A DNA stretch of 64,000 nucleotides from NCBI GenBank assembly GCA_904830895.1, contig LR882958.1:4421501-4485500 (forward strand), in the 5' to 3' direction. This stretch comes from Planktothrix rubescens CCAP 1459/22. GTDB taxonomy: Bacteria; Cyanobacteriota; Cyanobacteriia; Cyanobacteriales; Microcoleaceae. A program made the position numbers and the translations under genes. Positions 1 through 64,000 of this stretch are shown piece by piece (positions within the stretch are counted from its first letter, which is position 1; each line of letters starts with the position of its first letter). The notes beneath the pieces were generated by a model. It did no database searches. It saw nothing but the letters and a program-made list of their open reading frames with translations, and had not been told where the DNA came from.

Positions 1-1041
1 ATCAATCCGCCCGTCTTGATCTATATTAGGAGATATTATTTCTGTTAACATTTTTCCTTGTATTTTTTCCCGTTTAAAATAGTGAATTTGTACTTCTTTA
101 GAATTGATTTCACCATGTTTAACAGCTAAACAAATTCCATCCAAAACATGATCACTATGGGTTTCTACAACAATTTGAATCCCACAACTTGCTGCAATTC
201 CTAAAAGTTCACCCATTTGAGATTGTCCTTTAGGATGCAGATGAGATTCTGGATTTTCAACAATAATTAAAGTTTCGGGTTCAGCAGCCAGAATTGCTAC
301 TAAAATAGGTAAAGTATATGTGACTCCAAAACCCACATTAAAGGGACTATAACCTCTACTTTCTTTAAAAGAATATATAAGTCTTACACGCTGGGTTTGT
401 AAGTTTGGTTCAGTTTTGATTGAAATGCCAGGGCTTATTTCTCCCATCCAAGCATCAACTTGATCTTTTAAACTGAGTGATTTTGCTTTAGGATGAATTA
501 ATTTTTTATTGTGAATATCTTTATTTCCAAAAGCGTCTAAAAAATGAGTTGCATACTCTCCATTTATTCCAAGTTGTTTTTTTTGAATCACATCAACCTC
601 TGACATTGGGTATGATATTTGAGGCCCAATTCGTTCTGCTTTTAAGTAATAAAATTTTTTATCATTAAAAAGGCGGGATTTATAAATTTTATCATCAACT
701 TTTTCTGATGCTATCTTTAAAACATCTAATTCTTTAGCATAATTAAAGCACCAAATTCCTTTATGTTCATTTTCTAAATCTATTTCAAATCCAATTAATT
801 CATCTTCTGCATACTCAAAAAGTGCGTCTTGTCCTGTGCCAATATATACTTGTTCATCATTTAAAATTAAACCCTTGTTAGGGAGAAAATCTCTCTGATA
901 TGAACGACGTAACAGCATCAAAGCTTGTAAAACAGAAGATTTTCCTGTACTATTTAAACCTGATAATAAGGTCAAAGGTTTAAAAGAGATGCTTTGATCT
1001 TGAAAAGATTTAAAATTGATTAGCCGTAAATTTTTAATCAT
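1..1041 (-). CDS. AAA family ATPase, DUF3696-type (partial, runs off left edge)
   Basis: ABC/SMC-like P-loop ATPase with 347 codons inside the window. The N-terminus (MIKNLRLINFKSF) leads to a Walker A motif, GLNSTGKSS, near residues 27-35. A Walker B region with LIIVENPESHLHP and a switch histidine in ETHSDH follow, which is the layout of DUF3696/AAA_15-type ATPases such as those in OLD- and PARIS-like systems. Its ATG overlaps the stop codon of the upstream DUF262 gene (ATGA at 1041-1038), so translation is probably coupled. The C-terminus lies outside the window, so a fused TOPRIM or other domain cannot be excluded. Family assignment is firm; a defence role is inference. Confidence 0.85.
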   Translation of the reverse strand, partial: MIKNLRLINFKSFQDQSISFKPLTLLSGLNSTGKSSVLQALMLLRRSYQRDFLPNKGLILNDEQVYIGTGQDALFEYAEDELIGFEIDLENEHKGIWCFNYAKELDVLKIASEKVDDKIYKSRLFNDKKFYYLKAERIGPQISYPMSEVDVIQKKQLGINGEYATHFLDAFGNKDIHNKKLIHPKAKSLSLKDQVDAWMGEISPGISIKTEPNLQTQRVRLIYSFKESRGYSPFNVGFGVTYTLPILVAILAAEPETLIIVENPESHLHPKGQSQMGELLGIAASCGIQIVVETHSDHVLDGICLAVKHGEINSKEVQIHYFKREKIQGKMLTEIISPNIDQDGRID

Positions 1042-2120
1042 TTCAAAACTTCCTTAATAATTGTTTCAATATGGGCTAAACGTTTTTTGACACTTTCTTT
1101 ATTTCCCGTACTTCTATAAATTATAGCATCAAATTCACCGTTTTGTTTTCTATTTAAAAGATTATGATATAAATTATTTTTACAATGAGCTAAAATTTGT
1201 ATAGCATGATCATCTAATCGATCTAAGTTAACAGACCAAGCCTCAAATAGAGCTTTATTGATAGGATACCGTCTTTTCCGCTCAGGTGACTTGGGTTTAC
1301 GAAAAGCATCTTTACCAAATATCTGAAAAGCTGCATCCATCGCTCGTTCAAAACGCTGTCTTAGTAATTCAATTTCTTGCTCACTCATTTGGTTTATCTG
1401 AGCCATTTTGTCATTTAAAAAAACATCATAATCTTTAAAATTATATTCAAAAGCATGATTATCTGTTAAGGCTAAAAAGCGTAAAATACACTCTTGAGCT
1501 AACATTCTTCTATCTTTTAAACCCTTATCAGTAGCGTTTTTGAAAGACTGTGATTTTGCTAGATCTGTCAATAAATCCCTCGCCTTATCTTTGCTTTTTG
1601 CATAACGCATTTCCTGTGAAGACAAAGGAGAACCACCTCGATTAATTCGCTTATATAAGCTAAAAATAACATCTTTAGATGTTCCTCTTAAGATTAAAAA
1701 TATAGTTAATTCTGTTTCTCTAATTCGTCGCCTTAAATAATTAGGAATATCAGAAGATTTTGCTCCATTAAGCTGATCTAAAAATTCCAATTTTTTTAAT
1801 TCCAAGGTTTCTTCTATTAAAAATTCTTTAAAAGTGGTTAACCGTTGTATTCCATCAATAACAAACCATTCTTCTTCATTTGTTGCATCAATATAAAAAG
1901 CTGGAATTGGAAAACGAATTAAAACAGATTCGATTAATCTACTTTTAGCTACTTGAGTCCAAATTCCTTGATTTCTTTGAAACTCTGGAGCTAAATTCAG
2001 TTGATTATTTTCCAATCTCGTTAGCAGTTGCTGAACCGTCATCGGTCGAGTTGAAACACTAATAGAATCAGGATCAAAAAACTCTGAAATTGTTAGTTCA
2101 TCATCTGAGTTGAATAACAT
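1038..2120 (-). CDS. DUF262 domain protein (ParB/GmrS-like)
   Basis: 360 aa. The N-terminal half shows DUF262 hallmarks: PEFQRN at 45-50, SRLIESVLIRFPIP at 60-73, and DGIQR at 89-93, a variant of the DGQQR motif. DUF262 domains hydrolyse nucleotides or cut DNA in GmrSD, BrxU and SspE systems. No C-terminal DUF1524/HNH domain is visible, so this is a short, single-domain form. It starts 8 nt after the HicB-like gene and overlaps the ATPase start by 4 nt, so the three form one operon. The role in defence is inferred from the family and the partner; the biochemical activity is unknown. Confidence 0.85.
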   Translation of the reverse strand: MLFNSDDELTISEFFDPDSISVSTRPMTVQQLLTRLENNQLNLAPEFQRNQGIWTQVAKSRLIESVLIRFPIPAFYIDATNEEEWFVIDGIQRLTTFKEFLIEETLELKKLEFLDQLNGAKSSDIPNYLRRRIRETELTIFLILRGTSKDVIFSLYKRINRGGSPLSSQEMRYAKSKDKARDLLTDLAKSQSFKNATDKGLKDRRMLAQECILRFLALTDNHAFEYNFKDYDVFLNDKMAQINQMSEQEIELLRQRFERAMDAAFQIFGKDAFRKPKSPERKRRYPINKALFEAWSVNLDRLDDHAIQILAHCKNNLYHNLLNRKQNGEFDAIIYRSTGNKESVKKRLAHIETIIKEVLK

Positions 2121-2128
2121 AATAATTA

Positions 2129-2296
2129 TTAGTAAAAATTTTCAAATTCTAGGCGAAGTTCGATCGCATCTTGAATCCTTGACCTAAGCTCATCAAGGGA
2201 TTTTACTTGTGTATGACAACCTTTAAAAGTAGGAACTGAAGCCACAAAATAACCATCAGAATCTTTATCAATCAGTACATTAAATTCTTTAATCAT
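2129..2296 (-). CDS. HicB-family antitoxin-like small protein
   Basis: 55 aa (MIKEFNVLIDKDSDGYFVAS...). The degenerate RNase-H fold signature of HicB antitoxins is clear: a DSDGYFVASVP strand pair, then GCHTQVKSLDEL and a final helix. It is too short to carry a C-terminal DNA-binding domain, as in many cyanobacterial HicB-like proteins. No hicA toxin is seen next to it. The DUF262 gene begins 8 nt downstream on the same strand, so the protein may regulate that operon rather than neutralise HicA. That role is inference. Confidence 0.75.
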   Translation of the reverse strand: MIKEFNVLIDKDSDGYFVASVPTFKGCHTQVKSLDELRSRIQDAIELRLEFENFY

Positions 2297-2379
2297 TTTC
2301 TAACCTCTAGTAAACCAAAATAGTGGCAAGTCTTACCTTGCCCCTATAATCCTATATCTATTTTAGCTAATTTTGTCAA

Positions 2380-2660
<281 letters not shown>

Positions 2661-2729
2661 CTATTAAAATGTTGTATGATAGAATAGTTAGGGTTAATCC
2701 AAATTACTTAATTAATCAAATCTAAAAAT

Positions 2730-3269
2730 ATGGTTAAATCTCTTGGCGATCGCTTACAGTCCATTGATTCTGAAACCTTAAAACAATGGCTAGATCAAGA
2801 TAAAATTACTTTAATTGATGTTCGAGAACCTTCTGAACACGCTGGGGAATATATTGCCGGATCAATTCTAGTGCCTTTATCTACTTTTGATCCTAAAAAT
2901 GTACCATCGGATTCCTCTAAACCCGTGGTTTTGTATTGTCAAACCAGTAACCGCAGTGGACAAGCGGCACAAAAATTATTGGCTTCGGGATTTGAACAGG
3001 TGAGCCACCTACAGGGGGGATTGAATACTTGGAAACAAGCGGGATATCCAACAGTTATTAATAAAAATGCTCCTATTAGTATCATGCGGCAGGTGCAAAT
3101 TGTTGCCGGGTCATTGATTTTAACCGGGACTTTATTGGGGGCATTTGTTTCTCCGAATTTCCTATTTTTAAGTGGCTTTGTCGGAGCCGGATTACTATTT
3201 GCCGGAATTAGTAATACCTGTGCGATGGCAATGTTATTGGCAAAATTACCCTATAATCAGCGTGCGTAA
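2730..3269 (+). CDS. Rhodanese-like protein with C-terminal DUF2892 membrane domain
   Basis: 179 aa. The N-terminal rhodanese domain (about 10-105) has the active-site loop YCQTSNRSG with catalytic Cys70, and DVREPSEH near residue 30. The C-terminal part (about 120-175) holds two hydrophobic segments around an FLSGFVGAGLLFAG stretch, the DUF2892 layout of YgaP-type membrane sulfurtransferases. The protein should move sulfane sulfur at the inner face of a membrane. The next gene, a SulP anion transporter, starts 10 nt after the stop, which suggests a shared transcript and a link to sulfur supply. Physiological substrate unknown. Confidence 0.88.
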   Translation: MVKSLGDRLQSIDSETLKQWLDQDKITLIDVREPSEHAGEYIAGSILVPLSTFDPKNVPSDSSKPVVLYCQTSNRSGQAAQKLLASGFEQVSHLQGGLNTWKQAGYPTVINKNAPISIMRQVQIVAGSLILTGTLLGAFVSPNFLFLSGFVGAGLLFAGISNTCAMAMLLAKLPYNQRA

Positions 3270-3279
3270 TTGAGGAAAA

Positions 3280-5001
3280 ATGCGGGAATATTTTCCGATT
3301 TTAGATTGGGGATTAAATTACAAACGAGACGATTTAACCGGAGATTTAACCGCCGGAATTATTGTGGCGAGTTTATTAATTCCCCAGGGAATGGCCTATG
3401 CAATACTGGCAGGTTTACCCCCAGAAGTGGGACTCTATGCCAGTATTTTTCCTCAGATTGTTTATGGGTTTTTGGGAACAGCTTCCATGCTATCTGTAGC
3501 TCCGGTGGCGGTGGATTCTTTAATGGTAGCAACGGCCGTTAGTGCGATCGCAACCGAAAACACACCGGAATATTGGGGGTATGCTTTAACCTTAGCCTTA
3601 ATGGTAGGAGTTATTGAACTCTTGATCGGGATTTTCCGGTTAGGATTTATAGCTAATTTCCTTAGTCAAGCGGTAATTTCTGGGTTTATTAGTGCGGCGG
3701 CGATTTTGATTGGATTTAGTCAAGTTAAGCATTTATTGGGAATTAAAATTCCTCAGACTGAATCATTTTTTACTACAGTTATTTATATTATTAAAGAAAG
3801 TCCTAATCTAAATCTAGTAACTTTTAGTTTAGGAATTATTAGTCTAGCATTATTATTATATTTTAATCGCGGCTTAGGAAAACATCTTAAATCCCAAGGA
3901 ATTCAGGAATCTCTGATTATACCGATCACGAAAAGTGCCCCTTTAATGGTAGTGATCGGTAGTTCAATATTAGTGGGATTATTACATTTAGATCAATTAT
4001 TTGGAGTTAAAGTGATCGGAGAAATTCCTAAAGGGTTTCCACCTTTTACTATACCTAATTTTGATTTAAACCAAATTCAATTATTAGGAACTTCTGCCTT
4101 AGCTATTAGTTTTGTTGGCTTTATGGAAGCCTTTTCTGTCGGTCAATTTTTAGCTAGTAAAAAACGCAAAAAGGTTGAAGCAAATCAAGAATTAATTGCT
4201 TTGGGAGCCTCAAATATAACGGCTGCATTCACCGGAGGTTATCCGATCACAGGAGGGTTAAGTCGTTCTGTGGTTAACTTCTCCGCCGGAGCAAATACAG
4301 CCTTAGCCTCAATCATTACGGCGTTATTTTTGATGTTAACAGTTTTGTTTTTTACTCCTTTATTTTATTATTTACCGCAAACAAGTTTAGCTGCAATTAT
4401 TTTAGTCGCCGTTGGCAACTTACTCGATTTTGCCACTCTTAAACGGTTATGGAATTATAATAAACTCGATGGAATTACTTGGGTTAGTACCTTTATTGCG
4501 GTGTTGCTAACAAGTGCAGAACAGGGAATTATTTTGGGAGTATTAATTTCTCTAGTTTTATATTTATCACGAACCAGTAAACCCCATATTGCTGTTTTAG
4601 GACGGGTGGAAAATACGGAACATTTTCGCAATATTTTACGACATCCGGTAACGACTAGCCCCCATATTTTGGCGATAAGAATTGATGAAAGTTTGTATTT
4701 TGTAAATACTAAATATTTAGAAGATTATTTATTAAAACTGGTAACAGAACAGAAAGAAGTCGAATATTTACTGTTAGTTTGTAGTGGGATTAACTCGATT
4801 GATGGCAGTGCTTTAGAAACCCTACAACGTCTGATAGAAGATTTACACCAGATGAAAATTGAGTTTTATCTTTCTGAGGTCAAAGGCCCAATTTTTGATC
4901 AATTAGAAAAGGTGGGATTTGTGGATAAATTGGGACGCGATCGCATTTTTTTAAGCACCGATCAAGCAATAAAAGAATTATCTCAACGGGTTTCCCTTTA
5001 A
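3280..5001 (+). CDS. SulP family anion transporter with STAS domain
   Basis: 573 aa. The start follows a GAGG ribosome site 6 nt upstream. The N-terminal transport domain carries the SulP signature PQGMAYAILAGLPPEVGLYAS and about 10-12 hydrophobic segments; a cytoplasmic STAS domain occupies roughly residues 440-560. The signature resembles the sulfate-permease branch more than BicA bicarbonate transporters, and the co-oriented rhodanese 10 nt upstream also favours sulfate. The transported ion remains an inference. Located in the cytoplasmic membrane. Confidence 0.9.
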   Translation: MREYFPILDWGLNYKRDDLTGDLTAGIIVASLLIPQGMAYAILAGLPPEVGLYASIFPQIVYGFLGTASMLSVAPVAVDSLMVATAVSAIATENTPEYWGYALTLALMVGVIELLIGIFRLGFIANFLSQAVISGFISAAAILIGFSQVKHLLGIKIPQTESFFTTVIYIIKESPNLNLVTFSLGIISLALLLYFNRGLGKHLKSQGIQESLIIPITKSAPLMVVIGSSILVGLLHLDQLFGVKVIGEIPKGFPPFTIPNFDLNQIQLLGTSALAISFVGFMEAFSVGQFLASKKRKKVEANQELIALGASNITAAFTGGYPITGGLSRSVVNFSAGANTALASIITALFLMLTVLFFTPLFYYLPQTSLAAIILVAVGNLLDFATLKRLWNYNKLDGITWVSTFIAVLLTSAEQGIILGVLISLVLYLSRTSKPHIAVLGRVENTEHFRNILRHPVTTSPHILAIRIDESLYFVNTKYLEDYLLKLVTEQKEVEYLLLVCSGINSIDGSALETLQRLIEDLHQMKIEFYLSEVKGPIFDQLEKVGFVDKLGRDRIFLSTDQAIKELSQRVSL

Positions 5002-5082
5002 CCCTTAATTGATTTGATAGTGGCATTCCCTGTTCTTTCTGACCTAAACATGGGATGATTTAACTATCTTGTGTTGAAAAGG

Positions 5083-5562
5083 ATGCTGATGCACGATTCT
5101 ACTGTAAAACCGATCACCCGTAATTTTTCACTGCTTGTGCCCGTACCTGAAATTCATTTGCTTTCCGGTCAGGATGTTTGTGAACAGGAAGGAAAAGTAG
5201 CGTTTGGGAGTCAAGATTTTGAAGTTTTTCGTAAACTTGACCAAGACCGAAATGATCGGGTCGTTAAGGTTTTTATCTATGCAACTTTGCAAGACAATCG
5301 TTCCTTTATTCCTAAAGTAACCTGGCAAGCCTTATACATTGGTCATTTAGACTCGCGCCGAGGTCGCCATCCCCAAGGGATGAAATACCGTCCAGCTACG
5401 GCGGCAACTGATGCTCCAAATTTTGCGATTTTTTGGGAAGTCACCGACCTCAAACCCTTAGATGTTCCCCTGAATATTTCTAACTTTAAAGCGGTTGGTA
5501 AAAAAGAAGTCTTTCAATCTCGATTTATTCCAGAAAAACCGTTAATCATTCAATATTTTTAA
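5083..5562 (+). CDS. Conserved hypothetical protein
   Basis: 159 aa from the ATG at 5083; a GTG at 5071 in the same frame gives 163 aa. AAAAGG lies directly upstream of the ATG. No signal peptide or membrane segment is visible. The middle is rich in basic residues (DSRRGRHPQGMKYRP), and the end (FIPEKPLIIQYF) is hydrophobic. No known domain was recognised; it looks like a lineage-restricted cyanobacterial protein. It lies 80 nt after the transporter on the same strand, but shared transcription is not evident. Confidence 0.7.
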   Translation: MLMHDSTVKPITRNFSLLVPVPEIHLLSGQDVCEQEGKVAFGSQDFEVFRKLDQDRNDRVVKVFIYATLQDNRSFIPKVTWQALYIGHLDSRRGRHPQGMKYRPATAATDAPNFAIFWEVTDLKPLDVPLNISNFKAVGKKEVFQSRFIPEKPLIIQYF

Positions 5563-5598
5563 GATATCTATAAATTTGGTATAAATTTTTCATGAGGT
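5563..5598. repeat. Direct repeat, left copy (brackets a toxin-antitoxin module)
   Basis: 36-bp sequence beginning GATATCTATAAATTTG and ending with the 20-mer GTATAAATTTTTCATGAGGT (5579-5598). A second copy lies at 6491-6526, with the 20-mer identical and a few mismatches in the first 16 bases. The 5599-6490 interval between the copies holds only the Phd/YoeB remnant and an antitoxin-like gene. Confidence 0.7.
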
Positions 5599-5787
5599 TA
5601 ATTAGACGTTTAGATTTACAACCCATTTGATCATCTCAAGCACAAACGACTCGATTGGGTAATATATGAATCGGCTTTTTTAACTCTGGCATTATTTAAA
5701 CACTCTGCCATTAGTGCGATCGCGCAACCACTATTAATCAAAATCCACTACAATTAACTTGTGCTCATAGTCGTACAAGTAACAGCA

Positions 5788-6042
5788 ATGAAAGTAGTAA
5801 CGTTTAGCGAAGCGAAAAGCCAATTAAAAACGGTGTTAGATCGGGTAGTTGAAGATGCTGACTACACCATAATTACCAGACGCGATGCTGATCATGCAGT
5901 AGTCATGTCCCTTGATTATTTTAATGGTTTACTGGAAACGGTTCATTTATTAAAGTCGCCAGCCAACGCTGCTCATTTAGAACGTTCCATTGCCCAATAT
6001 AGGCAGGGGAAAGCTCTTGAACATCAGTTGATAGATGAGTAA
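5788..6042 (+). CDS. Phd/YefM family antitoxin
   Basis: 84 aa from the ATG at 5788 (MKVVTFSEAKSQL). An in-frame GTG at 5761 would add nine residues that do not fit the family. The N-terminal Phd/YefM DNA-binding fold is clear (FSEAKSQLKTVLDRV, then ITRRDADHAVVMSLDYFNGL). The C-terminal tail (SPANAAHLERSIAQYRQGK) is the toxin-wrapping segment typical of YefM partners of YoeB. The downstream yoeB overlaps by 8 nt but is truncated, so the antitoxin now appears to be an orphan. Confidence 0.88.
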   Translation: MKVVTFSEAKSQLKTVLDRVVEDADYTIITRRDADHAVVMSLDYFNGLLETVHLLKSPANAAHLERSIAQYRQGKALEHQLIDE

Positions 6043-6184
6043 CCGCATATTGGCTTGGACTGACGAGGCTTGGGACAATTATATTTACTGGCAAAATCAG
6101 GATCGAAAGACTCTCAAAAAAATTAATAAAATTATCAAAATTTGCCCACCTTACCCCTCTATTTCAAGAAAATTTATTCTATAA
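6035..6184 (+). pseudogene. Truncated yoeB-type toxin
   Basis: 49-codon ORF overlapping the antitoxin stop. The first about 35 residues (MSNRILAWTDEAWDNYIYWQ..., then KTLKKINKIIK) are an excellent YoeB N-terminus. After that the sequence turns into an unrelated ICPPYPSISRKFIL tail and stops. Full YoeB is about 85 aa and needs Glu46, Arg65 and His83 (E. coli numbering) for ribosome-dependent mRNA cleavage. All three lie in the lost part, so the toxin should be inactive. Confidence 0.8.
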
Positions 6185-6219
6185 TCTTACTAAGAAGAAA
6201 TTTCAGAGAAAGAAATCAA

Positions 6220-6492
6220 ATGACTAAATTAATACAAGAAACCTTTGAGCAAATTTCACGGCTTCCTGAAGAGCAACAAAATACTCTTGCAATATATCTA
6301 CAGAAGCATCTGGATGAATTTTTACAAAAAGCTGAGAAAGAAAAGCGGATTGAAGAAGAAACTTATACGATTAATGATTTCAACGAGGAAACACAACAAG
6401 CAATCAAGAATATCGAAGAACAACAAAACTTAACAGTTTGCAATAATAAAAATGAGCTTTATAATGAATTAGGTATTTTGCGTAAGTCCTGA
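6220..6492 (+). CDS. Small antitoxin-like hypothetical protein, 3' end altered
   Basis: 90 aa from the ATG at 6220, preceded by a purine-rich AGAGAAAGAAA ribosome site; an upstream in-frame start at 6142 is not supported by composition. The protein is helical and highly charged (QISRLPEEQQNTLAIYLQ, then EKEKRIEEE), like RelB/DUF2281-style cyanobacterial antitoxins. The last residues (LRKS) are encoded by the 16-bp repeat at 6478-6493, so the natural stop was probably replaced, and no toxin gene follows. The gene product may still be made. Confidence 0.6.
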   Translation: MTKLIQETFEQISRLPEEQQNTLAIYLQKHLDEFLQKAEKEKRIEEETYTINDFNEETQQAIKNIEEQQNLTVCNNKNELYNELGILRKS

Positions 6493-6493
6493 T
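6478..6493. repeat. 16-bp repeat TTGCGTAAGTCCTGAT, second copy
   Basis: Identical to 2644-2659. Here it supplies the last codons and the stop of the preceding small gene and abuts the right copy of the 36-bp direct repeat. Probably a terminal footprint of a lost insertion sequence or MITE (inference). Confidence 0.5.
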
Positions 6494-6526
6494 ATCCACA
6501 AATTATGTATAAATTTTTCATGAGGT
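6491..6526. repeat. Direct repeat, right copy (brackets a toxin-antitoxin module)
   Basis: Begins GATATCCACAAATTAT and ends with the same 20-mer as the left copy (6507-6526 equals 5579-5598). The spacing of about 0.93 kb encloses the decayed toxin-antitoxin genes. Confidence 0.7.
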
Positions 6527-6557
6527 CTATTAAATATTCTCGCTTTCACAAGATATT

Positions 6558-6636
6558 GTAGGGGCGGGTTTAGTTTAGGGGCGGGTTTAGTTGGTTTTGG
6601 GGTGAGTTTTCTAGGTTGACTCGAACCCGCCCCTAC
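6558..6636. repeat. Inverted repeat element (GTAGGGGCGGGTT / AACCCGCCCCTAC)
   Basis: Perfect 13-bp inverted repeats at 6558-6570 and 6624-6636 enclose about 50 bp that includes a further internal copy of GGGGCGGGTTTAG. This is a common style of cyanobacterial intergenic palindromic repeat. It lies between the antitoxin-like gene and the DUF4346 gene and could act as a terminator, but has no U-tract. Confidence 0.65.
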
Positions 6637-6711
6637 GGGGTTTGATGAAAATTTAGGCGGAAAATGAGATAAACTATAGACAGCTTAATTTATCATTTCA
6701 TTAACAATACC

Positions 6712-7113
6712 GTGTCTCCTCGACCTACAACTACTGCTAACACCAAAGCACTCGCCGCTTTAGACGATCAGCTTTCTAATCGTTTTATTCATCTTGATCC
6801 GGCGGGATATTTTATTGTTTATATTGATCGAGAAGCGAGATTAATTTATGCCGAACACTATACCAATGCTATCAATGAAAAAGGATTAGCTGTTGATCCT
6901 GAAACCGGAGAACCTTTCCCTTGTACTGGGAGTTTAAAGCGCGAACCTACGGCTATTTTTACTGGAAAAACCGCTAAGGAATTAGGGATTAAAATTACTG
7001 AAGAAACCCAACCCTGTCCTATTAGTTGTTTAGATCATGCGTTGTATCTGGGACGGGAATTTGTGCGGGCGGAAATCGCCCTAATTTCTGGGTCTGATTA
7101 TATTCAAGATTAA
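6712..7113 (+). CDS. DUF4346 domain protein
   Basis: 133 aa with a GTG start (MSPRPTTTANTKAL). The central block DPAGYFIVYIDREARLIYAEHYTN and the Cys-containing segments PFPCTGS and PCPISCLDHALYLGREFVRAEIAL match DUF4346, a small domain conserved in cyanobacteria and also found at the C-terminus of dihydropteroate-synthase-like proteins. Three conserved cysteines might bind a metal. The function is not known. It stands alone, followed 42 nt later by the convergent psb30 gene. Confidence 0.75.
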   Translation: MSPRPTTTANTKALAALDDQLSNRFIHLDPAGYFIVYIDREARLIYAEHYTNAINEKGLAVDPETGEPFPCTGSLKREPTAIFTGKTAKELGIKITEETQPCPISCLDHALYLGREFVRAEIALISGSDYIQD

Positions 7114-7155
7114 AATTAGCTAGAGACGTTGCCACCAACGTCTCCATCCTCTTGA

Positions 7156-7287
7156 TTAGAGATCGCCGCCACGAAAAGCTAGTAAGATAATGACTGCCGG
7201 GCCAGCAACCACAATCAGACCTAACATTGTCAACTGTGCAATAAGCTCAAAGTTGATATTGCTCAAAAAACTTGTAATTGCGTCCAT
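7156..7287 (-). CDS. psb30: Photosystem II protein Psb30 (Ycf12)
   Basis: 43 aa. The sequence [22 protein letters not shown] followed by [13 protein letters not shown] is characteristic of Psb30/Ycf12, the single-span subunit at the periphery of the photosystem II core that supports complex stability. One transmembrane helix covers about residues 14-37, and the C-terminus ends RGGDL as in orthologues. A strong GGAGGA ribosome site lies 6-7 nt before the ATG (read on the minus strand). The gene is monocistronic and convergent with the DUF4346 gene. Confidence 0.92.
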
Positions 7288-7563
7288 TATTCCTCCAAAT
7301 TTAACGGGTGTAAATATTGACTGTTTGTAAAAATCAACAGTTGATCTTACCAGGCGATCGCACCTTCATTTTAATATTTTTCACAAAACGCAATACAATG
7401 ACCGGGATATTGAACCCAAAAGCAGTAATCCGGTTTCCTATTCCCTGCGATATAGGATGAAGTGACCGATCTAAGATATAAGGACTAATCTAAGGACAGA
7501 ACGCGGTAATCGTGGTAAAGTCATGCTCATCAAACCCATTTTAATAAATTCCAAATCACTTGA

Positions 7564-8781
7564 ATGCACATTGCTTGGCTTGGAAAAAAATCACCCTTTT
7601 GCGGTAACGTTACCTATTCCCGGGAAATCACTAACGCCCTGTTAGACCGGGGCCATCGAGTCAGCTTTCTGCACTTTGCTCAGGAAGGAACGAACGACCG
7701 CAACCCAGAATGGCAACTGGAAAACGGTAACTGGAAAATCTCTACCGAGGACAAAAATGGCAAGGTGACACCCTTTCCCATGACTCAGGAGGTGTCTTTA
7801 CCCTGTCTGTATAAGTCTCAAGTCTATACAATTCCCACCCTCAGTTCTAGTAAAGTCTTAACCAAATCCCTAAAACGGTTGAAACCCGATTTGGTTCATG
7901 CGTCCCTGACTCTTTCACCGTTGGATTTTGTCTTACCTGAAATTTGTGCAGAACTGAATATCCCCCTGGTGGCGACCTTTCATACGCCCTTCTACCACAA
8001 ATTGCGGAATTTCCAATCGGGGACACAACATTTAACCTATCAAATTTACGCGCCTTTTTTAGCAAACTATGACCGTGTGATTGTCTTTTCCCAAGTCCAA
8101 CGGGAGATGTTAAACCGTCTAGGAGTCGAAAAACACAGGGTAGCGGTGATTCCTAATGGAGTCGATGGGTCGAAATATTCTCCTGGGCCATCGAGCTTTA
8201 AGGAGGAATTAGGGGCGGAACGGGTTTTTGTTTATCAAGGCCGTTTGGCTACGGAAAAGAACGTAGAGTCACTACTCAAAGCCTGGAAGAAGTCGGACAT
8301 GGGGCCAGGTTGTCTATTGGTCATCGTTGGTGATGGGCCATTAGCCCCCTCTCTCCAGGCCTCCTATGGGCCAGAAGATGGGATTATCTGGTTTGGGTTC
8401 ATCGGGGATGAAGACCGACGGATTGAAATTTTGCGGGGGGCGGATGTTTTTGTTTTACCGTCGATGGTGGAGGGGTTATCGATCTCGTTATTAGAGGCGA
8501 TGTCCTGCGGTACGGCTTGCGTGGCGACGGATGCGGGGGCGGATGGGGAAGTGATGGAAGGCGGCGCGGGAATTATTATGAAGACCGAGGGCGTGACTTC
8601 CCAACTACGAACTCTGTTACCGCTATTGCGAGATCATCCTGAAATGATCCCCCTGGTGGGTCAAAAAGCCCGTCAACGGGTTTTAGAACGCTATACCCTG
8701 AGTCAAAATATCACTCAGTTGGAACATCTCTATCGAGATTTGTTACAAGAACGGCGTTTGGAATTTAGCCACGTTGTTTAA
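7564..8781 (+). CDS. dgdA: GT4 family glycosyltransferase, probable digalactosyldiacylglycerol synthase
   Basis: 405 aa, two Rossmann domains (GT-B fold). The N-terminal motif GKKSPFCGNVTYSRE and the block CLYKSQVYTIP resemble the cyanobacterial DgdA (slr1508-type) proteins that add the second galactose to MGDG to give DGDG on thylakoid membranes. The C-terminal half has NGVDGSKYSPG, FVYQGRLATEKN and the GT4 EX7E motif in EGLSISLLEAMSCG. GT4 membership is certain; the DGDG synthase assignment is from remembered family similarity. It is isolated, with a 276-nt leader and no co-oriented neighbour within 3 kb. Confidence 0.8.
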   Translation: MHIAWLGKKSPFCGNVTYSREITNALLDRGHRVSFLHFAQEGTNDRNPEWQLENGNWKISTEDKNGKVTPFPMTQEVSLPCLYKSQVYTIPTLSSSKVLTKSLKRLKPDLVHASLTLSPLDFVLPEICAELNIPLVATFHTPFYHKLRNFQSGTQHLTYQIYAPFLANYDRVIVFSQVQREMLNRLGVEKHRVAVIPNGVDGSKYSPGPSSFKEELGAERVFVYQGRLATEKNVESLLKAWKKSDMGPGCLLVIVGDGPLAPSLQASYGPEDGIIWFGFIGDEDRRIEILRGADVFVLPSMVEGLSISLLEAMSCGTACVATDAGADGEVMEGGAGIIMKTEGVTSQLRTLLPLLRDHPEMIPLVGQKARQRVLERYTLSQNITQLEHLYRDLLQERRLEFSHVV

Positions 8782-8926
8782 TCTGTAGGGGTGGGGTTCT
8801 CCCGCCCTTGCTCATTTATCAGTGTAAGAGTTAATAGCATTGGTGTTATGCGATCGCACGCAATCAAAAACTAATCGCCACCTTTAGGGATGGAGTTTCG
8901 TAGATAATATTTCTATTAGCTTCCGC

Positions 8927-10702
8927 TTATGTACTGGGTGCTTTCATAAGGAAGCAAATCTCTCCCTCATCAACCTTTTTTTGTAGTTTTCGCTTGGCAT
9001 TTTGAGTCAATTTTAAATCAGTGGCTAGTTCATCCAAATTTTTATAAAATTTACTCATTCTAAGTTGCATCAACTTATCGATTTTTGTTTCTCTCATTCT
9101 AGTTCCGTGAAAAGCATTAACGATTAAATCTTTTTCAGCAGTATTAATATCCACACATTTAGTAGGAATGGGTGGAGTAATTACCTTTAAATCTTTTTCA
9201 GCAGTATTAATATCCACACATTTAGTAGGAATGGGTGGAGTAATTACCTTATCAGACTGTATAAAACAGATGTTTTTAAGCTCTAGTTTTCGCTGCAAAA
9301 GAGAAGGAGACGAAGGAGCAATTATAAAGGCAAGATCAGGTGGTGTACCATCAGTAGTTAAAGGTCTAAATTTCACATCTTCCAACCATTGATTAAAAGT
9401 TTCTAGATGACTACTTAAAAGTTCATAGTTTTTCGCTTCGCCAAAGGCTCTAGCAACACAGGTATTGTTGTGATCTAATTGTATATAACAATCGAAAGCG
9501 TGACCTTGAAGTACAGTTGTCGTGGAAACTGAAGATAAAGTATATGATTTGTTTTTGAGATGGGTTTGCCACTTATGCTCACATTGCGCTTTTACTAAAT
9601 CACGTGCATTTCCTTCAAAACCTTTTTCAGATTCTTCTCTAAAATGCTTTTCATGTATCTCTAGAACTGCTGTCGCGTATTCTTTACAAAAGCTTCTCAA
9701 GTTTTGAGCCGGATTCAACGGTATATTCTGGATTTCCTGCCATGCTTGAGAAAAATTTTTATATCCTTTAAAAGCTCCTTCTATACGTGCATCAATTTTA
9801 GCTCTGATCATTTCAAATTCATTTCCGTATCCTTTGTTTAGATTAATAACTGAATTTCCAACGAGGCTTTCTATCACAGAATCTTCATTAATGAAACTCT
9901 CTATATTATTTGATGTTCCAACAAGATAAATCAGAAGACGAATTTTTGAACGAAATTGTTGAGATGCTCTCTTAATTAAAGCTTTTATAAGAGATCTTGT
10001 TTCCTGAAGCTCATTAGGATAGTTTTGCAATGAATCTAATTCATCAATTAAGTAGGCAAAAGTAAATCGTGGTTCTATCCTTGATATTTGATTAATTACT
10101 TCAAAAAAGAATTCTTCAAAAACCACTTCAATTTTAGCAAAGTAGCTACTAAACTTAGAACGAAAGGGCATGAACTTAGTTGCTGATGTTAATTGGGCAA
10201 CTTCAGATTGCTCTAGATAATCATTGAGTATGTTCCTTGCTATATCTTTGATTTGTTGAGATGAACTATTCAATAATTCCCAAAAAGTTTGAGCTAGAAT
10301 GTAACAATACAATTTTACAGTAAAACCCTGATTTCCACCTGTCATCAGTAAATCAGAGAGTTGAAAACGGCGGGCAACAGAAAAACTTTCGTAAGTTAAT
10401 TTAGCCTTAGTTAATTCGTGTAAATAAGTGAGCAAAGAAGTTTTACCACTTCCTACTAAAGCTGCAACAAATCTAAAAGTAAAATATCCGTCATCGAAAG
10501 TATGCCGAAGATCGTCTTCAAGTAGTTCAGTAATATTACTAATTGGTCTTCCAGATAAACTTGGTGCAGTAGATCCCTCACCTGTTGAGCCTGGAAGTCT
10601 AACAACACGCTCAATCCAAATATCTTCAATAAATCCTTCACCTGCTTTAACTCTTTGAAGGAAGTCTTTGATAAATTTCTTTTTTCCGGCATCTTCAGGC
10701 AT
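8927..10702 (-). CDS. P-loop ATPase with possible PD-(D/E)XK nuclease region
   Basis: 591 aa, not matched to a named family. Walker A is LVGSGKTS (82-89), Walker B YLIDELD (218-223), and a sensor-like IYLVGTSN follows at 258-265, the layout of a STAND/archaeal-type ATPase. Near residues 402-424, AFDCYIQLD is followed by FGEAKNYE, a spacing that could be the D...ExK core of a restriction-type nuclease. A 21-residue segment is duplicated in tandem at 485-505 and 506-526. The C-terminus (LDELATDLKLTQNAKRKL) is helix-turn-helix-like. The gene begins 3 nt after a winged-helix gene on the same strand, so the two form a pair. A defence or DNA-handling role is inference. Confidence 0.75.
   Translation of the reverse strand: MPEDAGKKKFIKDFLQRVKAGEGFIEDIWIERVVRLPGSTGEGSTAPSLSGRPISNITELLEDDLRHTFDDGYFTFRFVAALVGSGKTSLLTYLHELTKAKLTYESFSVARRFQLSDLLMTGGNQGFTVKLYCYILAQTFWELLNSSSQQIKDIARNILNDYLEQSEVAQLTSATKFMPFRSKFSSYFAKIEVVFEEFFFEVINQISRIEPRFTFAYLIDELDSLQNYPNELQETRSLIKALIKRASQQFRSKIRLLIYLVGTSNNIESFINEDSVIESLVGNSVINLNKGYGNEFEMIRAKIDARIEGAFKGYKNFSQAWQEIQNIPLNPAQNLRSFCKEYATAVLEIHEKHFREESEKGFEGNARDLVKAQCEHKWQTHLKNKSYTLSSVSTTTVLQGHAFDCYIQLDHNNTCVARAFGEAKNYELLSSHLETFNQWLEDVKFRPLTTDGTPPDLAFIIAPSSPSLLQRKLELKNICFIQSDKVITPPIPTKCVDINTAEKDLKVITPPIPTKCVDINTAEKDLIVNAFHGTRMRETKIDKLMQLRMSKFYKNLDELATDLKLTQNAKRKLQKKVDEGEICFLMKAPST
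9125..9250. repeat. Perfect 63-bp tandem duplication inside the ATPase gene
   Basis: Two adjacent identical 63-bp units (9125-9187 and 9188-9250). Because 63 is a multiple of 3, the frame is kept and 21 residues starting KVITPPIPTKC are doubled. No substitutions separate the copies, so the duplication is recent. Confidence 0.95.
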
Positions 10703-10705
10703 ATT

Positions 10706-11281
10706 TTATTCCACCCATTGAATTAATTCCTGACCTTTTTCATCTACAGCAAAAATGTTACCGTTTGACTTAAGCAAATCAAAATATTGACTTAATTTTT
10801 TTGGTGAAATAGGGTTTATTTCCATAAACTCATCGCAAATTTCTTTGCTATGAATAGCAACGACACCCCTGAGTTCCTGCTTCTGCCTCACTTTAAGGTA
10901 AAGCATTTTGAATTTCTCCAGAAATTCATCAAAACTCATTTGATCAAAAGAATTAACTTGAGAATGAAAATTAGCAGCCTGTTTAATACAAATCAATAAA
11001 GTGTTTAATACTTTAGGCCCTTTAACAGAACTAAATTCGTAATCGGTAGTAGCTAAATTAGTGACAAGAGCTTGTAAACCTTGCTCGGTCACGTAAAAAC
11101 GCCCTTTACTCGCTTGCTTAATTAGTTCCTGTGTTTGTAAGGCATCATAGATTTGATCTGCTTTCTCCTTCCACTCCCTCGCCAAATAGGACTTGACCGT
11201 GCCTTTTGTTACCGTATCTTTTGCGGTATATGCACGGGCATAAAGTAGATAGATGAGTTGCTCTGTAGTAAGTTTAGCCAT
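10706..11281 (-). CDS. Winged-helix-like partner protein
   Basis: 191 aa. The N-terminal about 80 residues read as a winged helix: LTTEQLIYLLYARAY, KGTVKSYLAREW, a recognition-like helix and a GRFYVTEQGLQAL wing. The C-terminal half is helical (FDEFLEKFKMLYLKVRQKQ) and ends with a second possible winged segment (ISPKKLSQYFDLLKSNG, then IFAVDEKGQELIQWVE). The stop is 3 nt before the ATPase start. It may bind DNA and recruit or control the ATPase. No specific family was recognised. Upstream lies a 329-nt region without another gene. Confidence 0.7.
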   Translation of the reverse strand: MAKLTTEQLIYLLYARAYTAKDTVTKGTVKSYLAREWKEKADQIYDALQTQELIKQASKGRFYVTEQGLQALVTNLATTDYEFSSVKGPKVLNTLLICIKQAANFHSQVNSFDQMSFDEFLEKFKMLYLKVRQKQELRGVVAIHSKEICDEFMEINPISPKKLSQYFDLLKSNGNIFAVDEKGQELIQWVE

Positions 11282-11610
11282 ATTGTCCTCTCTATGCCGA
11301 ATTTTAACTCAACATGATCGCTATACGAATCCAAAGGCTCATGCGATATCATCAGCATCTTGTCCTCGTTCTGCCTGCTATTGTACTGCCAAAGAAAGAC
11401 TCTGTGTAGTAAAAGCAAGGATAAGCCCGTCAGCCATAGTGTCTAGCCCATTAGCTTAATGTGGGATGCAAGGAAAGGTTGCTGGTTAAAATGTAATTGT
11501 ACTAGAAGGCATAGCTAGGGAAGATCGTGTTTAAATAAAACTGATGTTATTGATTCTAACATAGAATTGTTGATACATTTTCCTATCTTTTACTAAGAGT
11601 AACAATTTTT
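11282..11610. other. Intergenic region upstream of the winged-helix/ATPase pair
   Basis: About 330 nt with no convincing gene on either strand. The ORFs seen here lack ribosome sites and show no protein-like composition. The promoter of the minus-strand pair should lie near 11282-11400, but no unambiguous -35/-10 pair was found. Confidence 0.5.
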
Positions 11611-11790
11611 ATGAATTCTAAAAAAGCTTTTGAGTCAATAACTTTGCCTAACAAACCCCCCAACAACATCTTAAAACACAAAGCAACGAGTACAGTCGGT
11701 CGCGGAAAAGTCGTTAAACTAGATGCAAGTCCAAGCTTTTCTCAATGGAGTGATGAATTTGTTACATGGAACTATCGAGCCGTACATTAA
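11611..11790 (+). CDS. Possible small basic protein
   Basis: 59-codon ORF (MNSKKAFESITLPNKPP...), rich in Lys and Ser, with a Pro-Pro-Asn-Asn turn and a WSDEFVTWNYRAVH end. A weak AAGAGTAA lies 11 nt before the ATG. No family was recognised, and the ORF sits alone between the divergent winged-helix gene and the convergent cobN end. It could be a real small gene or chance. Confidence 0.35.
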   Translation: MNSKKAFESITLPNKPPNNILKHKATSTVGRGKVVKLDASPSFSQWSDEFVTWNYRAVH

Positions 11791-11824
11791 CTCACTAATT
11801 AATCCATTTATTGATTTTTCATTC

Positions 11825-14800
11825 CTAAGTTTTCCCTTCAATTATTCCCTCGGCTTCATGAACAATTGCCCTCAACTGTTCAATCATATTTTGACTCGCT
11901 GTTTGCCAGAATTGGCGTTGATGGGCTTCTAATAATCTTTCTGCCATATCGCGTAACGCCCAAGGATTTTTTTCTTGAATAAATTGTTGTACTTTCTGAT
12001 CGAAAATATAAGCATTTGCCACCCCTTCATACATGAAATCTTCAACACAATTGGCGGTAACATCATAGGCGAATAAAAAATCAACGGTTGCTGATAGCTC
12101 AAAAGCTCCTTTATAGCCATGTCGCATGACTCCAGCTATCCATTTAGGGTTAATAACCCGGGAACGATATACCTGAGAAATTTCTTCTTTTAAAAGTTTA
12201 ACTTTTGGGTTTTCAGGAATAGCATTATCTCCGAAATAAATCTGAGGATTCTCTCCCGTCAAGGTTCTAACCGCAACGGTCATTCCTCCTTGAAATTGAT
12301 AATAGTCATCGGAATCTAATAAATCATGTTCTCGGTTATCTTGATTTTGCAGAACAATTTGCATATTTTCTAACCGATTTTGAAAGGCTTCTGACGCAGA
12401 AATTCCCTGTTGATAGCCAGAATTTGTGCTGGTATAAGCGTAACTACTCCAGTTAATATAGGCCGTTGCTAAATCTTGATCTGTTTGCCAGTTTTGGGAT
12501 TCAATTAATCCTTGTAAACCTGCCCCATAAGCGCCGGGTTTAGACCCAAAAATTCTCAAGCGCGATCGCAAATTTGCCTGTTCAATTGTTAACCCTTCTT
12601 GCATCCAAAATTGGGTTTCCTGTTGAACTTTGGCGGCTAAAGGATTTTGATCTTCAGTTTCATCTAAATTAGAAACAGCAATTACCGCCTGATCAAATAG
12701 ATCAATTAAATTGGGAAAAGCATCTCTAAAAAAACCTGAAATCCTTAGTGTAACATCCACCCGGGGACGACCTAAAATAGAAACTGGTAATATTTCAAAA
12801 TCAACTACTCGCCGCGAAGGATAATCCCAAACAGGTTTTACGCCTAATAATGCTAAGGCTTCCGCGATATCATCTCCCCCAGTTCGCATTGTTGAAGTTC
12901 CCCAAACTGATAATCCTAAAGTGCGGGGATATTCGCCATTTTCTTGGGTATAACGTTCAATTAATACAGATGCGGCTAATTCCCCAACTCTCCAAGCAGT
13001 TTCTGTAGGAATAGCCCGAATATCAACGGAATAAAAATTACGTCCGGTGGGTAAAACATCGGGTTTTCCTCTTGTTGGCGCCCCCGATGCACCACTCTTG
13101 ATAAATCGACCGTCTAAACCTTTTAATAGATTGGTAATTTCTTCGGAAGTTCTCAATAAATTGGGTAATAATTTATTCTGAATCCAGTTTAATTCCCTTT
13201 GGATTAATTCTGTAGATTTGACCCCCCCTAACCCCCCCTTGGTAATGGGGGGAACTGGAATTGTTATTAAAAACTCTTGTTCCCCCACTTGGCAAGGGGG
13301 GGCTAGGGGGGGTAATTCTTCAACAAAAGTAGAAGTTAAAAACTCTTGTTCCCCCACTTGGCAAGGGGGGGTTAGGGGGGGTAATTCTTCAATTAAATTA
13401 ATCGCATATTCTTCAATAACTGCCACCCCATCCCCAACAGTTCGACAGAATTGATGATTAATAGTTTGATTAATAATTTCCCCATAATCTGATGTTAAAG
13501 GATCAAAGTCTAACTGCCAATCTTCTGCGATCGCGCGAGTTAAACCCAATCGTTTATTGTCAGGATGACGAGCGATCGAAATAATTAAATCCCTTAATTG
13601 TTCACCCTGGGGACATTGCCCAAAAATATGTAATCCATCCCGAATTTGTGCCTCTTTTAACTCACATAAATAGCGATCTAATTCACTAAAGATAGAACCT
13701 TGATCCTTTAAAACTGCCTGTTTATTAAGTTTGGGTAAACCCAATTCTTCCTCTAAATTTTCCTGTTGAATTAACTGAATAATTCTTTCTGAAATTAACG
13801 ATAACCGCGAGGGATCTAAACTTTGAGCTTGATAATATTCATCCATTAACCCTTCTAACTGTTGTAATGATCCATATAATTCCGCACGGGTTAAAGGAGG
13901 GGTTAAATGGTCTAAAATTACCGCTTGAGAACGACGTTTAGCTTGGGTTCCCTCCCCTGGATCATTAACAATAAATGGATAAAAATTCGGCAATGCACCT
14001 AACGCTATTTCAGGATAACAGTTTTCTGATAATCCTACACTTTTACCCGGCAACCATTCCAAATTCCCATGTTTTCCTAAATGAATAATTGCATCGGCTT
14101 GAAATTGCGATCGCAACCAATAATAAAACGCCAAATAATCCGGTGTGGGTTCTAAATCCGGGGCATGATAATTTAAGTTAGGATCAAGATCATAGCCCCG
14201 AGAAGGTTGTATCCCGATAAAAATATTTCCCCGTTGAATCCCTGAAATAGCAAAGCCTTTAGCGGTCTTTTGTTCCTCTTGAAAATGATCTTTCCATCGG
14301 TTATTAATAGCAGTTTGAATGGCTAGGGGTAAGGTTAAAAAATAGTCTTGATAGTCTGCAAAGGATAAACTTTGATCAATAGATCGCAACTCCCAACCTT
14401 CCGGGTCATTGGTAATTCCTGATGTTAATTGATCAATTAATTCTTCTCCGGTTTCAGGAGAATTTTCTAGGAAATATCCCGCTTCTTCTAAGGCTTTTAG
14501 AATTTCAATACAACTGGCTGGCGTATCCAAACCCACTCCATTTCCTAAGCGTCCATCTCGACAGGGATAGTTAGCTAAAATAATCGCAATGTTTCGTTTT
14601 GATGGGGGTTTCTGTTGTAAATTAATCCAATTTTTGGCTAACTCGGCGACAAATTTAATCCGATTTTGCACCGCCACATATCTAACAACATTGGTTTCTA
14701 AGGTAGGATGCCAATTTTCAATAGCTTTAAAAGAAATCACCCGACTAATAATTCGTCCATCCACTTCGGGTAACGCGACATTCATCGCAATATCCCTGGG

Positions 14801-15709
14801 GGAAAGTCCCATAAAATTATTTTCCCATTGTTCTAAACTTCCCCCACTTAAAATTACTTGTAATACTGGAATATCCAAGGAAAATAATGGGGGTTGACTA
14901 CTATCTTCTGAAGTCGAAGAAATCGAAAAACTGGTGGTATTAATTAATAATTGAATATTAGAATTAAAATAGTTTAAAACTTCCGTTTGTATGTCGGGAT
15001 CTCGTAGAGAAGAAACAAAAATAGGAATAGGTTTTAACTGATATTCAACTAATGCTTGACATAAAGAATCAATCGGATCTAAATTTCCAGATAAGTAATG
15101 AGCGCGATAAAATAGAATCCCCACCCCAGCGCTATAATCATCGGATTTTGCCGATTGATTCCACTGATAATAACCCACTTTTGGAATCGTAACTGGCGGA
15201 ATAATCGGATAATTTTTATTAAAAATATGATTGCCAATTAATAACAGAGCATTGGCAAAATTATCAACTCCGGCTTCAGTTAAATATCGCCAAACTTGAT
15301 CAACAATTGATAACGATACCGTTGAATGACTAATTAAGTCAGGGTCGGGACGATCTTCACCCGGAAGGATAATTAATTGAGTTTTAGTTTTAGCAAAAAT
15401 GTCTTGTAAAACTTCTAATCCATACGACCAATAGGAACGTCCTCCTAACAGTCTTAAAATAATAACTTGGGCTTTTTCTAAAACAGTTTCTGCGTAGGTA
15501 TCAATGGTTAATTGTTGTTGTAATTGTAATAAATTAGTTACCCGCAACGCCGGAAAATCAGCCGGAAGTTTGGATACCACCGTGGCCAAGGTTTGAATAT
15601 CCGTATCCGCCGCCGTTAAAAAAATAATTGGTGCGGGGGTTTGTTCAATAAAAATCACTCCGTCTGTATCGGGGTTCCATCCGCCGGGTGTGGCTGCAAT
15701 TCTGTGCAT
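11825..15709 (-). CDS. cobN: Cobaltochelatase subunit CobN (CobN/magnesium chelatase family)
   Basis: 1294 aa, the usual size for CobN. It inserts cobalt into a corrin ring (hydrogenobyrinate a,c-diamide in the aerobic pathway), acting with AAA+ and VWA partner subunits; in cyanobacteria the ChlI/ChlD subunits may serve. Typical blocks are seen: ILANYPCRDGRLGNGVGLDTP, HLGKHGNLEWLPGKSVGLSE, GLSVWGTSTMRTGGDDIAEAL, and the C-terminal MRHGYKGAFELSATVDFLFAYD. ChlH is excluded by the N-terminal half and the length. Residues about 771-835 are an in-frame repeat insertion absent from the family pattern. No other cobalamin genes are adjacent. Confidence 0.92.
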   Translation of the reverse strand: MHRIAATPGGWNPDTDGVIFIEQTPAPIIFLTAADTDIQTLATVVSKLPADFPALRVTNLLQLQQQLTIDTYAETVLEKAQVIILRLLGGRSYWSYGLEVLQDIFAKTKTQLIILPGEDRPDPDLISHSTVSLSIVDQVWRYLTEAGVDNFANALLLIGNHIFNKNYPIIPPVTIPKVGYYQWNQSAKSDDYSAGVGILFYRAHYLSGNLDPIDSLCQALVEYQLKPIPIFVSSLRDPDIQTEVLNYFNSNIQLLINTTSFSISSTSEDSSQPPLFSLDIPVLQVILSGGSLEQWENNFMGLSPRDIAMNVALPEVDGRIISRVISFKAIENWHPTLETNVVRYVAVQNRIKFVAELAKNWINLQQKPPSKRNIAIILANYPCRDGRLGNGVGLDTPASCIEILKALEEAGYFLENSPETGEELIDQLTSGITNDPEGWELRSIDQSLSFADYQDYFLTLPLAIQTAINNRWKDHFQEEQKTAKGFAISGIQRGNIFIGIQPSRGYDLDPNLNYHAPDLEPTPDYLAFYYWLRSQFQADAIIHLGKHGNLEWLPGKSVGLSENCYPEIALGALPNFYPFIVNDPGEGTQAKRRSQAVILDHLTPPLTRAELYGSLQQLEGLMDEYYQAQSLDPSRLSLISERIIQLIQQENLEEELGLPKLNKQAVLKDQGSIFSELDRYLCELKEAQIRDGLHIFGQCPQGEQLRDLIISIARHPDNKRLGLTRAIAEDWQLDFDPLTSDYGEIINQTINHQFCRTVGDGVAVIEEYAINLIEELPPLTPPCQVGEQEFLTSTFVEELPPLAPPCQVGEQEFLITIPVPPITKGGLGGVKSTELIQRELNWIQNKLLPNLLRTSEEITNLLKGLDGRFIKSGASGAPTRGKPDVLPTGRNFYSVDIRAIPTETAWRVGELAASVLIERYTQENGEYPRTLGLSVWGTSTMRTGGDDIAEALALLGVKPVWDYPSRRVVDFEILPVSILGRPRVDVTLRISGFFRDAFPNLIDLFDQAVIAVSNLDETEDQNPLAAKVQQETQFWMQEGLTIEQANLRSRLRIFGSKPGAYGAGLQGLIESQNWQTDQDLATAYINWSSYAYTSTNSGYQQGISASEAFQNRLENMQIVLQNQDNREHDLLDSDDYYQFQGGMTVAVRTLTGENPQIYFGDNAIPENPKVKLLKEEISQVYRSRVINPKWIAGVMRHGYKGAFELSATVDFLFAYDVTANCVEDFMYEGVANAYIFDQKVQQFIQEKNPWALRDMAERLLEAHQRQFWQTASQNMIEQLRAIVHEAEGIIEGKT
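13217..13391. repeat. C/G-rich repeat cluster inserted in frame in cobN
   Basis: Contains a palindromic CCCCCCTTGGTAATGGGGGG-like unit and two copies of a 32-36 bp unit including CCCCCACTTGGCAAGGGGGG, about 86 bp apart. In the protein this gives two ELPPLxPPCQVGEQEFL segments. Such C-rich intergenic repeats are common in filamentous cyanobacteria, but here they lie inside a coding region without breaking the frame. Confidence 0.9.
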
Positions 15710-15964
15710 TTTAATTCAAAAAATAGGTTTAATTTCAGGTCTCTAAAATTATAAATTCTAATAATTTATATTCTCATTCTAACGGATTTGTTCAATACAA
15801 TTTGACATGGATTAGTTGACAAAATTTTAAATTTACATAATTGACTTAAATTCTGTCCTATTATATTATATCATGATTGGAGTGAAAAAGAGTATATATT
15901 TCTTTAACTGTTCCAGCTAATTCCTTACAGGATATACCCATTTAGATGGCTCAGTCTTAATCCT

Positions 15965-18580
15965 TTACAAATGTAGAGGGTCAATATCGATATTAATATA
16001 GACAGAACCAGAATTAAACTCATAAAATTTAGGTAAAATCATAGAAGAATCTTGAGTAGTTTTAATTAAAATTTGCCACCGATAACGATTAGCAACCCTA
16101 AGAATCGGAGCCGGAGCCGGGCCCAATAATTCAAAGTCAGAATTAGGATTATTTTCTAATAAAAATTCTGCTAATCTTTGGGCGGTTTGTTCAACATCTT
16201 GCTGATTAAAACTACTTAAACGTAATAATATTAAACGACCATAGGGGGGATAATTTAACTCCTGTCGCTGTTGTAATTCCGTAGCAACAAAAGACTCATA
16301 ATCATGACGTTGTACCGCTTGAATCACCGGATGTTCGGGGGTATAGGTTTGTAAAATTACTCGCCCAGGATCATTCCCTCGCCCCGCCCGTCCTGCGACT
16401 TGGACTAAGGTTTGAAAAGCCCGTTCACTGGCGCGATAATCTGATAAATGTAATAACCCATCTGCTGATACAATTCCGACTAAACTAACGGACTCTAAAT
16501 CTAATCCTTTAGTTAACATTTGAGTTCCGACTAATAAATCCGCTTCGCCATTAGCGAACTGAGTTAATAGGGTGCGATGGGCATTTTTTCGGGAGGTAGT
16601 ATCACTATCAAACCGAATACATTTTAACTCAGGAAATAACCGATTTAATTCTTCTGTAACCCGTTGAGTTCCACTGCCAAAATGTTTAAAATAAGGAGAT
16701 TCACACTCAGGACAACGTTGGGGATAGAGTTGACTATAATTACAATAATGGCATCTTAAAAGTTGGGCGGCGTCGGGATGTTCATGATGATAAGCTAAGG
16801 AAACATCACAATGGGGACATTCCATCACATAACCGCAACTACGACAGGAAACAAAGGTACTATGTCCCCGACGATGAATAAATAATATTCCTTGTTGACG
16901 AGTTTCTTTTAATTGATGTAGGGCGGTTTGTAAATCATAACTAAAAATAGATCGATTTCCTTGACGCAATTCTTGACGCATATCGACTATTTTTATAGGC
17001 GGCATTGGTCGCGCTTGAATACGTTCGGGAAGGGATAAATAAAACCGATTTTGTTGGTTTTTTTGTTTAATTTCTAACCAACTTTCTAAGGAGGGAGTTG
17101 CTGATCCTAAAATTAAGGGACAATTTTCTAATTCCGCCCGCCATTGGGCAACTTTTCGGGCATGATAACAGGGAGAAGGTTGATCTTGTTTGAAACTGCT
17201 ATCATGTTCTTCATCTAAAATAATTAATCCTAATTTCGGTAAAGGTGCGAAAATAGCTGAACGAGTTCCAATAATAATTTGGGGTAAACCGAGGGTCATA
17301 TTCCGCCAAGTATCATAACGTTCTCCCTCGGAAAGAGCGCTATGATAGACAAAGACTTGTTCGCCAAAACGGGCGCGAAATCGGTCAGTTAATTGGGGAG
17401 TTAAGCCAATTTCAGGAACTAATATTAAGGCTGATTTTCCTTGAGTTAGAATGGGTGCGATCGCTTGTAAATAAACCTCTGTTTTTCCTGAACCTGTAAC
17501 CCCGTGTAATAATACTTGAGCATAACTGGATAAACTGTTAATTGCTTGTAAAGATTCCGTTTGATATTGATTTAATATTTTAGGCTGATCGGAGGTTTGA
17601 AAAATACCTTGTTCCTGTCTTAAAACTTCCCTTTCAGTAATTACAATACAGCCTTTTTCGGCTAAAGTTTTTAACAGACTAGAACTGGTACTACAAATTT
17701 TAATTAAATCATTAAACCATAGTTCTCCTCCTTGTTGCTTGAGAACTTTAATCACAAGAATTAAAACTTCCTGTTGACGAGAGGTTAAATCTAAAGGAAC
17801 AATATCATCAACTAACGTAACCGCCTGTTTTAATTTGGGACGGGGAGGACTAGGGGGTTCTAAATAACTTTCGATCCATTTTCTTTGTAATAAATCTTTT
17901 AAACCCCGTTGGGGATTAATCACATTTTGTTTTAAATATTTCCAAGTAAAATCTCCGGTAACTGAAGATTGTAAGATTTTTAAGATAGAAGCAGCAGCCG
18001 GATTTAAAAATAATTGAGCATCCTTTGGGAGTGTTTCAGGAATTAAACGGATACGACGTTGACTTTTTCCTAATAATCCTGGGGGTAACGCCGTCCGAAT
18101 AACTTGAATTAAGGGAGTTTGATAATAATTAGAAACTTGCTGTAATAGTTGCCAATAGGTTGAAGGGAAGAAACCATTACAAATAATATCTTCAACAGCT
18201 TTAACTCTACTTTCCGGTAAATCAGAAGGAACTTGATCCATCAACCGGATCACAATTCCTCCTAATTGTTGATTCCCAAAGGGAACACTAACAATATCTC
18301 CAGGTTTGACAATTAAATCTTGAGGAACGCGATAAGTAAATAGTTTTTGTTCCTCTTGTTCTTCCGTATTAAAACCATAAGGAACATCAACTAATACTTC
18401 AATAAACCATTCTGAACTAAAAGCAGAATTATCCGAATCATTCTGATAGTAAGATGCACCAGGTTCGGCAACAATAAACTTAGATTGATCGCAAGTCAAA
18501 GAAGACATCAGTAGTTTTTGTTGAGGATTAATATTGAGAAGGGTGGCGGGTAACGGAGCCGGAAAACCGAACACCGACAC
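15965..18580 (-). CDS. priA: Primosomal protein N' (replication restart helicase PriA)
   Basis: 871 aa. An N-terminal 3'-DNA-binding domain (residues about 60-170, VPYGF...VPFGNQQLGGIV) is followed by a superfamily 2 helicase core. The core has Walker A VTGSGKTEVYL near residue 363 and the DEEH motif LDEEHDSSFKQDQ. A zinc-binding insert near 575-620 carries four CxxC-type pairs (CRSCG, CPHC, CHYC, CPEC), and VAGRAGRG is motif VI. PriA reloads the replicative helicase at stalled forks. The first 40 or so residues are unusual, so a downstream start is possible. It follows the nucleotidyltransferase gene by 8 nt. Confidence 0.95.
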   Translation of the reverse strand: MSVFGFPAPLPATLLNINPQQKLLMSSLTCDQSKFIVAEPGASYYQNDSDNSAFSSEWFIEVLVDVPYGFNTEEQEEQKLFTYRVPQDLIVKPGDIVSVPFGNQQLGGIVIRLMDQVPSDLPESRVKAVEDIICNGFFPSTYWQLLQQVSNYYQTPLIQVIRTALPPGLLGKSQRRIRLIPETLPKDAQLFLNPAAASILKILQSSVTGDFTWKYLKQNVINPQRGLKDLLQRKWIESYLEPPSPPRPKLKQAVTLVDDIVPLDLTSRQQEVLILVIKVLKQQGGELWFNDLIKICSTSSSLLKTLAEKGCIVITEREVLRQEQGIFQTSDQPKILNQYQTESLQAINSLSSYAQVLLHGVTGSGKTEVYLQAIAPILTQGKSALILVPEIGLTPQLTDRFRARFGEQVFVYHSALSEGERYDTWRNMTLGLPQIIIGTRSAIFAPLPKLGLIILDEEHDSSFKQDQPSPCYHARKVAQWRAELENCPLILGSATPSLESWLEIKQKNQQNRFYLSLPERIQARPMPPIKIVDMRQELRQGNRSIFSYDLQTALHQLKETRQQGILFIHRRGHSTFVSCRSCGYVMECPHCDVSLAYHHEHPDAAQLLRCHYCNYSQLYPQRCPECESPYFKHFGSGTQRVTEELNRLFPELKCIRFDSDTTSRKNAHRTLLTQFANGEADLLVGTQMLTKGLDLESVSLVGIVSADGLLHLSDYRASERAFQTLVQVAGRAGRGNDPGRVILQTYTPEHPVIQAVQRHDYESFVATELQQRQELNYPPYGRLILLRLSSFNQQDVEQTAQRLAEFLLENNPNSDFELLGPAPAPILRVANRYRWQILIKTTQDSSMILPKFYEFNSGSVYINIDIDPLHL

Positions 18581-18588
18581 CGCTTAGA

Positions 18589-19752
18589 TTAAGTATTACC
18601 TAATAAATCAACGATCGCTTGTCGTTCAGAAGATTGGTTATGAAAAACTTGACGGGTATCCGTAATCAACCAATCCAGGGCTGCCGCTTGGACATCAATA
18701 GAAGCCCCCAGCTTGTCCACACAATAGCGCCCAAATACCAATTTATCAACTAAACGCACTCCCGGCCCCAAACGGGAATATTCAAAAATCACACTATTGT
18801 CCACATAGGCATCGCTGCAAACCCAGCAATTCGGGCCAATCATTGTCGGGCCAATAATCGTCGCTCCGTCTTCAATTCGAGTCATCCCCCCAATATAAAC
18901 CGGGCCTTGGATATTAACTTTATCCCAATTCACCGCTACATTCAGCCCCGTATATATGCCAGGGCGCACCTGTTGACCAGGGATAGAAACATTTTTAATA
19001 TATCCTAACAGCACACTGCGAATTGCTTGCCAATAGTCAGGGACTTTCCCAATATCCACCCATTCAAAATCCATAGAAATCCCATAAAATGGGGCTCCAA
19101 TTTCAACTAAATGGGGAAATAATTCACTACCAATATCATATTCACACCCGGAAGGAATATATTTAAAAATCTCTGGCTCAAAAATATAAATCCCCGTATT
19201 AATATCTGTACTGAGGGCTTCATTCACCGAGGGTTTTTCTTGGAAGGCTTTAATCCGGCCTGTTTCATCAGTTACCACAACTCCATAACTAGAAACTTGC
19301 TCTTTAGGAACAGATTTCATCACAATGGTGGCAATGGCTCCCTTTTCTCTATGCCATTTTACGGCTGCGGCTAAATCTAAATCAATTAACGCATCGCCAC
19401 ATAAAACCACAAAAGTATCATCAAAAAAGGGATTAAAGTCTTGAATTCTTTTCATCCCTCCCGCCGAACCTAATGCTTCTCCAATTAAATTTCCGTCTTC
19501 AATTCGTCCTTCAAAAGAATAGGCAATATGAACGCCAAACTTTTGACCATCACGAAAATAGTTTTCAATTTCATTAGCTAAATGACTGACATTGACCATA
19601 ATTTGATCAAAACCGTGTGTTCGTAGTAATTCCACCAAAAATTCCATCACCGGTTTTTGCAGGATCGGAATTAAAGGTTTAGGAATGGTATAAGTAATTG
19701 GACGGATACGAGTTCCTTTTCCAGCCGCCAGAATCATGGCTTTCATATTCAC
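18589..19752 (-). CDS. Sugar-nucleotide pyrophosphorylase (mannose-1-phosphate guanylyltransferase-like)
   Basis: 387 aa. The N-terminal nucleotidyltransferase fold has the signature ILAAGKGTRIRP and the Lys of KPLIP; metal-binding CGDALIDLD is near residue 115. The C-terminal part (about 245-370) is a left-handed beta-helix (GPVYIGG, IEDGATIIGPTMIGPNC). It activates a sugar-1-phosphate with NTP; GDP-mannose or a glucose nucleotide is the likely product, but sequence does not fix the base. A second Met two codons in (19746) is an equally plausible start. The gene is 8 nt upstream of priA on the same strand. Confidence 0.88.
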   Translation of the reverse strand: MNMKAMILAAGKGTRIRPITYTIPKPLIPILQKPVMEFLVELLRTHGFDQIMVNVSHLANEIENYFRDGQKFGVHIAYSFEGRIEDGNLIGEALGSAGGMKRIQDFNPFFDDTFVVLCGDALIDLDLAAAVKWHREKGAIATIVMKSVPKEQVSSYGVVVTDETGRIKAFQEKPSVNEALSTDINTGIYIFEPEIFKYIPSGCEYDIGSELFPHLVEIGAPFYGISMDFEWVDIGKVPDYWQAIRSVLLGYIKNVSIPGQQVRPGIYTGLNVAVNWDKVNIQGPVYIGGMTRIEDGATIIGPTMIGPNCWVCSDAYVDNSVIFEYSRLGPGVRLVDKLVFGRYCVDKLGASIDVQAAALDWLITDTRQVFHNQSSERQAIVDLLGNT

Positions 19753-19963
19753 TTCCTCACAACCCTAAGCTATGTTTAAAATTATCCACTCAAATTCAAC
19801 TGACTAATCAGAATCGCTAAATGCCTTGTATGCACCAAGCACTGATACAGCATAACTGCTCTATTCTACAATCTGAGTTTTGAGTCTATTCATCAATTAA
19901 TAGCCTATCAAGGTTCATGTTGCTTAATCCGTAGGATTCCAGAAAACTTCAACTTACACGATT

Positions 19964-20857
19964 TCAAGACTTTGTAGGTGGTTCTGTTAAAGAACGAACC
20001 TTCAGGTCTTGGTAAAATTCCTCTTGAGCGAGTTCCACTTTAGATTGGGCCGATAATAATAATAATGCCCAAAACACCCCCACCCGATCATGATTGGGGC
20101 CATGCTGAATCGGGGTTTCTTCCGGGGACGGAGCCTGTTCCGGTTGCTTCATCTCCAACCACAGACCTAGTAACTGCTCCAAATCAAACCATTCTGGAAT
20201 CTGTTGTGATCCTGAATTCAAAAGCTGTTCGACCTGTGCCGCCATTTCAACTAAATTTTCTTGATGGGCTAATTCAGCGATCGCCTTGGCGGTAGTGGCT
20301 CTGCTTTTAGCGTTGTTGGCGCGGGGACGGGGACGGGCTTTTTGGGCGGCAATGGTATCGGCCATCAGTTGCAACTGTTCAATCAGTTCTTGCAACGTCA
20401 CTTGCCGTTTTTGGGGAATTTTGGCAACAGCCCGCCGCCGGATTTGTTTTTCCAGTTGTTGGGGGCGTTGAATCCCATTTCCCTCATCTTCAGGGTCTAG
20501 GAATTCTTCCCCTTCCATGGGGCCAGCATTCGGGTCGAGGATTTCCGTCGCCATTAAACTATCAGCCTTGAGCAAGACTAACATCGAGGCATACAAAAAC
20601 GCCTGACCCGACTGGGACAACTCGGCAAAATTGTTGCTCGAGCTTGATTCCTCTGGGGGGGTTAGTTTACTCAAATAACGATCAATTACGTCAATGACCT
20701 GCACATCCCAAGGATCAATTTCTCCCCGTTGTGCCAAGTCAATCAGGAGCGCAATCCCCTCTGAGAGAGCCGTTAACGCATCTTGAGGGGTGGCAAGGGG
20801 TGGGGGAATGGGTTCGATGGGTTTAGGGCTATAAATTGCGGAATCGCCTGAAATCAC
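19964..20857 (-). CDS. scpA: Segregation and condensation protein A
   Basis: 297 aa, slightly longer than the usual 250-280. Kleisin features are the N-terminal helix block (ALTALSEGIALLIDLAQRGEIDPWDVQVIDVIDRYL), the FLYASMLVLLKADSLM segment, and a C-terminal winged helix ending GVFWALLLLSAQSKVELAQEEFYQDL. ScpA links the SMC heads together with ScpB in chromosome condensation. An acidic and basic linker (about 115-185) is longer than in well-studied homologues. scpB is not adjacent. It is transcribed alone, with 211 nt before the nucleotidyltransferase gene. Confidence 0.9.
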   Translation of the reverse strand: MISGDSAIYSPKPIEPIPPPLATPQDALTALSEGIALLIDLAQRGEIDPWDVQVIDVIDRYLSKLTPPEESSSSNNFAELSQSGQAFLYASMLVLLKADSLMATEILDPNAGPMEGEEFLDPEDEGNGIQRPQQLEKQIRRRAVAKIPQKRQVTLQELIEQLQLMADTIAAQKARPRPRANNAKSRATTAKAIAELAHQENLVEMAAQVEQLLNSGSQQIPEWFDLEQLLGLWLEMKQPEQAPSPEETPIQHGPNHDRVGVFWALLLLSAQSKVELAQEEFYQDLKVRSLTEPPTKS

Positions 20858-21133
20858 TGAAGGTTCAAAGCTCAGTAGTTCGCTGAATATCTAAATTATT
20901 GTAGACTAAAACCTTTGTTTCTTAACAATACGATCTGCTCAATCAGTTGTTTTTTGATAAACTGGGTTTTAGATTAATGTCAGGGATTGAAAAAATCGAA
21001 CCCTGAAAACATTTATTTGAACTGATCTACCCAAAAACCCCCACCTTAGACGAAGTGCAACCTGCGGAGAATAATGGCGGACTGTGTATTGATGTTCCAC
21101 AATTTATGAGTAAAAAATCCAAGAGTTTAAAAT

Positions 21134-21688
21134 ATGCCTAGAGTAAGTTCACAATTATCCGATCTTCAGTGGGTCAAGCAAGTCCATGATTTCTTAATTG
21201 AAGTCGCCCGCGCTTCTTTGGCAGATACTCCTAAATTACCTGATAGTGTTTCCACTCAAGCCTTACCTTTAGCCCAAAAAGCCCAGAATATTCAGCAAAA
21301 AGTTGCCAAAACAGGTTGGCAATCTGAAAAAAGCCAATGGATTGAACAGGTGCGTCAACTATTACTAGAATTGTCTCGGGTTGCTTTAGGAGAACGTCCT
21401 AAACTCCCTGAAAATATTGCTCAACGGGCCCTAACCTTGGCAGAAACAGCCCAGGATATTCACGAAGACTCAGCCGATTCTGGAGAAGATGATGATTCAG
21501 AGGAGGGTCGGTACGAGACAGACAATTCCTCTGAGGAGGCCTCAGTTAATGATTTATTTAAGCATCTAAAAGACCGTTTAACCACGGAACAGCAAACTGC
21601 TAATGGGACTGGAGATGCCCAGTGGCAGCAATTGTTAACCTTACTGGATATGGTTCACCAGACCTATAACAGAATTCAAAAATCCTAA
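21134..21688 (+). CDS. Hypothetical protein with internal duplication
   Basis: 184 aa. Residues about 13-60 and 74-120 are related to each other: WVKQVHDFLIEVARASL...PKLP matches WIEQVRQLLLELSRVAL...PKLP, each followed by an ALTLAETAQ-like helix. A very acidic stretch (DSGEDDDSEEGRYETD) separates these from a C-terminal helix. No known domain was recognised; the protein is soluble and helical. It is 113 nt upstream of pcrA in the same direction, so cotranscription is possible. Confidence 0.75.
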   Translation: MPRVSSQLSDLQWVKQVHDFLIEVARASLADTPKLPDSVSTQALPLAQKAQNIQQKVAKTGWQSEKSQWIEQVRQLLLELSRVALGERPKLPENIAQRALTLAETAQDIHEDSADSGEDDDSEEGRYETDNSSEEASVNDLFKHLKDRLTTEQQTANGTGDAQWQQLLTLLDMVHQTYNRIQKS

Positions 21689-21801
21689 TCTATTCCGACT
21701 CTGTTGAGGGTATATCCTATTTGTTTCGGTGTTCAGTGTGTCCGCGACCCCCGGCTACGGATAAAATAGAAGTTGATTCAATTCCCGTGTTTTCTGTAGC
21801 C

Positions 21802-24180
21802 ATGACTCAAACAATTGATTTCCTTAGCCATCTAAATACCTGCCAACGTCAGGCGGTGGAACATTTTTGTGGCCCGATGCTGGTGGTGGCGGGGGCAGGT
21901 TCGGGTAAAACACGGGCTTTAACCTATCGCATCGCTAATTTAATTCGCAGTCATCGGGTTCATCCTGAGAACATTTTGGCGGTGACTTTTACTAATAAAG
22001 CTGCCAAGGAAATTAAAGAACGGGTTGAGTTAATTTTTGCTCAACAACAGGCAGAACTCGAATTTGGAAAACCCTTATCAGCTTTAGCTGCCGATGAACA
22101 AACTCGCTTGAAATCAAAGGTTTATCGCAGTATTAGCAAACATCTTTGGATGGGAACCTTCCATAGTTTATGCGCTCGGATTCTAAGATATGATATTAAT
22201 AAATATCAAGACGAAAGTGGCAGAAAGTGGGATAAGAATTTCTCCATCTTTGATGAAGATGATGCCCAAAAGTTAGTTAAGCATATTGTTCTCAAAGATA
22301 TGAATTTAGATGATAAGAAATTTGAACCTAAAAAAATTAGATATTCTATTAGTAATGCTAAAAACCTAGGGTTTTCGCCTCAACAATATGCCAGGGAAAA
22401 TCCTGATTATTATGGTAGAGTCGTATCGGAAGTTTATAGTTCCTATCAATCTCAATTAGCTTCAAATAATGCCTTAGATTTTGATGATTTAATTAGAGTC
22501 ACCGTTGATTTACTCAGTCAAAATGAGCAAATATTAGCCTATTGGCATCAAAAATTCTGCCATATTTTAGTAGACGAATATCAAGATACTAACCGCACTC
22601 AATATAATTTAATTCGGTTATTAGTTACGAATGGGGAAAACCCCAGAACCATTAAAAATTGGCAAAATCGTTCTATTTTTGTGGTGGGAGATGTGGATCA
22701 ATCTATTTATTCATTTCGGATGGCAGACTATAAAATATTGTTAGAATTTCAACAGGATTTTGGCGATCGCCTCCCCGATGATGATACTCGTACTATGATT
22801 AAACTGGAGGAAAATTATCGCTCCCGGGAAAATATTTTACAAGTAGCAAATCATCTGATTCAACAAAATACCGAACGCATTGATAAAATCCTCCGTCCCA
22901 CCCGAGGAGAAGGGCTACCAATTTATTGTTATCGAGCAGATGATGAAGTAGATGAAGCCAAATTTATTCTATCACAAATTCAAGAAATTAGTCAACAAAA
23001 TCCCGAATTAGATTATGGTGCGTTTGCCATTTTATATCGAACCAACGCCCAATCTCGCGCCCTAGAAGATGTGTTATTAAGAAATAATATTCCCTATACC
23101 GTTGTCGGGGGATTAAGGTTCTATGACCGCAAAGAAATCAAGGATTCTATCTCTTATTTACGAGTAATTGCTAACCCGGCCGATAGTATTAGTTTACTTA
23201 GAATTATTAATGTTCCCCGTCGAGGTATTGGTAAAACCACTATTGATGGGTTATTCAATGCGTCTAAACAGTTAGGAATACCCCTTTGGGAAGTGCTTAG
23301 TGATGAAGATTCTGTTAATACCATAGCCGGACGTTCAGCAAAATCCGTAAATCAATTTGCCCAAACTATTAAAACTTGGCAAGAACGCCTAGAAGACCAT
23401 TCCGCCATGCAAATTTTAGAAGGAATTTTACAGGATGCGGGTTATATTCAAGACTTGAAAAATGAAGGAACAGATGAAGCCGAAAACCGCTTAGAAAATA
23501 TTAAAGAATTGACGAATGCCGTCTCCCAATTTCAAGAGGAATATGAGGATAATACCCTGGGTGGATTTTTAGCCAGTGCCTCCTTAGCTTCCGATTTAGA
23601 TAACTTAAAAGAAGGACAACAAGCGGTTTCCTTATTAACCCTCCATGCAGCGAAAGGATTAGAATTTCCCATCGTCTTTTTAGTCGGTTTAGAACAGGGA
23701 CTTTTCCCCAATTATCGCAGTTTAAATGATCCCTTATCTATTGAAGAAGAACGACGTTTATGTTATGTTGGGATTACTCGCGCCCAGGAACAATTATTTT
23801 TAACCCATGCTTGTCAACGGCGGTTATGGGGGACTTTAGAATCCTGTATCCCCTCAATGTTTTTACAGGAATTACCCGAAGGATTAATTCATAGTTATAC
23901 TCCTCCCATTCAACCCAAAACAACTAAAAATAAAAATAAGGGAATTAAACAAGAGTCAAAATCACCAACTGAGATTAAACAACCTGCCAAAAGTGACAAA
24001 TTAGAATCGAATGTTAAGGACTGGAAAGTTGGGGATAAAGTCTTTCATCGTACCTTTGGGATTGGAGAAGTAACCCACATTTTCTCAAATAAAGATAAAA
24101 TGTCTTTAGCGATTAAATTTGGCAGTCTCAGTCCTAAAATTCTTGACCCAAATACTGTTCCCTTACAACGTTTCAAATAA
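21802..24180 (+). CDS. pcrA: UvrD/PcrA-type DNA helicase
   Basis: 792 aa from the ATG at 21802 (MTQTIDFLSHLNTCQRQAVEH); the longer in-frame extension to 21721 is not protein-like. A superfamily 1A helicase: Walker A AGAGSGKTRALTYR, FTNKAAKEIKERV, the DEYQDTNRTQY Walker B box, VGDVDQSIYSFRMAD, and LHAAKGLEFPIVFLVGLEQGLFP. The C-terminal tail (KVGDKVFHRTFGIGEVTHIF) is the Tudor-like domain by which PcrA/UvrD contacts RNA polymerase. Roles are nucleotide excision repair and clearing of proteins from DNA, moving 3'-5'. Confidence 0.94.
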   Translation: MTQTIDFLSHLNTCQRQAVEHFCGPMLVVAGAGSGKTRALTYRIANLIRSHRVHPENILAVTFTNKAAKEIKERVELIFAQQQAELEFGKPLSALAADEQTRLKSKVYRSISKHLWMGTFHSLCARILRYDINKYQDESGRKWDKNFSIFDEDDAQKLVKHIVLKDMNLDDKKFEPKKIRYSISNAKNLGFSPQQYARENPDYYGRVVSEVYSSYQSQLASNNALDFDDLIRVTVDLLSQNEQILAYWHQKFCHILVDEYQDTNRTQYNLIRLLVTNGENPRTIKNWQNRSIFVVGDVDQSIYSFRMADYKILLEFQQDFGDRLPDDDTRTMIKLEENYRSRENILQVANHLIQQNTERIDKILRPTRGEGLPIYCYRADDEVDEAKFILSQIQEISQQNPELDYGAFAILYRTNAQSRALEDVLLRNNIPYTVVGGLRFYDRKEIKDSISYLRVIANPADSISLLRIINVPRRGIGKTTIDGLFNASKQLGIPLWEVLSDEDSVNTIAGRSAKSVNQFAQTIKTWQERLEDHSAMQILEGILQDAGYIQDLKNEGTDEAENRLENIKELTNAVSQFQEEYEDNTLGGFLASASLASDLDNLKEGQQAVSLLTLHAAKGLEFPIVFLVGLEQGLFPNYRSLNDPLSIEEERRLCYVGITRAQEQLFLTHACQRRLWGTLESCIPSMFLQELPEGLIHSYTPPIQPKTTKNKNKGIKQESKSPTEIKQPAKSDKLESNVKDWKVGDKVFHRTFGIGEVTHIFSNKDKMSLAIKFGSLSPKILDPNTVPLQRFK

Positions 24181-24181
24181 T

Positions 24182-24342
24182 CCCGTTGTTGCACTTGTTG
24201 TTGCACTTGTTGTTGCGCTTCAGCGCAATCTATTGTCAAAGTATAATAACGGAGAAGATGTGCTAAAGCACAACAACGGGTGGAGTTAAAGCTCAACAAA
24301 GAATTTAACTTTTTGATGAACAACGGCTAAATTCCACATATA
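24182..24342. repeat. Repeat family R, copy 1 (full length)
   Basis: Starts with a 12-mer TTGTTGTTGCAC-type tandem, then the palindromes GCGCTTCAGCGC and GTGCTAAAGCAC, AACAACGGGTGGAG, and a tail TTTTTGATGAACAACGGC that continues to CACATATAATC. Read on the minus strand, the tail matches the last about 20 codons of the TPR gene at 26656-27276. It lies between pcrA and the M10 protease gene. A similar full copy is at 27286-27396. Confidence 0.8.
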
Positions 24343-24391
24343 ATCATCTTTGATTAATATTTTGGATAATCATAAACAAGAATAGGATATA

Positions 24392-25834
24392 ATGACAAAG
24401 AATACAATCCTATTATTTATGATACCAACAAATGATGTGAGAATTGATGCCCTTGTGGGTAGTAATCCCGATAATCCAGGGCAACCGTTGAAATGGAATG
24501 TTATACCTGGGGGAACCCTAACCTATAGTTTTGTGACCAATGCAGAAGCAAGCACTTACGAAACAGCACTTGATGAAACCGGAATTCAACAAGTTGATGA
24601 AGGAACAAAGAATCAAGTTCGTCAAATCATGCAGACCGTTTATGGTACTGTTCTACCCATAAACTTTGTCGAAGATTCATTCGGGCAAGGTAATATTCGG
24701 ATTATGTTGGGGGATATAACAAGTATTCCTGATGCTGGTGCTTATGCTCTTGGAGATTTAGCTGACCCAAATGGTTTTCAGGCTGTAGTTTTGAAAAAGG
24801 GAGAAGAATTTAACTTTGGGAATGACCCCGGTACCTATGAATATTCAGTCCTGATTCATGAACTAGGTCATGCACTGGGTTTAGAACATCCTGGTAATTA
24901 CAGTGCGGGAGAAAAAAATCCGACTCCACCTCCACCCGGGCGAGTATTCTTACCCTTTGAACAGGACAATTCTCGAAATACGGTTATGTCCTATAATCCG
25001 GGTAGCGCCACAGCAGGGGACGCAGGAGCACCGGAACCTCAAACCCTAATGCCATTCGATATTTTAGCCTTGCAGTTTTTGTATGGGGTTAAGAATAATA
25101 ATACTGGTAATGATGTTTATACCTTCAATGATACGAACTTTAAACAGGTTGCCACAATTTGGGATAGTGGTGGTATTGATACCGTTGATTTTTCGGGTTT
25201 ATCTGCGGATGAAGTCTATACCTTGCGGTTAGCTCCTGGGCTACCTTTTACCACCCAAGCCGCCCTCAAGGGATTAGACTATAACTTAAAACCCTCCCAA
25301 GGAGCACCAGAGGGAGCGACCTATAAAACAGATACCTTTGGAACTTATACCTCCTTTACAACCGAAATTGAAAACTTAATTGGAACCGCAGGTCAAGATG
25401 AAATTCTAGGCAACCGTTTTAACAATAGTATTCAATCAGGAAATGGAAATGATACGGTTTATGGTGGAAAAGGGGGCGATATTCTCGATGGGGGTGTAGG
25501 AAGCGATACTATTTATGCTGGTCGAGAAGCCGATCAAATCAATGGCGGTGAAGGTGATGATATTATTTCCGGTGATCGGGATAATGATACGATTACCGGA
25601 GGTGGAGGCAATGATCGCTTTATTCTCGCCCCGGGTTTGGGAACCGATACTATTACAGATTTTATTCAAGGTTCCGATGAATTGGCTTTATCAGGAGGGT
25701 TAACCTTTGCACAATTAGCCATTGTTCCCCAAGCCGGAGGAAGCGCCGTTCAAATTTCTGGAACTGGGGAAATTATCGCGGTTTTATCGGGTACAACCGT
25801 AGCACTAGGAGCCTCTGATTTTACCTTAGCTTAA
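24392..25834 (+). CDS. Serralysin-like M10 metallopeptidase with RTX calcium repeats
   Basis: 480 aa. The zinc site HELGHALGLEHPG (about 155-167) matches the metzincin consensus HExxHxxGxxH, followed by the Met-turn VMSYNPG. From about residue 345, glycine-rich nonapeptide repeats (GNGNDTVYGG, GGEGDDIISG, GGGGNDRFIL) form a calcium-binding beta-roll. There is no N-terminal signal peptide, so export is expected through a type I secretion system using the C-terminus; no such transporter is nearby. A start at 24419 is also possible. The gene is flanked on both sides by R-family repeats, which suggests mobility. Confidence 0.9.
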   Translation: MTKNTILLFMIPTNDVRIDALVGSNPDNPGQPLKWNVIPGGTLTYSFVTNAEASTYETALDETGIQQVDEGTKNQVRQIMQTVYGTVLPINFVEDSFGQGNIRIMLGDITSIPDAGAYALGDLADPNGFQAVVLKKGEEFNFGNDPGTYEYSVLIHELGHALGLEHPGNYSAGEKNPTPPPPGRVFLPFEQDNSRNTVMSYNPGSATAGDAGAPEPQTLMPFDILALQFLYGVKNNNTGNDVYTFNDTNFKQVATIWDSGGIDTVDFSGLSADEVYTLRLAPGLPFTTQAALKGLDYNLKPSQGAPEGATYKTDTFGTYTSFTTEIENLIGTAGQDEILGNRFNNSIQSGNGNDTVYGGKGGDILDGGVGSDTIYAGREADQINGGEGDDIISGDRDNDTITGGGGNDRFILAPGLGTDTITDFIQGSDELALSGGLTFAQLAIVPQAGGSAVQISGTGEIIAVLSGTTVALGASDFTLA

Positions 25835-25837
25835 AAA

Positions 25838-25894
25838 CTAAAGCTCAACACCAAATTTTATTTTTTGATGAACAACGGCTAAATTCCACATATA
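25838..25894. repeat. Repeat family R, copy 2 (57 bp, identical to copy 3)
   Basis: 57 bp, identical base for base to 26656-26712 where it encodes the TPR protein's C-terminus. Here it lies just after the M10 protease stop and codes for nothing. Together with copy 3 it brackets the DUF433-DUF5615 pair. Confidence 0.9.
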
Positions 25895-25925
25895 GCAGGG
25901 AATAGAAAACTGGTAACTTGGTTAA

Positions 25926-26267
25926 TTATTGCTGCGGACGAATGATTCTAATTAACTTACCTTGGAGATTTCCTTCATCAGAAATAGCTTCATTAATGCG
26001 TGTAGCTTGTCTTTCGGTATTTAAGTCTTCTTTGCAAATAATAATTCCAAAATGATCAGGGTGCGCTCGGTGCAATTGTCTAAAATCATCCCAATTTCGC
26101 GTTAAAATAGCACGCTCATTTCTGACAGCATAAGCAAGAACATCCTGATCAGGAATTCCTAATCCCGAATTTCCCGCTTCTTCAGTGGTAAGCACATCGT
26201 GACCAGCGAGACGCAATAATTTAACAATTGGTAATGGAAAATTTTCATCCGCATATAGACGATCCAT
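25926..26267 (-). CDS. DUF5615 PIN-like protein (putative toxin)
   Basis: 113 aa. The N-terminal LYADENFPLPIVKLLRLAGHDVLT, the central IPDQDVLAYAVRNERAILTRNWDDF and the C-terminal basic strand are typical of DUF5615, a reduced PIN-like nuclease fold. Acidic residues D7, E8, D50 and D70-71 could hold the metal. The DUF433 gene ends 3 nt upstream; this DUF433-DUF5615 order is a recurrent pair in cyanobacteria, regarded as toxin-antitoxin-like. Nuclease activity is not proven for the family. Confidence 0.85.
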   Translation of the reverse strand: MDRLYADENFPLPIVKLLRLAGHDVLTTEEAGNSGLGIPDQDVLAYAVRNERAILTRNWDDFRQLHRAHPDHFGIIICKEDLNTERQATRINEAISDEGNLQGKLIRIIRPQQ

Positions 26268-26270
26268 TTT

Positions 26271-26597
26271 TCAATCTTCCTCATTTCTGCAAATAGCTGC
26301 CTCAATTTCTTCTGAATGAGTATCAGCATAAGTCCAAGCATTGACTAAATCCTCTGCTTTCAAGTGAGGGAAATCTTGTAAAATTCGAGCATCAGAAGCA
26401 CCATTACGACGATAATTGATCAATGACCAAACGGGGATACGAGTGTTAGCAATTCTAGCATCGCCACCGCATACCCCAGAAGTTTTTTCAATTCCTTGCC
26501 AAACATTACTTAAACTTTGAACGAGCAATTGAATCGCCTGTGCTTTTTCTGTTAGACTTAATGCTAGAAGTTGAGGTTCTAAGTCTTTTAGTGTCAT
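26271..26597 (-). CDS. DUF433 protein (putative antitoxin)
   Basis: 108 aa. After a helical N-terminus (LEPQLLALSLTEKAQAIQLLVQSL) comes the DUF433 core: GVCGGDARIANTRIPVWSLINYRR, with the G-x-P-x-I-x-x-T-R-I-P-V-like pattern, then ILQDFPHLKAEDLVNAWTYA. DUF433 has a winged-helix fold and is the expected DNA-binding antitoxin for DUF5615. It begins 59 nt before copy 3 of the R repeat and ends 3 nt before the toxin start. Confidence 0.87.
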   Translation of the reverse strand: MTLKDLEPQLLALSLTEKAQAIQLLVQSLSNVWQGIEKTSGVCGGDARIANTRIPVWSLINYRRNGASDARILQDFPHLKAEDLVNAWTYADTHSEEIEAAICRNEED

Positions 26598-26655
26598 GTT
26601 ACTGCCTCCTTTTTCATCATCAACAGCAATGTTTCTCTAATTATAATAGATAACC

Positions 26656-26712
26656 CTAAAGCTCAACACCAAATTTTATTTTTTGATGAACAACGGCTAA
26701 ATTCCACATATA
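26656..26712. repeat. Repeat family R, copy 3 (3' end of the TPR gene)
   Basis: The same 57 bp as copy 2, spaced 818 bp from it. It contains the TPR stop codon and last 17-18 codons. It is either the source of the repeat family or a C-terminus donated by it. Confidence 0.85.
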
Positions 26713-27276
26713 ATCCTCAATTTCATATTCAGTTGCAGCTTGATTAATATAGGTTTTAGCCAGTTCTATATTTTGTTCAGCTTCATAATATAATCCTAAG
26801 TAAAGATGACTATAAAAATTCCCTGATTTTCCTTGTTTTTCTCCGATTTTTAATAAATCTTCCGGGGTACAATTACCGACAAATAATTCATAAACACTTC
26901 TCAAAACCGGACGCGGATCATTTTTAACCGGAAGTAGGGTATTTTTAGCAGCTTCAACTCCTTGAAATTGGGCAATACATAAATATCGCCAAACCGTTTC
27001 TTCAACGTCTTGGGAATTAACGGTTAAATCAATTTCAAATTGTTCAGCACCGAGTTGATATTGTTCTGTATAATAATAGGATAATCCCCGTTGCCACAAA
27101 TAGGGTTTAATGCTAGAATCCAACTTTTCTGCGTGATCAAAGTCTTGGATAGATTCAGCAATTTTCCCTAATTTAAAATAAACCATTCCCCGTTGAATAT
27201 ATCCCCGAATATCATCAGGATGGGAATGAAAATATTTAGTCCAGTAGTTGAGTTGTTGTTCTAAGGAAAGAGGCAT
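26656..27276 (-). CDS. TPR-repeat protein
   Basis: 206 aa from the ATG at 27276 (MPLSLEQQLNYWTKYF); an in-frame TTG at 27306 lies inside a repeat palindrome and is unlikely. Three or so tetratricopeptide units are seen near residues 15-85 (IRGYIQRGMVYFKLGKIAES, LWQRGLSYYYTEQYQLGAEQ), and the rest is helical (FYSHLYLGLYYEAEQNIELA). The final about 18 residues (MWNLAVVHQKIKFGVEL) are encoded by the 57-bp repeat also found at 25838-25894. Likely a lipoprotein-free cytosolic scaffold; partner unknown. Confidence 0.82.
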   Translation of the reverse strand: MPLSLEQQLNYWTKYFHSHPDDIRGYIQRGMVYFKLGKIAESIQDFDHAEKLDSSIKPYLWQRGLSYYYTEQYQLGAEQFEIDLTVNSQDVEETVWRYLCIAQFQGVEAAKNTLLPVKNDPRPVLRSVYELFVGNCTPEDLLKIGEKQGKSGNFYSHLYLGLYYEAEQNIELAKTYINQAATEYEIEDYMWNLAVVHQKIKFGVEL

Positions 27277-27285
27277 ATTTGATAT

Positions 27286-27396
27286 TGTTGTTGCGCTTAA
27301 GCGCAATCTATTATAACAGAGAAGATGCGCTTAAGCGCAACAACGGGTGGAGCTAAAGCTCGACAAAGAATTAATTTAATTTTTTGATGAACAACA
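27286..27396. repeat. Repeat family R, copy 4 (full length)
   Basis: Contains TTGTTGTTGCGCTTAAGCGC, a second GCGCTTAAGCGC palindrome, AACAACGGGTGGAGCTAAAG and the tail TTTTTTGATGAACAAC. It matches copy 1 along most of its length. It sits just upstream of the TPR start, so the TPR gene has an R copy at each end. Confidence 0.8.
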
Positions 27397-27397
27397 G

Positions 27398-27426
27398 CCA
27401 TTACCCATTACCCATTACCCATTACC
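27398..27426. repeat. Heptamer tandem repeat (CCATTAC)4
   Basis: Four perfect CCATTAC units plus one base. This fits the short tandemly repeated (STRR) class known from filamentous cyanobacteria. It lies immediately upstream of the 6S RNA promoter. Confidence 0.9.
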
Positions 27427-27441
27427 TCTTGCCCAATCTCC

Positions 27442-27469
27442 TTGCTATCCCAGAAAAATCTGTTATAAT
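27442..27469 (+). promoter_or_regulatory. Predicted sigma70-type promoter of the 6S RNA
   Basis: TTGCTA at 27442-27447 and a perfect TATAAT at 27464-27469, spaced by 16 bp. Transcription would start around 27476, which agrees with the expected 5' end of the RNA. Confidence 0.65.
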
Positions 27470-27476
27470 AAGTTCA

Positions 27477-27664
27477 AGGTTGTGCTGCGGCGTTGGTGAT
27501 TTGCCGATATGTTTTTTTGATCTATAGCTTTAAGAATACGGGAGCCAAGAGAATTGCAGGCGGCAGTAAACCGAGCTTAGACTCGGAAACTTTAAGTCTG
27601 GTCGAGGTACCCACCTGGTTTTGCCCAGGTCAAAAGCTGAGGTAACACGGCGTTGCGGTTAACC
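27477..27664 (+). ncRNA. ssrS: 6S RNA
   Basis: About 188 nt, the usual size for cyanobacterial 6S RNA, which binds housekeeping RNA polymerase. The 3' half has the conserved block GTACCCACCTGGTTTT, CCAGGTC and GAGGTAACACGGC. The 5' segment GCTGCGGCGTTG (from 27484) pairs without gaps, with G-U wobbles, with CGGCGTTGCGGT near 27649-27660, giving the closing stem of the rod. The central region around 27505-27600 has a large internal bubble. It has its own promoter and no ORF. Ends are approximate. It lies in the usual setting between unrelated genes. Confidence 0.8.
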
Positions 27665-27693
27665 TTATCGATCAAGTTCTGAAACGATAGAAA

Positions 27694-28437
27694 CTATAAT
27701 AGGCCGTCCATTTCTAAATCTTCAATAATTTGTAATCCCCTCGGATCACCGACTCTTAATAACGATGATTTAGCATCATCCTTAACCCCTACATCCCCAT
27801 CTTCTTCTAAGGCTTCAATTAAGGCATCAATAGCCACGGCATAAACAACATTAGAGGGTAGTTCTCGACAGAGTTGACCCAATGCCCAGGCGCAGTTACT
27901 TCTAACCGCCGGAACCGGATCTTGACGCAGGGCTTCAATCATGGGGGGAATTGCCCGAATCACGGTATCATAACTCACTTTCGCCATTTGACCAAGGGAA
28001 CTCGCCGCCCACAGACGCACGGCGGGAATATCAGTTTTTAGGGCATCTAATAAAGGTTCTAAAGCTCGGCGATCGCCACAGGTTCCTAAAGCCCAAACCA
28101 CCCCTTTACGGACATAACCATTCCAGTCTTGATGTAGTTGTGTAATCAAAGCTTCCACCACTTGGGAATTAGAATTGCGTCCCAAGGCATAGGCCACACT
28201 TACCCGCACCAAAGGGCAACTATCCTTCAACAACCGAATTAAATCAGGAATAGCCCGCCTGTCCTTAATTTCACAAAATGCCCTGGCCGCAATCATGCGC
28301 TGTTGCGGTTCGGATGAGGTTAACAACAGCAACATTTCCTCTGGATCGGGTTTGGCCATTTCGCCATCATCCAATTGATCCAAAGGACTTTCTAAGGGGT
28401 CTTGAGTATTGGTTACGATCAGTTTTTCATCCTCCAT
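27694..28437 (-). CDS. HEAT-repeat (PBS lyase-like) protein
   Basis: 247 aa. After an acidic N-terminus there are about five HEAT units, for example IPDLIRLLKDSCPLVRVSVAYALG, and similar VRKGVVWALG and VRLWAASSLG turns. Such proteins in cyanobacteria include bilin lyase-like and NblB-like factors, but the active residues of CpcE/F lyases cannot be confirmed, so a generic scaffold role is safest. It is on the opposite strand to the 6S RNA and converges on it within 30 nt. Confidence 0.85.
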   Translation of the reverse strand: MEDEKLIVTNTQDPLESPLDQLDDGEMAKPDPEEMLLLLTSSEPQQRMIAARAFCEIKDRRAIPDLIRLLKDSCPLVRVSVAYALGRNSNSQVVEALITQLHQDWNGYVRKGVVWALGTCGDRRALEPLLDALKTDIPAVRLWAASSLGQMAKVSYDTVIRAIPPMIEALRQDPVPAVRSNCAWALGQLCRELPSNVVYAVAIDALIEALEEDGDVGVKDDAKSSLLRVGDPRGLQIIEDLEMDGLL

Positions 28438-28489
28438 ATCATTAATTTACAACAATTTGTCACCGTTGATGTTATCAATTTTAGGGAAG

Positions 28490-28975
28490 TTAAACCTCTT
28501 TGTATAGAATCTTCTGCATCAACAAAGATTGAGGTTGATAACCTAGTTTCTGATAAAGATTGAGAGCGGGTTGGTTATTCGTGAAAACTTGTAAACTGAT
28601 TTTGCGATCGCCTCGTCCTATGGCCCACTGTTGGACATGAGCCATTAAAGCCGAACCAATACCCCGTTTTCGGTGTTCTGGTGCGACATACAACAAAAAA
28701 ACATGGGCGGTGCGTTCTCCGTCGGCCAAATCAATCGCATTACCTAACCATAAACAAGCTATCGGTTCGGGAGGGTAGGAGTCTGGGTTGAATTTATCCA
28801 CCCACCACAAAGGAGTTTGAGGCGAAAAATACTGCTCAACAGTTAGGGCGAGATGGCTTAAATCTTGATCGGGGAATTGTTCCTTATAGGTTCGATATGC
28901 AAACTTGAGTAATAAAGCCCGATCTAAACGTGACCCCTGGCGCAAATGATAACCGGGAATAAAAACTTCAGACAC
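28490..28975 (-). CDS. GNAT family N-acetyltransferase
   Basis: 161 aa from a GTG at 28975 (MSEVFIPGYHLRQGS...). The ORF is open to an ATG at 29020, but the extra 15 residues overlap the small membrane-protein gene, and the block FIPGYHLRxGS is the normal start in cyanobacterial relatives. The acetyl-CoA loop is APEHRKRGIGSALM, followed by NQPALNLYQKLGYQ, the GNAT B motif. The aromatic segment PLWWVDKFN may form the acceptor site. The acceptor substrate is unknown. The start overlaps the stop of the upstream small gene. Confidence 0.82.
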   Translation of the reverse strand: MSEVFIPGYHLRQGSRLDRALLLKFAYRTYKEQFPDQDLSHLALTVEQYFSPQTPLWWVDKFNPDSYPPEPIACLWLGNAIDLADGERTAHVFLLYVAPEHRKRGIGSALMAHVQQWAIGRGDRKISLQVFTNNQPALNLYQKLGYQPQSLLMQKILYKEV

Positions 28976-29138
28976 GGATATGATTAAGGAAATAGGTCGC
29001 CGATGTAGTAATCGTGCCAATGGGCGCAGGGGCGGTCATATCTCCAGGGAGAAAAATTCGCGCACTGACAACGAACAGAGCAAATAAAAACATGATGACC
29101 ACAATCAACGGGGCCATATATTGACGAAAGAATGCCAT
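28968..29138 (-). CDS. Small single-span membrane protein
   Basis: 56 aa (MAFFRQYMAPLIVVIMFLFALFVVSARIFLP...). One clear transmembrane helix at about 9-27 follows a short basic N-terminus, and a proline/threonine-rich outer part (GDMTAPAPIGTI) comes after. Its 3' end overlaps the GNAT start by 8 nt, so the two are probably translated together. It resembles short conserved membrane proteins of cyanobacteria, but no name can be given. No obvious ribosome site is seen. Confidence 0.6.
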   Translation of the reverse strand: MAFFRQYMAPLIVVIMFLFALFVVSARIFLPGDMTAPAPIGTITTSATYFLNHIRV

Positions 29139-29322
29139 AATCAGTTATCAGTTATCAGTGTAGGAATTGTCGGTTTTTAGCTAATAACCTACAATACAAT
29201 AAAAACTATCAACTATGAACGAATAACTAATAACTGGTACGGATGCAATAACAGCCTGACGAGATTGCGCTTTGTTTAGGCGCGTCTAACCACTGATAAC
29301 TGTTTACTGATAACTGAATTAA

Positions 29323-30633
29323 ATGACTTCTATCCTCGTTAAACCATCTTTGCCTCGACCGATCAATACTCCCACTGTTCATCAACTCTCCAATGGTCTG
29401 ACCATTGTGGCAGAACAGTTAGCCGTTGATGCGGTAAATCTCAATGTTTGGATTAATATTGGTTCAGCCATTGAATCCGATGATATCAACGGTATGGCGC
29501 ACTTTTTAGAACATATCGTTTTTAAAGGCACACCCCATCTGCAAATCGGTGAATTTGAGCAAAAAATCGAACAACGGGGCGCGGTCACCAATGCAGCAAC
29601 CAGTCAGGACTATACCCATTACTACATCACCACCGCCCCCCAGGACTTTGCGGATTTAGCTCCCCTACAATTTGATGTGGTTCTGAATGCCAGTGTCGCG
29701 GATGAAGCCTTTGAACGGGAACGATTTGTCGTCTTAGAAGAAATTCGTCGGGCTGAAGATAACCCAGGGCGGCGTTCCTTCCGTCAGTCCATGGAAATCG
29801 CCTTTGAGCGACTCCCCTATCGTCGTCCGGTTTTGGGGCCAGCATCGGTGATTGAGCAGTTACAATCTCAACAAATGCGGGATTTCCATGGCACTTGGTA
29901 TCAGCCCCGCTCCATGACCGTAGCAGTGGTCGGAAATTTACCCGTGGAAAATTTGATCCAAACGGTAGAAAATTCCGTTAGCTCGGTTTATTCCCCATCC
30001 TCGTCGGGTTCTGCCCTCCCTGAACTACAACCCTGGACTCCTGAAGCGAGTTTTCAGGAAATTGTTCGTCAAGAAATCATTGATGATACCTTGGAACAAG
30101 CCCGATTATTGATGTTGTGGCGTGTACCTGGTTTAGTAGAACTTTCTGAAACCTATCCTTTAGATGTTTTAGCCTATATTTTAGGTCAGGGCAGAACCGC
30201 ACGACTATTCCAAGACCTACGAGAAAATCGGGGGTTAGTTTCGTCGATTTCTGCGAGTAATATGACCCAGCGTTGGCAGGGGGTATTTTATATTTCAGCC
30301 CGTTTGCCCGTGGAGAATTTGGCTCTGGTTGAAGGAATTCTCACCGATCATATTCGTCAAATCCAAAGCGAATTAATTACCGAAGATGAAATTGCTAAAG
30401 TTAGGATGCAGGTGGCAAATCGGTTTATCTTTGGAAATGAAACTCCTAGCGATCGCGCCGGGTTGTATGGATACTATCAATCTTTGGTGGGGGATTTAAC
30501 TGCTGGTCTCTATTACCCCGATCATATTCAAAGTTTGAGTTCAGAAACCATTCAACAGGCAGCACAACGGTATTTGTCTCCTGATGCCTATGGAATTGTG
30601 ATTTTGAAACCTTCCTCAAACAGTCATCAGTAA
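29323..30633 (+). CDS. M16 family zinc peptidase
   Basis: 436 aa, the single-unit form of processing peptidases. The inverted zinc motif HFLEH (His60, Glu63, His64) is present, followed by FKGT, and the second-shell EEIRRAEDNPGRRS is near residue 140. Two homologous halves are visible; the C-terminal half has ILGQGRTARLFQDLRENRGLVSSISA. This is a catalytically competent PqqL/MPP-like peptidase for small peptides. Cyanobacteria often have two M16 genes in tandem; the second is not present here, as an IS element follows 78 nt downstream. Confidence 0.92.
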   Translation: MTSILVKPSLPRPINTPTVHQLSNGLTIVAEQLAVDAVNLNVWINIGSAIESDDINGMAHFLEHIVFKGTPHLQIGEFEQKIEQRGAVTNAATSQDYTHYYITTAPQDFADLAPLQFDVVLNASVADEAFERERFVVLEEIRRAEDNPGRRSFRQSMEIAFERLPYRRPVLGPASVIEQLQSQQMRDFHGTWYQPRSMTVAVVGNLPVENLIQTVENSVSSVYSPSSSGSALPELQPWTPEASFQEIVRQEIIDDTLEQARLLMLWRVPGLVELSETYPLDVLAYILGQGRTARLFQDLRENRGLVSSISASNMTQRWQGVFYISARLPVENLALVEGILTDHIRQIQSELITEDEIAKVRMQVANRFIFGNETPSDRAGLYGYYQSLVGDLTAGLYYPDHIQSLSSETIQQAAQRYLSPDAYGIVILKPSSNSHQ

Positions 30634-30690
30634 TCAGTCATCAGTTAACAGTTAACAGTCATCAGTTAACAGTGTAAGAGGTATCAGTTA
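30634..30690. repeat. Heptamer-type repeats (CAGTCATCAGTTAA variants)
   Basis: Imperfect tandem copies of CAGTTATC/CAGTCATC between the M16 gene and the IS element. The same family is found at 29141-29160, 45041-45175, 49698-49781 and 58202-58215. Confidence 0.8.
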
Positions 30691-30710
30691 TCAAAAGAAC
30701 CCGCCCTTAC

Positions 30711-32081
30711 AAAGCCAGGGTGGGAGCGTGAAAGCCCACTGGCTTCAGCCGTGGGATGAAACGCGACGCAGGCACTTTTAAGTGCCGTCATCTACCAATT
30801 AATTTGTACCCAGTTATTAGATATTTATGTTATCATATTTTCCATGATCAAAGTAACTCGGACGATTAAATTAAAATTCGCAAAACTCAACCGTTGTCAA
30901 GCTCAAATGTTTGAGCAAATGACGGAAGAAAACACGCAGATTGCTAATAAGCTGTTGTCATTGCCAATTAAAGAACGGCGAAAAATGACAACAGCTAAAA
31001 TCATGTCCGAGTTAAAATCTGCTCTGGTTAATCAAGTAATTCGACATACCACATCACCCACGGGTCGTAAAACCAAACAGTATAAAGTTCTTCCCGTGGA
31101 AGTTAACAACCAAAACTGGAAGTTAACTCAAAGAGGGAATACTTATTCAATTAGCTTCCCGACTCTTAAAGGTGAAAAAAGAATCCCCATTGAAGTTGTA
31201 TCCGCTCACTGGCAAACCATTTTAGATGGATTATTAGAGGGAACAATTCAAGGAGGATCTTTTAAGTTAATTAAACATAGAAATAAGTGGTATGTCTATC
31301 TGTCAATCACTGAGGATGTTCCAGAAGTTGAGACAGAGAAAAGATTAGGATGTGACCGAGGGCAGAATAATTTAGCTGTAGTTGCACCAAAAGAAGGTTT
31401 CGGTAAATTCTTTAATGGTCAAAGCGTTAAGCATCGGAGACGTTATTTTCAACAAAGAAGGCAACAACTTCAAGAAGCTAAAAAGTTTCGAGCTTTAAAG
31501 AAATGGAACAAGAAAGAGCAACGATGGATGGATGCTATCAACCATACCATTAGTCGCCGAATTGTTCGTTTTGCCGAATTTCATAATGCTGATGTTGTGA
31601 TTGAGGATTTAGAAGGTTGTCGAAATACCATGAAACAGAGACAGAAATCTCGTTCTGATTCTGGTCAATCTCGACATAGTTGGTCTTATTATTCTTTGGA
31701 GCAGAAACTTAATTATAAGTTAGCTCTTAAAGGATTGAAGTTAATCAAAAGACCTGCACCATACACCTCTAAATCTTGCTCAACTTGCGGTGTTATTGGC
31801 AAAAGAAATCGACATGATTTCAATTGCCCTAATGGTCACTACCACAATTCTGATTTTAATGCTGCACGAAATCTGTCTCAATGGGATGGTTTCGCTTGTG
31901 ATTTAAACCTAAAGAGAGATGCTTCTGTAATGGATTCATCCGGTTTAAATTATGGGGTGTTTGGCGCACCCCCGAACTCGGTGAAAAACAATCAAAAAGA
32001 GTATATTCAACTGTCTTTATTTGATTGGGCTAGATACGAGAATCCCACCCCTTTAGCGTAGCGTAGGGGTGGGAGTGTCAA
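30711..32081 (+). mobile_element. IS200/IS605-type element carrying only tnpB (copy 1)
   Basis: 1371 bp. The left side is preceded by TTAC (30707-30710) and the right end is TCAA (32078-32081), the cleavage tetranucleotides known for IS608-type elements. An imperfect hairpin (GCCAGGGTGGG / CCCACTGGC) lies just inside the left end. A perfect 9-bp stem CCCACCCCT / AGGGGTGGG (32044-32052, 32065-32073) lies at the right end. No Y1 transposase tnpA is present, so the element depends on a helper. The second copy at 59465-60835 has the same length and almost the same sequence. Confidence 0.9.
30844..32061 (+). CDS. tnpB: TnpB RNA-guided nuclease (IS605 OrfB family)
   Basis: 405 aa. The RuvC-like catalytic residues are visible: Asp in GCDRGQNNLAVV (about 171), Glu in VVIEDLEGC (about 254) and Asp in NSDFNAARN (about 337). 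The zinc-ribbon has CSTCG, but the second half reads FNCPNGHYHNSD, where the usual second CxxC lacks its last Cys. TnpB with the right-end RNA cuts DNA next to a target-adjacent motif equal to the insertion site (TTAC here, by analogy). The 3' end overlaps the presumed guide RNA region. Confidence 0.92.
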   Translation: MIKVTRTIKLKFAKLNRCQAQMFEQMTEENTQIANKLLSLPIKERRKMTTAKIMSELKSALVNQVIRHTTSPTGRKTKQYKVLPVEVNNQNWKLTQRGNTYSISFPTLKGEKRIPIEVVSAHWQTILDGLLEGTIQGGSFKLIKHRNKWYVYLSITEDVPEVETEKRLGCDRGQNNLAVVAPKEGFGKFFNGQSVKHRRRYFQQRRQQLQEAKKFRALKKWNKKEQRWMDAINHTISRRIVRFAEFHNADVVIEDLEGCRNTMKQRQKSRSDSGQSRHSWSYYSLEQKLNYKLALKGLKLIKRPAPYTSKSCSTCGVIGKRNRHDFNCPNGHYHNSDFNAARNLSQWDGFACDLNLKRDASVMDSSGLNYGVFGAPPNSVKNNQKEYIQLSLFDWARYENPTPLA

Positions 32082-32587
32082 GTTCCTTGAATTCAAGAAA
32101 ACCCAGAGTTGAGAAGTTTGTGGGGACTAATAATGGTAAAATTGTCCTGACAACTTTGATCTCCATGTTTTTTGAGTCATTGGTGAGAATTAGCCTCTGT
32201 CAGCACCCCGCACTCTCTGTGACGGGGCTATGCGCGGAGCGCAGGCTACGCGCCCGGTGCCTCTAACTTCAGTTAGTTGACCAGCCTAAGTCTTAACTGA
32301 CTACGTTTTTGTGAGTCAAGACACCCTGTTGGATGCGTAGCTAGTCCCTGGCTCTGTCGTTAGTAGTTAAACAGTTTTACGAGGGGTAAGACAGTGCTAC
32401 TAGCCTAACAAGCTCTTAAAACCTTGGCGTTCGCGTAGCGTGTGCGAAGCACTCAGCTAACTTTACCCTAGAAATAGGAGTTAGGAGGGCCACCATACCC
32501 TCCTCCCTGAAAGGGGAAATATAAAGCCGTCCTATAAGGCTTGCCCTGAGCTTGTCGAATGGGACGGGGTTTCTACCCATTTTTCTG
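32082..32587. other. Structured intergenic region of unknown nature
   Basis: About 500 nt without a convincing gene. It contains the palindrome-rich stretches GCGCGGAGCGCAGGCTACGCGC and GCGTTCGCGTAGCGTGTGCGAAGC, and a hairpin-like AGGAGGGCCACCATACCCTCCT just before the next gene. The short ORF at 32069-32266 is within these repeats and is not credible. It may be a repeat graveyard, a decayed element or a structured RNA; none can be chosen from sequence alone. Confidence 0.5.
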
Positions 32588-33616
32588 ATGAAACTACAAG
32601 ATTTTCTCGGTAAAAATACTCGATATGATATTAAAGGTATTTCTGAAGACGACGAACTTTCCCGCCAAGTTCAGACTCGACTAATTGATTTAGGACTACT
32701 TGATCCGCCTGTGGATGGGGTTTTTGGCCCGAAATCAACGGCGGGATTACACCAATTTCAGAAGTTGATGGAGTGTGGTGAAGCGGGTTATCTGGGCGCA
32801 GTAACGGCGAAAAAGCTAATAGAAGCAAAACGGGAACAGATTCCCGTAGCAACCCCAATTCTGAAAACGGTCAAAAGTACAGTTTTTAAAGTTAAACCGA
32901 TTGCTTCTTCTCAACTAAATGACTCGGAAAAATTTGCGATTCCCGCCGATAAAGAATTTAGTGTTTTAGCCTACGATCCCATTCGCGGACATTTACGAGT
33001 CGCTTTACGCACTGAATCCTACGGGGGATATTCGGTCTTATATATTTGGGGAGAACACGCTGAAATTTATGAAAATGGCAGCCGGGTGTATCCTAAACCG
33101 CTTCCCAAAAGTTTCCGTCTCAATGTTCCCTATAAATCTCAATTGGATAACTGGTTTAATCCGACGGGATCGTGCAATGTGACATCCATAGCAATGTGTT
33201 TGGAATACTTGAAAGCTCGTCGCAAAACCAGTTCTGGTCAGTTTGAAGATGAACTCTATCAATATGCTATTGATAAAGGCTACAGTCGCCACAATCCCAA
33301 CGATTTAGCTCGAATTGTTCGAGATTATGGCTGTCAGGATTATTTTACTGAAAATGGCACCATAGATGATATCAAAGATTGGATTGCGGCTGGAAATCCT
33401 GCTGTAATTCATGGATATTTCACCTCCTTTGGTCATATTATGCCTGTGGTGGGTTATGACGAATATGGGTTTATTGTTCATGACCCTTATGGGGAATGGT
33501 TTTCCTCCGGTTATCGCACGGATTTGAGTGGATCTTATTTGAATTATTCCTATCTACTGATCCGCCGTGTTTGCATACCTGATGGTAGTTTTTGGGTACA
33601 TTTTATTTCTAAGTAG
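32588..33616 (+). CDS. C39-like cysteine peptidase with peptidoglycan-binding domain
   Basis: 342 aa from the ATG at 32588 (MKLQDFLGKNTRYD). An N-terminal PG_binding_1 domain (about 20-80) has VQTRLIDLGLLDPPVDGVFGPKST. The C-terminal peptidase_C39_2 domain has the catalytic Cys in GSCNVTSIAMCLEYL, the His in GHIMPVVGYDEYG, and DPYGEW as the third position. No signal peptide was seen; a start at 32552 does not create one. The likely role is cell-wall-associated peptide cleavage. Confidence 0.85.
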   Translation: MKLQDFLGKNTRYDIKGISEDDELSRQVQTRLIDLGLLDPPVDGVFGPKSTAGLHQFQKLMECGEAGYLGAVTAKKLIEAKREQIPVATPILKTVKSTVFKVKPIASSQLNDSEKFAIPADKEFSVLAYDPIRGHLRVALRTESYGGYSVLYIWGEHAEIYENGSRVYPKPLPKSFRLNVPYKSQLDNWFNPTGSCNVTSIAMCLEYLKARRKTSSGQFEDELYQYAIDKGYSRHNPNDLARIVRDYGCQDYFTENGTIDDIKDWIAAGNPAVIHGYFTSFGHIMPVVGYDEYGFIVHDPYGEWFSSGYRTDLSGSYLNYSYLLIRRVCIPDGSFWVHFISK

Positions 33617-33677
33617 TTGTTAGGAATAAAAGTGTAATCTTAGGGCGAGGTTTGTTTACTCGCCCCTAAAGTTTAAT

Positions 33678-34529
33678 TTAGATTCTCATGCTTAAATCTA
33701 ACCAATTTGAACGGGTAATCGGGGCGCTAGTTGAAATATAATCAACTCCGGTTTCTGCAACTGAGCGAATAGTTTTTAAAGTAATATTTCCCGATGCTTC
33801 TATTTTAATTCTGGGGTTATATTCACGAATAATATTAACAGATTCTTTCATTAACTCTAAGGACATATTATCTAACATAATAATATCCGCTTCATGTTCT
33901 AAGGCGATTTTAACCTGTTCTAAAGTTTCTGCTTCGACTTCAATAGTTAAAGGATAAGGCATGGTTTCTCTAATTTTTGCGATCGCTTCTGCAATTCCCC
34001 CCGCCGCCGCAATATGATTATCTTTAATCATAATCGCATCATCTAATCCCATCCGATGATTTTTTGCCCCACCGACTTGAATAGCATATTTTTCTAATAA
34101 TCTTAATCCGGGTGTGGTTTTACGGGTATCCACTAATTGACAGGGTAAATCGGCGATCGCTTCTACATATTTCCGCGTCTCCGTAGCAATTCCACTCAGT
34201 CGCATCGCTAAATTTAACGCGACTCTTTCCCCTGTTAATAATGCTTCTAAACTCCCCTCTAAAAATGCAATTTTTGTCCCTTTTTCACACCATTCTCCCT
34301 CTTTAACTAAAGGAGTAAATTCTATCTGATGATCCAACAGTTGAAACACTCTTTCAGCAATAGATAATCCGGCGATCACACCCTTTTCTTTAACAATCCA
34401 ATCGGCGGATTTGATCTGATTTCCGACTAATAATCCGGCGGTCGTGCGATCGCCTCGTCCAATATCTTCTAATAACCATTGTTGTAATAGGGGATCTAAA
34501 ATAACCCTAGGAGGTAATATCGCATTCAT
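33678..34529 (-). CDS. nadC: Nicotinate-nucleotide pyrophosphorylase (carboxylating)
   Basis: 283 aa from the ATG at 34529 (MNAILPPRVILDPLL); the open frame continues to 34628, but that part overlaps the 5S terminator hairpin. Quinolinate plus PRPP gives nicotinate mononucleotide, the third step of de novo NAD synthesis. Motifs are LLEDIGRGDRTTAGLL, LNLAMRLSGIATETRKYV, DTRKTTPGLRLLEKYAIQVGGAKNHR, and DNMSLELMKESV. The length is normal. It lies downstream of two 5S rRNA genes on the same strand, separated by their terminators. Confidence 0.95.
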   Translation of the reverse strand: MNAILPPRVILDPLLQQWLLEDIGRGDRTTAGLLVGNQIKSADWIVKEKGVIAGLSIAERVFQLLDHQIEFTPLVKEGEWCEKGTKIAFLEGSLEALLTGERVALNLAMRLSGIATETRKYVEAIADLPCQLVDTRKTTPGLRLLEKYAIQVGGAKNHRMGLDDAIMIKDNHIAAAGGIAEAIAKIRETMPYPLTIEVEAETLEQVKIALEHEADIIMLDNMSLELMKESVNIIREYNPRIKIEASGNITLKTIRSVAETGVDYISTSAPITRSNWLDLSMRI

Positions 34530-34605
34530 ATTTAATTCACGAGAAATATCAAAACATCCTATAATACCGGGGGTCAAAGAAACAAGAAACTGGGTTTCTA
34601 ATACC

Positions 34606-34642
34606 AAAGCCTCCTTCCGATTTATCACTGGAAGAAGGCTTT
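34606..34642 (-). terminator. Rho-independent terminator of 5S rRNA copy A
   Basis: AAAGCCTCCTTCC (34606-34618) and GGAAGAAGGCTTT (34630-34642) form a 13-bp stem with one G-U pair in the RNA and a GATTTATCACT loop. It lies 12 nt after the mature 3' end of 5S on the minus strand. Confidence 0.8.
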
Positions 34643-34654
34643 AGTTTGATATTA

Positions 34655-34772
34655 ACCTGGCATCGAGCTATTTTCCCAGGCGGCTACCCGCCAAGTATCT
34701 TCGCCGTGTCAGCGTTTCACTTCCGAGTTCGAGATGGATCGGAGTGGTTCCACTGAGCCATAGACACCAGGA
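34655..34772 (-). rRNA. rrf: 5S ribosomal RNA, copy A
   Basis: About 118 nt on the minus strand, from TCCTGGTGTCTATGGC to ATGCCAGGT, which pair as the terminal stem. Internal hallmarks are GGAACCACTCCGATCCATC, TCGAACTCGGAAGTGAAACG, and CGGGTAGCCGCC. It is nearly identical to copy B, 374 nt upstream. No 23S or 16S gene is present within the window, and it has its own promoter. Confidence 0.92.
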
Positions 34773-34847
34773 AAGCTCTATAAACTTTTCCTGTTTTTGA
34801 GGGCTTTGCGTTCTTGTGGTTCGCTCGTTTCTCCCTCACAATTTACT

Positions 34848-34876
34848 AATCTACTTGATTTCTCTAGGAATGTCAA
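34848..34876 (-). promoter_or_regulatory. Predicted sigma70 promoter of 5S copy A
   Basis: On the minus strand TTGACA (34876-34871) and TAGATT (34853-34848) are spaced by 17 bp. Transcription would start near 34841, about 70 nt before the mature 5S. Copy B has the same arrangement. Confidence 0.8.
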
Positions 34877-34977
34877 CCCCTTTTTTAAAATATTTTTTTT
34901 GATCCTCTGATCCGGCTTGGTGAGGGAGTTAGGGGTATCAAGCGGATCAAAGAAACCGGGTTTCTGAGATTAAAATA

Positions 34978-35017
34978 TAAAAGCCTGCTTCCGATTTATC
35001 ACTGGAAGCAGGCTTTT
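34978..35017 (-). terminator. Rho-independent terminator of 5S rRNA copy B
   Basis: AAAAGCCTGCTTCC and GGAAGCAGGCTTTT form a perfect stem with the same loop as copy A. The stem differs from copy A in a compensatory way (C-G pairs at the third and fourth bases after GCC). Confidence 0.82.
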
Positions 35018-35028
35018 ATTTGATATTA

Positions 35029-35146
35029 ACCTGGCACCGAGCTATTTTTCCAGGCGGCTACCCGCCAAGTATCTTCGCCGTGTCAGCGTTTCACTTCCGA
35101 GTTCGAGATGGATCGGAGTGGTTCCACTGAGCCATAGACACCAGGA
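35029..35146 (-). rRNA. rrf: 5S ribosomal RNA, copy B
   Basis: 118 nt on the minus strand, with the same 5' TCCTGGTGTCTATGGC and 3' GTGCCAGGT ends as copy A and only one or two differences. It has its own promoter (35223-35251) and terminator (34978-35017), so each unit of about 300 bp is a self-contained transcription unit. Confidence 0.92.
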
Positions 35147-35222
35147 AAGCTCTATAAAACTTTTCCTGTTTTTGAGGGCTTTGCGTTCTTATGGTTCGCT
35201 CGTTTTTCCCTCACGACTTACT

Positions 35223-35251
35223 AATCTACTCTGTTTCTCTGGGAATGTCAA
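35223..35251 (-). promoter_or_regulatory. Predicted sigma70 promoter of 5S copy B
   Basis: TTGACA (35251-35246) and TAGATT (35228-35223) on the minus strand, 17-bp spacer. The same elements and spacing are found before copy A, although the spacer bases differ. Confidence 0.8.
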
Positions 35252-35482
35252 CCCCTTTTTCAAAAGATTTTTTTTTCCAATGTCAAATTTAGCTATAACA
35301 TAAAGCTAGAAACCGATTCACCGAAATCCTATTCCTGTAGATGTTACCACAAAGACACGAAGACACGAAGGAATGGATTAGGGGGTATTCTGTGGCCTGT
35401 TGCCTGTTGCCTACTATAGTAATGGTGGGGAATAGAAACAACTTTAAGGAATTATTGATATCATTATTTGGGAGATCTGATC
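35252..35482. other. Intergenic region between the 5S genes and a small exported protein
   Basis: About 230 nt with no gene. Short tandem motifs are seen (GACACGAA twice near 35353, TGTTGCC repeats near 35398). The promoter for the plus-strand gene at 35483 should lie near 35410-35460. Confidence 0.5.
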
Positions 35483-35725
35483 ATGGCAATTGATTTACCT
35501 TGGGCTTTAGCATTGGTAGTTATGTCGGGACTAATTCCGGCATTAAAAACTATTGAAAATTCTCCTATTTCTCCATCTGAAAATTCATCACAATATCCTA
35601 TACATATAATTTGCTCTGAAAATTCACAATTAAAGTTGAGTGATGTTAAATTAGTGCAAATTGAACAAGGGATAAAGGAATGTTATGTCAATAATTTAGA
35701 ATGGGGAGAAATCTGTCCTAGATAA
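35483..35725 (+). CDS. Small hypothetical protein with N-terminal hydrophobic segment
   Basis: 80 aa from the ATG at 35483 (MAIDLPWALALVVMSGLIPAL); a TTG at 35468 would add five residues. The N-terminus is a probable signal anchor or signal peptide. The rest is polar, with two cysteines (IICSENS, KECYVNN) plus a C-terminal ICPR. No domain was recognised. A GGGAGATCTGATC segment provides a weak ribosome site. Confidence 0.55.
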   Translation: MAIDLPWALALVVMSGLIPALKTIENSPISPSENSSQYPIHIICSENSQLKLSDVKLVQIEQGIKECYVNNLEWGEICPR

Positions 35726-35804
35726 TTGAATCCGCAAGTGGTTTACTGTTGATTACAATAATTCTGATGGCTGAAAAATAAGAGCAGGTCAACAAATTGC
35801 AAAC

Positions 35805-36833
35805 GTGGAGATTGAAAAATATTATAAAATCTTAGACTTAGAACCTGGGGTAAGATTAGAGGAAGTCAGACAAGCCTATCGCCATCTAGCATTGATATGG
35901 CATCCCGATCGTTATCCCCAAGATTCTCTCTTACAAATCGAAGCGGAAGCAAAATTCAAAGAAATTAGCCACGCCTACGAAACCCTAAAAACCCATTTAA
36001 GTTATCCTACCTCCCCGGCTCCCCCAACCTTCACAACCTTCACACCTCCCCCAACTCCCCCAACTCCCCCTACTCCCCCAACTTCCCCAACTATCCCTCT
36101 AGGTTGGCTAACGGGGGTGTTTGTTTGTTATACGCTGATCGCTTGGATTTTAATAACTTTGAAGATTCCCTTCTGGGTTTGGATATTTGGCCTAATTGCT
36201 TGGTTTACGATTACCTTGGTCGCCAGTAAGGATTCGGATTCGTCTCAACCTTGGTTAATATCGTTGATGTTTGCTGGAGCGATCGCTGGTTGGGTACTAG
36301 GAAATGAAGCTGGGGGGGTAATTACAGCAACGGTATGGGGGATGGTCGGCATCGGATTAGGGGCGATCGCAGGCTCAGAAACGGTCTCTAAATCGGTAAT
36401 TGGACTGTTGACGGTGATGGGAATTGCTGCCATTGCCGGGTTAATTGCCGGAACTCGTCGGGGAAACTGGTTAGGTTCGGTTTTCGGTGGGGGTTTTGGG
36501 GTGATTATGGGGTTAATGTTAGGGATTATTTTAGATGCAATATTTCAATCAAGAGCCAAACTAGGAACGGGGAGTTTATTTGGATTACTATTAGGAGGAT
36601 GGATCGGGGCTGGCATTGGGGCGGGTCAGAAAGCCATCATCCGGGTGATTGAACAAATACAGCCAGAGCTTATTATTGCTGCTTGGGGTGCGATCGCTTT
36701 GGTTGCTGGGGTCGTGGCGCAAATGGCGGCGGGAGAAAAATTACTTGCGTCCTACAATGGGTTTTATACCTTTTTGATTTTAGGGATAATTTCCGGCCTC
36801 GGTTTTAGTTTTGGGTTGTGGTTAGCCTACTAA
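35805..36833 (+). CDS. J-domain protein with multi-span membrane region
   Basis: 342 aa with a GTG start. The N-terminal J-domain (about 4-65) holds the HPD motif in WHPDRYPQDS and a helix III with FKEISHAYETL. It is followed by a Pro/Thr linker (TPPPTPPTPPTPP, about 80-100) encoded by a C-rich tandem DNA repeat. From about 105 on there are at least six to eight hydrophobic, Gly-rich segments with Ala/Ile. It is a membrane-anchored DnaK cochaperone or an unrelated membrane protein with a J module. A P-loop ATPase starts 53 nt downstream. Confidence 0.85.
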   Translation: MEIEKYYKILDLEPGVRLEEVRQAYRHLALIWHPDRYPQDSLLQIEAEAKFKEISHAYETLKTHLSYPTSPAPPTFTTFTPPPTPPTPPTPPTSPTIPLGWLTGVFVCYTLIAWILITLKIPFWVWIFGLIAWFTITLVASKDSDSSQPWLISLMFAGAIAGWVLGNEAGGVITATVWGMVGIGLGAIAGSETVSKSVIGLLTVMGIAAIAGLIAGTRRGNWLGSVFGGGFGVIMGLMLGIILDAIFQSRAKLGTGSLFGLLLGGWIGAGIGAGQKAIIRVIEQIQPELIIAAWGAIALVAGVVAQMAAGEKLLASYNGFYTFLILGIISGLGFSFGLWLAY

Positions 36834-36886
36834 TCCTTTAATAATAGATACAGAATCAATTCAACGTTCAAACTCATTCAATAACA

Positions 36887-38233
36887 ATGGAACTTGATTT
36901 ATCTCGCTTTTTTAAAGCTTCTAATCCGGCTGAAACCCTGGATGTAGAAAACCCGGAAGATCAACAATATTATATTGATTTTTCTCCTGCACGCGGTGGT
37001 AAACTGATTGAACAAATTTCCCGAACAATTACTCGTTTATCACCCGATCGCCCTACTTGTCAACTCTTTACAGGTCATGTTGGATCAGGAAAGTCAACGG
37101 AATTACTCCGACTTCAAGCTCAACTCAAAAAAGAAGGATTCCATGTCGTTTATTTTGAGTCTAGTAAGGATTTAGACATGGCGGATGTGGATATTACCGA
37201 TATTTTATTAGCGATCGCCCGTCAAGTCAGTGAAAGTATTGAACTCCTACAAATTAAATTAAAACCTAAAGGCTTTAAAAGTTTACTCAGTGGAGTGATC
37301 GGGGTTTTAAATACAGAAATTGATTTAAAAGGAGATGTTAATGTTCCCGGAATTGGGACGTTAGCTGCAAGTACGGAAGGGGAGTTTTCCCTTTCAATGG
37401 GAATTGGGAATATTACGGCTAAAACCAGGGACAGTCGAGATTTAAGGTCTTTATTGCGTCAATATTTAGAGCCTCGAACTAATAATATTTTAGAGGCAAT
37501 CAATAAAGAATTATTGGAACCATCGATCCAACAATTGAAACAAATGGGGAAAAAGGGGTTGGTCGTAATTGTTGATAATTTAGACCGGATTTTGGATAGC
37601 CAAAGCAGTACCGGACGCCCACAACCGGAATATTTATTTATTGATCGGGGTGAACAACTAAATAAACTCAATTGTCATGTTGTCTATACTATTCCCCTCG
37701 GTTTGATTTTTTCTAATAATTTAGGACAACTGATGAATCGCTTTGGTAGCGACCCGAAAACCTTACCAATGGTGACGGTAAAATTTGAAGATGGAACTCG
37801 CTGCGAAGCCGGAATTGAACTATTACGCCAAATGGTAATGGCGAGAGCATTTCCGGGTATTGATCCGAAAGAATATCCAGACTTAGTAACAAGTATTTTT
37901 GACACTCCTGACACTTTAGATCGACTTTGTACGATTAGTGGCGGTCATGTTCGCAGTTTATTAATTTTGTTATATAGCTGTTTGCAAAAAGAAGATCCTC
38001 CATTAACTAGAAAATCCTTAGAGGAGGTGATTTTACAACGTCGCCACCAATTAACCTTAGCTATTGAAGCAGATGAAAGAGAAATGTTACGTCAAGTAGC
38101 AGTAACTAAAAAATTAAGTGGTCAAATGGAATATCAAACCCTATTAAGAAGTTTATGGGTTTTTGAATATCATCAAACCGAACATTTTTGGTATGATATT
38201 AACCCAATTTTAGCAGAAGCTCAGGAATTTTGA
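36887..38233 (+). CDS. P-loop ATPase (KAP/STAND-like)
   Basis: 448 aa. Walker A is GHVGSGKSTELL (63-74), and Walker B is LVVIVDNLDRIL (about 224-235). The surroundings YFESSKDLDMADVDITDILLAIARQ, plus a Gly-rich insert after about 150, match a type of stand-alone cyanobacterial AAA ATPase. A helical C-terminus follows (EVILQRRHQLTLAIEADE). No effector domain is fused. Its position next to the J-domain gene may be functional, but this is not known. It is followed by 577 nt of repeat-rich, gene-free DNA. Confidence 0.8.
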   Translation: MELDLSRFFKASNPAETLDVENPEDQQYYIDFSPARGGKLIEQISRTITRLSPDRPTCQLFTGHVGSGKSTELLRLQAQLKKEGFHVVYFESSKDLDMADVDITDILLAIARQVSESIELLQIKLKPKGFKSLLSGVIGVLNTEIDLKGDVNVPGIGTLAASTEGEFSLSMGIGNITAKTRDSRDLRSLLRQYLEPRTNNILEAINKELLEPSIQQLKQMGKKGLVVIVDNLDRILDSQSSTGRPQPEYLFIDRGEQLNKLNCHVVYTIPLGLIFSNNLGQLMNRFGSDPKTLPMVTVKFEDGTRCEAGIELLRQMVMARAFPGIDPKEYPDLVTSIFDTPDTLDRLCTISGGHVRSLLILLYSCLQKEDPPLTRKSLEEVILQRRHQLTLAIEADEREMLRQVAVTKKLSGQMEYQTLLRSLWVFEYHQTEHFWYDINPILAEAQEF

Positions 38234-38336
38234 TCACGGATTTAGAAGGATTACACGGATTACACGGATTTTTTTGATGTTTTTAGATGGATTGTAAGGA
38301 TTTTAGGAGGGTGGGCATAGCCCACCTTATTTTTAA

Positions 38337-38359
38337 ATCGAAATATATAATGTTTTCAT
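38337..38359. repeat. 23-bp direct repeat, left copy
   Basis: ATCGAAATATATAATGTTTTCAT-type sequence (ATCG then AAATATATAATGTTTTCAT), identical to 41462-41484. The two copies enclose about 3.1 kb with three genes: ATPase, TOPRIM-like and Uma2. Confidence 0.9.
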
Positions 38360-38604
38360 GTCGTGTTACCAGAGATTGCCTCAACAATCATTTTCTCAAG
38401 TTTGTGATTGGGCGATCGCTATTTCATCCAACTACAAATATTCTCAGATGATTTGATGTGTTTTAGAGAGCGATGGTCGCTTGGACTCTAATCTGATAGG
38501 AGTTCACCTGAGCGATCTGCAAAGCAAATTAGAACAAGTGAAAAAGTTTTTTTCATTTCGCTTGCTCAACTAATGTTTTACATTTTGGTGTAAGATCAAT
38601 ACCC

Positions 38605-38712
38605 CGGACAGTTTTTGAGTAAAAGCCTAGACCCCTTATTCTACCGTTAGCGATCGAGGCTAAACGAAAGCCTGAACCCCTTATTCCACCGTTGGCGATC
38701 GCAAACTGTCCG
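38605..38712. repeat. MITE-like element with inverted ends and internal tandem repeat
   Basis: The ends are CGGACAGTTT (38605-38614) and its inverse AAACTGTCCG (38703-38712). Inside are two 35-bp direct repeats (38622-38656 and 38667-38701), about 45 bp apart and differing at four bases, each ending in a GCGATCG box. Confidence 0.75.
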
Positions 38713-38810
38713 AAGTGTTGTAAGACGAAGCAATCCACCAAAACTTAACTATTTTTTAGATTAAGATTAAAGTGTTTTAGGTCAACTACCTAGTATAGGG
38801 AAAGAAAAAA

Positions 38811-39983
38811 GTGCAATTAAAAGAAATAAAGATTTCCCGTTTTAAGAATCAACCTGATGAGTGGTCAATTGAAGGGAAACCTCTAAATAATGAATTTGGA
38901 CAATGGCTCTCTTTCGTTGGGATGAATCTCATCGTAGGGAAAAATGCAACAGGCAAAAGTAAAACAATCGATGCCATACGCCATATTGCAGACCTATTTT
39001 GTGGGGATGTGCAAATATCCCGGCTTAATTCATTAGGCTTTGGAACTACTGAATATAATTTAAGGTTCGATAGTGATGAGGGAGAAATACAATACTATTT
39101 GGATTTCAAAGATGGGAAAATCATTCAGGAGACTTTAACGGTTAATAATGTAGAAAAGTTAAACCGTACTGAAGGGATTCTCTGGTATGAGGGAGCTGAG
39201 AAAAAATTAGCTTTTGAGACAGATGATGATGTATTAGCTGTATCAAAAAGAGATAAAAAACAACATTCTTTCTTTGAAACGTTATATTCTTGGGGGAAAA
39301 ACTTAAATTACTATCCTTTTGGGGCTCCATTAGGTAAAAATGCTTTTCTAAAAGATATAAATCTGGTCAAATATGATAGTGACGAAGTAGATTTAAAAGA
39401 TGGTGATGAAGTAACTCGAATTTTTTGTATGGGGGAGAAGCAATTTCCCGATTTATTTGTAAATACCATACTTGAGGATATGAAAGCAATTTCATACGAT
39501 CTACAAAAAATAGAAGTAAGTCCCTTAAAAAAATTTCCTATTCCTGCATATGGCTTAAATGTACAAGAGAGAGATTTAGAGGTTATTACAGATCAGACAG
39601 AAATGTCTCAAGGAATGTTCAGGGCTTTATCACTCCTTGTGCAACTCAATTATTCTTTGTTAAGCAAGACTCCAAGTTGCATTTTGATTGACGATATCGG
39701 AGAAGGATTAGATTACGATAGATCGAATAGCCTTATTGAACTTATTATTGAGAAGATAAAAGATTCATCTGTCCAAGTTATCATGACCACAAATGATAGA
39801 TTTGTAATGAATAAAGTTCCTTTGGAATATTGGTCTGTTATTCAAAGAATACCCAAAAAGTCTTTATTTTATAATTATAGAAATTCTAAATCAACTTTTG
39901 AAGAATTTCAACGTACAGGGCTTAATAACTTTGATTTCCTATCCTACGAATACTACATTGAAGATTTTGAAATTGAAGAATAA
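38811..39983 (+). CDS. ABC/OLD-type AAA ATPase (AAA_21)
   Basis: 390 aa with a GTG start (MQLKEIKISRFKNQPDEW). Walker A is GKNATGKSK (43-51). A signature-like MSQGMFRALSLLVQLNYSLL lies near 265-283, Walker B is CILIDDIGEGLDYD (about 287-300), and an H-loop-like VIMTTNDRFVMNKVP follows. These are hallmarks of the ATPases that pair with TOPRIM nucleases in OLD, PARIS, AbiL and Septu-like systems. The DUF4276 gene begins 2 nt after the stop, so the two form an operon. A phage-defence role is inferred. Confidence 0.85.
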   Translation: MQLKEIKISRFKNQPDEWSIEGKPLNNEFGQWLSFVGMNLIVGKNATGKSKTIDAIRHIADLFCGDVQISRLNSLGFGTTEYNLRFDSDEGEIQYYLDFKDGKIIQETLTVNNVEKLNRTEGILWYEGAEKKLAFETDDDVLAVSKRDKKQHSFFETLYSWGKNLNYYPFGAPLGKNAFLKDINLVKYDSDEVDLKDGDEVTRIFCMGEKQFPDLFVNTILEDMKAISYDLQKIEVSPLKKFPIPAYGLNVQERDLEVITDQTEMSQGMFRALSLLVQLNYSLLSKTPSCILIDDIGEGLDYDRSNSLIELIIEKIKDSSVQVIMTTNDRFVMNKVPLEYWSVIQRIPKKSLFYNYRNSKSTFEEFQRTGLNNFDFLSYEYYIEDFEIEE

Positions 39984-39985
39984 CC

Positions 39986-40723
39986 ATGAAAAAAATTACT
40001 TTTTTTGTTGAAGGACAAACAGAACAGCTTTTTATAAATAAGCTACTCATAGAAATAGCAGGACAAAAAAATATTTCAGTTGAACTAGAGCAATTTCAAG
40101 GTTATGGAAGAAGACCTACAAAAAATATTTATCCTAAAACAGCTTCAAATCCAGTTTCTCCTAAGCATTATGCTTTGATTCACGATTGTAGGAGTGATAG
40201 CAGTGTAAGATCAAGAATTATAGACAACTATCAGACATTATTTTCACAAGGGCATACTCAAATAATTGGTCTGTTAGATTTTTATCCGCAAAATCTATGT
40301 CCAGAAACGAACTTAACTCAATTTGAAAATGAGTTGATAAATGGTACTGTAAAACGAAATCGCCAAGTAACTCCGCCTTTACCTGCTAACACTGCAATTG
40401 TGGTGGCTGTGAATGAAATTGAGTCGTGGTTCTTATCTGAATGCAATCACTTCACCTGTGTTGATGCGATTCTGACAAACTCTTTTATAGTATCAAGAGT
40501 AGGCTTTGACCCTTGTATTGATGATATGACTTTACGCTCCCATCCAGCCCAGGATTTACATGATATCTATCAGCTTGTAGGTAAAGCATATAAAAATAAG
40601 AAAAAAGATACCGTAGAAAGAACTATAGAATGTTTGGATTATGCAAATATTTACATAAAAATCGCAAGTAAAATAACAAAATTAAACGATTTAGTTTCAA
40701 TAATCAATACATTTTTGACATAA
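39986..40723 (+). CDS. DUF4276/TOPRIM-like protein
   Basis: 245 aa. The N-terminal FFVEGQTEQLF (Glu9) is the first TOPRIM motif, GLLDFYP (Asp98) fits the DxD position, and VVAVNEIESWFLS (143-151) fits the DUF4276 EIE(A/S)W motif. The fold is related to the metal-dependent TOPRIM nucleases of OLD/RloB. It follows the ATPase by 2 nt (ATPase stop at 39983, ATG at 39986). In known pairs the ATPase senses a trigger and releases the TOPRIM effector. The specific system name cannot be assigned; AbiL is one close type. Confidence 0.8.
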   Translation: MKKITFFVEGQTEQLFINKLLIEIAGQKNISVELEQFQGYGRRPTKNIYPKTASNPVSPKHYALIHDCRSDSSVRSRIIDNYQTLFSQGHTQIIGLLDFYPQNLCPETNLTQFENELINGTVKRNRQVTPPLPANTAIVVAVNEIESWFLSECNHFTCVDAILTNSFIVSRVGFDPCIDDMTLRSHPAQDLHDIYQLVGKAYKNKKKDTVERTIECLDYANIYIKIASKITKLNDLVSIINTFLT

Positions 40724-40804
40724 TAAAGAATTCGATATGTCAAGATTATCTATTTCACCCTTACCTCACATTGTAAAGCGATCACACTTTAGATTAATAA
40801 TTTT

Positions 40805-41428
40805 TTAAAAAGTCTTCAAAATTTCTGCGGCTGTCAATTTTAGGTTAGGGAAAGTAGTCGAAATAACTATCTGATTGCCACGGAATTGCTGAATTTCATA
40901 CTCTCCATTTGCTAGTGTGCAGATAGAGAGAGTAGGCTGTTTGGACTTCCCAATATGTCGAACCCCTCCCAATCCAGCGTAGTCGGCAATCCAATATTCG
41001 GGAATGCCCAGAGTTGCATAGTCTTCAACTTTACGGGCATAATCATTTTGCCAGTTGCTACTCACAACTTCCGCTACAAATTTAATTGAACTGCCTAGGG
41101 TCAGAATTGACTGCTCACTCCAAATTGGTTCTTTAGTAAGCTCATGTCGGTCAATAACTGCCACATCGGGTCGAAATGCAGTCATTCCCATGTTAGAAGG
41201 GCGAATAAGTCCTCGCTGAAGCACAAACCAAGGCAATCCCATTTGGTCGATTTGGACGCATACCTTTGTGGTAATAAAGGCTGCAACTTCTTCATGCAAG
41301 CCTGTTGGTTCCAAGTCAAATATATCTCCATCAATAAGTTCATAACGGTTATCGTCACGATAAGTAACGATAAACTCGTCAAAGCTGAGTGCTTTCTGTT
41401 GAATTGGTCGGTCGGTTGCGATTGGCAT
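40805..41428 (-). CDS. Uma2 family endonuclease-like protein (DUF820)
   Basis: 207 aa. The PD-(D/E)XK-type core has FRPDVAVID (Asp), FVAEVVSSN (Glu) and the downstream DYARKVEDYATLGIPEYWIAD (Lys). The family is highly expanded in cyanobacteria, and its biological role is unclear. The gene is convergent with the DUF4276 gene (81 nt apart) and lies inside the 23-bp repeats. It need not be part of the defence pair. Confidence 0.88.
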   Translation of the reverse strand: MPIATDRPIQQKALSFDEFIVTYRDDNRYELIDGDIFDLEPTGLHEEVAAFITTKVCVQIDQMGLPWFVLQRGLIRPSNMGMTAFRPDVAVIDRHELTKEPIWSEQSILTLGSSIKFVAEVVSSNWQNDYARKVEDYATLGIPEYWIADYAGLGGVRHIGKSKQPTLSICTLANGEYEIQQFRGNQIVISTTFPNLKLTAAEILKTF

Positions 41429-41461
41429 ATATCAACTTATCCCAATTAATACATTCATTAT

Positions 41462-41484
41462 ATCGAAATATATAATGTTTTCAT
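41462..41484. repeat. 23-bp direct repeat, right copy
   Basis: Same 23 bases as 38337-38359. It lies 50 nt upstream of aroE and may contain part of the aroE promoter (TATATAATG). Confidence 0.9.
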
Positions 41485-41533
41485 ATTCTTGGGATCACCA
41501 CTATAATCAAATAGATATTGAATTCCCGTTATT

Positions 41534-42397
41534 ATGATTAAAGGCACAACCAAACTATTAGGAGTAATCGGTGATCCGATTGCACATTCCCTTTCTCCGG
41601 TGATGCACAATGCCGCGATCGCCCATTTAGGAGTGGATTATGTTTATCTGCCATTTGCCATTTCTCCTAATCATTTAAAAACCGCCCTCGATGGATTTGC
41701 AGCTATTGGAATTCAGGGATTTAATATTACTATTCCCCACAAACAAGCGATTTTACCCTTTTTATCGGAAGTGACAACCCTGGCCCAGTCCGTCGGGGCG
41801 GTGAATACTGTTTGGCGGACTCATAAGGGTTGGAGTGGCACCAATACCGATGTTGTGGGTTTTCTGACTCCCCTAGAGGTGTATCATCAACATTGGCATG
41901 ATCAAGTGGCCGTGATTTTGGGATATGGCGGGGCGGCGCGGGCGGTGGTGGCTGGATGTGCCCAGTTAGGGATCGGGGAAATTTATGTTGTCGGTCGTGA
42001 CCCCCAAAAATTGGCCACATTTCAACAGAGTTGGATCACTTCCCCCCTATCGGTTGCGGTCAAAACCTGTCCCTGGGAACAATTATCGAGTCTGCTTCCC
42101 CAAGCGGACTTATTGGTAAATACGACCCCGGTGGGAATGTATCCTCACGTTCAGGAGTCTCCCGTTGAGGCGTCGGTGCTGGATAAAATTAAATTGGGTG
42201 CGATCGCTTATGATTTAATTTATGTTCCTGAAACCACCCAATTTTTGACTTTAGCAGGGGCTAGAGGTGCGCTGATTTTAAATGGATTACCAATGTTAGT
42301 AATTCAGGGAGCCGCCGCCTTAGAATTGTGGTTACAGCAACCTGTTCCCGTCGAGATTATGCGTCAGTCTCTCCAACAATATCTAAATATAAAATAA
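41534..42397 (+). CDS. aroE: Shikimate dehydrogenase
   Basis: 287 aa. It reduces 3-dehydroshikimate to shikimate with NADPH, in aromatic amino-acid synthesis. The substrate-binding block SLSPVMHNAAI and the catalytic Lys in NITIPHKQA are present, and the NADP loop is GYGGAARAVVAG, followed by NTTPVGMYP. The length is normal. The hypothetical exported protein starts 12 nt downstream in the same direction, so the two may be cotranscribed. Confidence 0.95.
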   Translation: MIKGTTKLLGVIGDPIAHSLSPVMHNAAIAHLGVDYVYLPFAISPNHLKTALDGFAAIGIQGFNITIPHKQAILPFLSEVTTLAQSVGAVNTVWRTHKGWSGTNTDVVGFLTPLEVYHQHWHDQVAVILGYGGAARAVVAGCAQLGIGEIYVVGRDPQKLATFQQSWITSPLSVAVKTCPWEQLSSLLPQADLLVNTTPVGMYPHVQESPVEASVLDKIKLGAIAYDLIYVPETTQFLTLAGARGALILNGLPMLVIQGAAALELWLQQPVPVEIMRQSLQQYLNIK

Positions 42398-42409
42398 CTC
42401 AAAAATTGT

Positions 42410-42841
42410 ATGAAATTTAGAATTTCACCGATTATTTTTTGCCTTTGTTTCTGCATTTTAATCATCGGTTTTTGGACTCCCCCAGCTTGGGCATTAATTC
42501 CGATTCAACTTCAAGATTTAAGTTACAAAGACTGTCCTCCTGAATTAGCAGAAGGGTATATATCTAGTGGTTCTAGTCAAGATGCCAACTGTTTTATTAT
42601 TACCGGAAAAGCGAATAATACATCGGGAAAAGTTGTTGTAGATGCCGATATTTTTGGTCGGATTTATGATGCGACCAATAACCCAGTGATGCAAAATCGA
42701 GGACGGTTAGGGAGTATTGATACAGTTCCCCCTGGAATTAGTGATTTTGAATTTAGAATTTCGATTCCTTCTAACCTGGAAACTCCTCTGCAACTCAAAC
42801 AATTTAAAGCCTCTGGTTTTAAAAATCGAATTGGGAGATAA
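42410..42841 (+). CDS. Exported hypothetical protein
   Basis: 143 aa. The N-terminus is a clear signal peptide: MKFR, a hydrophobic IIFCLCFCILIIGFW core, and cleavage near AWA-LIP. The mature part contains DLSYKDCPPELAEGY and DANCFIITGKANNTSGKVV, consistent with a small beta-sandwich and one disulfide. No family name is offered; similar secreted proteins occur in cyanobacteria. It starts 12 nt after aroE and ends 6 nt before the convergent kinase gene. Confidence 0.8.
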   Translation: MKFRISPIIFCLCFCILIIGFWTPPAWALIPIQLQDLSYKDCPPELAEGYISSGSSQDANCFIITGKANNTSGKVVVDADIFGRIYDATNNPVMQNRGRLGSIDTVPPGISDFEFRISIPSNLETPLQLKQFKASGFKNRIGR

Positions 42842-42847
42842 ACTCGA

Positions 42848-45037
42848 CTAACTTCCTGATTGTAAGCGTTTAATTTGGAACTGGGCATCCTTATAACCTC
42901 CCGTTAAGCCTTGTTCCAAATAGAGTTTTCCCGCCTGTTCAAAATCACTAATAGCGCCACTTTTATCACCGATTTCAACTCTAACTAATCCTCGTCCATA
43001 ATAAGCCGCAGCATAGTTAGGTTTCAGACGAATGGCTTGGGCATAATCGGCGATCGCCTTATCATAATTTTTCATTCTAACATGAACTTGGGCACGATTC
43101 CCATAAGCTTCGGCATCATTGGGATTAATATTAATTCCTTGGGTATAATCAGCAATTGCTCCTTCATAATCCTGGGCGGCGGAACGGGCTAATCCTCGAT
43201 TACTATAGGCTTTATAATCATCTCCTTTAATTTCAATAGCTTTTGAGCAATCTTCAATCGCTTTGGGGTAATCTTTTAAATTCAAATTAGCAATACAACG
43301 ATTATTATAGGCAACTTCATTCGGAGTTCTATTAATCGCTTCGGTGCAATCTTTAATCGCTTGATCATAGTCCCATAAATTAATATAAACACTACAACGA
43401 TTTGCATAGGCTTCAGAATTATTAGGATCAATTTGTAGGACGGTATTATAATCAGCTAACGCCCCTTGATAATCCCCTAAATGAAATCTGGCTCGACCTC
43501 GATCATAATATCCTATCGGGTTCTTTGGTTCTAGGCGAATAGCTTCGGTATAGTCGGCCATTCCTGCTTGTAAATCCCCTGATTTCACCAATGCAGTCCC
43601 CCTAGCACGATAGACTTTACTTTCTTTCGGTTGCAGTCGTAAAACCGTATTATAATCATTAATGGCGGCGGTATAATCTTCTAAATCATAATGAATTAAA
43701 CCTCTTTTATAGAAAGCATCTCCGTCTTGAGGTTCTTGTTTTAAGACTTGGTTAAAATCAGCCAAAGCCCCAGATAAATCCGACATATCATAACGAGTTA
43801 AACCCCGGTTAAAATAAGCATTGACATACTTAGGATTTAGTTCAATGGCTTTAGTGTAATCTGCCAAGGCTTGTTCATATTCCTTCAAATCATAGTAAGC
43901 ATTGGCACGTTTATGATAGGCTTCGGGATTATTAGGATTAAATTTAATGGCTTGATTAAAGGCTCGAATTGCACCTTTTGGATCACCTTGATTGACTTTT
44001 TCCACGCCTCTTTTTAAGGCATTTTCAGCTTTGACGGGATCGGGACGATTTAAAACTTGGAGCAAGCCAAAAATCACGATTAAACTGACTAATCCCGTTG
44101 TGGTAATTGCAATTATTTTAGGCCAAGGAATCGGTTTTTTTTCTTCTTGATAAATTGGGAAACTTTTTAACTTATTAATATTAAATCCCGATCGTCCGGT
44201 TGCCTTTCTTAAGTCATCTAAAACATCAATTACAGTCAGATAGCGTTTGCTATAATAAGGGTGTACCATTCTATCAATAACTTGGGTTAATCCAGCACTA
44301 ACTTTGGCATAACTTTGCCAACTCGGTTCTCCGGTGCTCGATAAATTTGGATCTTGTAACTTAGGTAAATCTGAAGCTTCTAACCCCGTAATTGCTTGAA
44401 TGGCAATCATCCCCACAGCATAAATATCACTATTATATTGGGGATGACCTTGGAACTGTTCAATGGGCATATAAAACGGAGTTCCCGTGGCTATGGTTCG
44501 TAATCCTTGTCCATTACCATCGGCAAGTCTGCTACTGACTTCTTTGACGGAACCAAAATCAATTAATACTAATTTTTTATCCGATTTACGACGGATTAAA
44601 TTAGAAGGGTTGACATCCCGATGAATCACTTGATTATCATGGACAAATACTAAAATCTCTAAAATATCTTCGATTAATAAAATCACCTGTTCTTCTGACC
44701 AAGGAACCCCGGGAACTAACTCTTTCATAAGAGGCTGTCCACTAACAAATTCTTCGATCAAATAAAATTGATTATGATCTTCAAAATAAGCTAATAATTG
44801 GGGAATTTGATCATGTTTTCCCAACCGTTCTAAAATTTCTGCCTCTTGGCGAAATAATCGTAATGCGGTCTTTAAAGTATTAGAATTATTATTAGGTGGT
44901 CGCAATTGTTTCACAACACATTGAGGATGACCCGGACGTCGGGTATCCGCAGACAGATAGGTTTGTCCAAAGGCTCCCGAACTTAGGACTTGAACAATTC
45001 GGTATCTCCGATCTAATAATTGACCAATCATTTCCAT
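42848..45037 (-). CDS. Serine/threonine protein kinase with TPR repeats
   Basis: 729 aa. The N-terminal Hanks-type kinase domain (about 10-270) has the glycine loop LSSGAFGQTYL, the VVKQL Lys, HRDVNPSNLI (the catalytic loop HRDxxxxN), DFGSVK, and APE-like MPIEQFQGH. A transmembrane helix is near 308-330 (IIAITTTGLVSLIVIFGLL). It is followed by about 10 tetratricopeptide units, for example ALADYTKAIELNPKYVNAYFN. The kinase is cytosolic and the TPRs are likely extracytoplasmic. This SpkC/B-like architecture is common in cyanobacteria. Ligand unknown. Confidence 0.92.
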   Translation of the reverse strand: MEMIGQLLDRRYRIVQVLSSGAFGQTYLSADTRRPGHPQCVVKQLRPPNNNSNTLKTALRLFRQEAEILERLGKHDQIPQLLAYFEDHNQFYLIEEFVSGQPLMKELVPGVPWSEEQVILLIEDILEILVFVHDNQVIHRDVNPSNLIRRKSDKKLVLIDFGSVKEVSSRLADGNGQGLRTIATGTPFYMPIEQFQGHPQYNSDIYAVGMIAIQAITGLEASDLPKLQDPNLSSTGEPSWQSYAKVSAGLTQVIDRMVHPYYSKRYLTVIDVLDDLRKATGRSGFNINKLKSFPIYQEEKKPIPWPKIIAITTTGLVSLIVIFGLLQVLNRPDPVKAENALKRGVEKVNQGDPKGAIRAFNQAIKFNPNNPEAYHKRANAYYDLKEYEQALADYTKAIELNPKYVNAYFNRGLTRYDMSDLSGALADFNQVLKQEPQDGDAFYKRGLIHYDLEDYTAAINDYNTVLRLQPKESKVYRARGTALVKSGDLQAGMADYTEAIRLEPKNPIGYYDRGRARFHLGDYQGALADYNTVLQIDPNNSEAYANRCSVYINLWDYDQAIKDCTEAINRTPNEVAYNNRCIANLNLKDYPKAIEDCSKAIEIKGDDYKAYSNRGLARSAAQDYEGAIADYTQGININPNDAEAYGNRAQVHVRMKNYDKAIADYAQAIRLKPNYAAAYYGRGLVRVEIGDKSGAISDFEQAGKLYLEQGLTGGYKDAQFQIKRLQSGS

Positions 45038-45040
45038 AAT

Positions 45041-45175
45041 TAGTAATCAGTAAACAGTAATCAGTCAAAAGTAATCAGTAATCCGAAAAGTTAAGAATTA
45101 TCAAGCCCATTCTTAACCCTTAACTCTTAACTCTTACACTGGTAATGCCAATACTTGATGACTGATTACTGATTA
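45041..45175. repeat. Heptamer-type repeats (TAATCAG / AAACAGT variants) before acs
   Basis: Several imperfect TAATCAGTAA units between the kinase start and the acs start. They probably contain or replace the acs promoter region. Same family as at 30634 and 49698. Confidence 0.75.
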
Positions 45176-45291
45176 TGTCACAACCTACGATAGAATCGAT
45201 TTTGCAAGAAAATCGGTTGTTTAAACCAACACCAGAGTTTTCCCAGAATGCCCACATTAAAACCTTAGAGGAGTATAAACAACTCTATGAA
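45175..45291 (+). CDS. acs: Acetyl-CoA synthetase, 5' exon
   Basis: 39 codons ([18 protein letters not shown]... to EEYKQLYE), matching the N-terminus of cyanobacterial Acs. The reading frame runs directly into group II intron sequence starting GTGCG at 45292. The 3' exon resumes at 47841 with TCTAACAAAGCTAAAGCC in the same frame, giving the continuous peptide [16 protein letters not shown]. The joined protein is 657 aa, the normal length for Acs. Confidence 0.85.
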
Positions 45292-45959
45292 GTGCGATTC
45301 GTTTAACCTAAAATAAGCCGAAAAGCTTATGGGACGGTTAACCCAGTTGATGAAACTGGTGATAACTGATTACATTTATGGGTGAGTAAAGAAATGCCAC
45401 AAAATCTCTAAAAAGTAACGAAATGTTACGAAATTAAGAGATAAGTAACAAAAATTTACAAGTCCCATCCCTCAAGTGCTGAGGTGAAAGCATAACCCCT
45501 AGTTTGACTGGGTAGCAACCAACAAGCTAAAGCGGGGTTAAAAGGGTAGAACTACTGGAAGCCAAATCTGGTAACTACTGAGCAAGAAGTCCATGCGTAG
45601 CGAAAGCAAAGATGTGTCTGAACCATCGTTAGTTGTGATGGTGTAATGGCTAAATCAAGAACAATCTTGATTAACACCAAGCCAAAAGGCAAGGATAGGG
45701 CATAAGCGTATTTCTTAACGACTTATAAGCACCGCCCAAAAAACCCGGTGGATAGCATCACGCTAAAGACTTCAAACAAATGTGTAATCGGAACGAAGTA
45801 ACCCCTGTATATCTCTGGAGAGGTCGTGCGTCCAGTAAGTAGCTAACGAATGGTATATGGGGAAAGGATGGTATCAAAAGCGAATGCCTTGTTGTAATGA
45901 CAAGGATATGCTGACAGATACTCGGTAATTCCAAAGAAATAGAACAAGTAGCAATACAA

Positions 45960-47738
45960 ATGTCTAAAACGCTGATTAAAACTCAGACGGTGGAATGGAA
46001 AGACCTTAACTGGCGCAAGCTGGAAAGGGTAACTTTCAAGTTGCAAAAGCGCATATTTCAAGCGAGTGAACGAGGCGATGTTAAAGCAGTTCGTAAACTT
46101 CAAAAGACCCTGATTAATTCCTGGAGTGCTAAATGTATTGCGGTTCGCAGGGTAACACAAGATAACCAAGGCAAAAATACGGCTGGAGTAGATGGAATTA
46201 AATCTCTTACCCCAAAGCAACGTATGAACTTGGTAGGACGATTAAAGTTAACCAATAAGGTAAAACCAACTCGCAGAGTTAATATTCCCAAACCTGGTAC
46301 AACAGAAACCCCCCCCCAAGCCCCCCATGCACGGGGGGTTTGGGGGGGCGGAATACCCACAATCAACGACCGCGCATTGCAAGCGTTAGTTAAACTAGCG
46401 TTAGAACCAGAATGGGAGGCTAAATTTGAGCCAAACAGTTATGGTTTCAGACCAGGACGTTCCTGCCACGATGCAATAGGAGCAATATTTTTGAGTATCA
46501 GATACAAGTCCAAATATGTATTGGATGCTGATATTGCCAAATGCTTCGACCGCATAAACCACAAAGCATTAATCTCCAAGATAAACACATACCCTACATT
46601 AAGCCGTCAAATTCAAGCGTGGCTAAGAGCAGGGTACATGGACGGAAAAGAACTTTTTCCTACTAATGATGGTACACCACAAGGCGGGGTAATTTCACCC
46701 TTACTTGCGAATATTGCCCTACATGGTATGGAAGAAAGAGTCAAGCAATACGCCGAAACTCTAAAAGGGAAACAAAACAAACAGCATAAACGTGAATCCC
46801 TAAGTTTAATCCGTTACGCCGACGATTTCGTAATAATCCATGATGATTTAAACGTAGTCAAAAAGTGTCAAGAGATAATTGCAAAATGGTTAAGTGACAT
46901 GGGATTGGAATTAAAACCAAGTAAAACAAAATTAACCCACACCCTCAATAAAATTGATGGAAATGTTGGGTTTGAGTTCTTAGGATTCCATATACAACAA
47001 CACAGAGTAGGCAACTACCGATGTGCGAACAACACGCACGGAACACCGCTAGGTTTTAAGACATTAATCACACCCTCAAAAGCCAAAGTTAAAACTCATC
47101 TTGTCAATATAGCTGAAGTAATAGATACCCATAAGACAGCCCCACAAGCTGCTTTAATTAGCAAGCTAAATCCAATTATTAGGGGTTGGTCAAACTATTA
47201 CACAACAGTGGTTAGTAAAGCAACTTTTTCAAAAGTAGATACACTAACCTACGATAAGTTAAGAGCATGGGCAAGAACGAGGGGAAAAGGGAGCATCAAT
47301 AAAGACAAATACTGGAGAACAGTAGGCGATAAAGATTGGTGTTTCAGTACAGAAGACGGAATAGAATTATTCAACCACGCCAGTACGCCAATCGTAAGGC
47401 ATACAAAGGTCAAAGGAAAGGCTAGTCCGTTTAATGGAGACTGGATTTACTGGAGTAAACGAAGGGGCGAATATCCTGAAACTCCTAGCAGAGTTTCCAA
47501 ATTAATCAAAAAACAAAAGGGTATTTGTCCTCACTGTGGTCTGTATTTCACAAGTACAGACATTGTAGAAGTTGACCATATTAAACCAACATCGTTAGGT
47601 GGAAAAGACACCTACGATAACCTTCAACTTTTACATAAACATTGTCACGACATAAAAACGGCTCACGATGGTTCCTTAACTAAAAATAAGGTTAATCCCT
47701 TAGAACAAGTCGAGAATTACGACCTCAATCCGTTTTGA
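45960..47738 (+). CDS. ltrA: Group II intron reverse transcriptase/maturase with HNH endonuclease domain
   Basis: 592 aa. RT motifs are present: PNSYGFRPGRSCHDAI, DADIAKCFD, GTPQGGVISPLLANIALH and the catalytic IRYADDFVI (near residue 284). The maturase X domain is about 385-480 (KLNPIIRGWSNYY), and the C-terminal HNH domain has CPHCG, EVDHIKP and HKHCHD (about 521-563). A C-rich palindromic repeat at 46309-46348 has been inserted in frame at the RT-1 motif, replacing the usual KRPLGIP by PPQAPHARGVWGGGIP. This may reduce or abolish activity. The start is at the first ATG after the domain IV entry. Confidence 0.9.
   Translation: MSKTLIKTQTVEWKDLNWRKLERVTFKLQKRIFQASERGDVKAVRKLQKTLINSWSAKCIAVRRVTQDNQGKNTAGVDGIKSLTPKQRMNLVGRLKLTNKVKPTRRVNIPKPGTTETPPQAPHARGVWGGGIPTINDRALQALVKLALEPEWEAKFEPNSYGFRPGRSCHDAIGAIFLSIRYKSKYVLDADIAKCFDRINHKALISKINTYPTLSRQIQAWLRAGYMDGKELFPTNDGTPQGGVISPLLANIALHGMEERVKQYAETLKGKQNKQHKRESLSLIRYADDFVIIHDDLNVVKKCQEIIAKWLSDMGLELKPSKTKLTHTLNKIDGNVGFEFLGFHIQQHRVGNYRCANNTHGTPLGFKTLITPSKAKVKTHLVNIAEVIDTHKTAPQAALISKLNPIIRGWSNYYTTVVSKATFSKVDTLTYDKLRAWARTRGKGSINKDKYWRTVGDKDWCFSTEDGIELFNHASTPIVRHTKVKGKASPFNGDWIYWSKRRGEYPETPSRVSKLIKKQKGICPHCGLYFTSTDIVEVDHIKPTSLGGKDTYDNLQLLHKHCHDIKTAHDGSLTKNKVNPLEQVENYDLNPF
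46309..46348. repeat. C/G-rich palindrome inside the intron reverse transcriptase
   Basis: A run CCCCCCCCAAGCCCCCC, ATGCAC, and GGGGGGTTTGGGGGGG form a stem of about 15 bp with one wobble. It is the same class of repeat as the insertion in cobN at 13217-13391. Confidence 0.88.
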
Positions 47739-47840
47739 ATCGTACCTATAACAAAGGTGGAATTATCAAGGAGCCGTGTGAAGCGAAAGTTTCATGCACG
47801 GTTCTGAAGGAGAGGTAGGAGTGGTAACGCTCCTATCGAC

Positions 47841-49697
47841 TCTAACAAAGCTAAAGCCAACCCGGAAGCGTTCTGGGCAGAACTAGCGGAAACAGAACTC
47901 CATTGGTTTCAAAAATGGGATCAGGTTTTAGACTGGCAACCCCCTTTTGCCAAATGGTTTGTCAATGGCAAAATTAACATTTCCTATAATTGTTTAGATC
48001 GGCACTTAACCACCTGGCGGAAAAATAAAGCCGCCTTAATTTGGGAGGGAGAACCGGGGGATACCCGAACTTTAACTTACTTGCAACTGCATCGAGAAGT
48101 CTGTCAAATGGCGAACGTTCTCAAACAGTTGGGAGTGCAAAAAGGTGATCGGATTGGCATCTATATGCCCATGATACCCGAAGCCGCCATTGCTATGTTA
48201 GCCTGTGCCCGCATTGGTGCGCCCCATACCGTTGTCTTTGGGGGGTTTAGCGGAGAAGCACTTAAAGATCGGTTAGTGGACGCCGAAGCTAAATTAGTGA
48301 TTACCGCCGATGGTGGCTGGCGTAAAGATGCCATTGTTCCCTTAAAAGAACAAGTCGATAAAGCCATTGAAGCCGGGGCTACCAGTATTGATAACGTTTT
48401 AGTGGTACAAAGAACTAACCAAAAAATCAATATGGAACCCGGACGGGATCATTGGTGGCATGATCTCAGACAGGGAGTTTCCGCCGACTGTCCCGCCGAA
48501 CCGATGGATAGTGAAGATATGTTATTTATCCTCTACACCAGTGGGACAACGGGCAAACCCAAGGGCGTTGTTCACACCACGGGCGGATATAACCTCTATA
48601 CCCACATTACCAATAAATGGGCTTTTGACCTACAGGATACCGATGTCTATTGGTGTACGGCCGATGTCGGTTGGATTACTGGACACAGTTATATTGTCTA
48701 TGGGCCCCTATCCAACGGCGCGACAACCCTAATGTATGAAGGGGCGCCGCGTACTTCTAACCCCGGTTGTTTCTGGGATGTGGTGGAAAAATATGGGGTG
48801 ACGATTTTCTATACGGCCCCCACCGCAATTCGGTCATTTATGAAAATGGGCGAACACCATCCCAAGTCCCGTAATTTATCCTCTCTGCGCCTATTAGGAA
48901 CCGTGGGAGAACCGATTAACCCCGAAGCTTGGATGTGGTATCAACGGGTAATTGGTAACGGTAAATGCCCGATTGTCGATACTTGGTGGCAAACGGAAAC
49001 GGGCGGGTTTATGATTACCCCCTTACCCGGAGCGACCCCAACAAAACCCGGTTCGGCTACCTTACCCTTTCCTGGGATTTTAGCGGATGTGGTAGATACG
49101 GAAGGAAACCCCGTAACCGATGAAAGTGGCGGCTATTTGGTGGTGCGCTATCCCTGGCCGGGAATGATGCGGACGATATATGGTGATCCCGACCGTTTCC
49201 GGCGGACATATTGGGAATATTTGAAACCAAAAGATGGTATTCCCCTCTATTTTGCCGGGGATGGAGCCCATCAAGACCGGGATGGCTATTTCTGGGTTAT
49301 GGGCCGGGTAGATGACGTGATCAGTGTGTCGGGACACCGTTTAGGGACGATGGAAATTGAGTCAGCCTTAGTCTCCCATCACGCGGTGGCTGAGGCTGCG
49401 GTGGTTGGGAAACCCGATGAAATTAAGGGTGAGGAGATTGTGGCTTTTGTCACCTTGGAGGAAGGCAAAGAGGCGTCCGATGAGTTAGCACAGGAACTCA
49501 AGAAGCACGTTGTCAAGGAAATTGGCGCCTTAGCCCGTCCTGGGGAAATTCGGTTTACGGATGATCTACCTAAAACCCGGTCTGGGAAGATTATGCGGCG
49601 GTTATTGCGATCGCTGGCGTCGGGTCAAGAAATTACGGGAGATACTTCTACGCTACAGGATCGCAGTGTATTAGAGAAATTGCGGGGAGGGGCGTAA
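47841..49697 (+). CDS. acs: Acetyl-CoA synthetase, 3' exon
   Basis: 618 codons from [12 protein letters not shown] to the stop at 49697. It activates acetate with ATP and CoA to acetyl-CoA. ANL-superfamily motifs are [49 protein letters not shown] and the C-terminal [12 protein letters not shown] with the regulatory/catalytic Lys. An internal start at 48081 would give a protein without the first about 120 residues and is unlikely. Separated from exon 1 by the group II intron. Heptamer repeats follow the stop. Confidence 0.92.
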
Positions 49698-49781
49698 ATC
49701 AGTTATTAGTTATTAGTTATCAGTTATCAGTTGTCAGTTATTAGTTATCAGTTATTAGTTATCAGTTATCAGTTATTAGTG
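49698..49781. repeat. Heptamer tandem repeats (TTATCAG / TTATTAG) after acs
   Basis: About 11 copies of a 7-bp TTATCAG-like unit with small variations. Typical short tandem repeat of the window; could act in 3' end formation but has no U-tract. Confidence 0.85.
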
Positions 49782-50156
49782 TTGATTTTGTGATCTTCCC
49801 TAGATTTTTTATAGTATTTAAAATTTATCACAGTTTATAAATCAGCCTCTTAGTAACTTTTAAATAAATTTGAGCAAATTAGTGATAATTATTATAAGTA
49901 ATATTACTGATTACTTGATTATGACTAGCGATCGCACTTCAAAATCCCCAAAAACTCGACAAATTCCCCTGAGATTATTACTATAGCAGTCGCCAGACCT
50001 ATTAGGACAAAGAGTGATGCAGCAAAGCTAGACGGTGAAGTCTTTTCGTGCGTCAATATCAATTTGAGCAAATTATTGGTTTAATAGAACCTTTGATAAA
50101 TTATAAATAACCAAAGTAGCAAAAAATTCAAACCAATTCAGGGATATCTACAACAA
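49782..50156. other. Intergenic region holding a sensor-kinase tail remnant
   Basis: No intact gene. An ATG at 49921 (MTSDRTSKSPKTRQ) runs into a stop after 21 codons. At 50048-50110 lies a copy of the C-terminal tail of the neighbouring sensor kinases, VRQYQFEQIIGLIEPL followed by INYK. The following 46 bases also resemble the intergenic sequence after the first kinase gene (near 52606), as expected after tandem duplication. Confidence 0.6.
50048..50110 (+). pseudogene. Remnant of a hybrid sensor-kinase C-terminus
   Basis: 21 codons ending IEPLINYK-stop, matching the end of the kinase at 52606 (LVEPLINYE) and the tail at 55108-55156 (VRQYQFEQIIDLIEPLV). The body of this third kinase copy has been lost. 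Confidence 0.75.
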
Positions 50157-52606
50157 ATGAAGCGATCGCTATCCAGAAATTATAAGTTTCAACTCATCAC
50201 ATTTACTATCATTTATATTGCCGGGATGACTCTATCACTAAAACTTCAGTTAATAGATCCTTTTGCTCTGGCTGTCTGGCCACCCGCCGGAATCGCCCTA
50301 GCACTAATGTTATTATTTGGGGTTAGGGTTTGGCCAGGTATAGTAATTAGTTTTATATTATTAAACATCATTTTGTTCCCAGATGAAGTTGATTTTACTA
50401 CATCAATTATGCCTCCAATCGGTGAAATATTACAAACCCTATTTGCAGTAAAATGTTTAGATTATTTTAAGTTTGATCGCCGTTTAAGTCGTTTAAGTGA
50501 TGTCTTTAAGTTGATATTTTGGGGGGCGATAATTTCTACTCAAATTAAAACAATTTTGCAAATATCAACTATTTGTTTATTTAAAGAAGGGATGTGGAAT
50601 GATTTTATTTGCGTATCTCCTGAAGGAGATTGGGGTAATTTTATTAATCTTTTCTGGAATTGGTGGCTAGGTAATGTGATGGGAATATTAAATTTTACTC
50701 CCTTAATTCTATTATTATATTTAGATAATCAGCCACCGGATCGGCAAATTTTATCTGAGTCCAAATTGGTGAGAAAAAGGGTTAAATCTTTCCTTCTATT
50801 GGGCCTAATTATTATTATTAGTTATCTAATCTTTTTTGAAAAAATTGATCAGCATCTTGCTAATTATCCGATAGAATATTTACCTTTACCTTTTATTATT
50901 TGGGCAACTTTAAAATTTGATCACAGAATCTCGATTACTGCTACATTTTTAGTATCAATGATCTCGATTTTATCAAATTTTTATGGTGGGGCCCATTTAT
51001 AGCGAGAACAGGAAATATCAGCGAGGCAACACTATTATTACAAACATTTATGGCTGTAATAACTATTACTAATCTAGTATTATTAGCTACAGTTAGTGAA
51101 CGGAGACAAGCAGAAAAGAAGTTAAAACAATTAAATCAAGAGTTAGAAAATCGTGTAAAGGAACGCACAGCAGAGTTAGAAATTGCTAAGAAAAAAGCCG
51201 AAGTTGCAAATCAAGCTAAAAGTACGTTTATTGCCAATATGAGTCACGAATTGCGGAGTCCTCTCAATGCAATTATTGGCTTTTCTCAATTAATGTTACG
51301 CACGAAAAATTTGCCTTCTGAACAATATGAAAATGCGGGAATTATTCAAAGAAGTGGGGAATATTTATTAACTTTAATTAATAATATCTTAGATTTTTCT
51401 AAAATTGAAGCTCAAAAAACTACTTTAAATCAAAAGGATTTTGACCTATATCAATTGTTAGATGATTTGGAAGATATGTTACATTTAAGGGCATTTAATG
51501 CGGGATTAGAATTGATTTTTGTCCGTGGAGAAAATCTACCTCGTTATCTTTATGCTGATGGAGTAAAACTACGCCAAATTTTACTCAATTTATTAGGGAA
51601 TGCGATTAAATTTACATCAAAAGGTGAAGTAATTTTAAGTGTTAATAGCCAGGAAAATCAAGACAATCAAAATTATATTTTAAATTTTACAATTAGCGAC
51701 ACAGGAAAGGGAATTTCTCAAGAAGAATTAGGCAATTTATTTCAGGCTTTTTCCCAAACAGAATCAGGACGAGAAGCCCAAGAAGGCACGGGATTAGGAT
51801 TAGTAATTAGTCGTCAATTTGTGCAGTTAATGGGAGGAGATATTGCGGTAGAGAGTCAATTAGGACAAGGCACAACTTTTCAATTTTCGATTAATGTAAA
51901 ATTAGGTCAAGAATCAACTAAAATTGAACGAATTAATCCTAAACGAGTATTAGCACTAGCACCGGAACAACCGACTTACAAAATCTTAACAGTAGATGAT
52001 AAAGCGATTAATTCCCAATTATTAATGAAATTATTAACACCATTAGGATTTGAAGTAAAAGAAGCGAGTAATGGACAGGAAGCTATAGAAATTTGGAATC
52101 AATGGCAACCTCATTTAATTCTTATGGATATGAGAATGCCTGTAATGGATGGTTATGAAGCGACTAAATATATTAAGTCAACGACCCAAGGTAATGCTAC
52201 CGCGATTATTGCTTTAACTGCGAGTGTTTTAGAAGAAGAAAAAGCGATTACTCTGTCAGCAGGATGTGACGATTTTATGCGTAAACCCTTTAAAGAATAT
52301 ACAATTTTTGAAGTATTAACTAAACATTTAGGAGTTAAATATATATATGCTGAAAATAATGATCAAAATTTGGCAGTTATCGAAGAAAAATCTTTAACAT
52401 CTGATGGTTTTAAATGTATGAATCAAGCATGGATTAATCAATTTTATGAAGCTGTTTTAGAAGCAAATACAAATGATGTGATAGAATTAATTAAAGAAAT
52501 TCCGCAAACAGAAAGTTCTTTAATACAATCTCTAACAAAATTAGCCAAGCAATTTGAATTTGAGAAATTAGTTGATTTAGTTGAACCTTTGATAAATTAC
52601 GAATAG
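50157..52606 (+). pseudogene. MASE1 hybrid histidine kinase, frameshifted
   Basis: Two frames together make one gene. Residues 1-281 (to 51002) are a MASE1 membrane sensor (FALAVWPPAGIALALMLLFG, about 8 spans). The frame continues from near 50991 as [26 protein letters not shown] and runs to 52606. That part has a coiled coil, HisKA ([17 protein letters not shown]), HATPase (GNAIKFT, DTGKGIS, GTGLGL) and a REC domain ([15 protein letters not shown]). The break is in a GGGG run at 50988-50991; one missing G explains it. It may be a pseudogene, a sequencing error or phase variation. A restart at 51050 would yield a soluble kinase. Confidence 0.85.
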
Positions 52607-52658
52607 AAATAGCAGCAAAAAATTTAAACAAATTATCTCTTTTATTATCTTATCTACC

Positions 52659-55156
52659 TTGTTTTTATTGGTAACAATATCTCATGCTTATACCCAAACC
52701 AACCAAGAAATAGAAAGTGTAAATCCTGTTGTTTTAATTGATAAAATAACAAAATATCCTTTAGGTTTAAATTTAGAAATATTTGAAGATAAAACTAGAG
52801 AATTAACGATTGAAGATGTAGTTAATCAAAAATTTATCCCTAGTCAGCAAAAAGTCCCCAACTTAGGACTAAAAAACTCAGCCATTTGGGTACGTTTTCG
52901 GGTAAAAAATGAAGCAATTAAAATTAAAAATTGGCTTTTAATTTTTAGTGATACTCGTATTGGCACAGTAGATTTTTATTTGCCTAAACCAGATCGAAAT
53001 AAATTTAATTTTATTAAAACTGGTAGAGATTTTCCCTTTCATACCAGAGAATTTAACCACCGTTATTTTATTGTTAATTTACATTTTGATCATCAAAACG
53101 AACAAATTATTTATTTACGTTTAACTTCACAACTTGGTTTCACAATTCCTTTAAATATTTACTCCTTAGAAATATTTTGGCAACAGGATCAAGGTAATAT
53201 TTTATTCTTAGGAATATCCTACGGAATTATTCTGGTGATGATTGTTTATAATTTATTTTTATTTATATCCTTACGAGACAGAAGTTATTTATATTATATT
53301 TTATTTATTACGGGTTATTTATTTTTCCAACTAAGCCGTGAAGGAATAGGACATCAATATTTATGGAGCAATTTCCCTAATTATCCTGAAATTTCAGTTT
53401 TAATGGCCTTATTTACTTTAATTGGGTGGATTAAATTTACTCAATCTTTCTTACAAACCCAAAAATATATTCCTAAAATAGATAAATTTTTCTTTTTTAC
53501 AAGTATATTTCTCATTGTTTTTGATCTTAGTGTGATCTTAATCAGATTTATTAGTTTTTTCAAAAATTATCAATATTCATTTATCATAACCTTTAATAGT
53601 TTATTTATCTCGATCATGATCTTAATCATCGCTATAATTAGATGGAAACAAAAATATAAACCAGCTAAATGTTTTTTATTAGCAATGTTAGCTCCAATTT
53701 TGTGTACAACTATTCATGGTTTAAGTGTATTTTCATTAATACCTTATAATTTTTATACTGAGAAAAGTTTAGCATTAGGTTTTACTTTATCAGTAGTATT
53801 ATTTTCTATTGCTTTAGCAGATCGGATTAATTTAATTAAAGAAGAAAGAGTGCAAGCACAAGCAGAAGCCTTAAAAAATGCTGAACTTAATCAACAATTA
53901 ATTAAAGAACAAAATATTATTTTAGAACAAAAAGTTAATCAAAGAACAACAGAATTAGCAATTGCTAAGGAAAAAGCCGAAGTAGCAAATAAAGCGAAAA
54001 GTAGCTTTATTGCTAATATGAGCCATGAATTAAGGTCGCCTTTAAACGCAATTATTGGTTTTTCTCAGTTAATATTACGCACAAAAAATCTACCTTCTGA
54101 ACAATACGAAAATGCGGGTATTATTCAACGAAGTGGTGATTATTTATTAACTTTAATTAATAATGTCTTAGATTTTTCTAAAATTGAAGCTCAAAAAACT
54201 ACTTTAAATCAAAAGGATTTTGACCTATATCAATTGTTAGATGACTTGGAAGATATGTTACATTTAAGGGCGTTTAATGCTGGATTAGAATTAATTTTTG
54301 TGCGCGGTGAAAATCTACCTCGTTATATTAAGGAACCGGATTAGGATTAGTAATTAGTCGTCAATTTGTGCAGTTAATGGGGGGAGATATTACGGTAGAA
54401 AGTGAATTAGGAAAAGGCACAATTTTTCAATTTTCAATTGTGGTACAATTAGGTAAAGAAACTGATAAAATTGAACACATTAATCCTAAAAGAGTATTAA
54501 AACTAGCACCGGAACAACCGACTTACAAAATCTTGACAGTAGATGATAAACCGATTAATTGTCAATTATTAATTAAATTACTTTCACCTTTAGGCTTTGA
54601 AGTAAAAGAAGCGAGTAATGGACAGGAAGCGATCGCAATTTGGCAAGAATGGCAACCCCATTTAATATTGATGGATATGAGAATGCCTGTAATGGATGGT
54701 TATGAATCCACTAAATATATTAAGTCAACGACTCAAGGTAATGCTACCGCGATTATTGCTTTAACTGCGAGTGTCTTAGAAGAAGAAAAAGCGATTACTC
54801 TGTCAGCAGGATGTGATGATTTTATGAGAAAACCCTTTAAAGAATATACAATTTTTGAAATATTAACTAAACATTTAGGAATCAAATATATTTATGAAGA
54901 TATGACAGATGGAAATAGCCAAACAGGAGTAAAAATCAATGAATTATCCCAACTAACTACAGAACAATTCCAAATAATGCCCCAGGAATGGGTGCTCAGA
55001 TTATATCAAGCAGTTCTCGAAGCAGATGATCAGGAAATCATAAGATTAATTCCAGAAATTCCTGAAACCGAAGCTGCTTTAGCTAAAATCTTGACTAAAC
55101 TGGTGCGTCAATATCAATTTGAGCAAATTATTGATTTAATAGAACCTCTCGTTTAA
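52659..55156 (+). pseudogene. 7TM-DISM hybrid histidine kinase with internal deletion
   Basis: The N-terminal extracytoplasmic 7TMR-DISMED2 domain ([16 protein letters not shown]...) and seven-span 7TMR-DISM domain run to about residue 370. HisKA follows ([17 protein letters not shown]), and the frame ends at 54344. Compared with the adjacent kinase, about 240 bp covering the N and G1 boxes of HATPase are missing after ENLPRY. The frame changes there, and the remaining G2 box ([11 protein letters not shown]) and REC domain (54368-55156) are out of frame. The signal peptide frame is open upstream of the TTG at 52659, but no canonical start was found. Kinase activity must be lost. Confidence 0.85.
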
Positions 55157-55728
55157 TCATCAACTTCTGCTTCTGTGAAAATAGGCGGCCATAATGCAGA
55201 AATTGATAATTCCCAACCGGGAAATAGTTCGGGTAGAGTTAAAATATCTTCATTTGCTAATATAATGGGTTCCCCTGTCGGTCGATAAACGGTAACAGTC
55301 AATTCATCAGGGTCAATCAAAATTCCCACAATTGCACCTAATTCTAAAAACTTTTTGAGTTTTTTTTCTAGTGTTTTAACTCGATCACTTTGAGATTTAA
55401 TTTCTACAACTAAATCTGGAACTAATTTGGCAAAGTATCGGACACTTTGTTGTAGCTGAGATGCACGAACAAAAGAAACATCTGGTGCTTTTAAGTTAGT
55501 ATCGGGCATGATAAAACCTCCTGCGGAGTCAAATATTCGCCCTAAGCGACGAGGTTCAACCCAAGCGAAAAGAAAGGCAATTAAACGGACACCTATTTCG
55601 CTAGAGATAATATCTGATGGCCCCATAACGATAATTTTCCCATTTTCAAGTTCTAATTGGTAATCCTGTCCAGCTTCCGAGAGAGTTGCTTGTAAGTTTT
55701 CTAAGTCTTTTATTGTCATCAGTGCCAT
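55153..55728 (-). CDS. Uma2 family endonuclease-like protein (DUF820)
   Basis: 191 aa. PD-(D/E)XK-like core: LKAPDVSFVRAS (Asp), DLVVEIKSQSDRVKTLEKKLKKFLELG (Glu, Lys). It is a different subfamily from the copy at 40805. Its stop overlaps the end of the kinase remnant by 4 nt on the opposite strand. The function is unknown. Confidence 0.85.
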   Translation of the reverse strand: MALMTIKDLENLQATLSEAGQDYQLELENGKIIVMGPSDIISSEIGVRLIAFLFAWVEPRRLGRIFDSAGGFIMPDTNLKAPDVSFVRASQLQQSVRYFAKLVPDLVVEIKSQSDRVKTLEKKLKKFLELGAIVGILIDPDELTVTVYRPTGEPIILANEDILTLPELFPGWELSISALWPPIFTEAEVDD

Positions 55729-55844
55729 GAGAAAAATCTCCTTGTCTAACTGAATTGATTAATATTATAGCTCTAAATTTAGGTAAAAACTTGATCGGAT
55801 GCGATCACACTTTAACAATTTTCCTAGAGGTGATTAAATTATTA

Positions 55845-56156
55845 TCAGGACAAGCCGCGATCGCTATTGGATTCTAAAACAAATTCAACTTTTAATTTTT
55901 TACCCAATACTAATGCAGCTTTAGTAATTGTTTGTAAATTTAAAGATGAATTTTTAGGATCAAGAAGCCGTTGTAAAGAAGATCGGCTAGTGTTCATTCG
56001 TTTAGCCATTTCGCTTTTTGAAAGTCCGGCTTGATTCATGGCTTCTTGAATTTGGTAAGCAATTACCCTTTTGATTGCTATTGCTTCTACCTCTGATAAT
56101 ATTCCTTCTTCTTCAAGAAATGTATCAAAATTACTGCCAATATATTGATTATTCAT
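55845..56156 (-). CDS. higA: HigA-like antitoxin (XRE family)
   Basis: 103 aa. An HTH_3/XRE domain at about 30-85: IQEAMNQAGLSKSEMAKRMNTSRSSLQRLLDP is a clear helix-turn-helix, and LNLQTITKAALVLGKKL completes it. The toxin gene lies 1 nt upstream on the same strand, and the toxin-first order is typical of HigBA. The antitoxin is expected to repress the operon and bind the toxin. Confidence 0.88.
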   Translation of the reverse strand: MNNQYIGSNFDTFLEEEGILSEVEAIAIKRVIAYQIQEAMNQAGLSKSEMAKRMNTSRSSLQRLLDPKNSSLNLQTITKAALVLGKKLKVEFVLESNSDRGLS

Positions 56157-56157
56157 G

Positions 56158-56508
56158 TTAATTGATTGATAAGTTATTTAATCTATTTTTAGCAATGTCT
56201 AACTCTTTTTCAGGAAGTTTTTGAGATTTTTTAATAAACCCATGTAACAAGATCATTTTATCATCTTTAACCGTAAAAATAACACGGGCAATTTTATTGT
56301 CTAAAGATATTCTAACTTCCCATAAGTTGGCTACCAACTTTTTAACCAAGGGCATTCCCATAGGCCAACCAAACTGCACGGTTTTAACATCTGTCCCAAT
56401 AATTTTCTTTTCATTAGGGGATAAGGACTTTAGCCATTCTCTAACAGGCTGATTGCCAAGTTCGGATTTGTAAAAAACAACCTGTAAAATCAGGTTAGGA
56501 TCATTCAT
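56158..56508 (-). CDS. higB: HigB-like toxin (RelE/ParE superfamily, phage Gp49-like)
   Basis: 116 aa. VVFYKSELGNQPVREWLKSLSPNEK followed by PLVKKLVANLWEVRISLDN and ARVIFTVKDDKMILLHGFIKKSQKLPEKEL is the Gp49/HigB signature, with the conserved LWEVR and HGFxKKsqKtP motifs. It should be a ribosome-dependent mRNA interferase. It appears intact, unlike the YoeB at 6035. It is translated just before its antitoxin, 1 nt apart. Confidence 0.9.
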   Translation of the reverse strand: MNDPNLILQVVFYKSELGNQPVREWLKSLSPNEKKIIGTDVKTVQFGWPMGMPLVKKLVANLWEVRISLDNKIARVIFTVKDDKMILLHGFIKKSQKLPEKELDIAKNRLNNLSIN

Positions 56509-56651
56509 CTTTAATAATTATACCTAATAAGTTTCATCTTAATCAATATTTAGGATGCAATTTTAACCAACTATGGTATTATGGCGACGACGATTAATGC
56601 CAGTACCAAGAGAAATAGTATCATTTTTAACTTAAAGGAAAATCAAATATT

Positions 56652-57602
56652 GTGGGAACTCGGATTAAAAATTTACAAGTCACAAAAGTCGTGGATGGGG
56701 ACACAATCAAGGTGTTACTCAATGATAAGCGGGAATTTTTAAGACTCGATTGTGTGGATACGGAAGAAATACTCAACCATGATTCTAAACCCCGAACAAA
56801 TGCCGGAATTGCCGCCGCAGAAATGGCACAACAATATTTTATGAATGAACATGGTTTTTTAACAAAAGTCGATATTGAATTTGATGGCAATGAACCAGCA
56901 GAAGTGTGTTTAGAAAAATATCGAGATCATCACGGACGATTAATTTGTTATGTGCATAAACAGGGAGAAAATTATAATTTAAAATTAATTAAGGAAGGTT
57001 GGAGTCCTTATTTTATTAAATATGGAAATTCTCGATTATATCATCAAGAAATGATGCGGGCTGAAGCCGATGCCCAAGCCCATAATCGCATGATTTGGAA
57101 TCGCCAAACCAACGAAAGTAGTGCCTTTAGAAACTATACTATTTTAATGCCTTGGTGGTCGTTACGCGCTGCGATTGTGGATGATTTTCGTCACTATGGA
57201 CAACCGAATGGCGTGTTATCCGTGCGTTTAGATTATCCTAATATATTATTAGCAGCAATGAAGCAACAATCTATTACTATTTTCTGTGATTTACAGGAGG
57301 GAATTACTAAATGGATTGGCAATAGTGGGATTATTCATACCGGAACAAAAGACCGAAGTTTAAAATTATGGATTCCTGAAGCTAGTAATAATAAAGATTC
57401 TCCTATCATTCATTTAATTAATAAACGATATACGGGGTTAGGACGGAGTTATGTCTATATTAGTGGACAGGTGACCATGTACCGAGATAAACCCGAAATT
57501 ACCCTAAATCATCTGCAACAATTATCGGATTTTTGCCCGATTGTTCAAGCAAAAAAATTGGCAAATTCCCCAGCTTTAACTTATAATAATACGCAGAAAT
57601 AA
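56652..57602 (+). CDS. Staphylococcal nuclease-like (SNase) domain protein
   Basis: 316 aa with a GTG start (MGTRIKNLQVTKVVDGDTIKV). SNase residues are visible: DGDTIKV, LRLDCVDTEE (Arg, Asp), EVCLEKYRDHHGRLICYV, and the last RLYHQEMMRAEADAQAHNRMIW. The C-terminal half (about 165-310) has an OB-fold-like region (YVYISGQVTMYRDKPEITL) that may bind nucleic acid. No signal peptide is seen with this start. It is 13 nt before the FMN reductase gene, so the two may share a transcript. Confidence 0.88.
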   Translation: MGTRIKNLQVTKVVDGDTIKVLLNDKREFLRLDCVDTEEILNHDSKPRTNAGIAAAEMAQQYFMNEHGFLTKVDIEFDGNEPAEVCLEKYRDHHGRLICYVHKQGENYNLKLIKEGWSPYFIKYGNSRLYHQEMMRAEADAQAHNRMIWNRQTNESSAFRNYTILMPWWSLRAAIVDDFRHYGQPNGVLSVRLDYPNILLAAMKQQSITIFCDLQEGITKWIGNSGIIHTGTKDRSLKLWIPEASNNKDSPIIHLINKRYTGLGRSYVYISGQVTMYRDKPEITLNHLQQLSDFCPIVQAKKLANSPALTYNNTQK

Positions 57603-57615
57603 TTAGGATATCATC

Positions 57616-58197
57616 ATGGTAAATTCCCCCAAAATTCTCGCCTTTGCTGGAAGTGCTAAGGAAACTTCCTATAATAAAAAGTTAGTCCAAATTGCAGCCA
57701 CCGGAGCCAAAACAGCCGGGGCGGAAGTCACCTATATTGATTTACGGGATTTCCCGATGCCCTTATTTGATGAAGACTTAGAAGCCCAACAGGGTATTCC
57801 GGTGGCTGTTCGTCAATTCAAAGATTTAATGGTAGCCCATCAAGGCTTATTAATTGCCTGTCCTGAGTATAATAGTTCGATTACACCGTTATTAAAAAAT
57901 GCCATTGATTGGGCATCCCGTCCCGAACCCAATTTACCGGGATTAGCTTGTTTTAATAATAAAATTGCAGCGATTATGAGCGCCTCCACTGGAGGGTTTG
58001 GAGGAATGCGCGGGTTAGTTCATGTTCGGGCTATTTTAGAAAGTATTGGGGTATTAGTTATTCCTCAACAACGCTCTATTTCTCAAGCCTTTGAAGCCTT
58101 TAATTCCGATGGAAGTTTAAAAGATCCCAAACAACAGCAGGATGTAGAAAGTTTAGGCGCAAAAGTTACAAGTTTATTGATTAAACTTTCAGCTTGA
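57616..58197 (+). CDS. NADPH-dependent FMN reductase (flavodoxin-like)
   Basis: 193 aa. The flavin-binding loop is AFAGSAKETSYNKKL, and the second one is CPEYNSSITPLLKNAIDWASRP, which is characteristic of the FMN_red family (ArsH/chromate reductase-like/quinone reductases). The last part carries MSASTGGFGGMRGLVHVR. It likely reduces FMN, quinones or metal ions; the substrate is unknown. It is preceded by an ATAATTAGGATATCATC spacer. Confidence 0.9.
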   Translation: MVNSPKILAFAGSAKETSYNKKLVQIAATGAKTAGAEVTYIDLRDFPMPLFDEDLEAQQGIPVAVRQFKDLMVAHQGLLIACPEYNSSITPLLKNAIDWASRPEPNLPGLACFNNKIAAIMSASTGGFGGMRGLVHVRAILESIGVLVIPQQRSISQAFEAFNSDGSLKDPKQQQDVESLGAKVTSLLIKLSA

Positions 58198-58307
58198 ATT
58201 TCAGTCATCAGTTATCATTTATCATGCCACAGGTAAGTGCCTGCGAGACTTACCCATGACTCCCGATAAGTTTGTTAACGGATAATCGCTTCGAGTTTCC
58301 AACTCGG

Positions 58308-59366
58308 TTATGCAGATTTAAGGGATGCCATATCTATGCAGAAGCGGTACTTCACATCGGACTTGAGCAGTCGCTCGTAGGCTTCGTTAACCTTCTGGAT
58401 TGGGATAACTTCGACATCGGCAGTGATGTTGTGTTTGCCACAAAAGTCGAGCATCTCTTGGGTTTCGGCGATCCCACCGATGCTAGAGCCAGAAAGACTG
58501 CGGCGAGCCATGATCAGGCTGAATGCCGAGACATCCAGGGGTTTCTCCGGGGCGCCGACAAGGGTGATGTTACCGTCAAGGCGAAGCAGATTGAGATAGG
58601 CGTTAATATCGTGATTAGCGGAGACGGTATCGAGAATAAAATCGAAACTGCCAGCGTGCTGCTGCATCTCGTCGGCGTTGCGGGAGACAACCACTTCGTC
58701 GGCACCAAGACGGAGCGCGTCTTCTTTCTTATCGGGTGAAGTCGTAAAGACAACGACATGGGCTCCAAACGCATGAGCAAATTTCACCCCCATGTGACCG
58801 AGCCCACCAAGACCGACCACGCCAACTTTCTTACCTTTAGTAACGCCCCAGTGACGCAGGGGTGAGTAGGTTGTAATCCCGGCGCACAGAAGTGGCGCGA
58901 CTCCAGGGAGATTGAGGTTGGTAGGAACTCGCAGAACGAAGCGTTCATCAACAACAATACTATCGGAGTAGCCCCCATAAGTAACGCCTCCGAGGTGCTT
59001 GTCGGGAGAGTTGAAGGTGAAGGTTAGGTTCGGGCAGAACTGCTCAAGATTAGCTTGGCAATGGGGGCAAGTACCATCGGAGTCAACCAGGCAACCAACC
59101 GCGGCGAGGTCATCGGGCTTGTACTTCGTAACTGCCGAGCCAACCTGGGTAACACGGCCGACGATCTCATGACCGGGGACAATTGGGTAGGTAGTGGGCA
59201 TGACGCTGCTCCACTCGTTACGCACCGAATGGATGTCGGAGTGGCAGATACCGCAGAAAAGGATCTCAATCTGTACGTCGTGTTCGGTTAAATCGCGTCG
59301 TCCGATCTGGGTGAAGGACAGCGCTGATGTTGCACTGGCTGCGGAATAAGCTTTCGTGTTGTACAT
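58308..59366 (-). CDS. Zinc-dependent NAD(P) alcohol dehydrogenase (YahK/CAD type)
   Basis: 352 aa. Catalytic zinc ligands are CGICHSDIH (Cys, His) and the downstream GHEIVG. The structural-zinc segment reads CLVDSDGTCPHCQ...C, with one of the usual four Cys replaced by Asp. The coenzyme loop is VGLGGLGHMG. It reduces aldehydes, probably NADPH-dependent like YahK and AdhA of cyanobacteria. The gene is visibly more GC-rich than its neighbours (runs of GCG, CGC, GGC), which suggests recent transfer. The TnpB element begins 98 nt upstream of its start. Confidence 0.92.
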   Translation of the reverse strand: MYNTKAYSAASATSALSFTQIGRRDLTEHDVQIEILFCGICHSDIHSVRNEWSSVMPTTYPIVPGHEIVGRVTQVGSAVTKYKPDDLAAVGCLVDSDGTCPHCQANLEQFCPNLTFTFNSPDKHLGGVTYGGYSDSIVVDERFVLRVPTNLNLPGVAPLLCAGITTYSPLRHWGVTKGKKVGVVGLGGLGHMGVKFAHAFGAHVVVFTTSPDKKEDALRLGADEVVVSRNADEMQQHAGSFDFILDTVSANHDINAYLNLLRLDGNITLVGAPEKPLDVSAFSLIMARRSLSGSSIGGIAETQEMLDFCGKHNITADVEVIPIQKVNEAYERLLKSDVKYRFCIDMASLKSA

Positions 59367-59464
59367 AAATTGATGCTCCTATTTGTTTATTTTTAGCGAA
59401 TGGTATTGTTGTGTTTTGATATCTATTCTCTCGCTCATGTATTGCATTATAGGTTCCAGCTTAC

Positions 59465-60835
59465 AAAGCCAGGGTGGGAGCGTGAAAGCCCACTAGCTTC
59501 AGCCGTGGGATGAAACGCGACGCAGGCACTTTTAAGTGCCGTCATCTACCAATTAATTTGTACCCAGTTATTAGATATTTATGTTATCATATTTTCCATG
59601 ATCAAAGTAACTCGGACGATTAAATTAAAATTCGCAAAACTCAACCGTTGTAAAGCTCAAATGTTTGAGCAAATGACGAAAGAAAATACGCGAATTGCTA
59701 ATAAGCTGTTGTCATTGCCAATCAAAGAACGGCGAAAAATGACAACAGCTAAAATCATGTCCGAGTTAAAATCTGCTCTGGTCAATCAAGTTATTCGACA
59801 TACCACATCCCCAACGGGTCGTAAAACCAAGCAATATAAAGTTCTTCCTGTAGAAGTTAACAACCAAAATTGGAAGTTAACTCAGAAAGGGAGTACCTAT
59901 TCAATTAGCTTCCCGACCCTCAAAGGTGAAAAAAGAATCCCCATTGAAGTAGCATCTCCTCATTGGCAGCCCGTTTTAGACGGATTGTTAGAGGAAACAA
60001 TTCAAGGGGGTTCTTTTAAGTTGATTAAACACAGAAATAAGTGGTATGCCTATCTGTCAATTACTGAGGATGTTCCAGAAGTTGAGACAGAGAAAACATT
60101 AGGATGTGACCGAGGGCAGAATAATTTAGCGGTAGTTGCACCAAAAGAAGGTTTCGGCAAGTTCTTTAATGGTCAAAGTGTTAAGCATCGAAGACGTTAT
60201 TTTCAACAACGTAGAAAACAACTTCAAGAAGCTAAAAAGTTTCGAGCTTTAAAGAAATGGAACAAAAAAGAGCAACGATGGATGGAAGCTATTAACCATA
60301 CAGTCAGTCGCCGAATTGTTCGTTTTGCTGAATACCATAACGCCGATATTGTTATAGAGGATTTGGAAGGATGTCGTAAAACCATGAAACAGAGCCAGAA
60401 ATCTCGTTCTGATTCCGGTGAATCTCGACACACTTGGTCTTATTATTCTTTGGAGCAAAAACTTAATTATAAGTTGGCTTTGAAAGGATTGAAATTAATC
60501 AAAAGACCTGCACCATATACCTCAAAATCTTGTTCAACTTGCGGTGTTATTGGTAAGAGAAATCGACATGATTTCAATTGTCCTAATGGTCACTACCATA
60601 ATTCTGATTTGAATGCTGCACGAAATCTGTCTCAATGGGATGGTTTCGCTTGTGATTTAAACCTAAAGAGAGATGCTTCTGTAATGGATTCATCCGGTTT
60701 AAATTATGGGGTGTTTGGCGCACCCCCGAACTCGGTGAAAAACAATCAAAAAGAGTATATTCAACTGTCTTTATTTGATTGGGCTAGATACGAGAATCCC
60801 ACCCCTTTAGCGTAGCGTAGGGGTGGGAGTGTCAA
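59465..60835 (+). mobile_element. IS200/IS605-type element carrying only tnpB (copy 2)
   Basis: 1371 bp, the same length as copy 1. It is preceded by TTAC (59461-59464), ends in TCAA (60832-60835) and has the same end hairpins. It inserted into the 3' end of the epimerase gene on the opposite strand. No transposase is present. Confidence 0.9.
59598..60815 (+). CDS. tnpB: TnpB RNA-guided nuclease (IS605 OrfB family), copy 2
   Basis: 405 aa, almost identical to the protein at 30844-32061 with a couple of dozen mostly conservative substitutions (for example GCDRGQNN, IVIEDLEGC, NSDLNAARN). Catalytic Asp, Glu and Asp are intact and so is the odd zinc ribbon. The substitutions are mostly synonymous or conservative in the DNA, so both copies appear to be under some constraint or are young. 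Confidence 0.92.
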   Translation: MIKVTRTIKLKFAKLNRCKAQMFEQMTKENTRIANKLLSLPIKERRKMTTAKIMSELKSALVNQVIRHTTSPTGRKTKQYKVLPVEVNNQNWKLTQKGSTYSISFPTLKGEKRIPIEVASPHWQPVLDGLLEETIQGGSFKLIKHRNKWYAYLSITEDVPEVETEKTLGCDRGQNNLAVVAPKEGFGKFFNGQSVKHRRRYFQQRRKQLQEAKKFRALKKWNKKEQRWMEAINHTVSRRIVRFAEYHNADIVIEDLEGCRKTMKQSQKSRSDSGESRHTWSYYSLEQKLNYKLALKGLKLIKRPAPYTSKSCSTCGVIGKRNRHDFNCPNGHYHNSDLNAARNLSQWDGFACDLNLKRDASVMDSSGLNYGVFGAPPNSVKNNQKEYIQLSLFDWARYENPTPLA

Positions 60836-61708
60836 CATGAGAATTATTAATCTACTTAATTCCTCCCGAATTGATCGGGGCTGATATCCTAAATTAAAGG
60901 CTTTATAACTATCTAAAGAAACATCAGGAGGACGAGGTGCTAACATTTTAATATCCACTTGAGAACAGGGTTTAATTAAATGCTTTGGAAGCTCTAAAAT
61001 ATCAGCCATGAGTAAGCCAAATTCATAACGAGAAATCCGTTCTTTTCCTCCTAAATGCAAAATTCCTGATATAGTTTCTAGGGCTAATAATAATCCCTTA
61101 GCTGCGGTATTTCCCCCCACAGGAGTTCTAAATTCATCTACAAATAAATTTAACTCTTTTCCTGCTTTTAAAGTTTTAATAAAAGGCTGAATAAAACTGG
61201 TGGTATGGTTAGGAACATCCCCAAACATTAAGGGCATTCTGCAAATAGTTGTTCGAGGATAGCGTTCTAACATTCCCTGTTCAGCTAATACTTTTTGTTC
61301 CCCATAATAACTAATTGGGGATACGGGATCGGTTTCCGTATAGGGTGGATTTAAACCATTAAATACTAAGTCCGTTGAAGTAAAAACACAGGGAATATTC
61401 AACTCAGCACAAAGATTAGCAATTTCCCAAGAAGCGATAACATTAATTTGATAGGATATTTCAGGATACTGTTGACAAAAGTTGGGTTGAGATTGAGCCG
61501 CAGCATGAATAACCGCATCGGGTTTAATTTCTTGAAACAGATTTTTTAATCCTGGAATATCCGTTAAATCTGTCTTAAAAAGATAAATATTAGGAATATC
61601 AATAGTTTGAGAATGAGTTAAGCCATAGACTTGCCATTGAGTTTGAGCAATTTGGCAAAGATGCCATCCTAAAAAACCACTAGCTCCTGTAATTAAGAGT
61701 TTATTCAT
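60761..61708 (-). CDS. RmlD-like NAD-dependent sugar epimerase/reductase, 3' end altered by IS
   Basis: 315 aa. The Rossmann loop is ITGASGFLGWHLCQ, the catalytic region has TSTDLVFNG and YYGEQK (YxxxK), as in extended SDR dTDP-4-dehydrorhamnose reductases. From residue 292 on the frame is encoded by the right end of the IS element (LTLPPLRYAKGVGFS...), so the last 24 residues are foreign. Native residues 1-291 include nearly all of the fold. It probably still works; the true C-terminus is lost. A deoxysugar or surface polysaccharide role is likely. Confidence 0.85.
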   Translation of the reverse strand: MNKLLITGASGFLGWHLCQIAQTQWQVYGLTHSQTIDIPNIYLFKTDLTDIPGLKNLFQEIKPDAVIHAAAQSQPNFCQQYPEISYQINVIASWEIANLCAELNIPCVFTSTDLVFNGLNPPYTETDPVSPISYYGEQKVLAEQGMLERYPRTTICRMPLMFGDVPNHTTSFIQPFIKTLKAGKELNLFVDEFRTPVGGNTAAKGLLLALETISGILHLGGKERISRYEFGLLMADILELPKHLIKPCSQVDIKMLAPRPPDVSLDSYKAFNLGYQPRSIREELSRLIILMLTLPPLRYAKGVGFSYLAQSNKDS

Positions 61709-61903
61709 GATTAATATGATAGACTATAGAGTGTGAACGGCGATCGCATCTTTCAGCCTAAACCATTAAGATCTAACCGTAATCATTTTTGATCCACAAA
61801 AGCAATTATATCAAAAAACTAGGATAGAATTGACCGTTAAGGATCACCTAAAATAGTATTCGGTAAACTGAAATAAAAACCCCATATCTCAAGATTAATA
61901 CCC

Positions 61904-62419
61904 ATGAACGAACTGACACTAAATTGGACAGAAGCTGGTCAGTCCCGCACCCAAACCTTAAATGATCAAAAAACCTATCGGGTTGGACGAGATCCCACAC
62001 GCTGCGATATTGTATTATCCCATCCTACGGTATCAGGATTACATATTGAAATTTTTTTTGATCCATCCAATCATAACTTCTATCTGAAAAATTTACGAGA
62101 AACTAACCCACCAATAATTAATAATCAAAAGTTAATAACGAGTGAGGTTATTTTAAATTCAGGGAATAACATACAATTGGGACAGCAGCAATTAGAAATA
62201 ATTGCGGTTTCTTTTGAACATTTTTCAATTGCACCAACACTATTATTTTCCCCCGATGAACTAATATCAAAAGCTCCTGTTCATCTCAATCTTGTACAAT
62301 ATGGTTTACAGTGTCCTCAATGCGATCGCGTTTCCTCTTATGAACAGTTAAATATAGGTTGTCCTTGGTGTGGAACGTCCTTAGCAGCAGCAGTTAGTGT
62401 GGTTTTATCCACCCAATAG
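61904..62419 (+). CDS. FHA-domain protein with C-terminal zinc ribbon
   Basis: 171 aa. The FHA domain (about 20-105) has YRVGRDPTRCDIVLSHPTVSGLHIEIFFD, which includes GR, S and the H that contact phosphothreonine. The C-terminal CPQC...CPWCG (about 135-160) is a zinc ribbon. It starts divergently to the epimerase (195 nt apart) and is 38 nt upstream of a second FHA gene, so the two are likely one operon. Role in kinase signalling inferred. Confidence 0.88.
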   Translation: MNELTLNWTEAGQSRTQTLNDQKTYRVGRDPTRCDIVLSHPTVSGLHIEIFFDPSNHNFYLKNLRETNPPIINNQKLITSEVILNSGNNIQLGQQQLEIIAVSFEHFSIAPTLLFSPDELISKAPVHLNLVQYGLQCPQCDRVSSYEQLNIGCPWCGTSLAAAVSVVLSTQ

Positions 62420-62457
62420 ATAATAGATAAATCTCAAAAATAAAGACTAAAAAACGG

Positions 62458-64000
62458 ATGCAAATTCGACTGAGTTGGCAAAATTTAGAAACAGGAGAAT
62501 GGCGAACCCCGGTTCTAACCTTACCCATTGCATTAGGAAGGGTTTTTGAACGAATGCCTTCTACGGTGAATGGAGAAAAGGTTTCTCGGATTGTTTTAAC
62601 GGGGGAAAGAGTCTCGCGTTTTCATGGGTTAATTACCCGGGAACAAGGAAACTTAATGGTGACAGATACCGGAAGCCGAAATGGAATTTTAGTAAATGGA
62701 ATTGTTCAAACTCGTTGTTGTATTCAAGAGGGAGATACTTTACAAATTGGTGAATATAATATTACAATTTCTTTTATTACTAATACTTTTAACATTCCTA
62801 ATCAAAAATTATCACAAATTTCCTTTAATCCTCAAACAGATTTACCCGTTCCCAATCTTTCTACTCCGACAATATCCTCATCAAATCAAGAGAGTTTCCC
62901 TCCTCCATCATTTCTCGATCCCGCTCAAGTTTCTTTAACCCAATTACAAGCCACAGGATTACCGATTGAGCAAATTGATTATCTAACTATTGGGGCAGGA
63001 TTAGGGAGTTTTGTTTGGGTTGATGCCCTCAGAATTTCCGGGGTTAAATCCAATCAAATTATAGCGTTAGGAATGGAAAATAAACCCTATACTCGTTATC
63101 AAAGATTATGTTTAAATTCCCAAATTCCTCCCCATGAAAGGTTACGTTCTAATTCTGATTCCTGTCCCGATAATCTTTGGGGATGGCCGAGTTATGCCCT
63201 ACGAGAATCCTATACAGAATGGTGTAAAGGCAAATTTTCCACCGCTTTAAATTTACTCTGGCAAGTGTTTTCAGAACCGACTTTTGCCCAGACCTATACC
63301 CCCCGTTCTGGTCATGTTTTTGATGCGATTGATCGAGAAGATAATCGGATTGAATGGTCAAAAATATATCGCTATGGCCGGGTAAAAAATATTAGAAAAA
63401 CTACCGATGGACGTTATGCAATTGCCTATTCTTGTTCTACAGAAAATCGTCGAGATCATGGTTTTATTATTGCCCGATATGTTCATTTAGCGACGGGTTA
63501 TCCCGCGATTCAATTTCTTCCAGATTTACAGACTTATCGAGAACAAACCCAAGATTTTAAATCCGTTGTCAATGCCTATGAATATCATCAACATATTTAT
63601 GATCATTTAGAACAATCGGGGGGAATAGTAATTATCCGGGGTCGGGGAATTGTGGCTTCTCGAATTTTACAGCGTCTTTATGAAGCTAGATCTAAAAATT
63701 CTCAGATCCAAATTTTACATTTAATGCGATCGCCCAAAGCCCAAGGAAATCAATTTCAACAAGCAAAAAGAACCATTGAAAATCATTTTGAATTTCAACC
63801 CTTTAACTGGCCCAAAGCCTCTTGGGGCGGTGATTTACGCCAACAATTAGAATTAGCTAATCCCCAAGAACGATTACAACTCTTAGAACAGTGGGGAGGA
63901 ACCACCACAGCTAACCGAAAAGACTGGCGAAATATTATTAATCAAGGACTGCGCCAAGGGTGGTATCGGATTACTTTTGGAACCGTTGAACAGGTGGAAC
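62458..64000 (+). CDS. FHA-domain protein with Rossmann-like domain (partial, runs off right edge)
   Basis: 514 codons in the window. The FHA domain (about 20-105) has LGRVFERMPST, RVSRFHGLITRE and GSRNGILVNG. A Pro/Ser linker follows, then from about 175 a region with TIGAGLGSFVWVDALRISG (GxGxxG) and VIIRGRGIVASRILQRLY, similar to an FAD/NAD-binding monooxygenase-like fold. An FHA domain fused to such a module is unusual. The C-terminus is outside the window. It is downstream of the other FHA gene. Confidence 0.8.
   Translation, partial: MQIRLSWQNLETGEWRTPVLTLPIALGRVFERMPSTVNGEKVSRIVLTGERVSRFHGLITREQGNLMVTDTGSRNGILVNGIVQTRCCIQEGDTLQIGEYNITISFITNTFNIPNQKLSQISFNPQTDLPVPNLSTPTISSSNQESFPPPSFLDPAQVSLTQLQATGLPIEQIDYLTIGAGLGSFVWVDALRISGVKSNQIIALGMENKPYTRYQRLCLNSQIPPHERLRSNSDSCPDNLWGWPSYALRESYTEWCKGKFSTALNLLWQVFSEPTFAQTYTPRSGHVFDAIDREDNRIEWSKIYRYGRVKNIRKTTDGRYAIAYSCSTENRRDHGFIIARYVHLATGYPAIQFLPDLQTYREQTQDFKSVVNAYEYHQHIYDHLEQSGGIVIIRGRGIVASRILQRLYEARSKNSQIQILHLMRSPKAQGNQFQQAKRTIENHFEFQPFNWPKASWGGDLRQQLELANPQERLQLLEQWGGTTTANRKDWRNIINQGLRQGWYRITFGTVEQVE

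Follow-up and report, generated by a model that had tools for sequence, protein, structure and literature searches.

The segment upstream of aroE

The window, i.e., the whole 64,000-nucleotide stretch of Planktothrix rubescens DNA analysed here, contains a 3.15-kb segment upstream of aroE (start at 41534), in which an ATPase gene, a DUF4276 gene and a convergent Uma2 gene lie between exact 23-bp repeats, designated R. The open reading frame coordinates confirm the layout described in an earlier note on this DNA (ATPase and DUF4276/TOPRIM-like genes 2 nt apart, with Uma2 behind), and the two 23-bp copies upstream of aroE are indeed identical. The features are:

38333..41487, no strand: foreign segment at the aroE upstream site, delimited by flank homology with relatives
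38337..38359, + strand: R, left copy, 23 bp, identical to the right copy
38360..38410, + strand: X, continuing from R as in G047:C55 (comparison with G047)
38411..38474, + strand: piece of interspersed repeat Y, 88% identical to Y of G047; a HIP1 octamer starts at 38412
38412..40783, + strand: unit shared with Dolichospermum sp. UHCC 0259, except 38600-38715
38600..38715, no strand: MITE-like insert of 116 bp with terminal inverted repeats, absent from the Dolichospermum copy
38811..39983, + strand: OLD/AAA_21-type ABC ATPase, proposed sensor (AAA_21 match, invariant motifs)
39986..40723, + strand: DUF4276 TOPRIM-like protein, proposed nuclease effector (Pfam, invariant acidic residues, model)
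40805..41428, - strand: Uma2 gene, probably a passenger outside the pair
41462..41484, + strand: R, right copy, 23 bp, equal to Uma2 upstream sequence, with the same Uma2-R join in G047:C55

Left-flank homology to relatives ends at 38241-38272 in BLAST alignments and can be followed by eye to about 38332. Right-flank homology restarts at about 41488-41491 (by eye, against G047), and the two ends of the segment, judged by eye, lie no more than a few bp from those of the R copies. A terminator-like stem near the left edge (about 38332) is common to the window and G052. In relatives the same interval is occupied by DUF3122, psbA with DUF3122 or a Septu pair, and the window lacks their DUF3122 gene. 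Septu, another ATPase-nuclease pair, occupies this site in G047. The three long ORFs between the repeats encode no recombinase, the other ORFs there being 62-101 aa long, and Rfam gave no matches in 38200-41600 up to E 0.1. Pieces similar to the 116-bp insert occur elsewhere in the family.

The ATPase ORF starts with GTG and codes for 390 aa. Its product scores 48.9 bits against AAA_21 (cut-off 27), and G43, N45, G48, K49, MSxGMxR and DDIGEGLDxxRS are invariant in 12 aligned sequences. We take K49 to be the Walker A lysine. Seven weak PHROGs families match the ATPase (best 3.6e-9) and none match its partner; phage records gave no matches to either protein.

The partner (245 aa) scores 33.5 bits against DUF4276 (PF14103), over the Pfam gathering cut-off of 30.2. 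E9, D71, D98, E144 and E146 are invariant in 10 aligned sequences, E9 presumably being the TOPRIM-type glutamate; both E9 and K49 are located where the earlier note had placed them. In the structural model (pLDDT 86.7), with strands predicted at 2-8, 30-36, 61-67, 90-99 and 136-142, residues E9, D67/D71, D98 and E144/E146 fall at or just behind strand ends. The canonical DxD was not seen in the partner: D67 is replaced by N in two of the 10 sequences, and the residue two positions after D98 is Y, F or R. A search for solved relatives returned none at E≤10. From the motifs, the Pfam match and the predicted strand order we propose a TOPRIM fold for this protein. The invariant residues of the pair make a direct test easy.

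The ATPase and DUF4276 genes as a pair

Both genes are present in 32 of the 35 loci examined, in the same order in 32/32; the exceptions carry fragments of the ATPase only (L034, L035) or of the partner only (L079). Six of the two-gene loci are viral contigs and one is a plasmid typed conjugative. Viral contexts include an integrase near the pair (L091, L093), tail or baseplate genes (L091, L095) and a capsid gene (L090). In two close relatives of the pair, the neighbours are an N6/N4 methylase and a BglII-type endonuclease (L030) and an N6 methylase (L031).

Phylogenetic trees were built from 31 ATPase and 27 partner rows, leaving out broken or short ones (1/32 for the ATPase: L077; 5/32 for the partner: L032, L077, L078, L080, L081). 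A clade of the window, Dolichospermum, Desulfatirhabdium and Janthinobacterium is found in both trees with support of 100/100 (ATPase) and 100/99 (partner), and L089 groups with L094 in both (100/99 each). Deeper joins differ: the ATPase tree places the window clade with cyanobacterial pairs (93/90), the partner tree weakly (60/78) with viral and plasmid rows.

Relative to the Dolichospermum copy, dN/dS is 0.14 for the ATPase and 0.26 for the partner, indicating purifying selection on the pair. The partner is broken and the ATPase open in four of 32 loci (L032, L078, L080, L081), the reverse occurs in 0/32, and both are broken in L077. Such 4:0 partner-only breakage is as expected if the partner is toxic; the sample is small, the search that yielded most of these loci started from the partner, and an assembly error may account for L032.

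The pair is found in 14 of 386 genomes of the phylum (broken copies included), 11/61 of the family and 2/10 of the genus. Within a genus, several cyanobacterial copies occupy the same chromosomal site and look vertically inherited, which would suit a housekeeping role as well. As judged by comparative sequence data, ATPase-DUF4276 is a conserved two-gene module, and the same data establish its pairing, order, motifs, shared clades, purifying selection, prophage and restriction contexts and between-genus transfer.

The transferred unit and the repeats around it

The Dolichospermum copy matches the window at 88% over 189 bp and 95.5% over 2068 bp of DNA. Both limits of the shared unit fall at GCGATC(GC/AC), and the Dolichospermum copy likewise has a piece of Y at its left edge. 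Since this copy has neither the Uma2 gene of the window beside the pair nor R (best 17/23, control 17), the sequences indicate that it is the pair, not the whole R-bounded cassette, that moved between genera. Of the mobile defence cassette suggested in the earlier note, the defence-type pair, its horizontal movement and the foreign segment are retained, but what was transferred is not the cassette in the outline given there.

The copies of R, identical over 23 bp, agree at 26/27 positions when extended (38333-38359/41458-41484), and 100 dinucleotide shuffles of the window gave a mean of 0.00 matches of this type. In the host genome R occurs only in these two places at ≤3 mismatches. The earlier note took the flanking repeats as a sign of mobility and proposed looking for relatives with a single R copy and no cassette; a role of the repeats as a site at aroE through which the cassette enters and leaves is not supported. 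None of the seven relatives has R in the aroE interval, the best matches (15-16 of 23 positions) equalling the reversed control, so there is no single att-type copy in the empty sites. R turned out to continue Uma2's own upstream sequence in G047, and in G045 for the first 9 bases only. For these reasons a 23-bp target-site duplication at aroE was rejected.

The Uma2 gene of the window has counterparts in G045 and G047 (95-97% DNA identity) that are not near any pair. The best explanation of the 3.15-kb segment is a rearranged composite of the pair unit (38412-40783) and Uma2-locus sequence (R, X, Uma2, R). The R copies would then be duplicated Uma2 upstream sequence, most likely produced through an intermediate in which the Uma2 locus was circular or tandemly duplicated and which was moved by host recombination; none of the three long ORFs codes for a recombinase.

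A model along the lines of the earlier note, an R-bounded mobile element that includes Uma2 and moves in and out through the two 23-bp copies as a one-R circle, appears unlikely to us, although the ends of the foreign segment both fall at R. Uma2-R-X are indeed joined in the congener (G047:C55), in the order expected of a circle of the segment, and the island of G047 itself shows this circular order opened at another point, between direct repeats Y of 122 bp that are 92% alike. However, besides the origin of R in Uma2 upstream sequence, its absence at aroE in 7/7 relatives, the Dolichospermum copy and the lack of a recombinase, R is nearly absent from the 61 family genomes at ≤3 mismatches (host 2, G047 1, G020 1 with 3 mismatches; reversed control 4).

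A minority of the related pairs are also bracketed by direct repeats, of a different sequence each time (91, 57 and 26 bp). In L030 the 91-bp repeat duplicates, in truncated form, the 5' end of the gene that follows. Using 1.3-kb flanks (shorter in L084, left 464 bases; L085, right 505; L090, right 816; the right repeat copy of Dolichospermum lay beyond), we found direct matches of at least 45 bits within the own locus in 4/32 cases, versus 0/32 for inverted and 8/992 for cross-locus matches. Six of these eight are same-genus same-site matches, one is between two viral flanks and one is unexplained.

These repeats could be interspersed repeats flanking the pair by coincidence. The Dolichospermum repeat contains HIP1 and adjoins another repeat family, a control with unrelated loci (L081 left versus L029 right flank) also reached 77 bits, and the 67-bp repeat of L080 looks like a common interspersed repeat. 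Nevertheless, we consider coincidence improbable in view of the flank test, the gene-derived repeat of L030 and the mere two copies of R in the host genome.

The mode of movement is apparently recombinase-free. We tentatively speculate, as a rather improbable reading, that the module moves as a unit of about 2 kb without a recombinase of its own, leaving direct repeats copied from the neighbourhood, with another sequence and length at every site (27, 26, 57, 91 bp), and, jointly, that filamentous cyanobacteria swap modules at HIP1-containing repeats Y via circular intermediates. Y would edge ATPase-TOPRIM, Septu, AIPR/AbiU and BsuBI-type restriction modules. Should insertion between such repeats prove to be a real mode of movement, it would help to explain how small defence modules relocate without transposases or integrases, and the abundant cyanobacterial HIP1 palindrome would gain a testable role as a recombination anchor.

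Y was found in 18 places in 12 of the 61 genomes, corresponding to 15 loci after merging. Its neighbours were scanned with PADLOC at 7/15 loci (9 proteins), the window being an eighth. Matches were obtained beside Y in G022 (Septu), G034 (type II RM), G036:C305 (AbiU) and G039 (PbeA-like helicase), and none in G037 (Arr), G031 and G036:C579 (GNAT); at G035:C270 the neighbour is DUF4238 in Pfam. This association of Y with defence is a lead only. As DNA, Y of G047 has a more stable fold than its shuffles (z -3.2 and -2.9 for the two strands), but R-X-Y' of the window does not (z -0.1); the reading of Y as an integron-type site was rejected.

Relation to known defence systems and proposed function

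PARIS (AriA OLD-ABC ATPase and AriB DUF4435 TOPRIM) likewise consists of two adjacent genes, with an AAA_21-type ATPase first and a separate TOPRIM-type partner, and both kinds of pair occur in prophages. According to PMC9122126, a PARIS ATPase matches AAA_15 (at least 32 bits) or AAA_21 (at least 27 bits); the window ATPase, at 48.9 bits, is within this range. The PARIS partner is defined as an adjacent DUF4435 protein with at least 27 bits, whereas the partner here matches only DUF4276 up to E 0.1 and no AriB model in PADLOC up to E 1.

AbiL (AbiLi ATPase and AbiLii RloB/TOPRIM) is bicistronic too, and is described in PMC10440598 as acting by abortive infection through a TOPRIM_OLD effector. 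AbiLi is the best PADLOC model for the ATPase (2e-20, partial, covering 52-251 of 326 profile positions; AriA 5.5e-16), but AbiLii is not among the 12 PADLOC families matching the partner up to E 1. The likeness to OLD, PARIS and AbiL pairs put forward in the earlier note therefore holds for the defence-type ATPase-TOPRIM pairing and not for the partners of PARIS and AbiL. OLD, Gabija GajA and retron ATPase-Toprim effectors also combine an OLD-type ATPase with TOPRIM, but fused in one protein rather than encoded by two genes.

The nearest candidate, weakly, is HEC-01 of PADLOC (HEC-01A ATPase and HEC-01B; HEC stands for Hma-embedded candidate). Eleven of the 12 PADLOC models matching the partner up to E 1 are HEC-01B, the other being a weak Cas8; HEC-01A is one of the models that match the ATPase, and Pfam DUF4276 is a further common feature. 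Both HEC-01 matches are weak: HEC-01A gives 2.6e-11 for the ATPase, far below the in-genome yardstick pair (5.9e-49), while HEC-01B gives 6.7e-7, similar in weakness to two others (2.9e-11 and 2.8e-6). With profile A3 nothing else encoded by the host genome scored at E≤0.001, although the genome contains two further DUF4276 genes that pass the Pfam cut-off. Results on phage protection are given in PMC12111858 for HEC-04. No mention of DUF4276 was found in the open-licence papers searched, which is weak evidence of absence.

An OLD-ATPase with a separate TOPRIM protein is a kind described in PMC12839542 and PMC12409363, and with HEC-01 as a PADLOC candidate the word "undescribed" used earlier is too strong; it is apt insofar as this clade is, by sequence, a divergent variant of that kind. 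OLD-ATPase/TOPRIM immunity thus gains a divergent ATPase-DUF4276 clade, present also in viral contigs.

Overall, we consider it probable that ATPase and DUF4276 constitute a horizontally moving two-gene anti-phage module working like PARIS or AbiL. By analogy with these systems, the ABC-type ATPase may assemble in an ATP-bound form, detect infection and keep the TOPRIM-like partner in check. A phage trigger would release or activate the partner, which would cut nucleic acid, possibly tRNA (as AriB) or DNA (as OLD/GajA), and growth would stop before the phage multiplies. Sensing, restraint, nuclease activity and abortive infection are all assigned here by this analogy.

Alternatively, the pair could serve chromosomal repair or the cell cycle rather than defence, with a RecF/Rad50-like ATPase and a TOPRIM partner resembling M5/RecR. 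Consistent with this, the ATPase has profile similarity to RecF/Rad50/SMC, the copies kept at a single site within a cyanobacterial genus adjoin an AhpC/TSA peroxiredoxin gene, and an archaeal OLD-class ATPase is reported to act in the cell cycle (PMC12796447). The rarity and patchiness of the pair, its transfer between genera at 95% DNA identity and its presence as cargo of viral contigs make such a role quite unlikely.

A three-gene system with Uma2 is very improbable: the gene lies inside the same segment, 81 nt behind the pair, and at several cyanobacterial loci Uma2-like ORFs lie no more than about 4 kb from the pair (by eye; directly upstream in L074, L076 and L081, about 1 kb downstream in L084), but it is on the opposite strand, is absent beside the Dolichospermum pair, lies directly behind the pair in no other listed locus (by eye), occurs without the pair, and has many matches in the genomes compared, where Uma2-like genes are common. 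A separate PARIS-like pair is located in the host genome at about C1:4119-4122 kb.

Placement of the ATPase-DUF4276 pair

The segment lies between a conserved NTPase gene and aroE in a cyanobacterial genome of 5.7 Mb, and includes an ATPase ORF, a DUF4276 ORF 2 nt downstream and a Uma2 ORF on the opposite strand:

36887-38233: conserved NTPase gene, left neighbour of the segment
38337-38359: left copy of the 23-bp repeat R
38360-38410: sequence X
38411-38474: Y', a piece of the interspersed repeat Y
38600-38715: MITE-like insert of 116 bp, placed after Y' and before the ATPase gene; its ends are inverted, 35 bp are duplicated internally, and the Dolichospermum copy lacks it
38811-39983 (+): ATPase
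39986-40723 (+): DUF4276 TOPRIM-like protein (the partner)
40805-41428 (-): Uma2 protein
41462-41484: right copy of R
41534-42397: aroE, right neighbour of the segment

A group II intron reverse transcriptase/maturase with an HNH domain is located at 45960-47738; similar copies occur on Planktothrix agardhii and Oscillatoria plasmids.

Invariant in the ATPase are G43, N45, G48 and K49 (which we take to be Walker A), MSxGMxR (presumably the signature), DDIGEGLDxxRS (presumably Walker B/D-loop) and TNDxxVM, which seems to us to replace the switch histidine. Ten partner sequences share E9-G10, E13, C68, D71, D98, E144, E146 and W148, and the partner model is predicted with pLDDT 86.7 and pTM 0.86. 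In profile comparison, one of the genome's other DUF4276 proteins aligned along the length of the partner (probability 45%, P 2.2e-4), D98 matching the first D of DLD, and a second one over 29 columns only (P 0.027). No convincing profile alignment was obtained with PARIS-like AriB (P 0.03, 18 columns) or with Uma2 (P 0.33). Around Walker A, 70 columns of the ATPase aligned with one further ATPase of the genome and 44 with another.

Membership in PARIS and in AbiL was rejected, in both cases on the partner, by which HEC-01 is the nearest known system and a possible home of the pair. As a yardstick, another ATPase-DUF4276 pair of the host genome scores 5.9e-49 against HEC-01A; the PARIS-like pair of the genome scores 2e-48 (AriA) and 7.6e-26 (AriB). 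The earlier note had proposed an undescribed mobile defence cassette; what holds is that the pair is a divergent clade of ATPase-TOPRIM pairs, while the kind, an OLD-ABC ATPase with a separate TOPRIM partner, is already known. Besides the window pair, the genome has two ATPase-DUF4276 pairs and a PARIS-like pair of ATPase and DUF4435 genes (L129, L130 and L132, at about 1669-1671, 3784-3787 and 4119-4122 kb). A fourth DUF4276 match, interrupted, with an in-frame stop and below the Pfam cut-off, is located about 72 kb before the window (4349395-4349706).

According to published work, OLD-ABC ATPases with separate TOPRIM partners are conflict systems (PMC12839542, PMC10568477); in PARIS, AriA is the sensor and AriB a tRNA-cutting TOPRIM (PMC12409363), and AbiL is a bicistronic abortive infection system with a toxic TOPRIM (PMC10440598). 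By analogy, the pair is probably anti-phage: the ATPase would sense infection and control the partner, a putative toxic nuclease.

Distribution and transfer of the pair

Both genes are recognisable in 32 of the 35 loci examined, always in the order ATPase-DUF4276. L034 and L035 have an ATPase fragment only, although by eye another short ORF of TOPRIM-like start is near that of L035; in L079 there are fragments of the partner alone. A single partner sequence as query found matches in 14 of 386 genomes of the phylum, broken copies included; profile search found them in 11/61 family and 2/10 genus genomes. Among 72,556 plasmid records there was one match for the partner and two for the ATPase; 50,697 phage records gave none for either. 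Six loci with the pair are on viral contigs; genes near it include phage integrases in L091 and L093, tail or baseplate genes in L091 and L095, a capsid gene in L090, and methylases in L092 and L095. ATPase search of genome contigs gave seven loci: five carry the complete pair of genes, although in one of them the partner has a stop, and two carry an ATPase fragment alone.

dN/dS values of 0.14 and 0.26 indicate purifying selection. The partner is broken and the ATPase open in 4/32 loci (L032, L078, L080, L081), the reverse occurs in 0/32, and both are broken in L077. Shallow clades recur in the ATPase and partner trees, while deeper joins differ.

The ATPase-TOPRIM pair of the earlier note is real, and it is horizontally transferred. 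Dolichospermum sp. UHCC 0259 matches the window at 88% DNA identity over 38412-38599 and 95.5% over 38716-40783. Its copy adjoins a DUF29 gene; the window's Uma2 gene is not there (a different Uma2-like ORF, recognised by eye, is some 4 kb upstream), and R is absent from the 12.7 kb covered (best 17/23, control 17). Both homology limits fall on HIP1-type sequence, GCGATCGC at 38412 and GCGATCAC versus GCGATCGC at the right end; the 64-kb window has 35 HIP1 octamers. HIP1 was linked to site-specific recombination in Synechococcus, and that paper also states that no evidence ties it to homologous recombination (PMC4390886). The next relatives come from metagenome bins that bear the names Desulfatirhabdium (74%/63%) and Janthinobacterium (67%/49%), both closer to the window pair than the remaining cyanobacterial pairs (roughly 38-45% and 30-44%), the diverged same-species pair of G045 included.

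Origin of the 23-bp repeats

The two copies of R match exactly, as the earlier note reported, and a chance origin is not expected. No third copy was found in the own genome at up to three mismatches. Seven relatives were usable at the aroE site; G050 and G053 were excluded, their flanks being on separate contigs. The interval is occupied by a DUF3122 gene in G045 (same species) and G051, by a psbA-type and a DUF3122 gene in G046, G048, G049 and G052 (occupants Pfam-named for G045 and G046, by eye elsewhere), and by a Septu pair in G047 (PtuA1 1.3e-163, PtuB1 7.3e-95). At this site, two different ATPase-nuclease pairs thus occupy the place that the DUF3122 gene has in most relatives. The Septu pair (L038:1298-3311, contig G047:C68, upstream of aroE) has X-like sequence near its far edge. 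R is in 0/7 intervals (best 15-16/23 positions, equal to the reversed control), and none of the seven is the strain with one 23-bp copy and no cassette envisaged in the earlier note.

The order Uma2-R-X is found at another G047 locus (C55), without the pair. By eye, the 40 bases left of R there are 38/40 alike to those at the window's right R, and the 40 bases on its right 39/40 alike to those at the left R. In G045, the R beside this Uma2 gene breaks off after its first 9 bases at a mobile-element-like end. R is therefore Uma2 upstream sequence; it would stand twice in the window through duplication of the Uma2 neighbourhood or its opening from a circle. The repeats read as bounding a cassette are real and exact but derive from the Uma2 passenger. 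Two Y copies of 122 bp, 92% alike, enclose the G047 island, which reads Y - GNAT-like ORF (scoring under the Pfam cut-off) - 207-aa ORF - X-like - Uma2 - R - X - Y. Judging from gene order, the window's R-X-Y'-pair-Uma2-R may be the same circular order opened at a different point.

In G045 (L044:6064-7019), the Uma2 gene sits inside an element that is flanked by TTAA on either side and has imperfect terminal inverted repeats of 37 nt; the corresponding site of the own genome is empty and shows a single TTAA.

Direct repeats around the pair at other loci

In L030, direct repeats of 91 bp enclose the pair tightly, 90% alike and at a distance of 2092 bp; the right copy forms the beginning of a HAD-hydrolase gene, presumably kdsC-like going by its neighbours (a DAHP-synthase-family gene and an LptC gene), the left a truncated duplicate. 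L083 has 57-bp repeats, 89% alike, at a distance of 2020 bp; L084 and L088 show them more weakly, with the left copy alone clear in L073, L085 and L086 and only a trace in L087. Not tight are 26-bp repeats in Dolichospermum (25/26; L029:5229-5254 and 8917-8942, 3688 bp apart), which enclose 3.7 kb that include two small ORFs besides the pair; an adjoining ORF we take to be HicA-like. No direct repeats surround the pair at L031 and L082.

Flanks of 32 loci (1.3 kb per side where available, at least 45 bits) gave direct own-locus matches in four (L030, L083, the window and L080, the last probably a common interspersed repeat), inverted ones in 0/32 and matches between different loci in 8/992: six between one-genus pairs sharing a site, one between two viral flanks and one between unrelated loci (L081-L029, 77 bits). 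Bracketing repeats of changing sequence thus seem over-represented around the pair, yet in a minority of loci. Single-crossover integration of circles, template switching or another process may produce them; their recurrence without a recombinase may surprise specialists.

The interspersed repeat Y occupies 18 places in 12/61 family genomes, including L043:3293-3414 and 6160-6281 and L138-L145, starts at HIP1 and lies at the edges of exchangeable modules. It is beside defence genes at four of seven scanned loci (raw count): Septu, BsuBI/PstI restriction-modification, AIPR/AbiU and a ResIII helicase with HNH. In G037 and G031, Y copies or partial copies flank a small gene on both sides.
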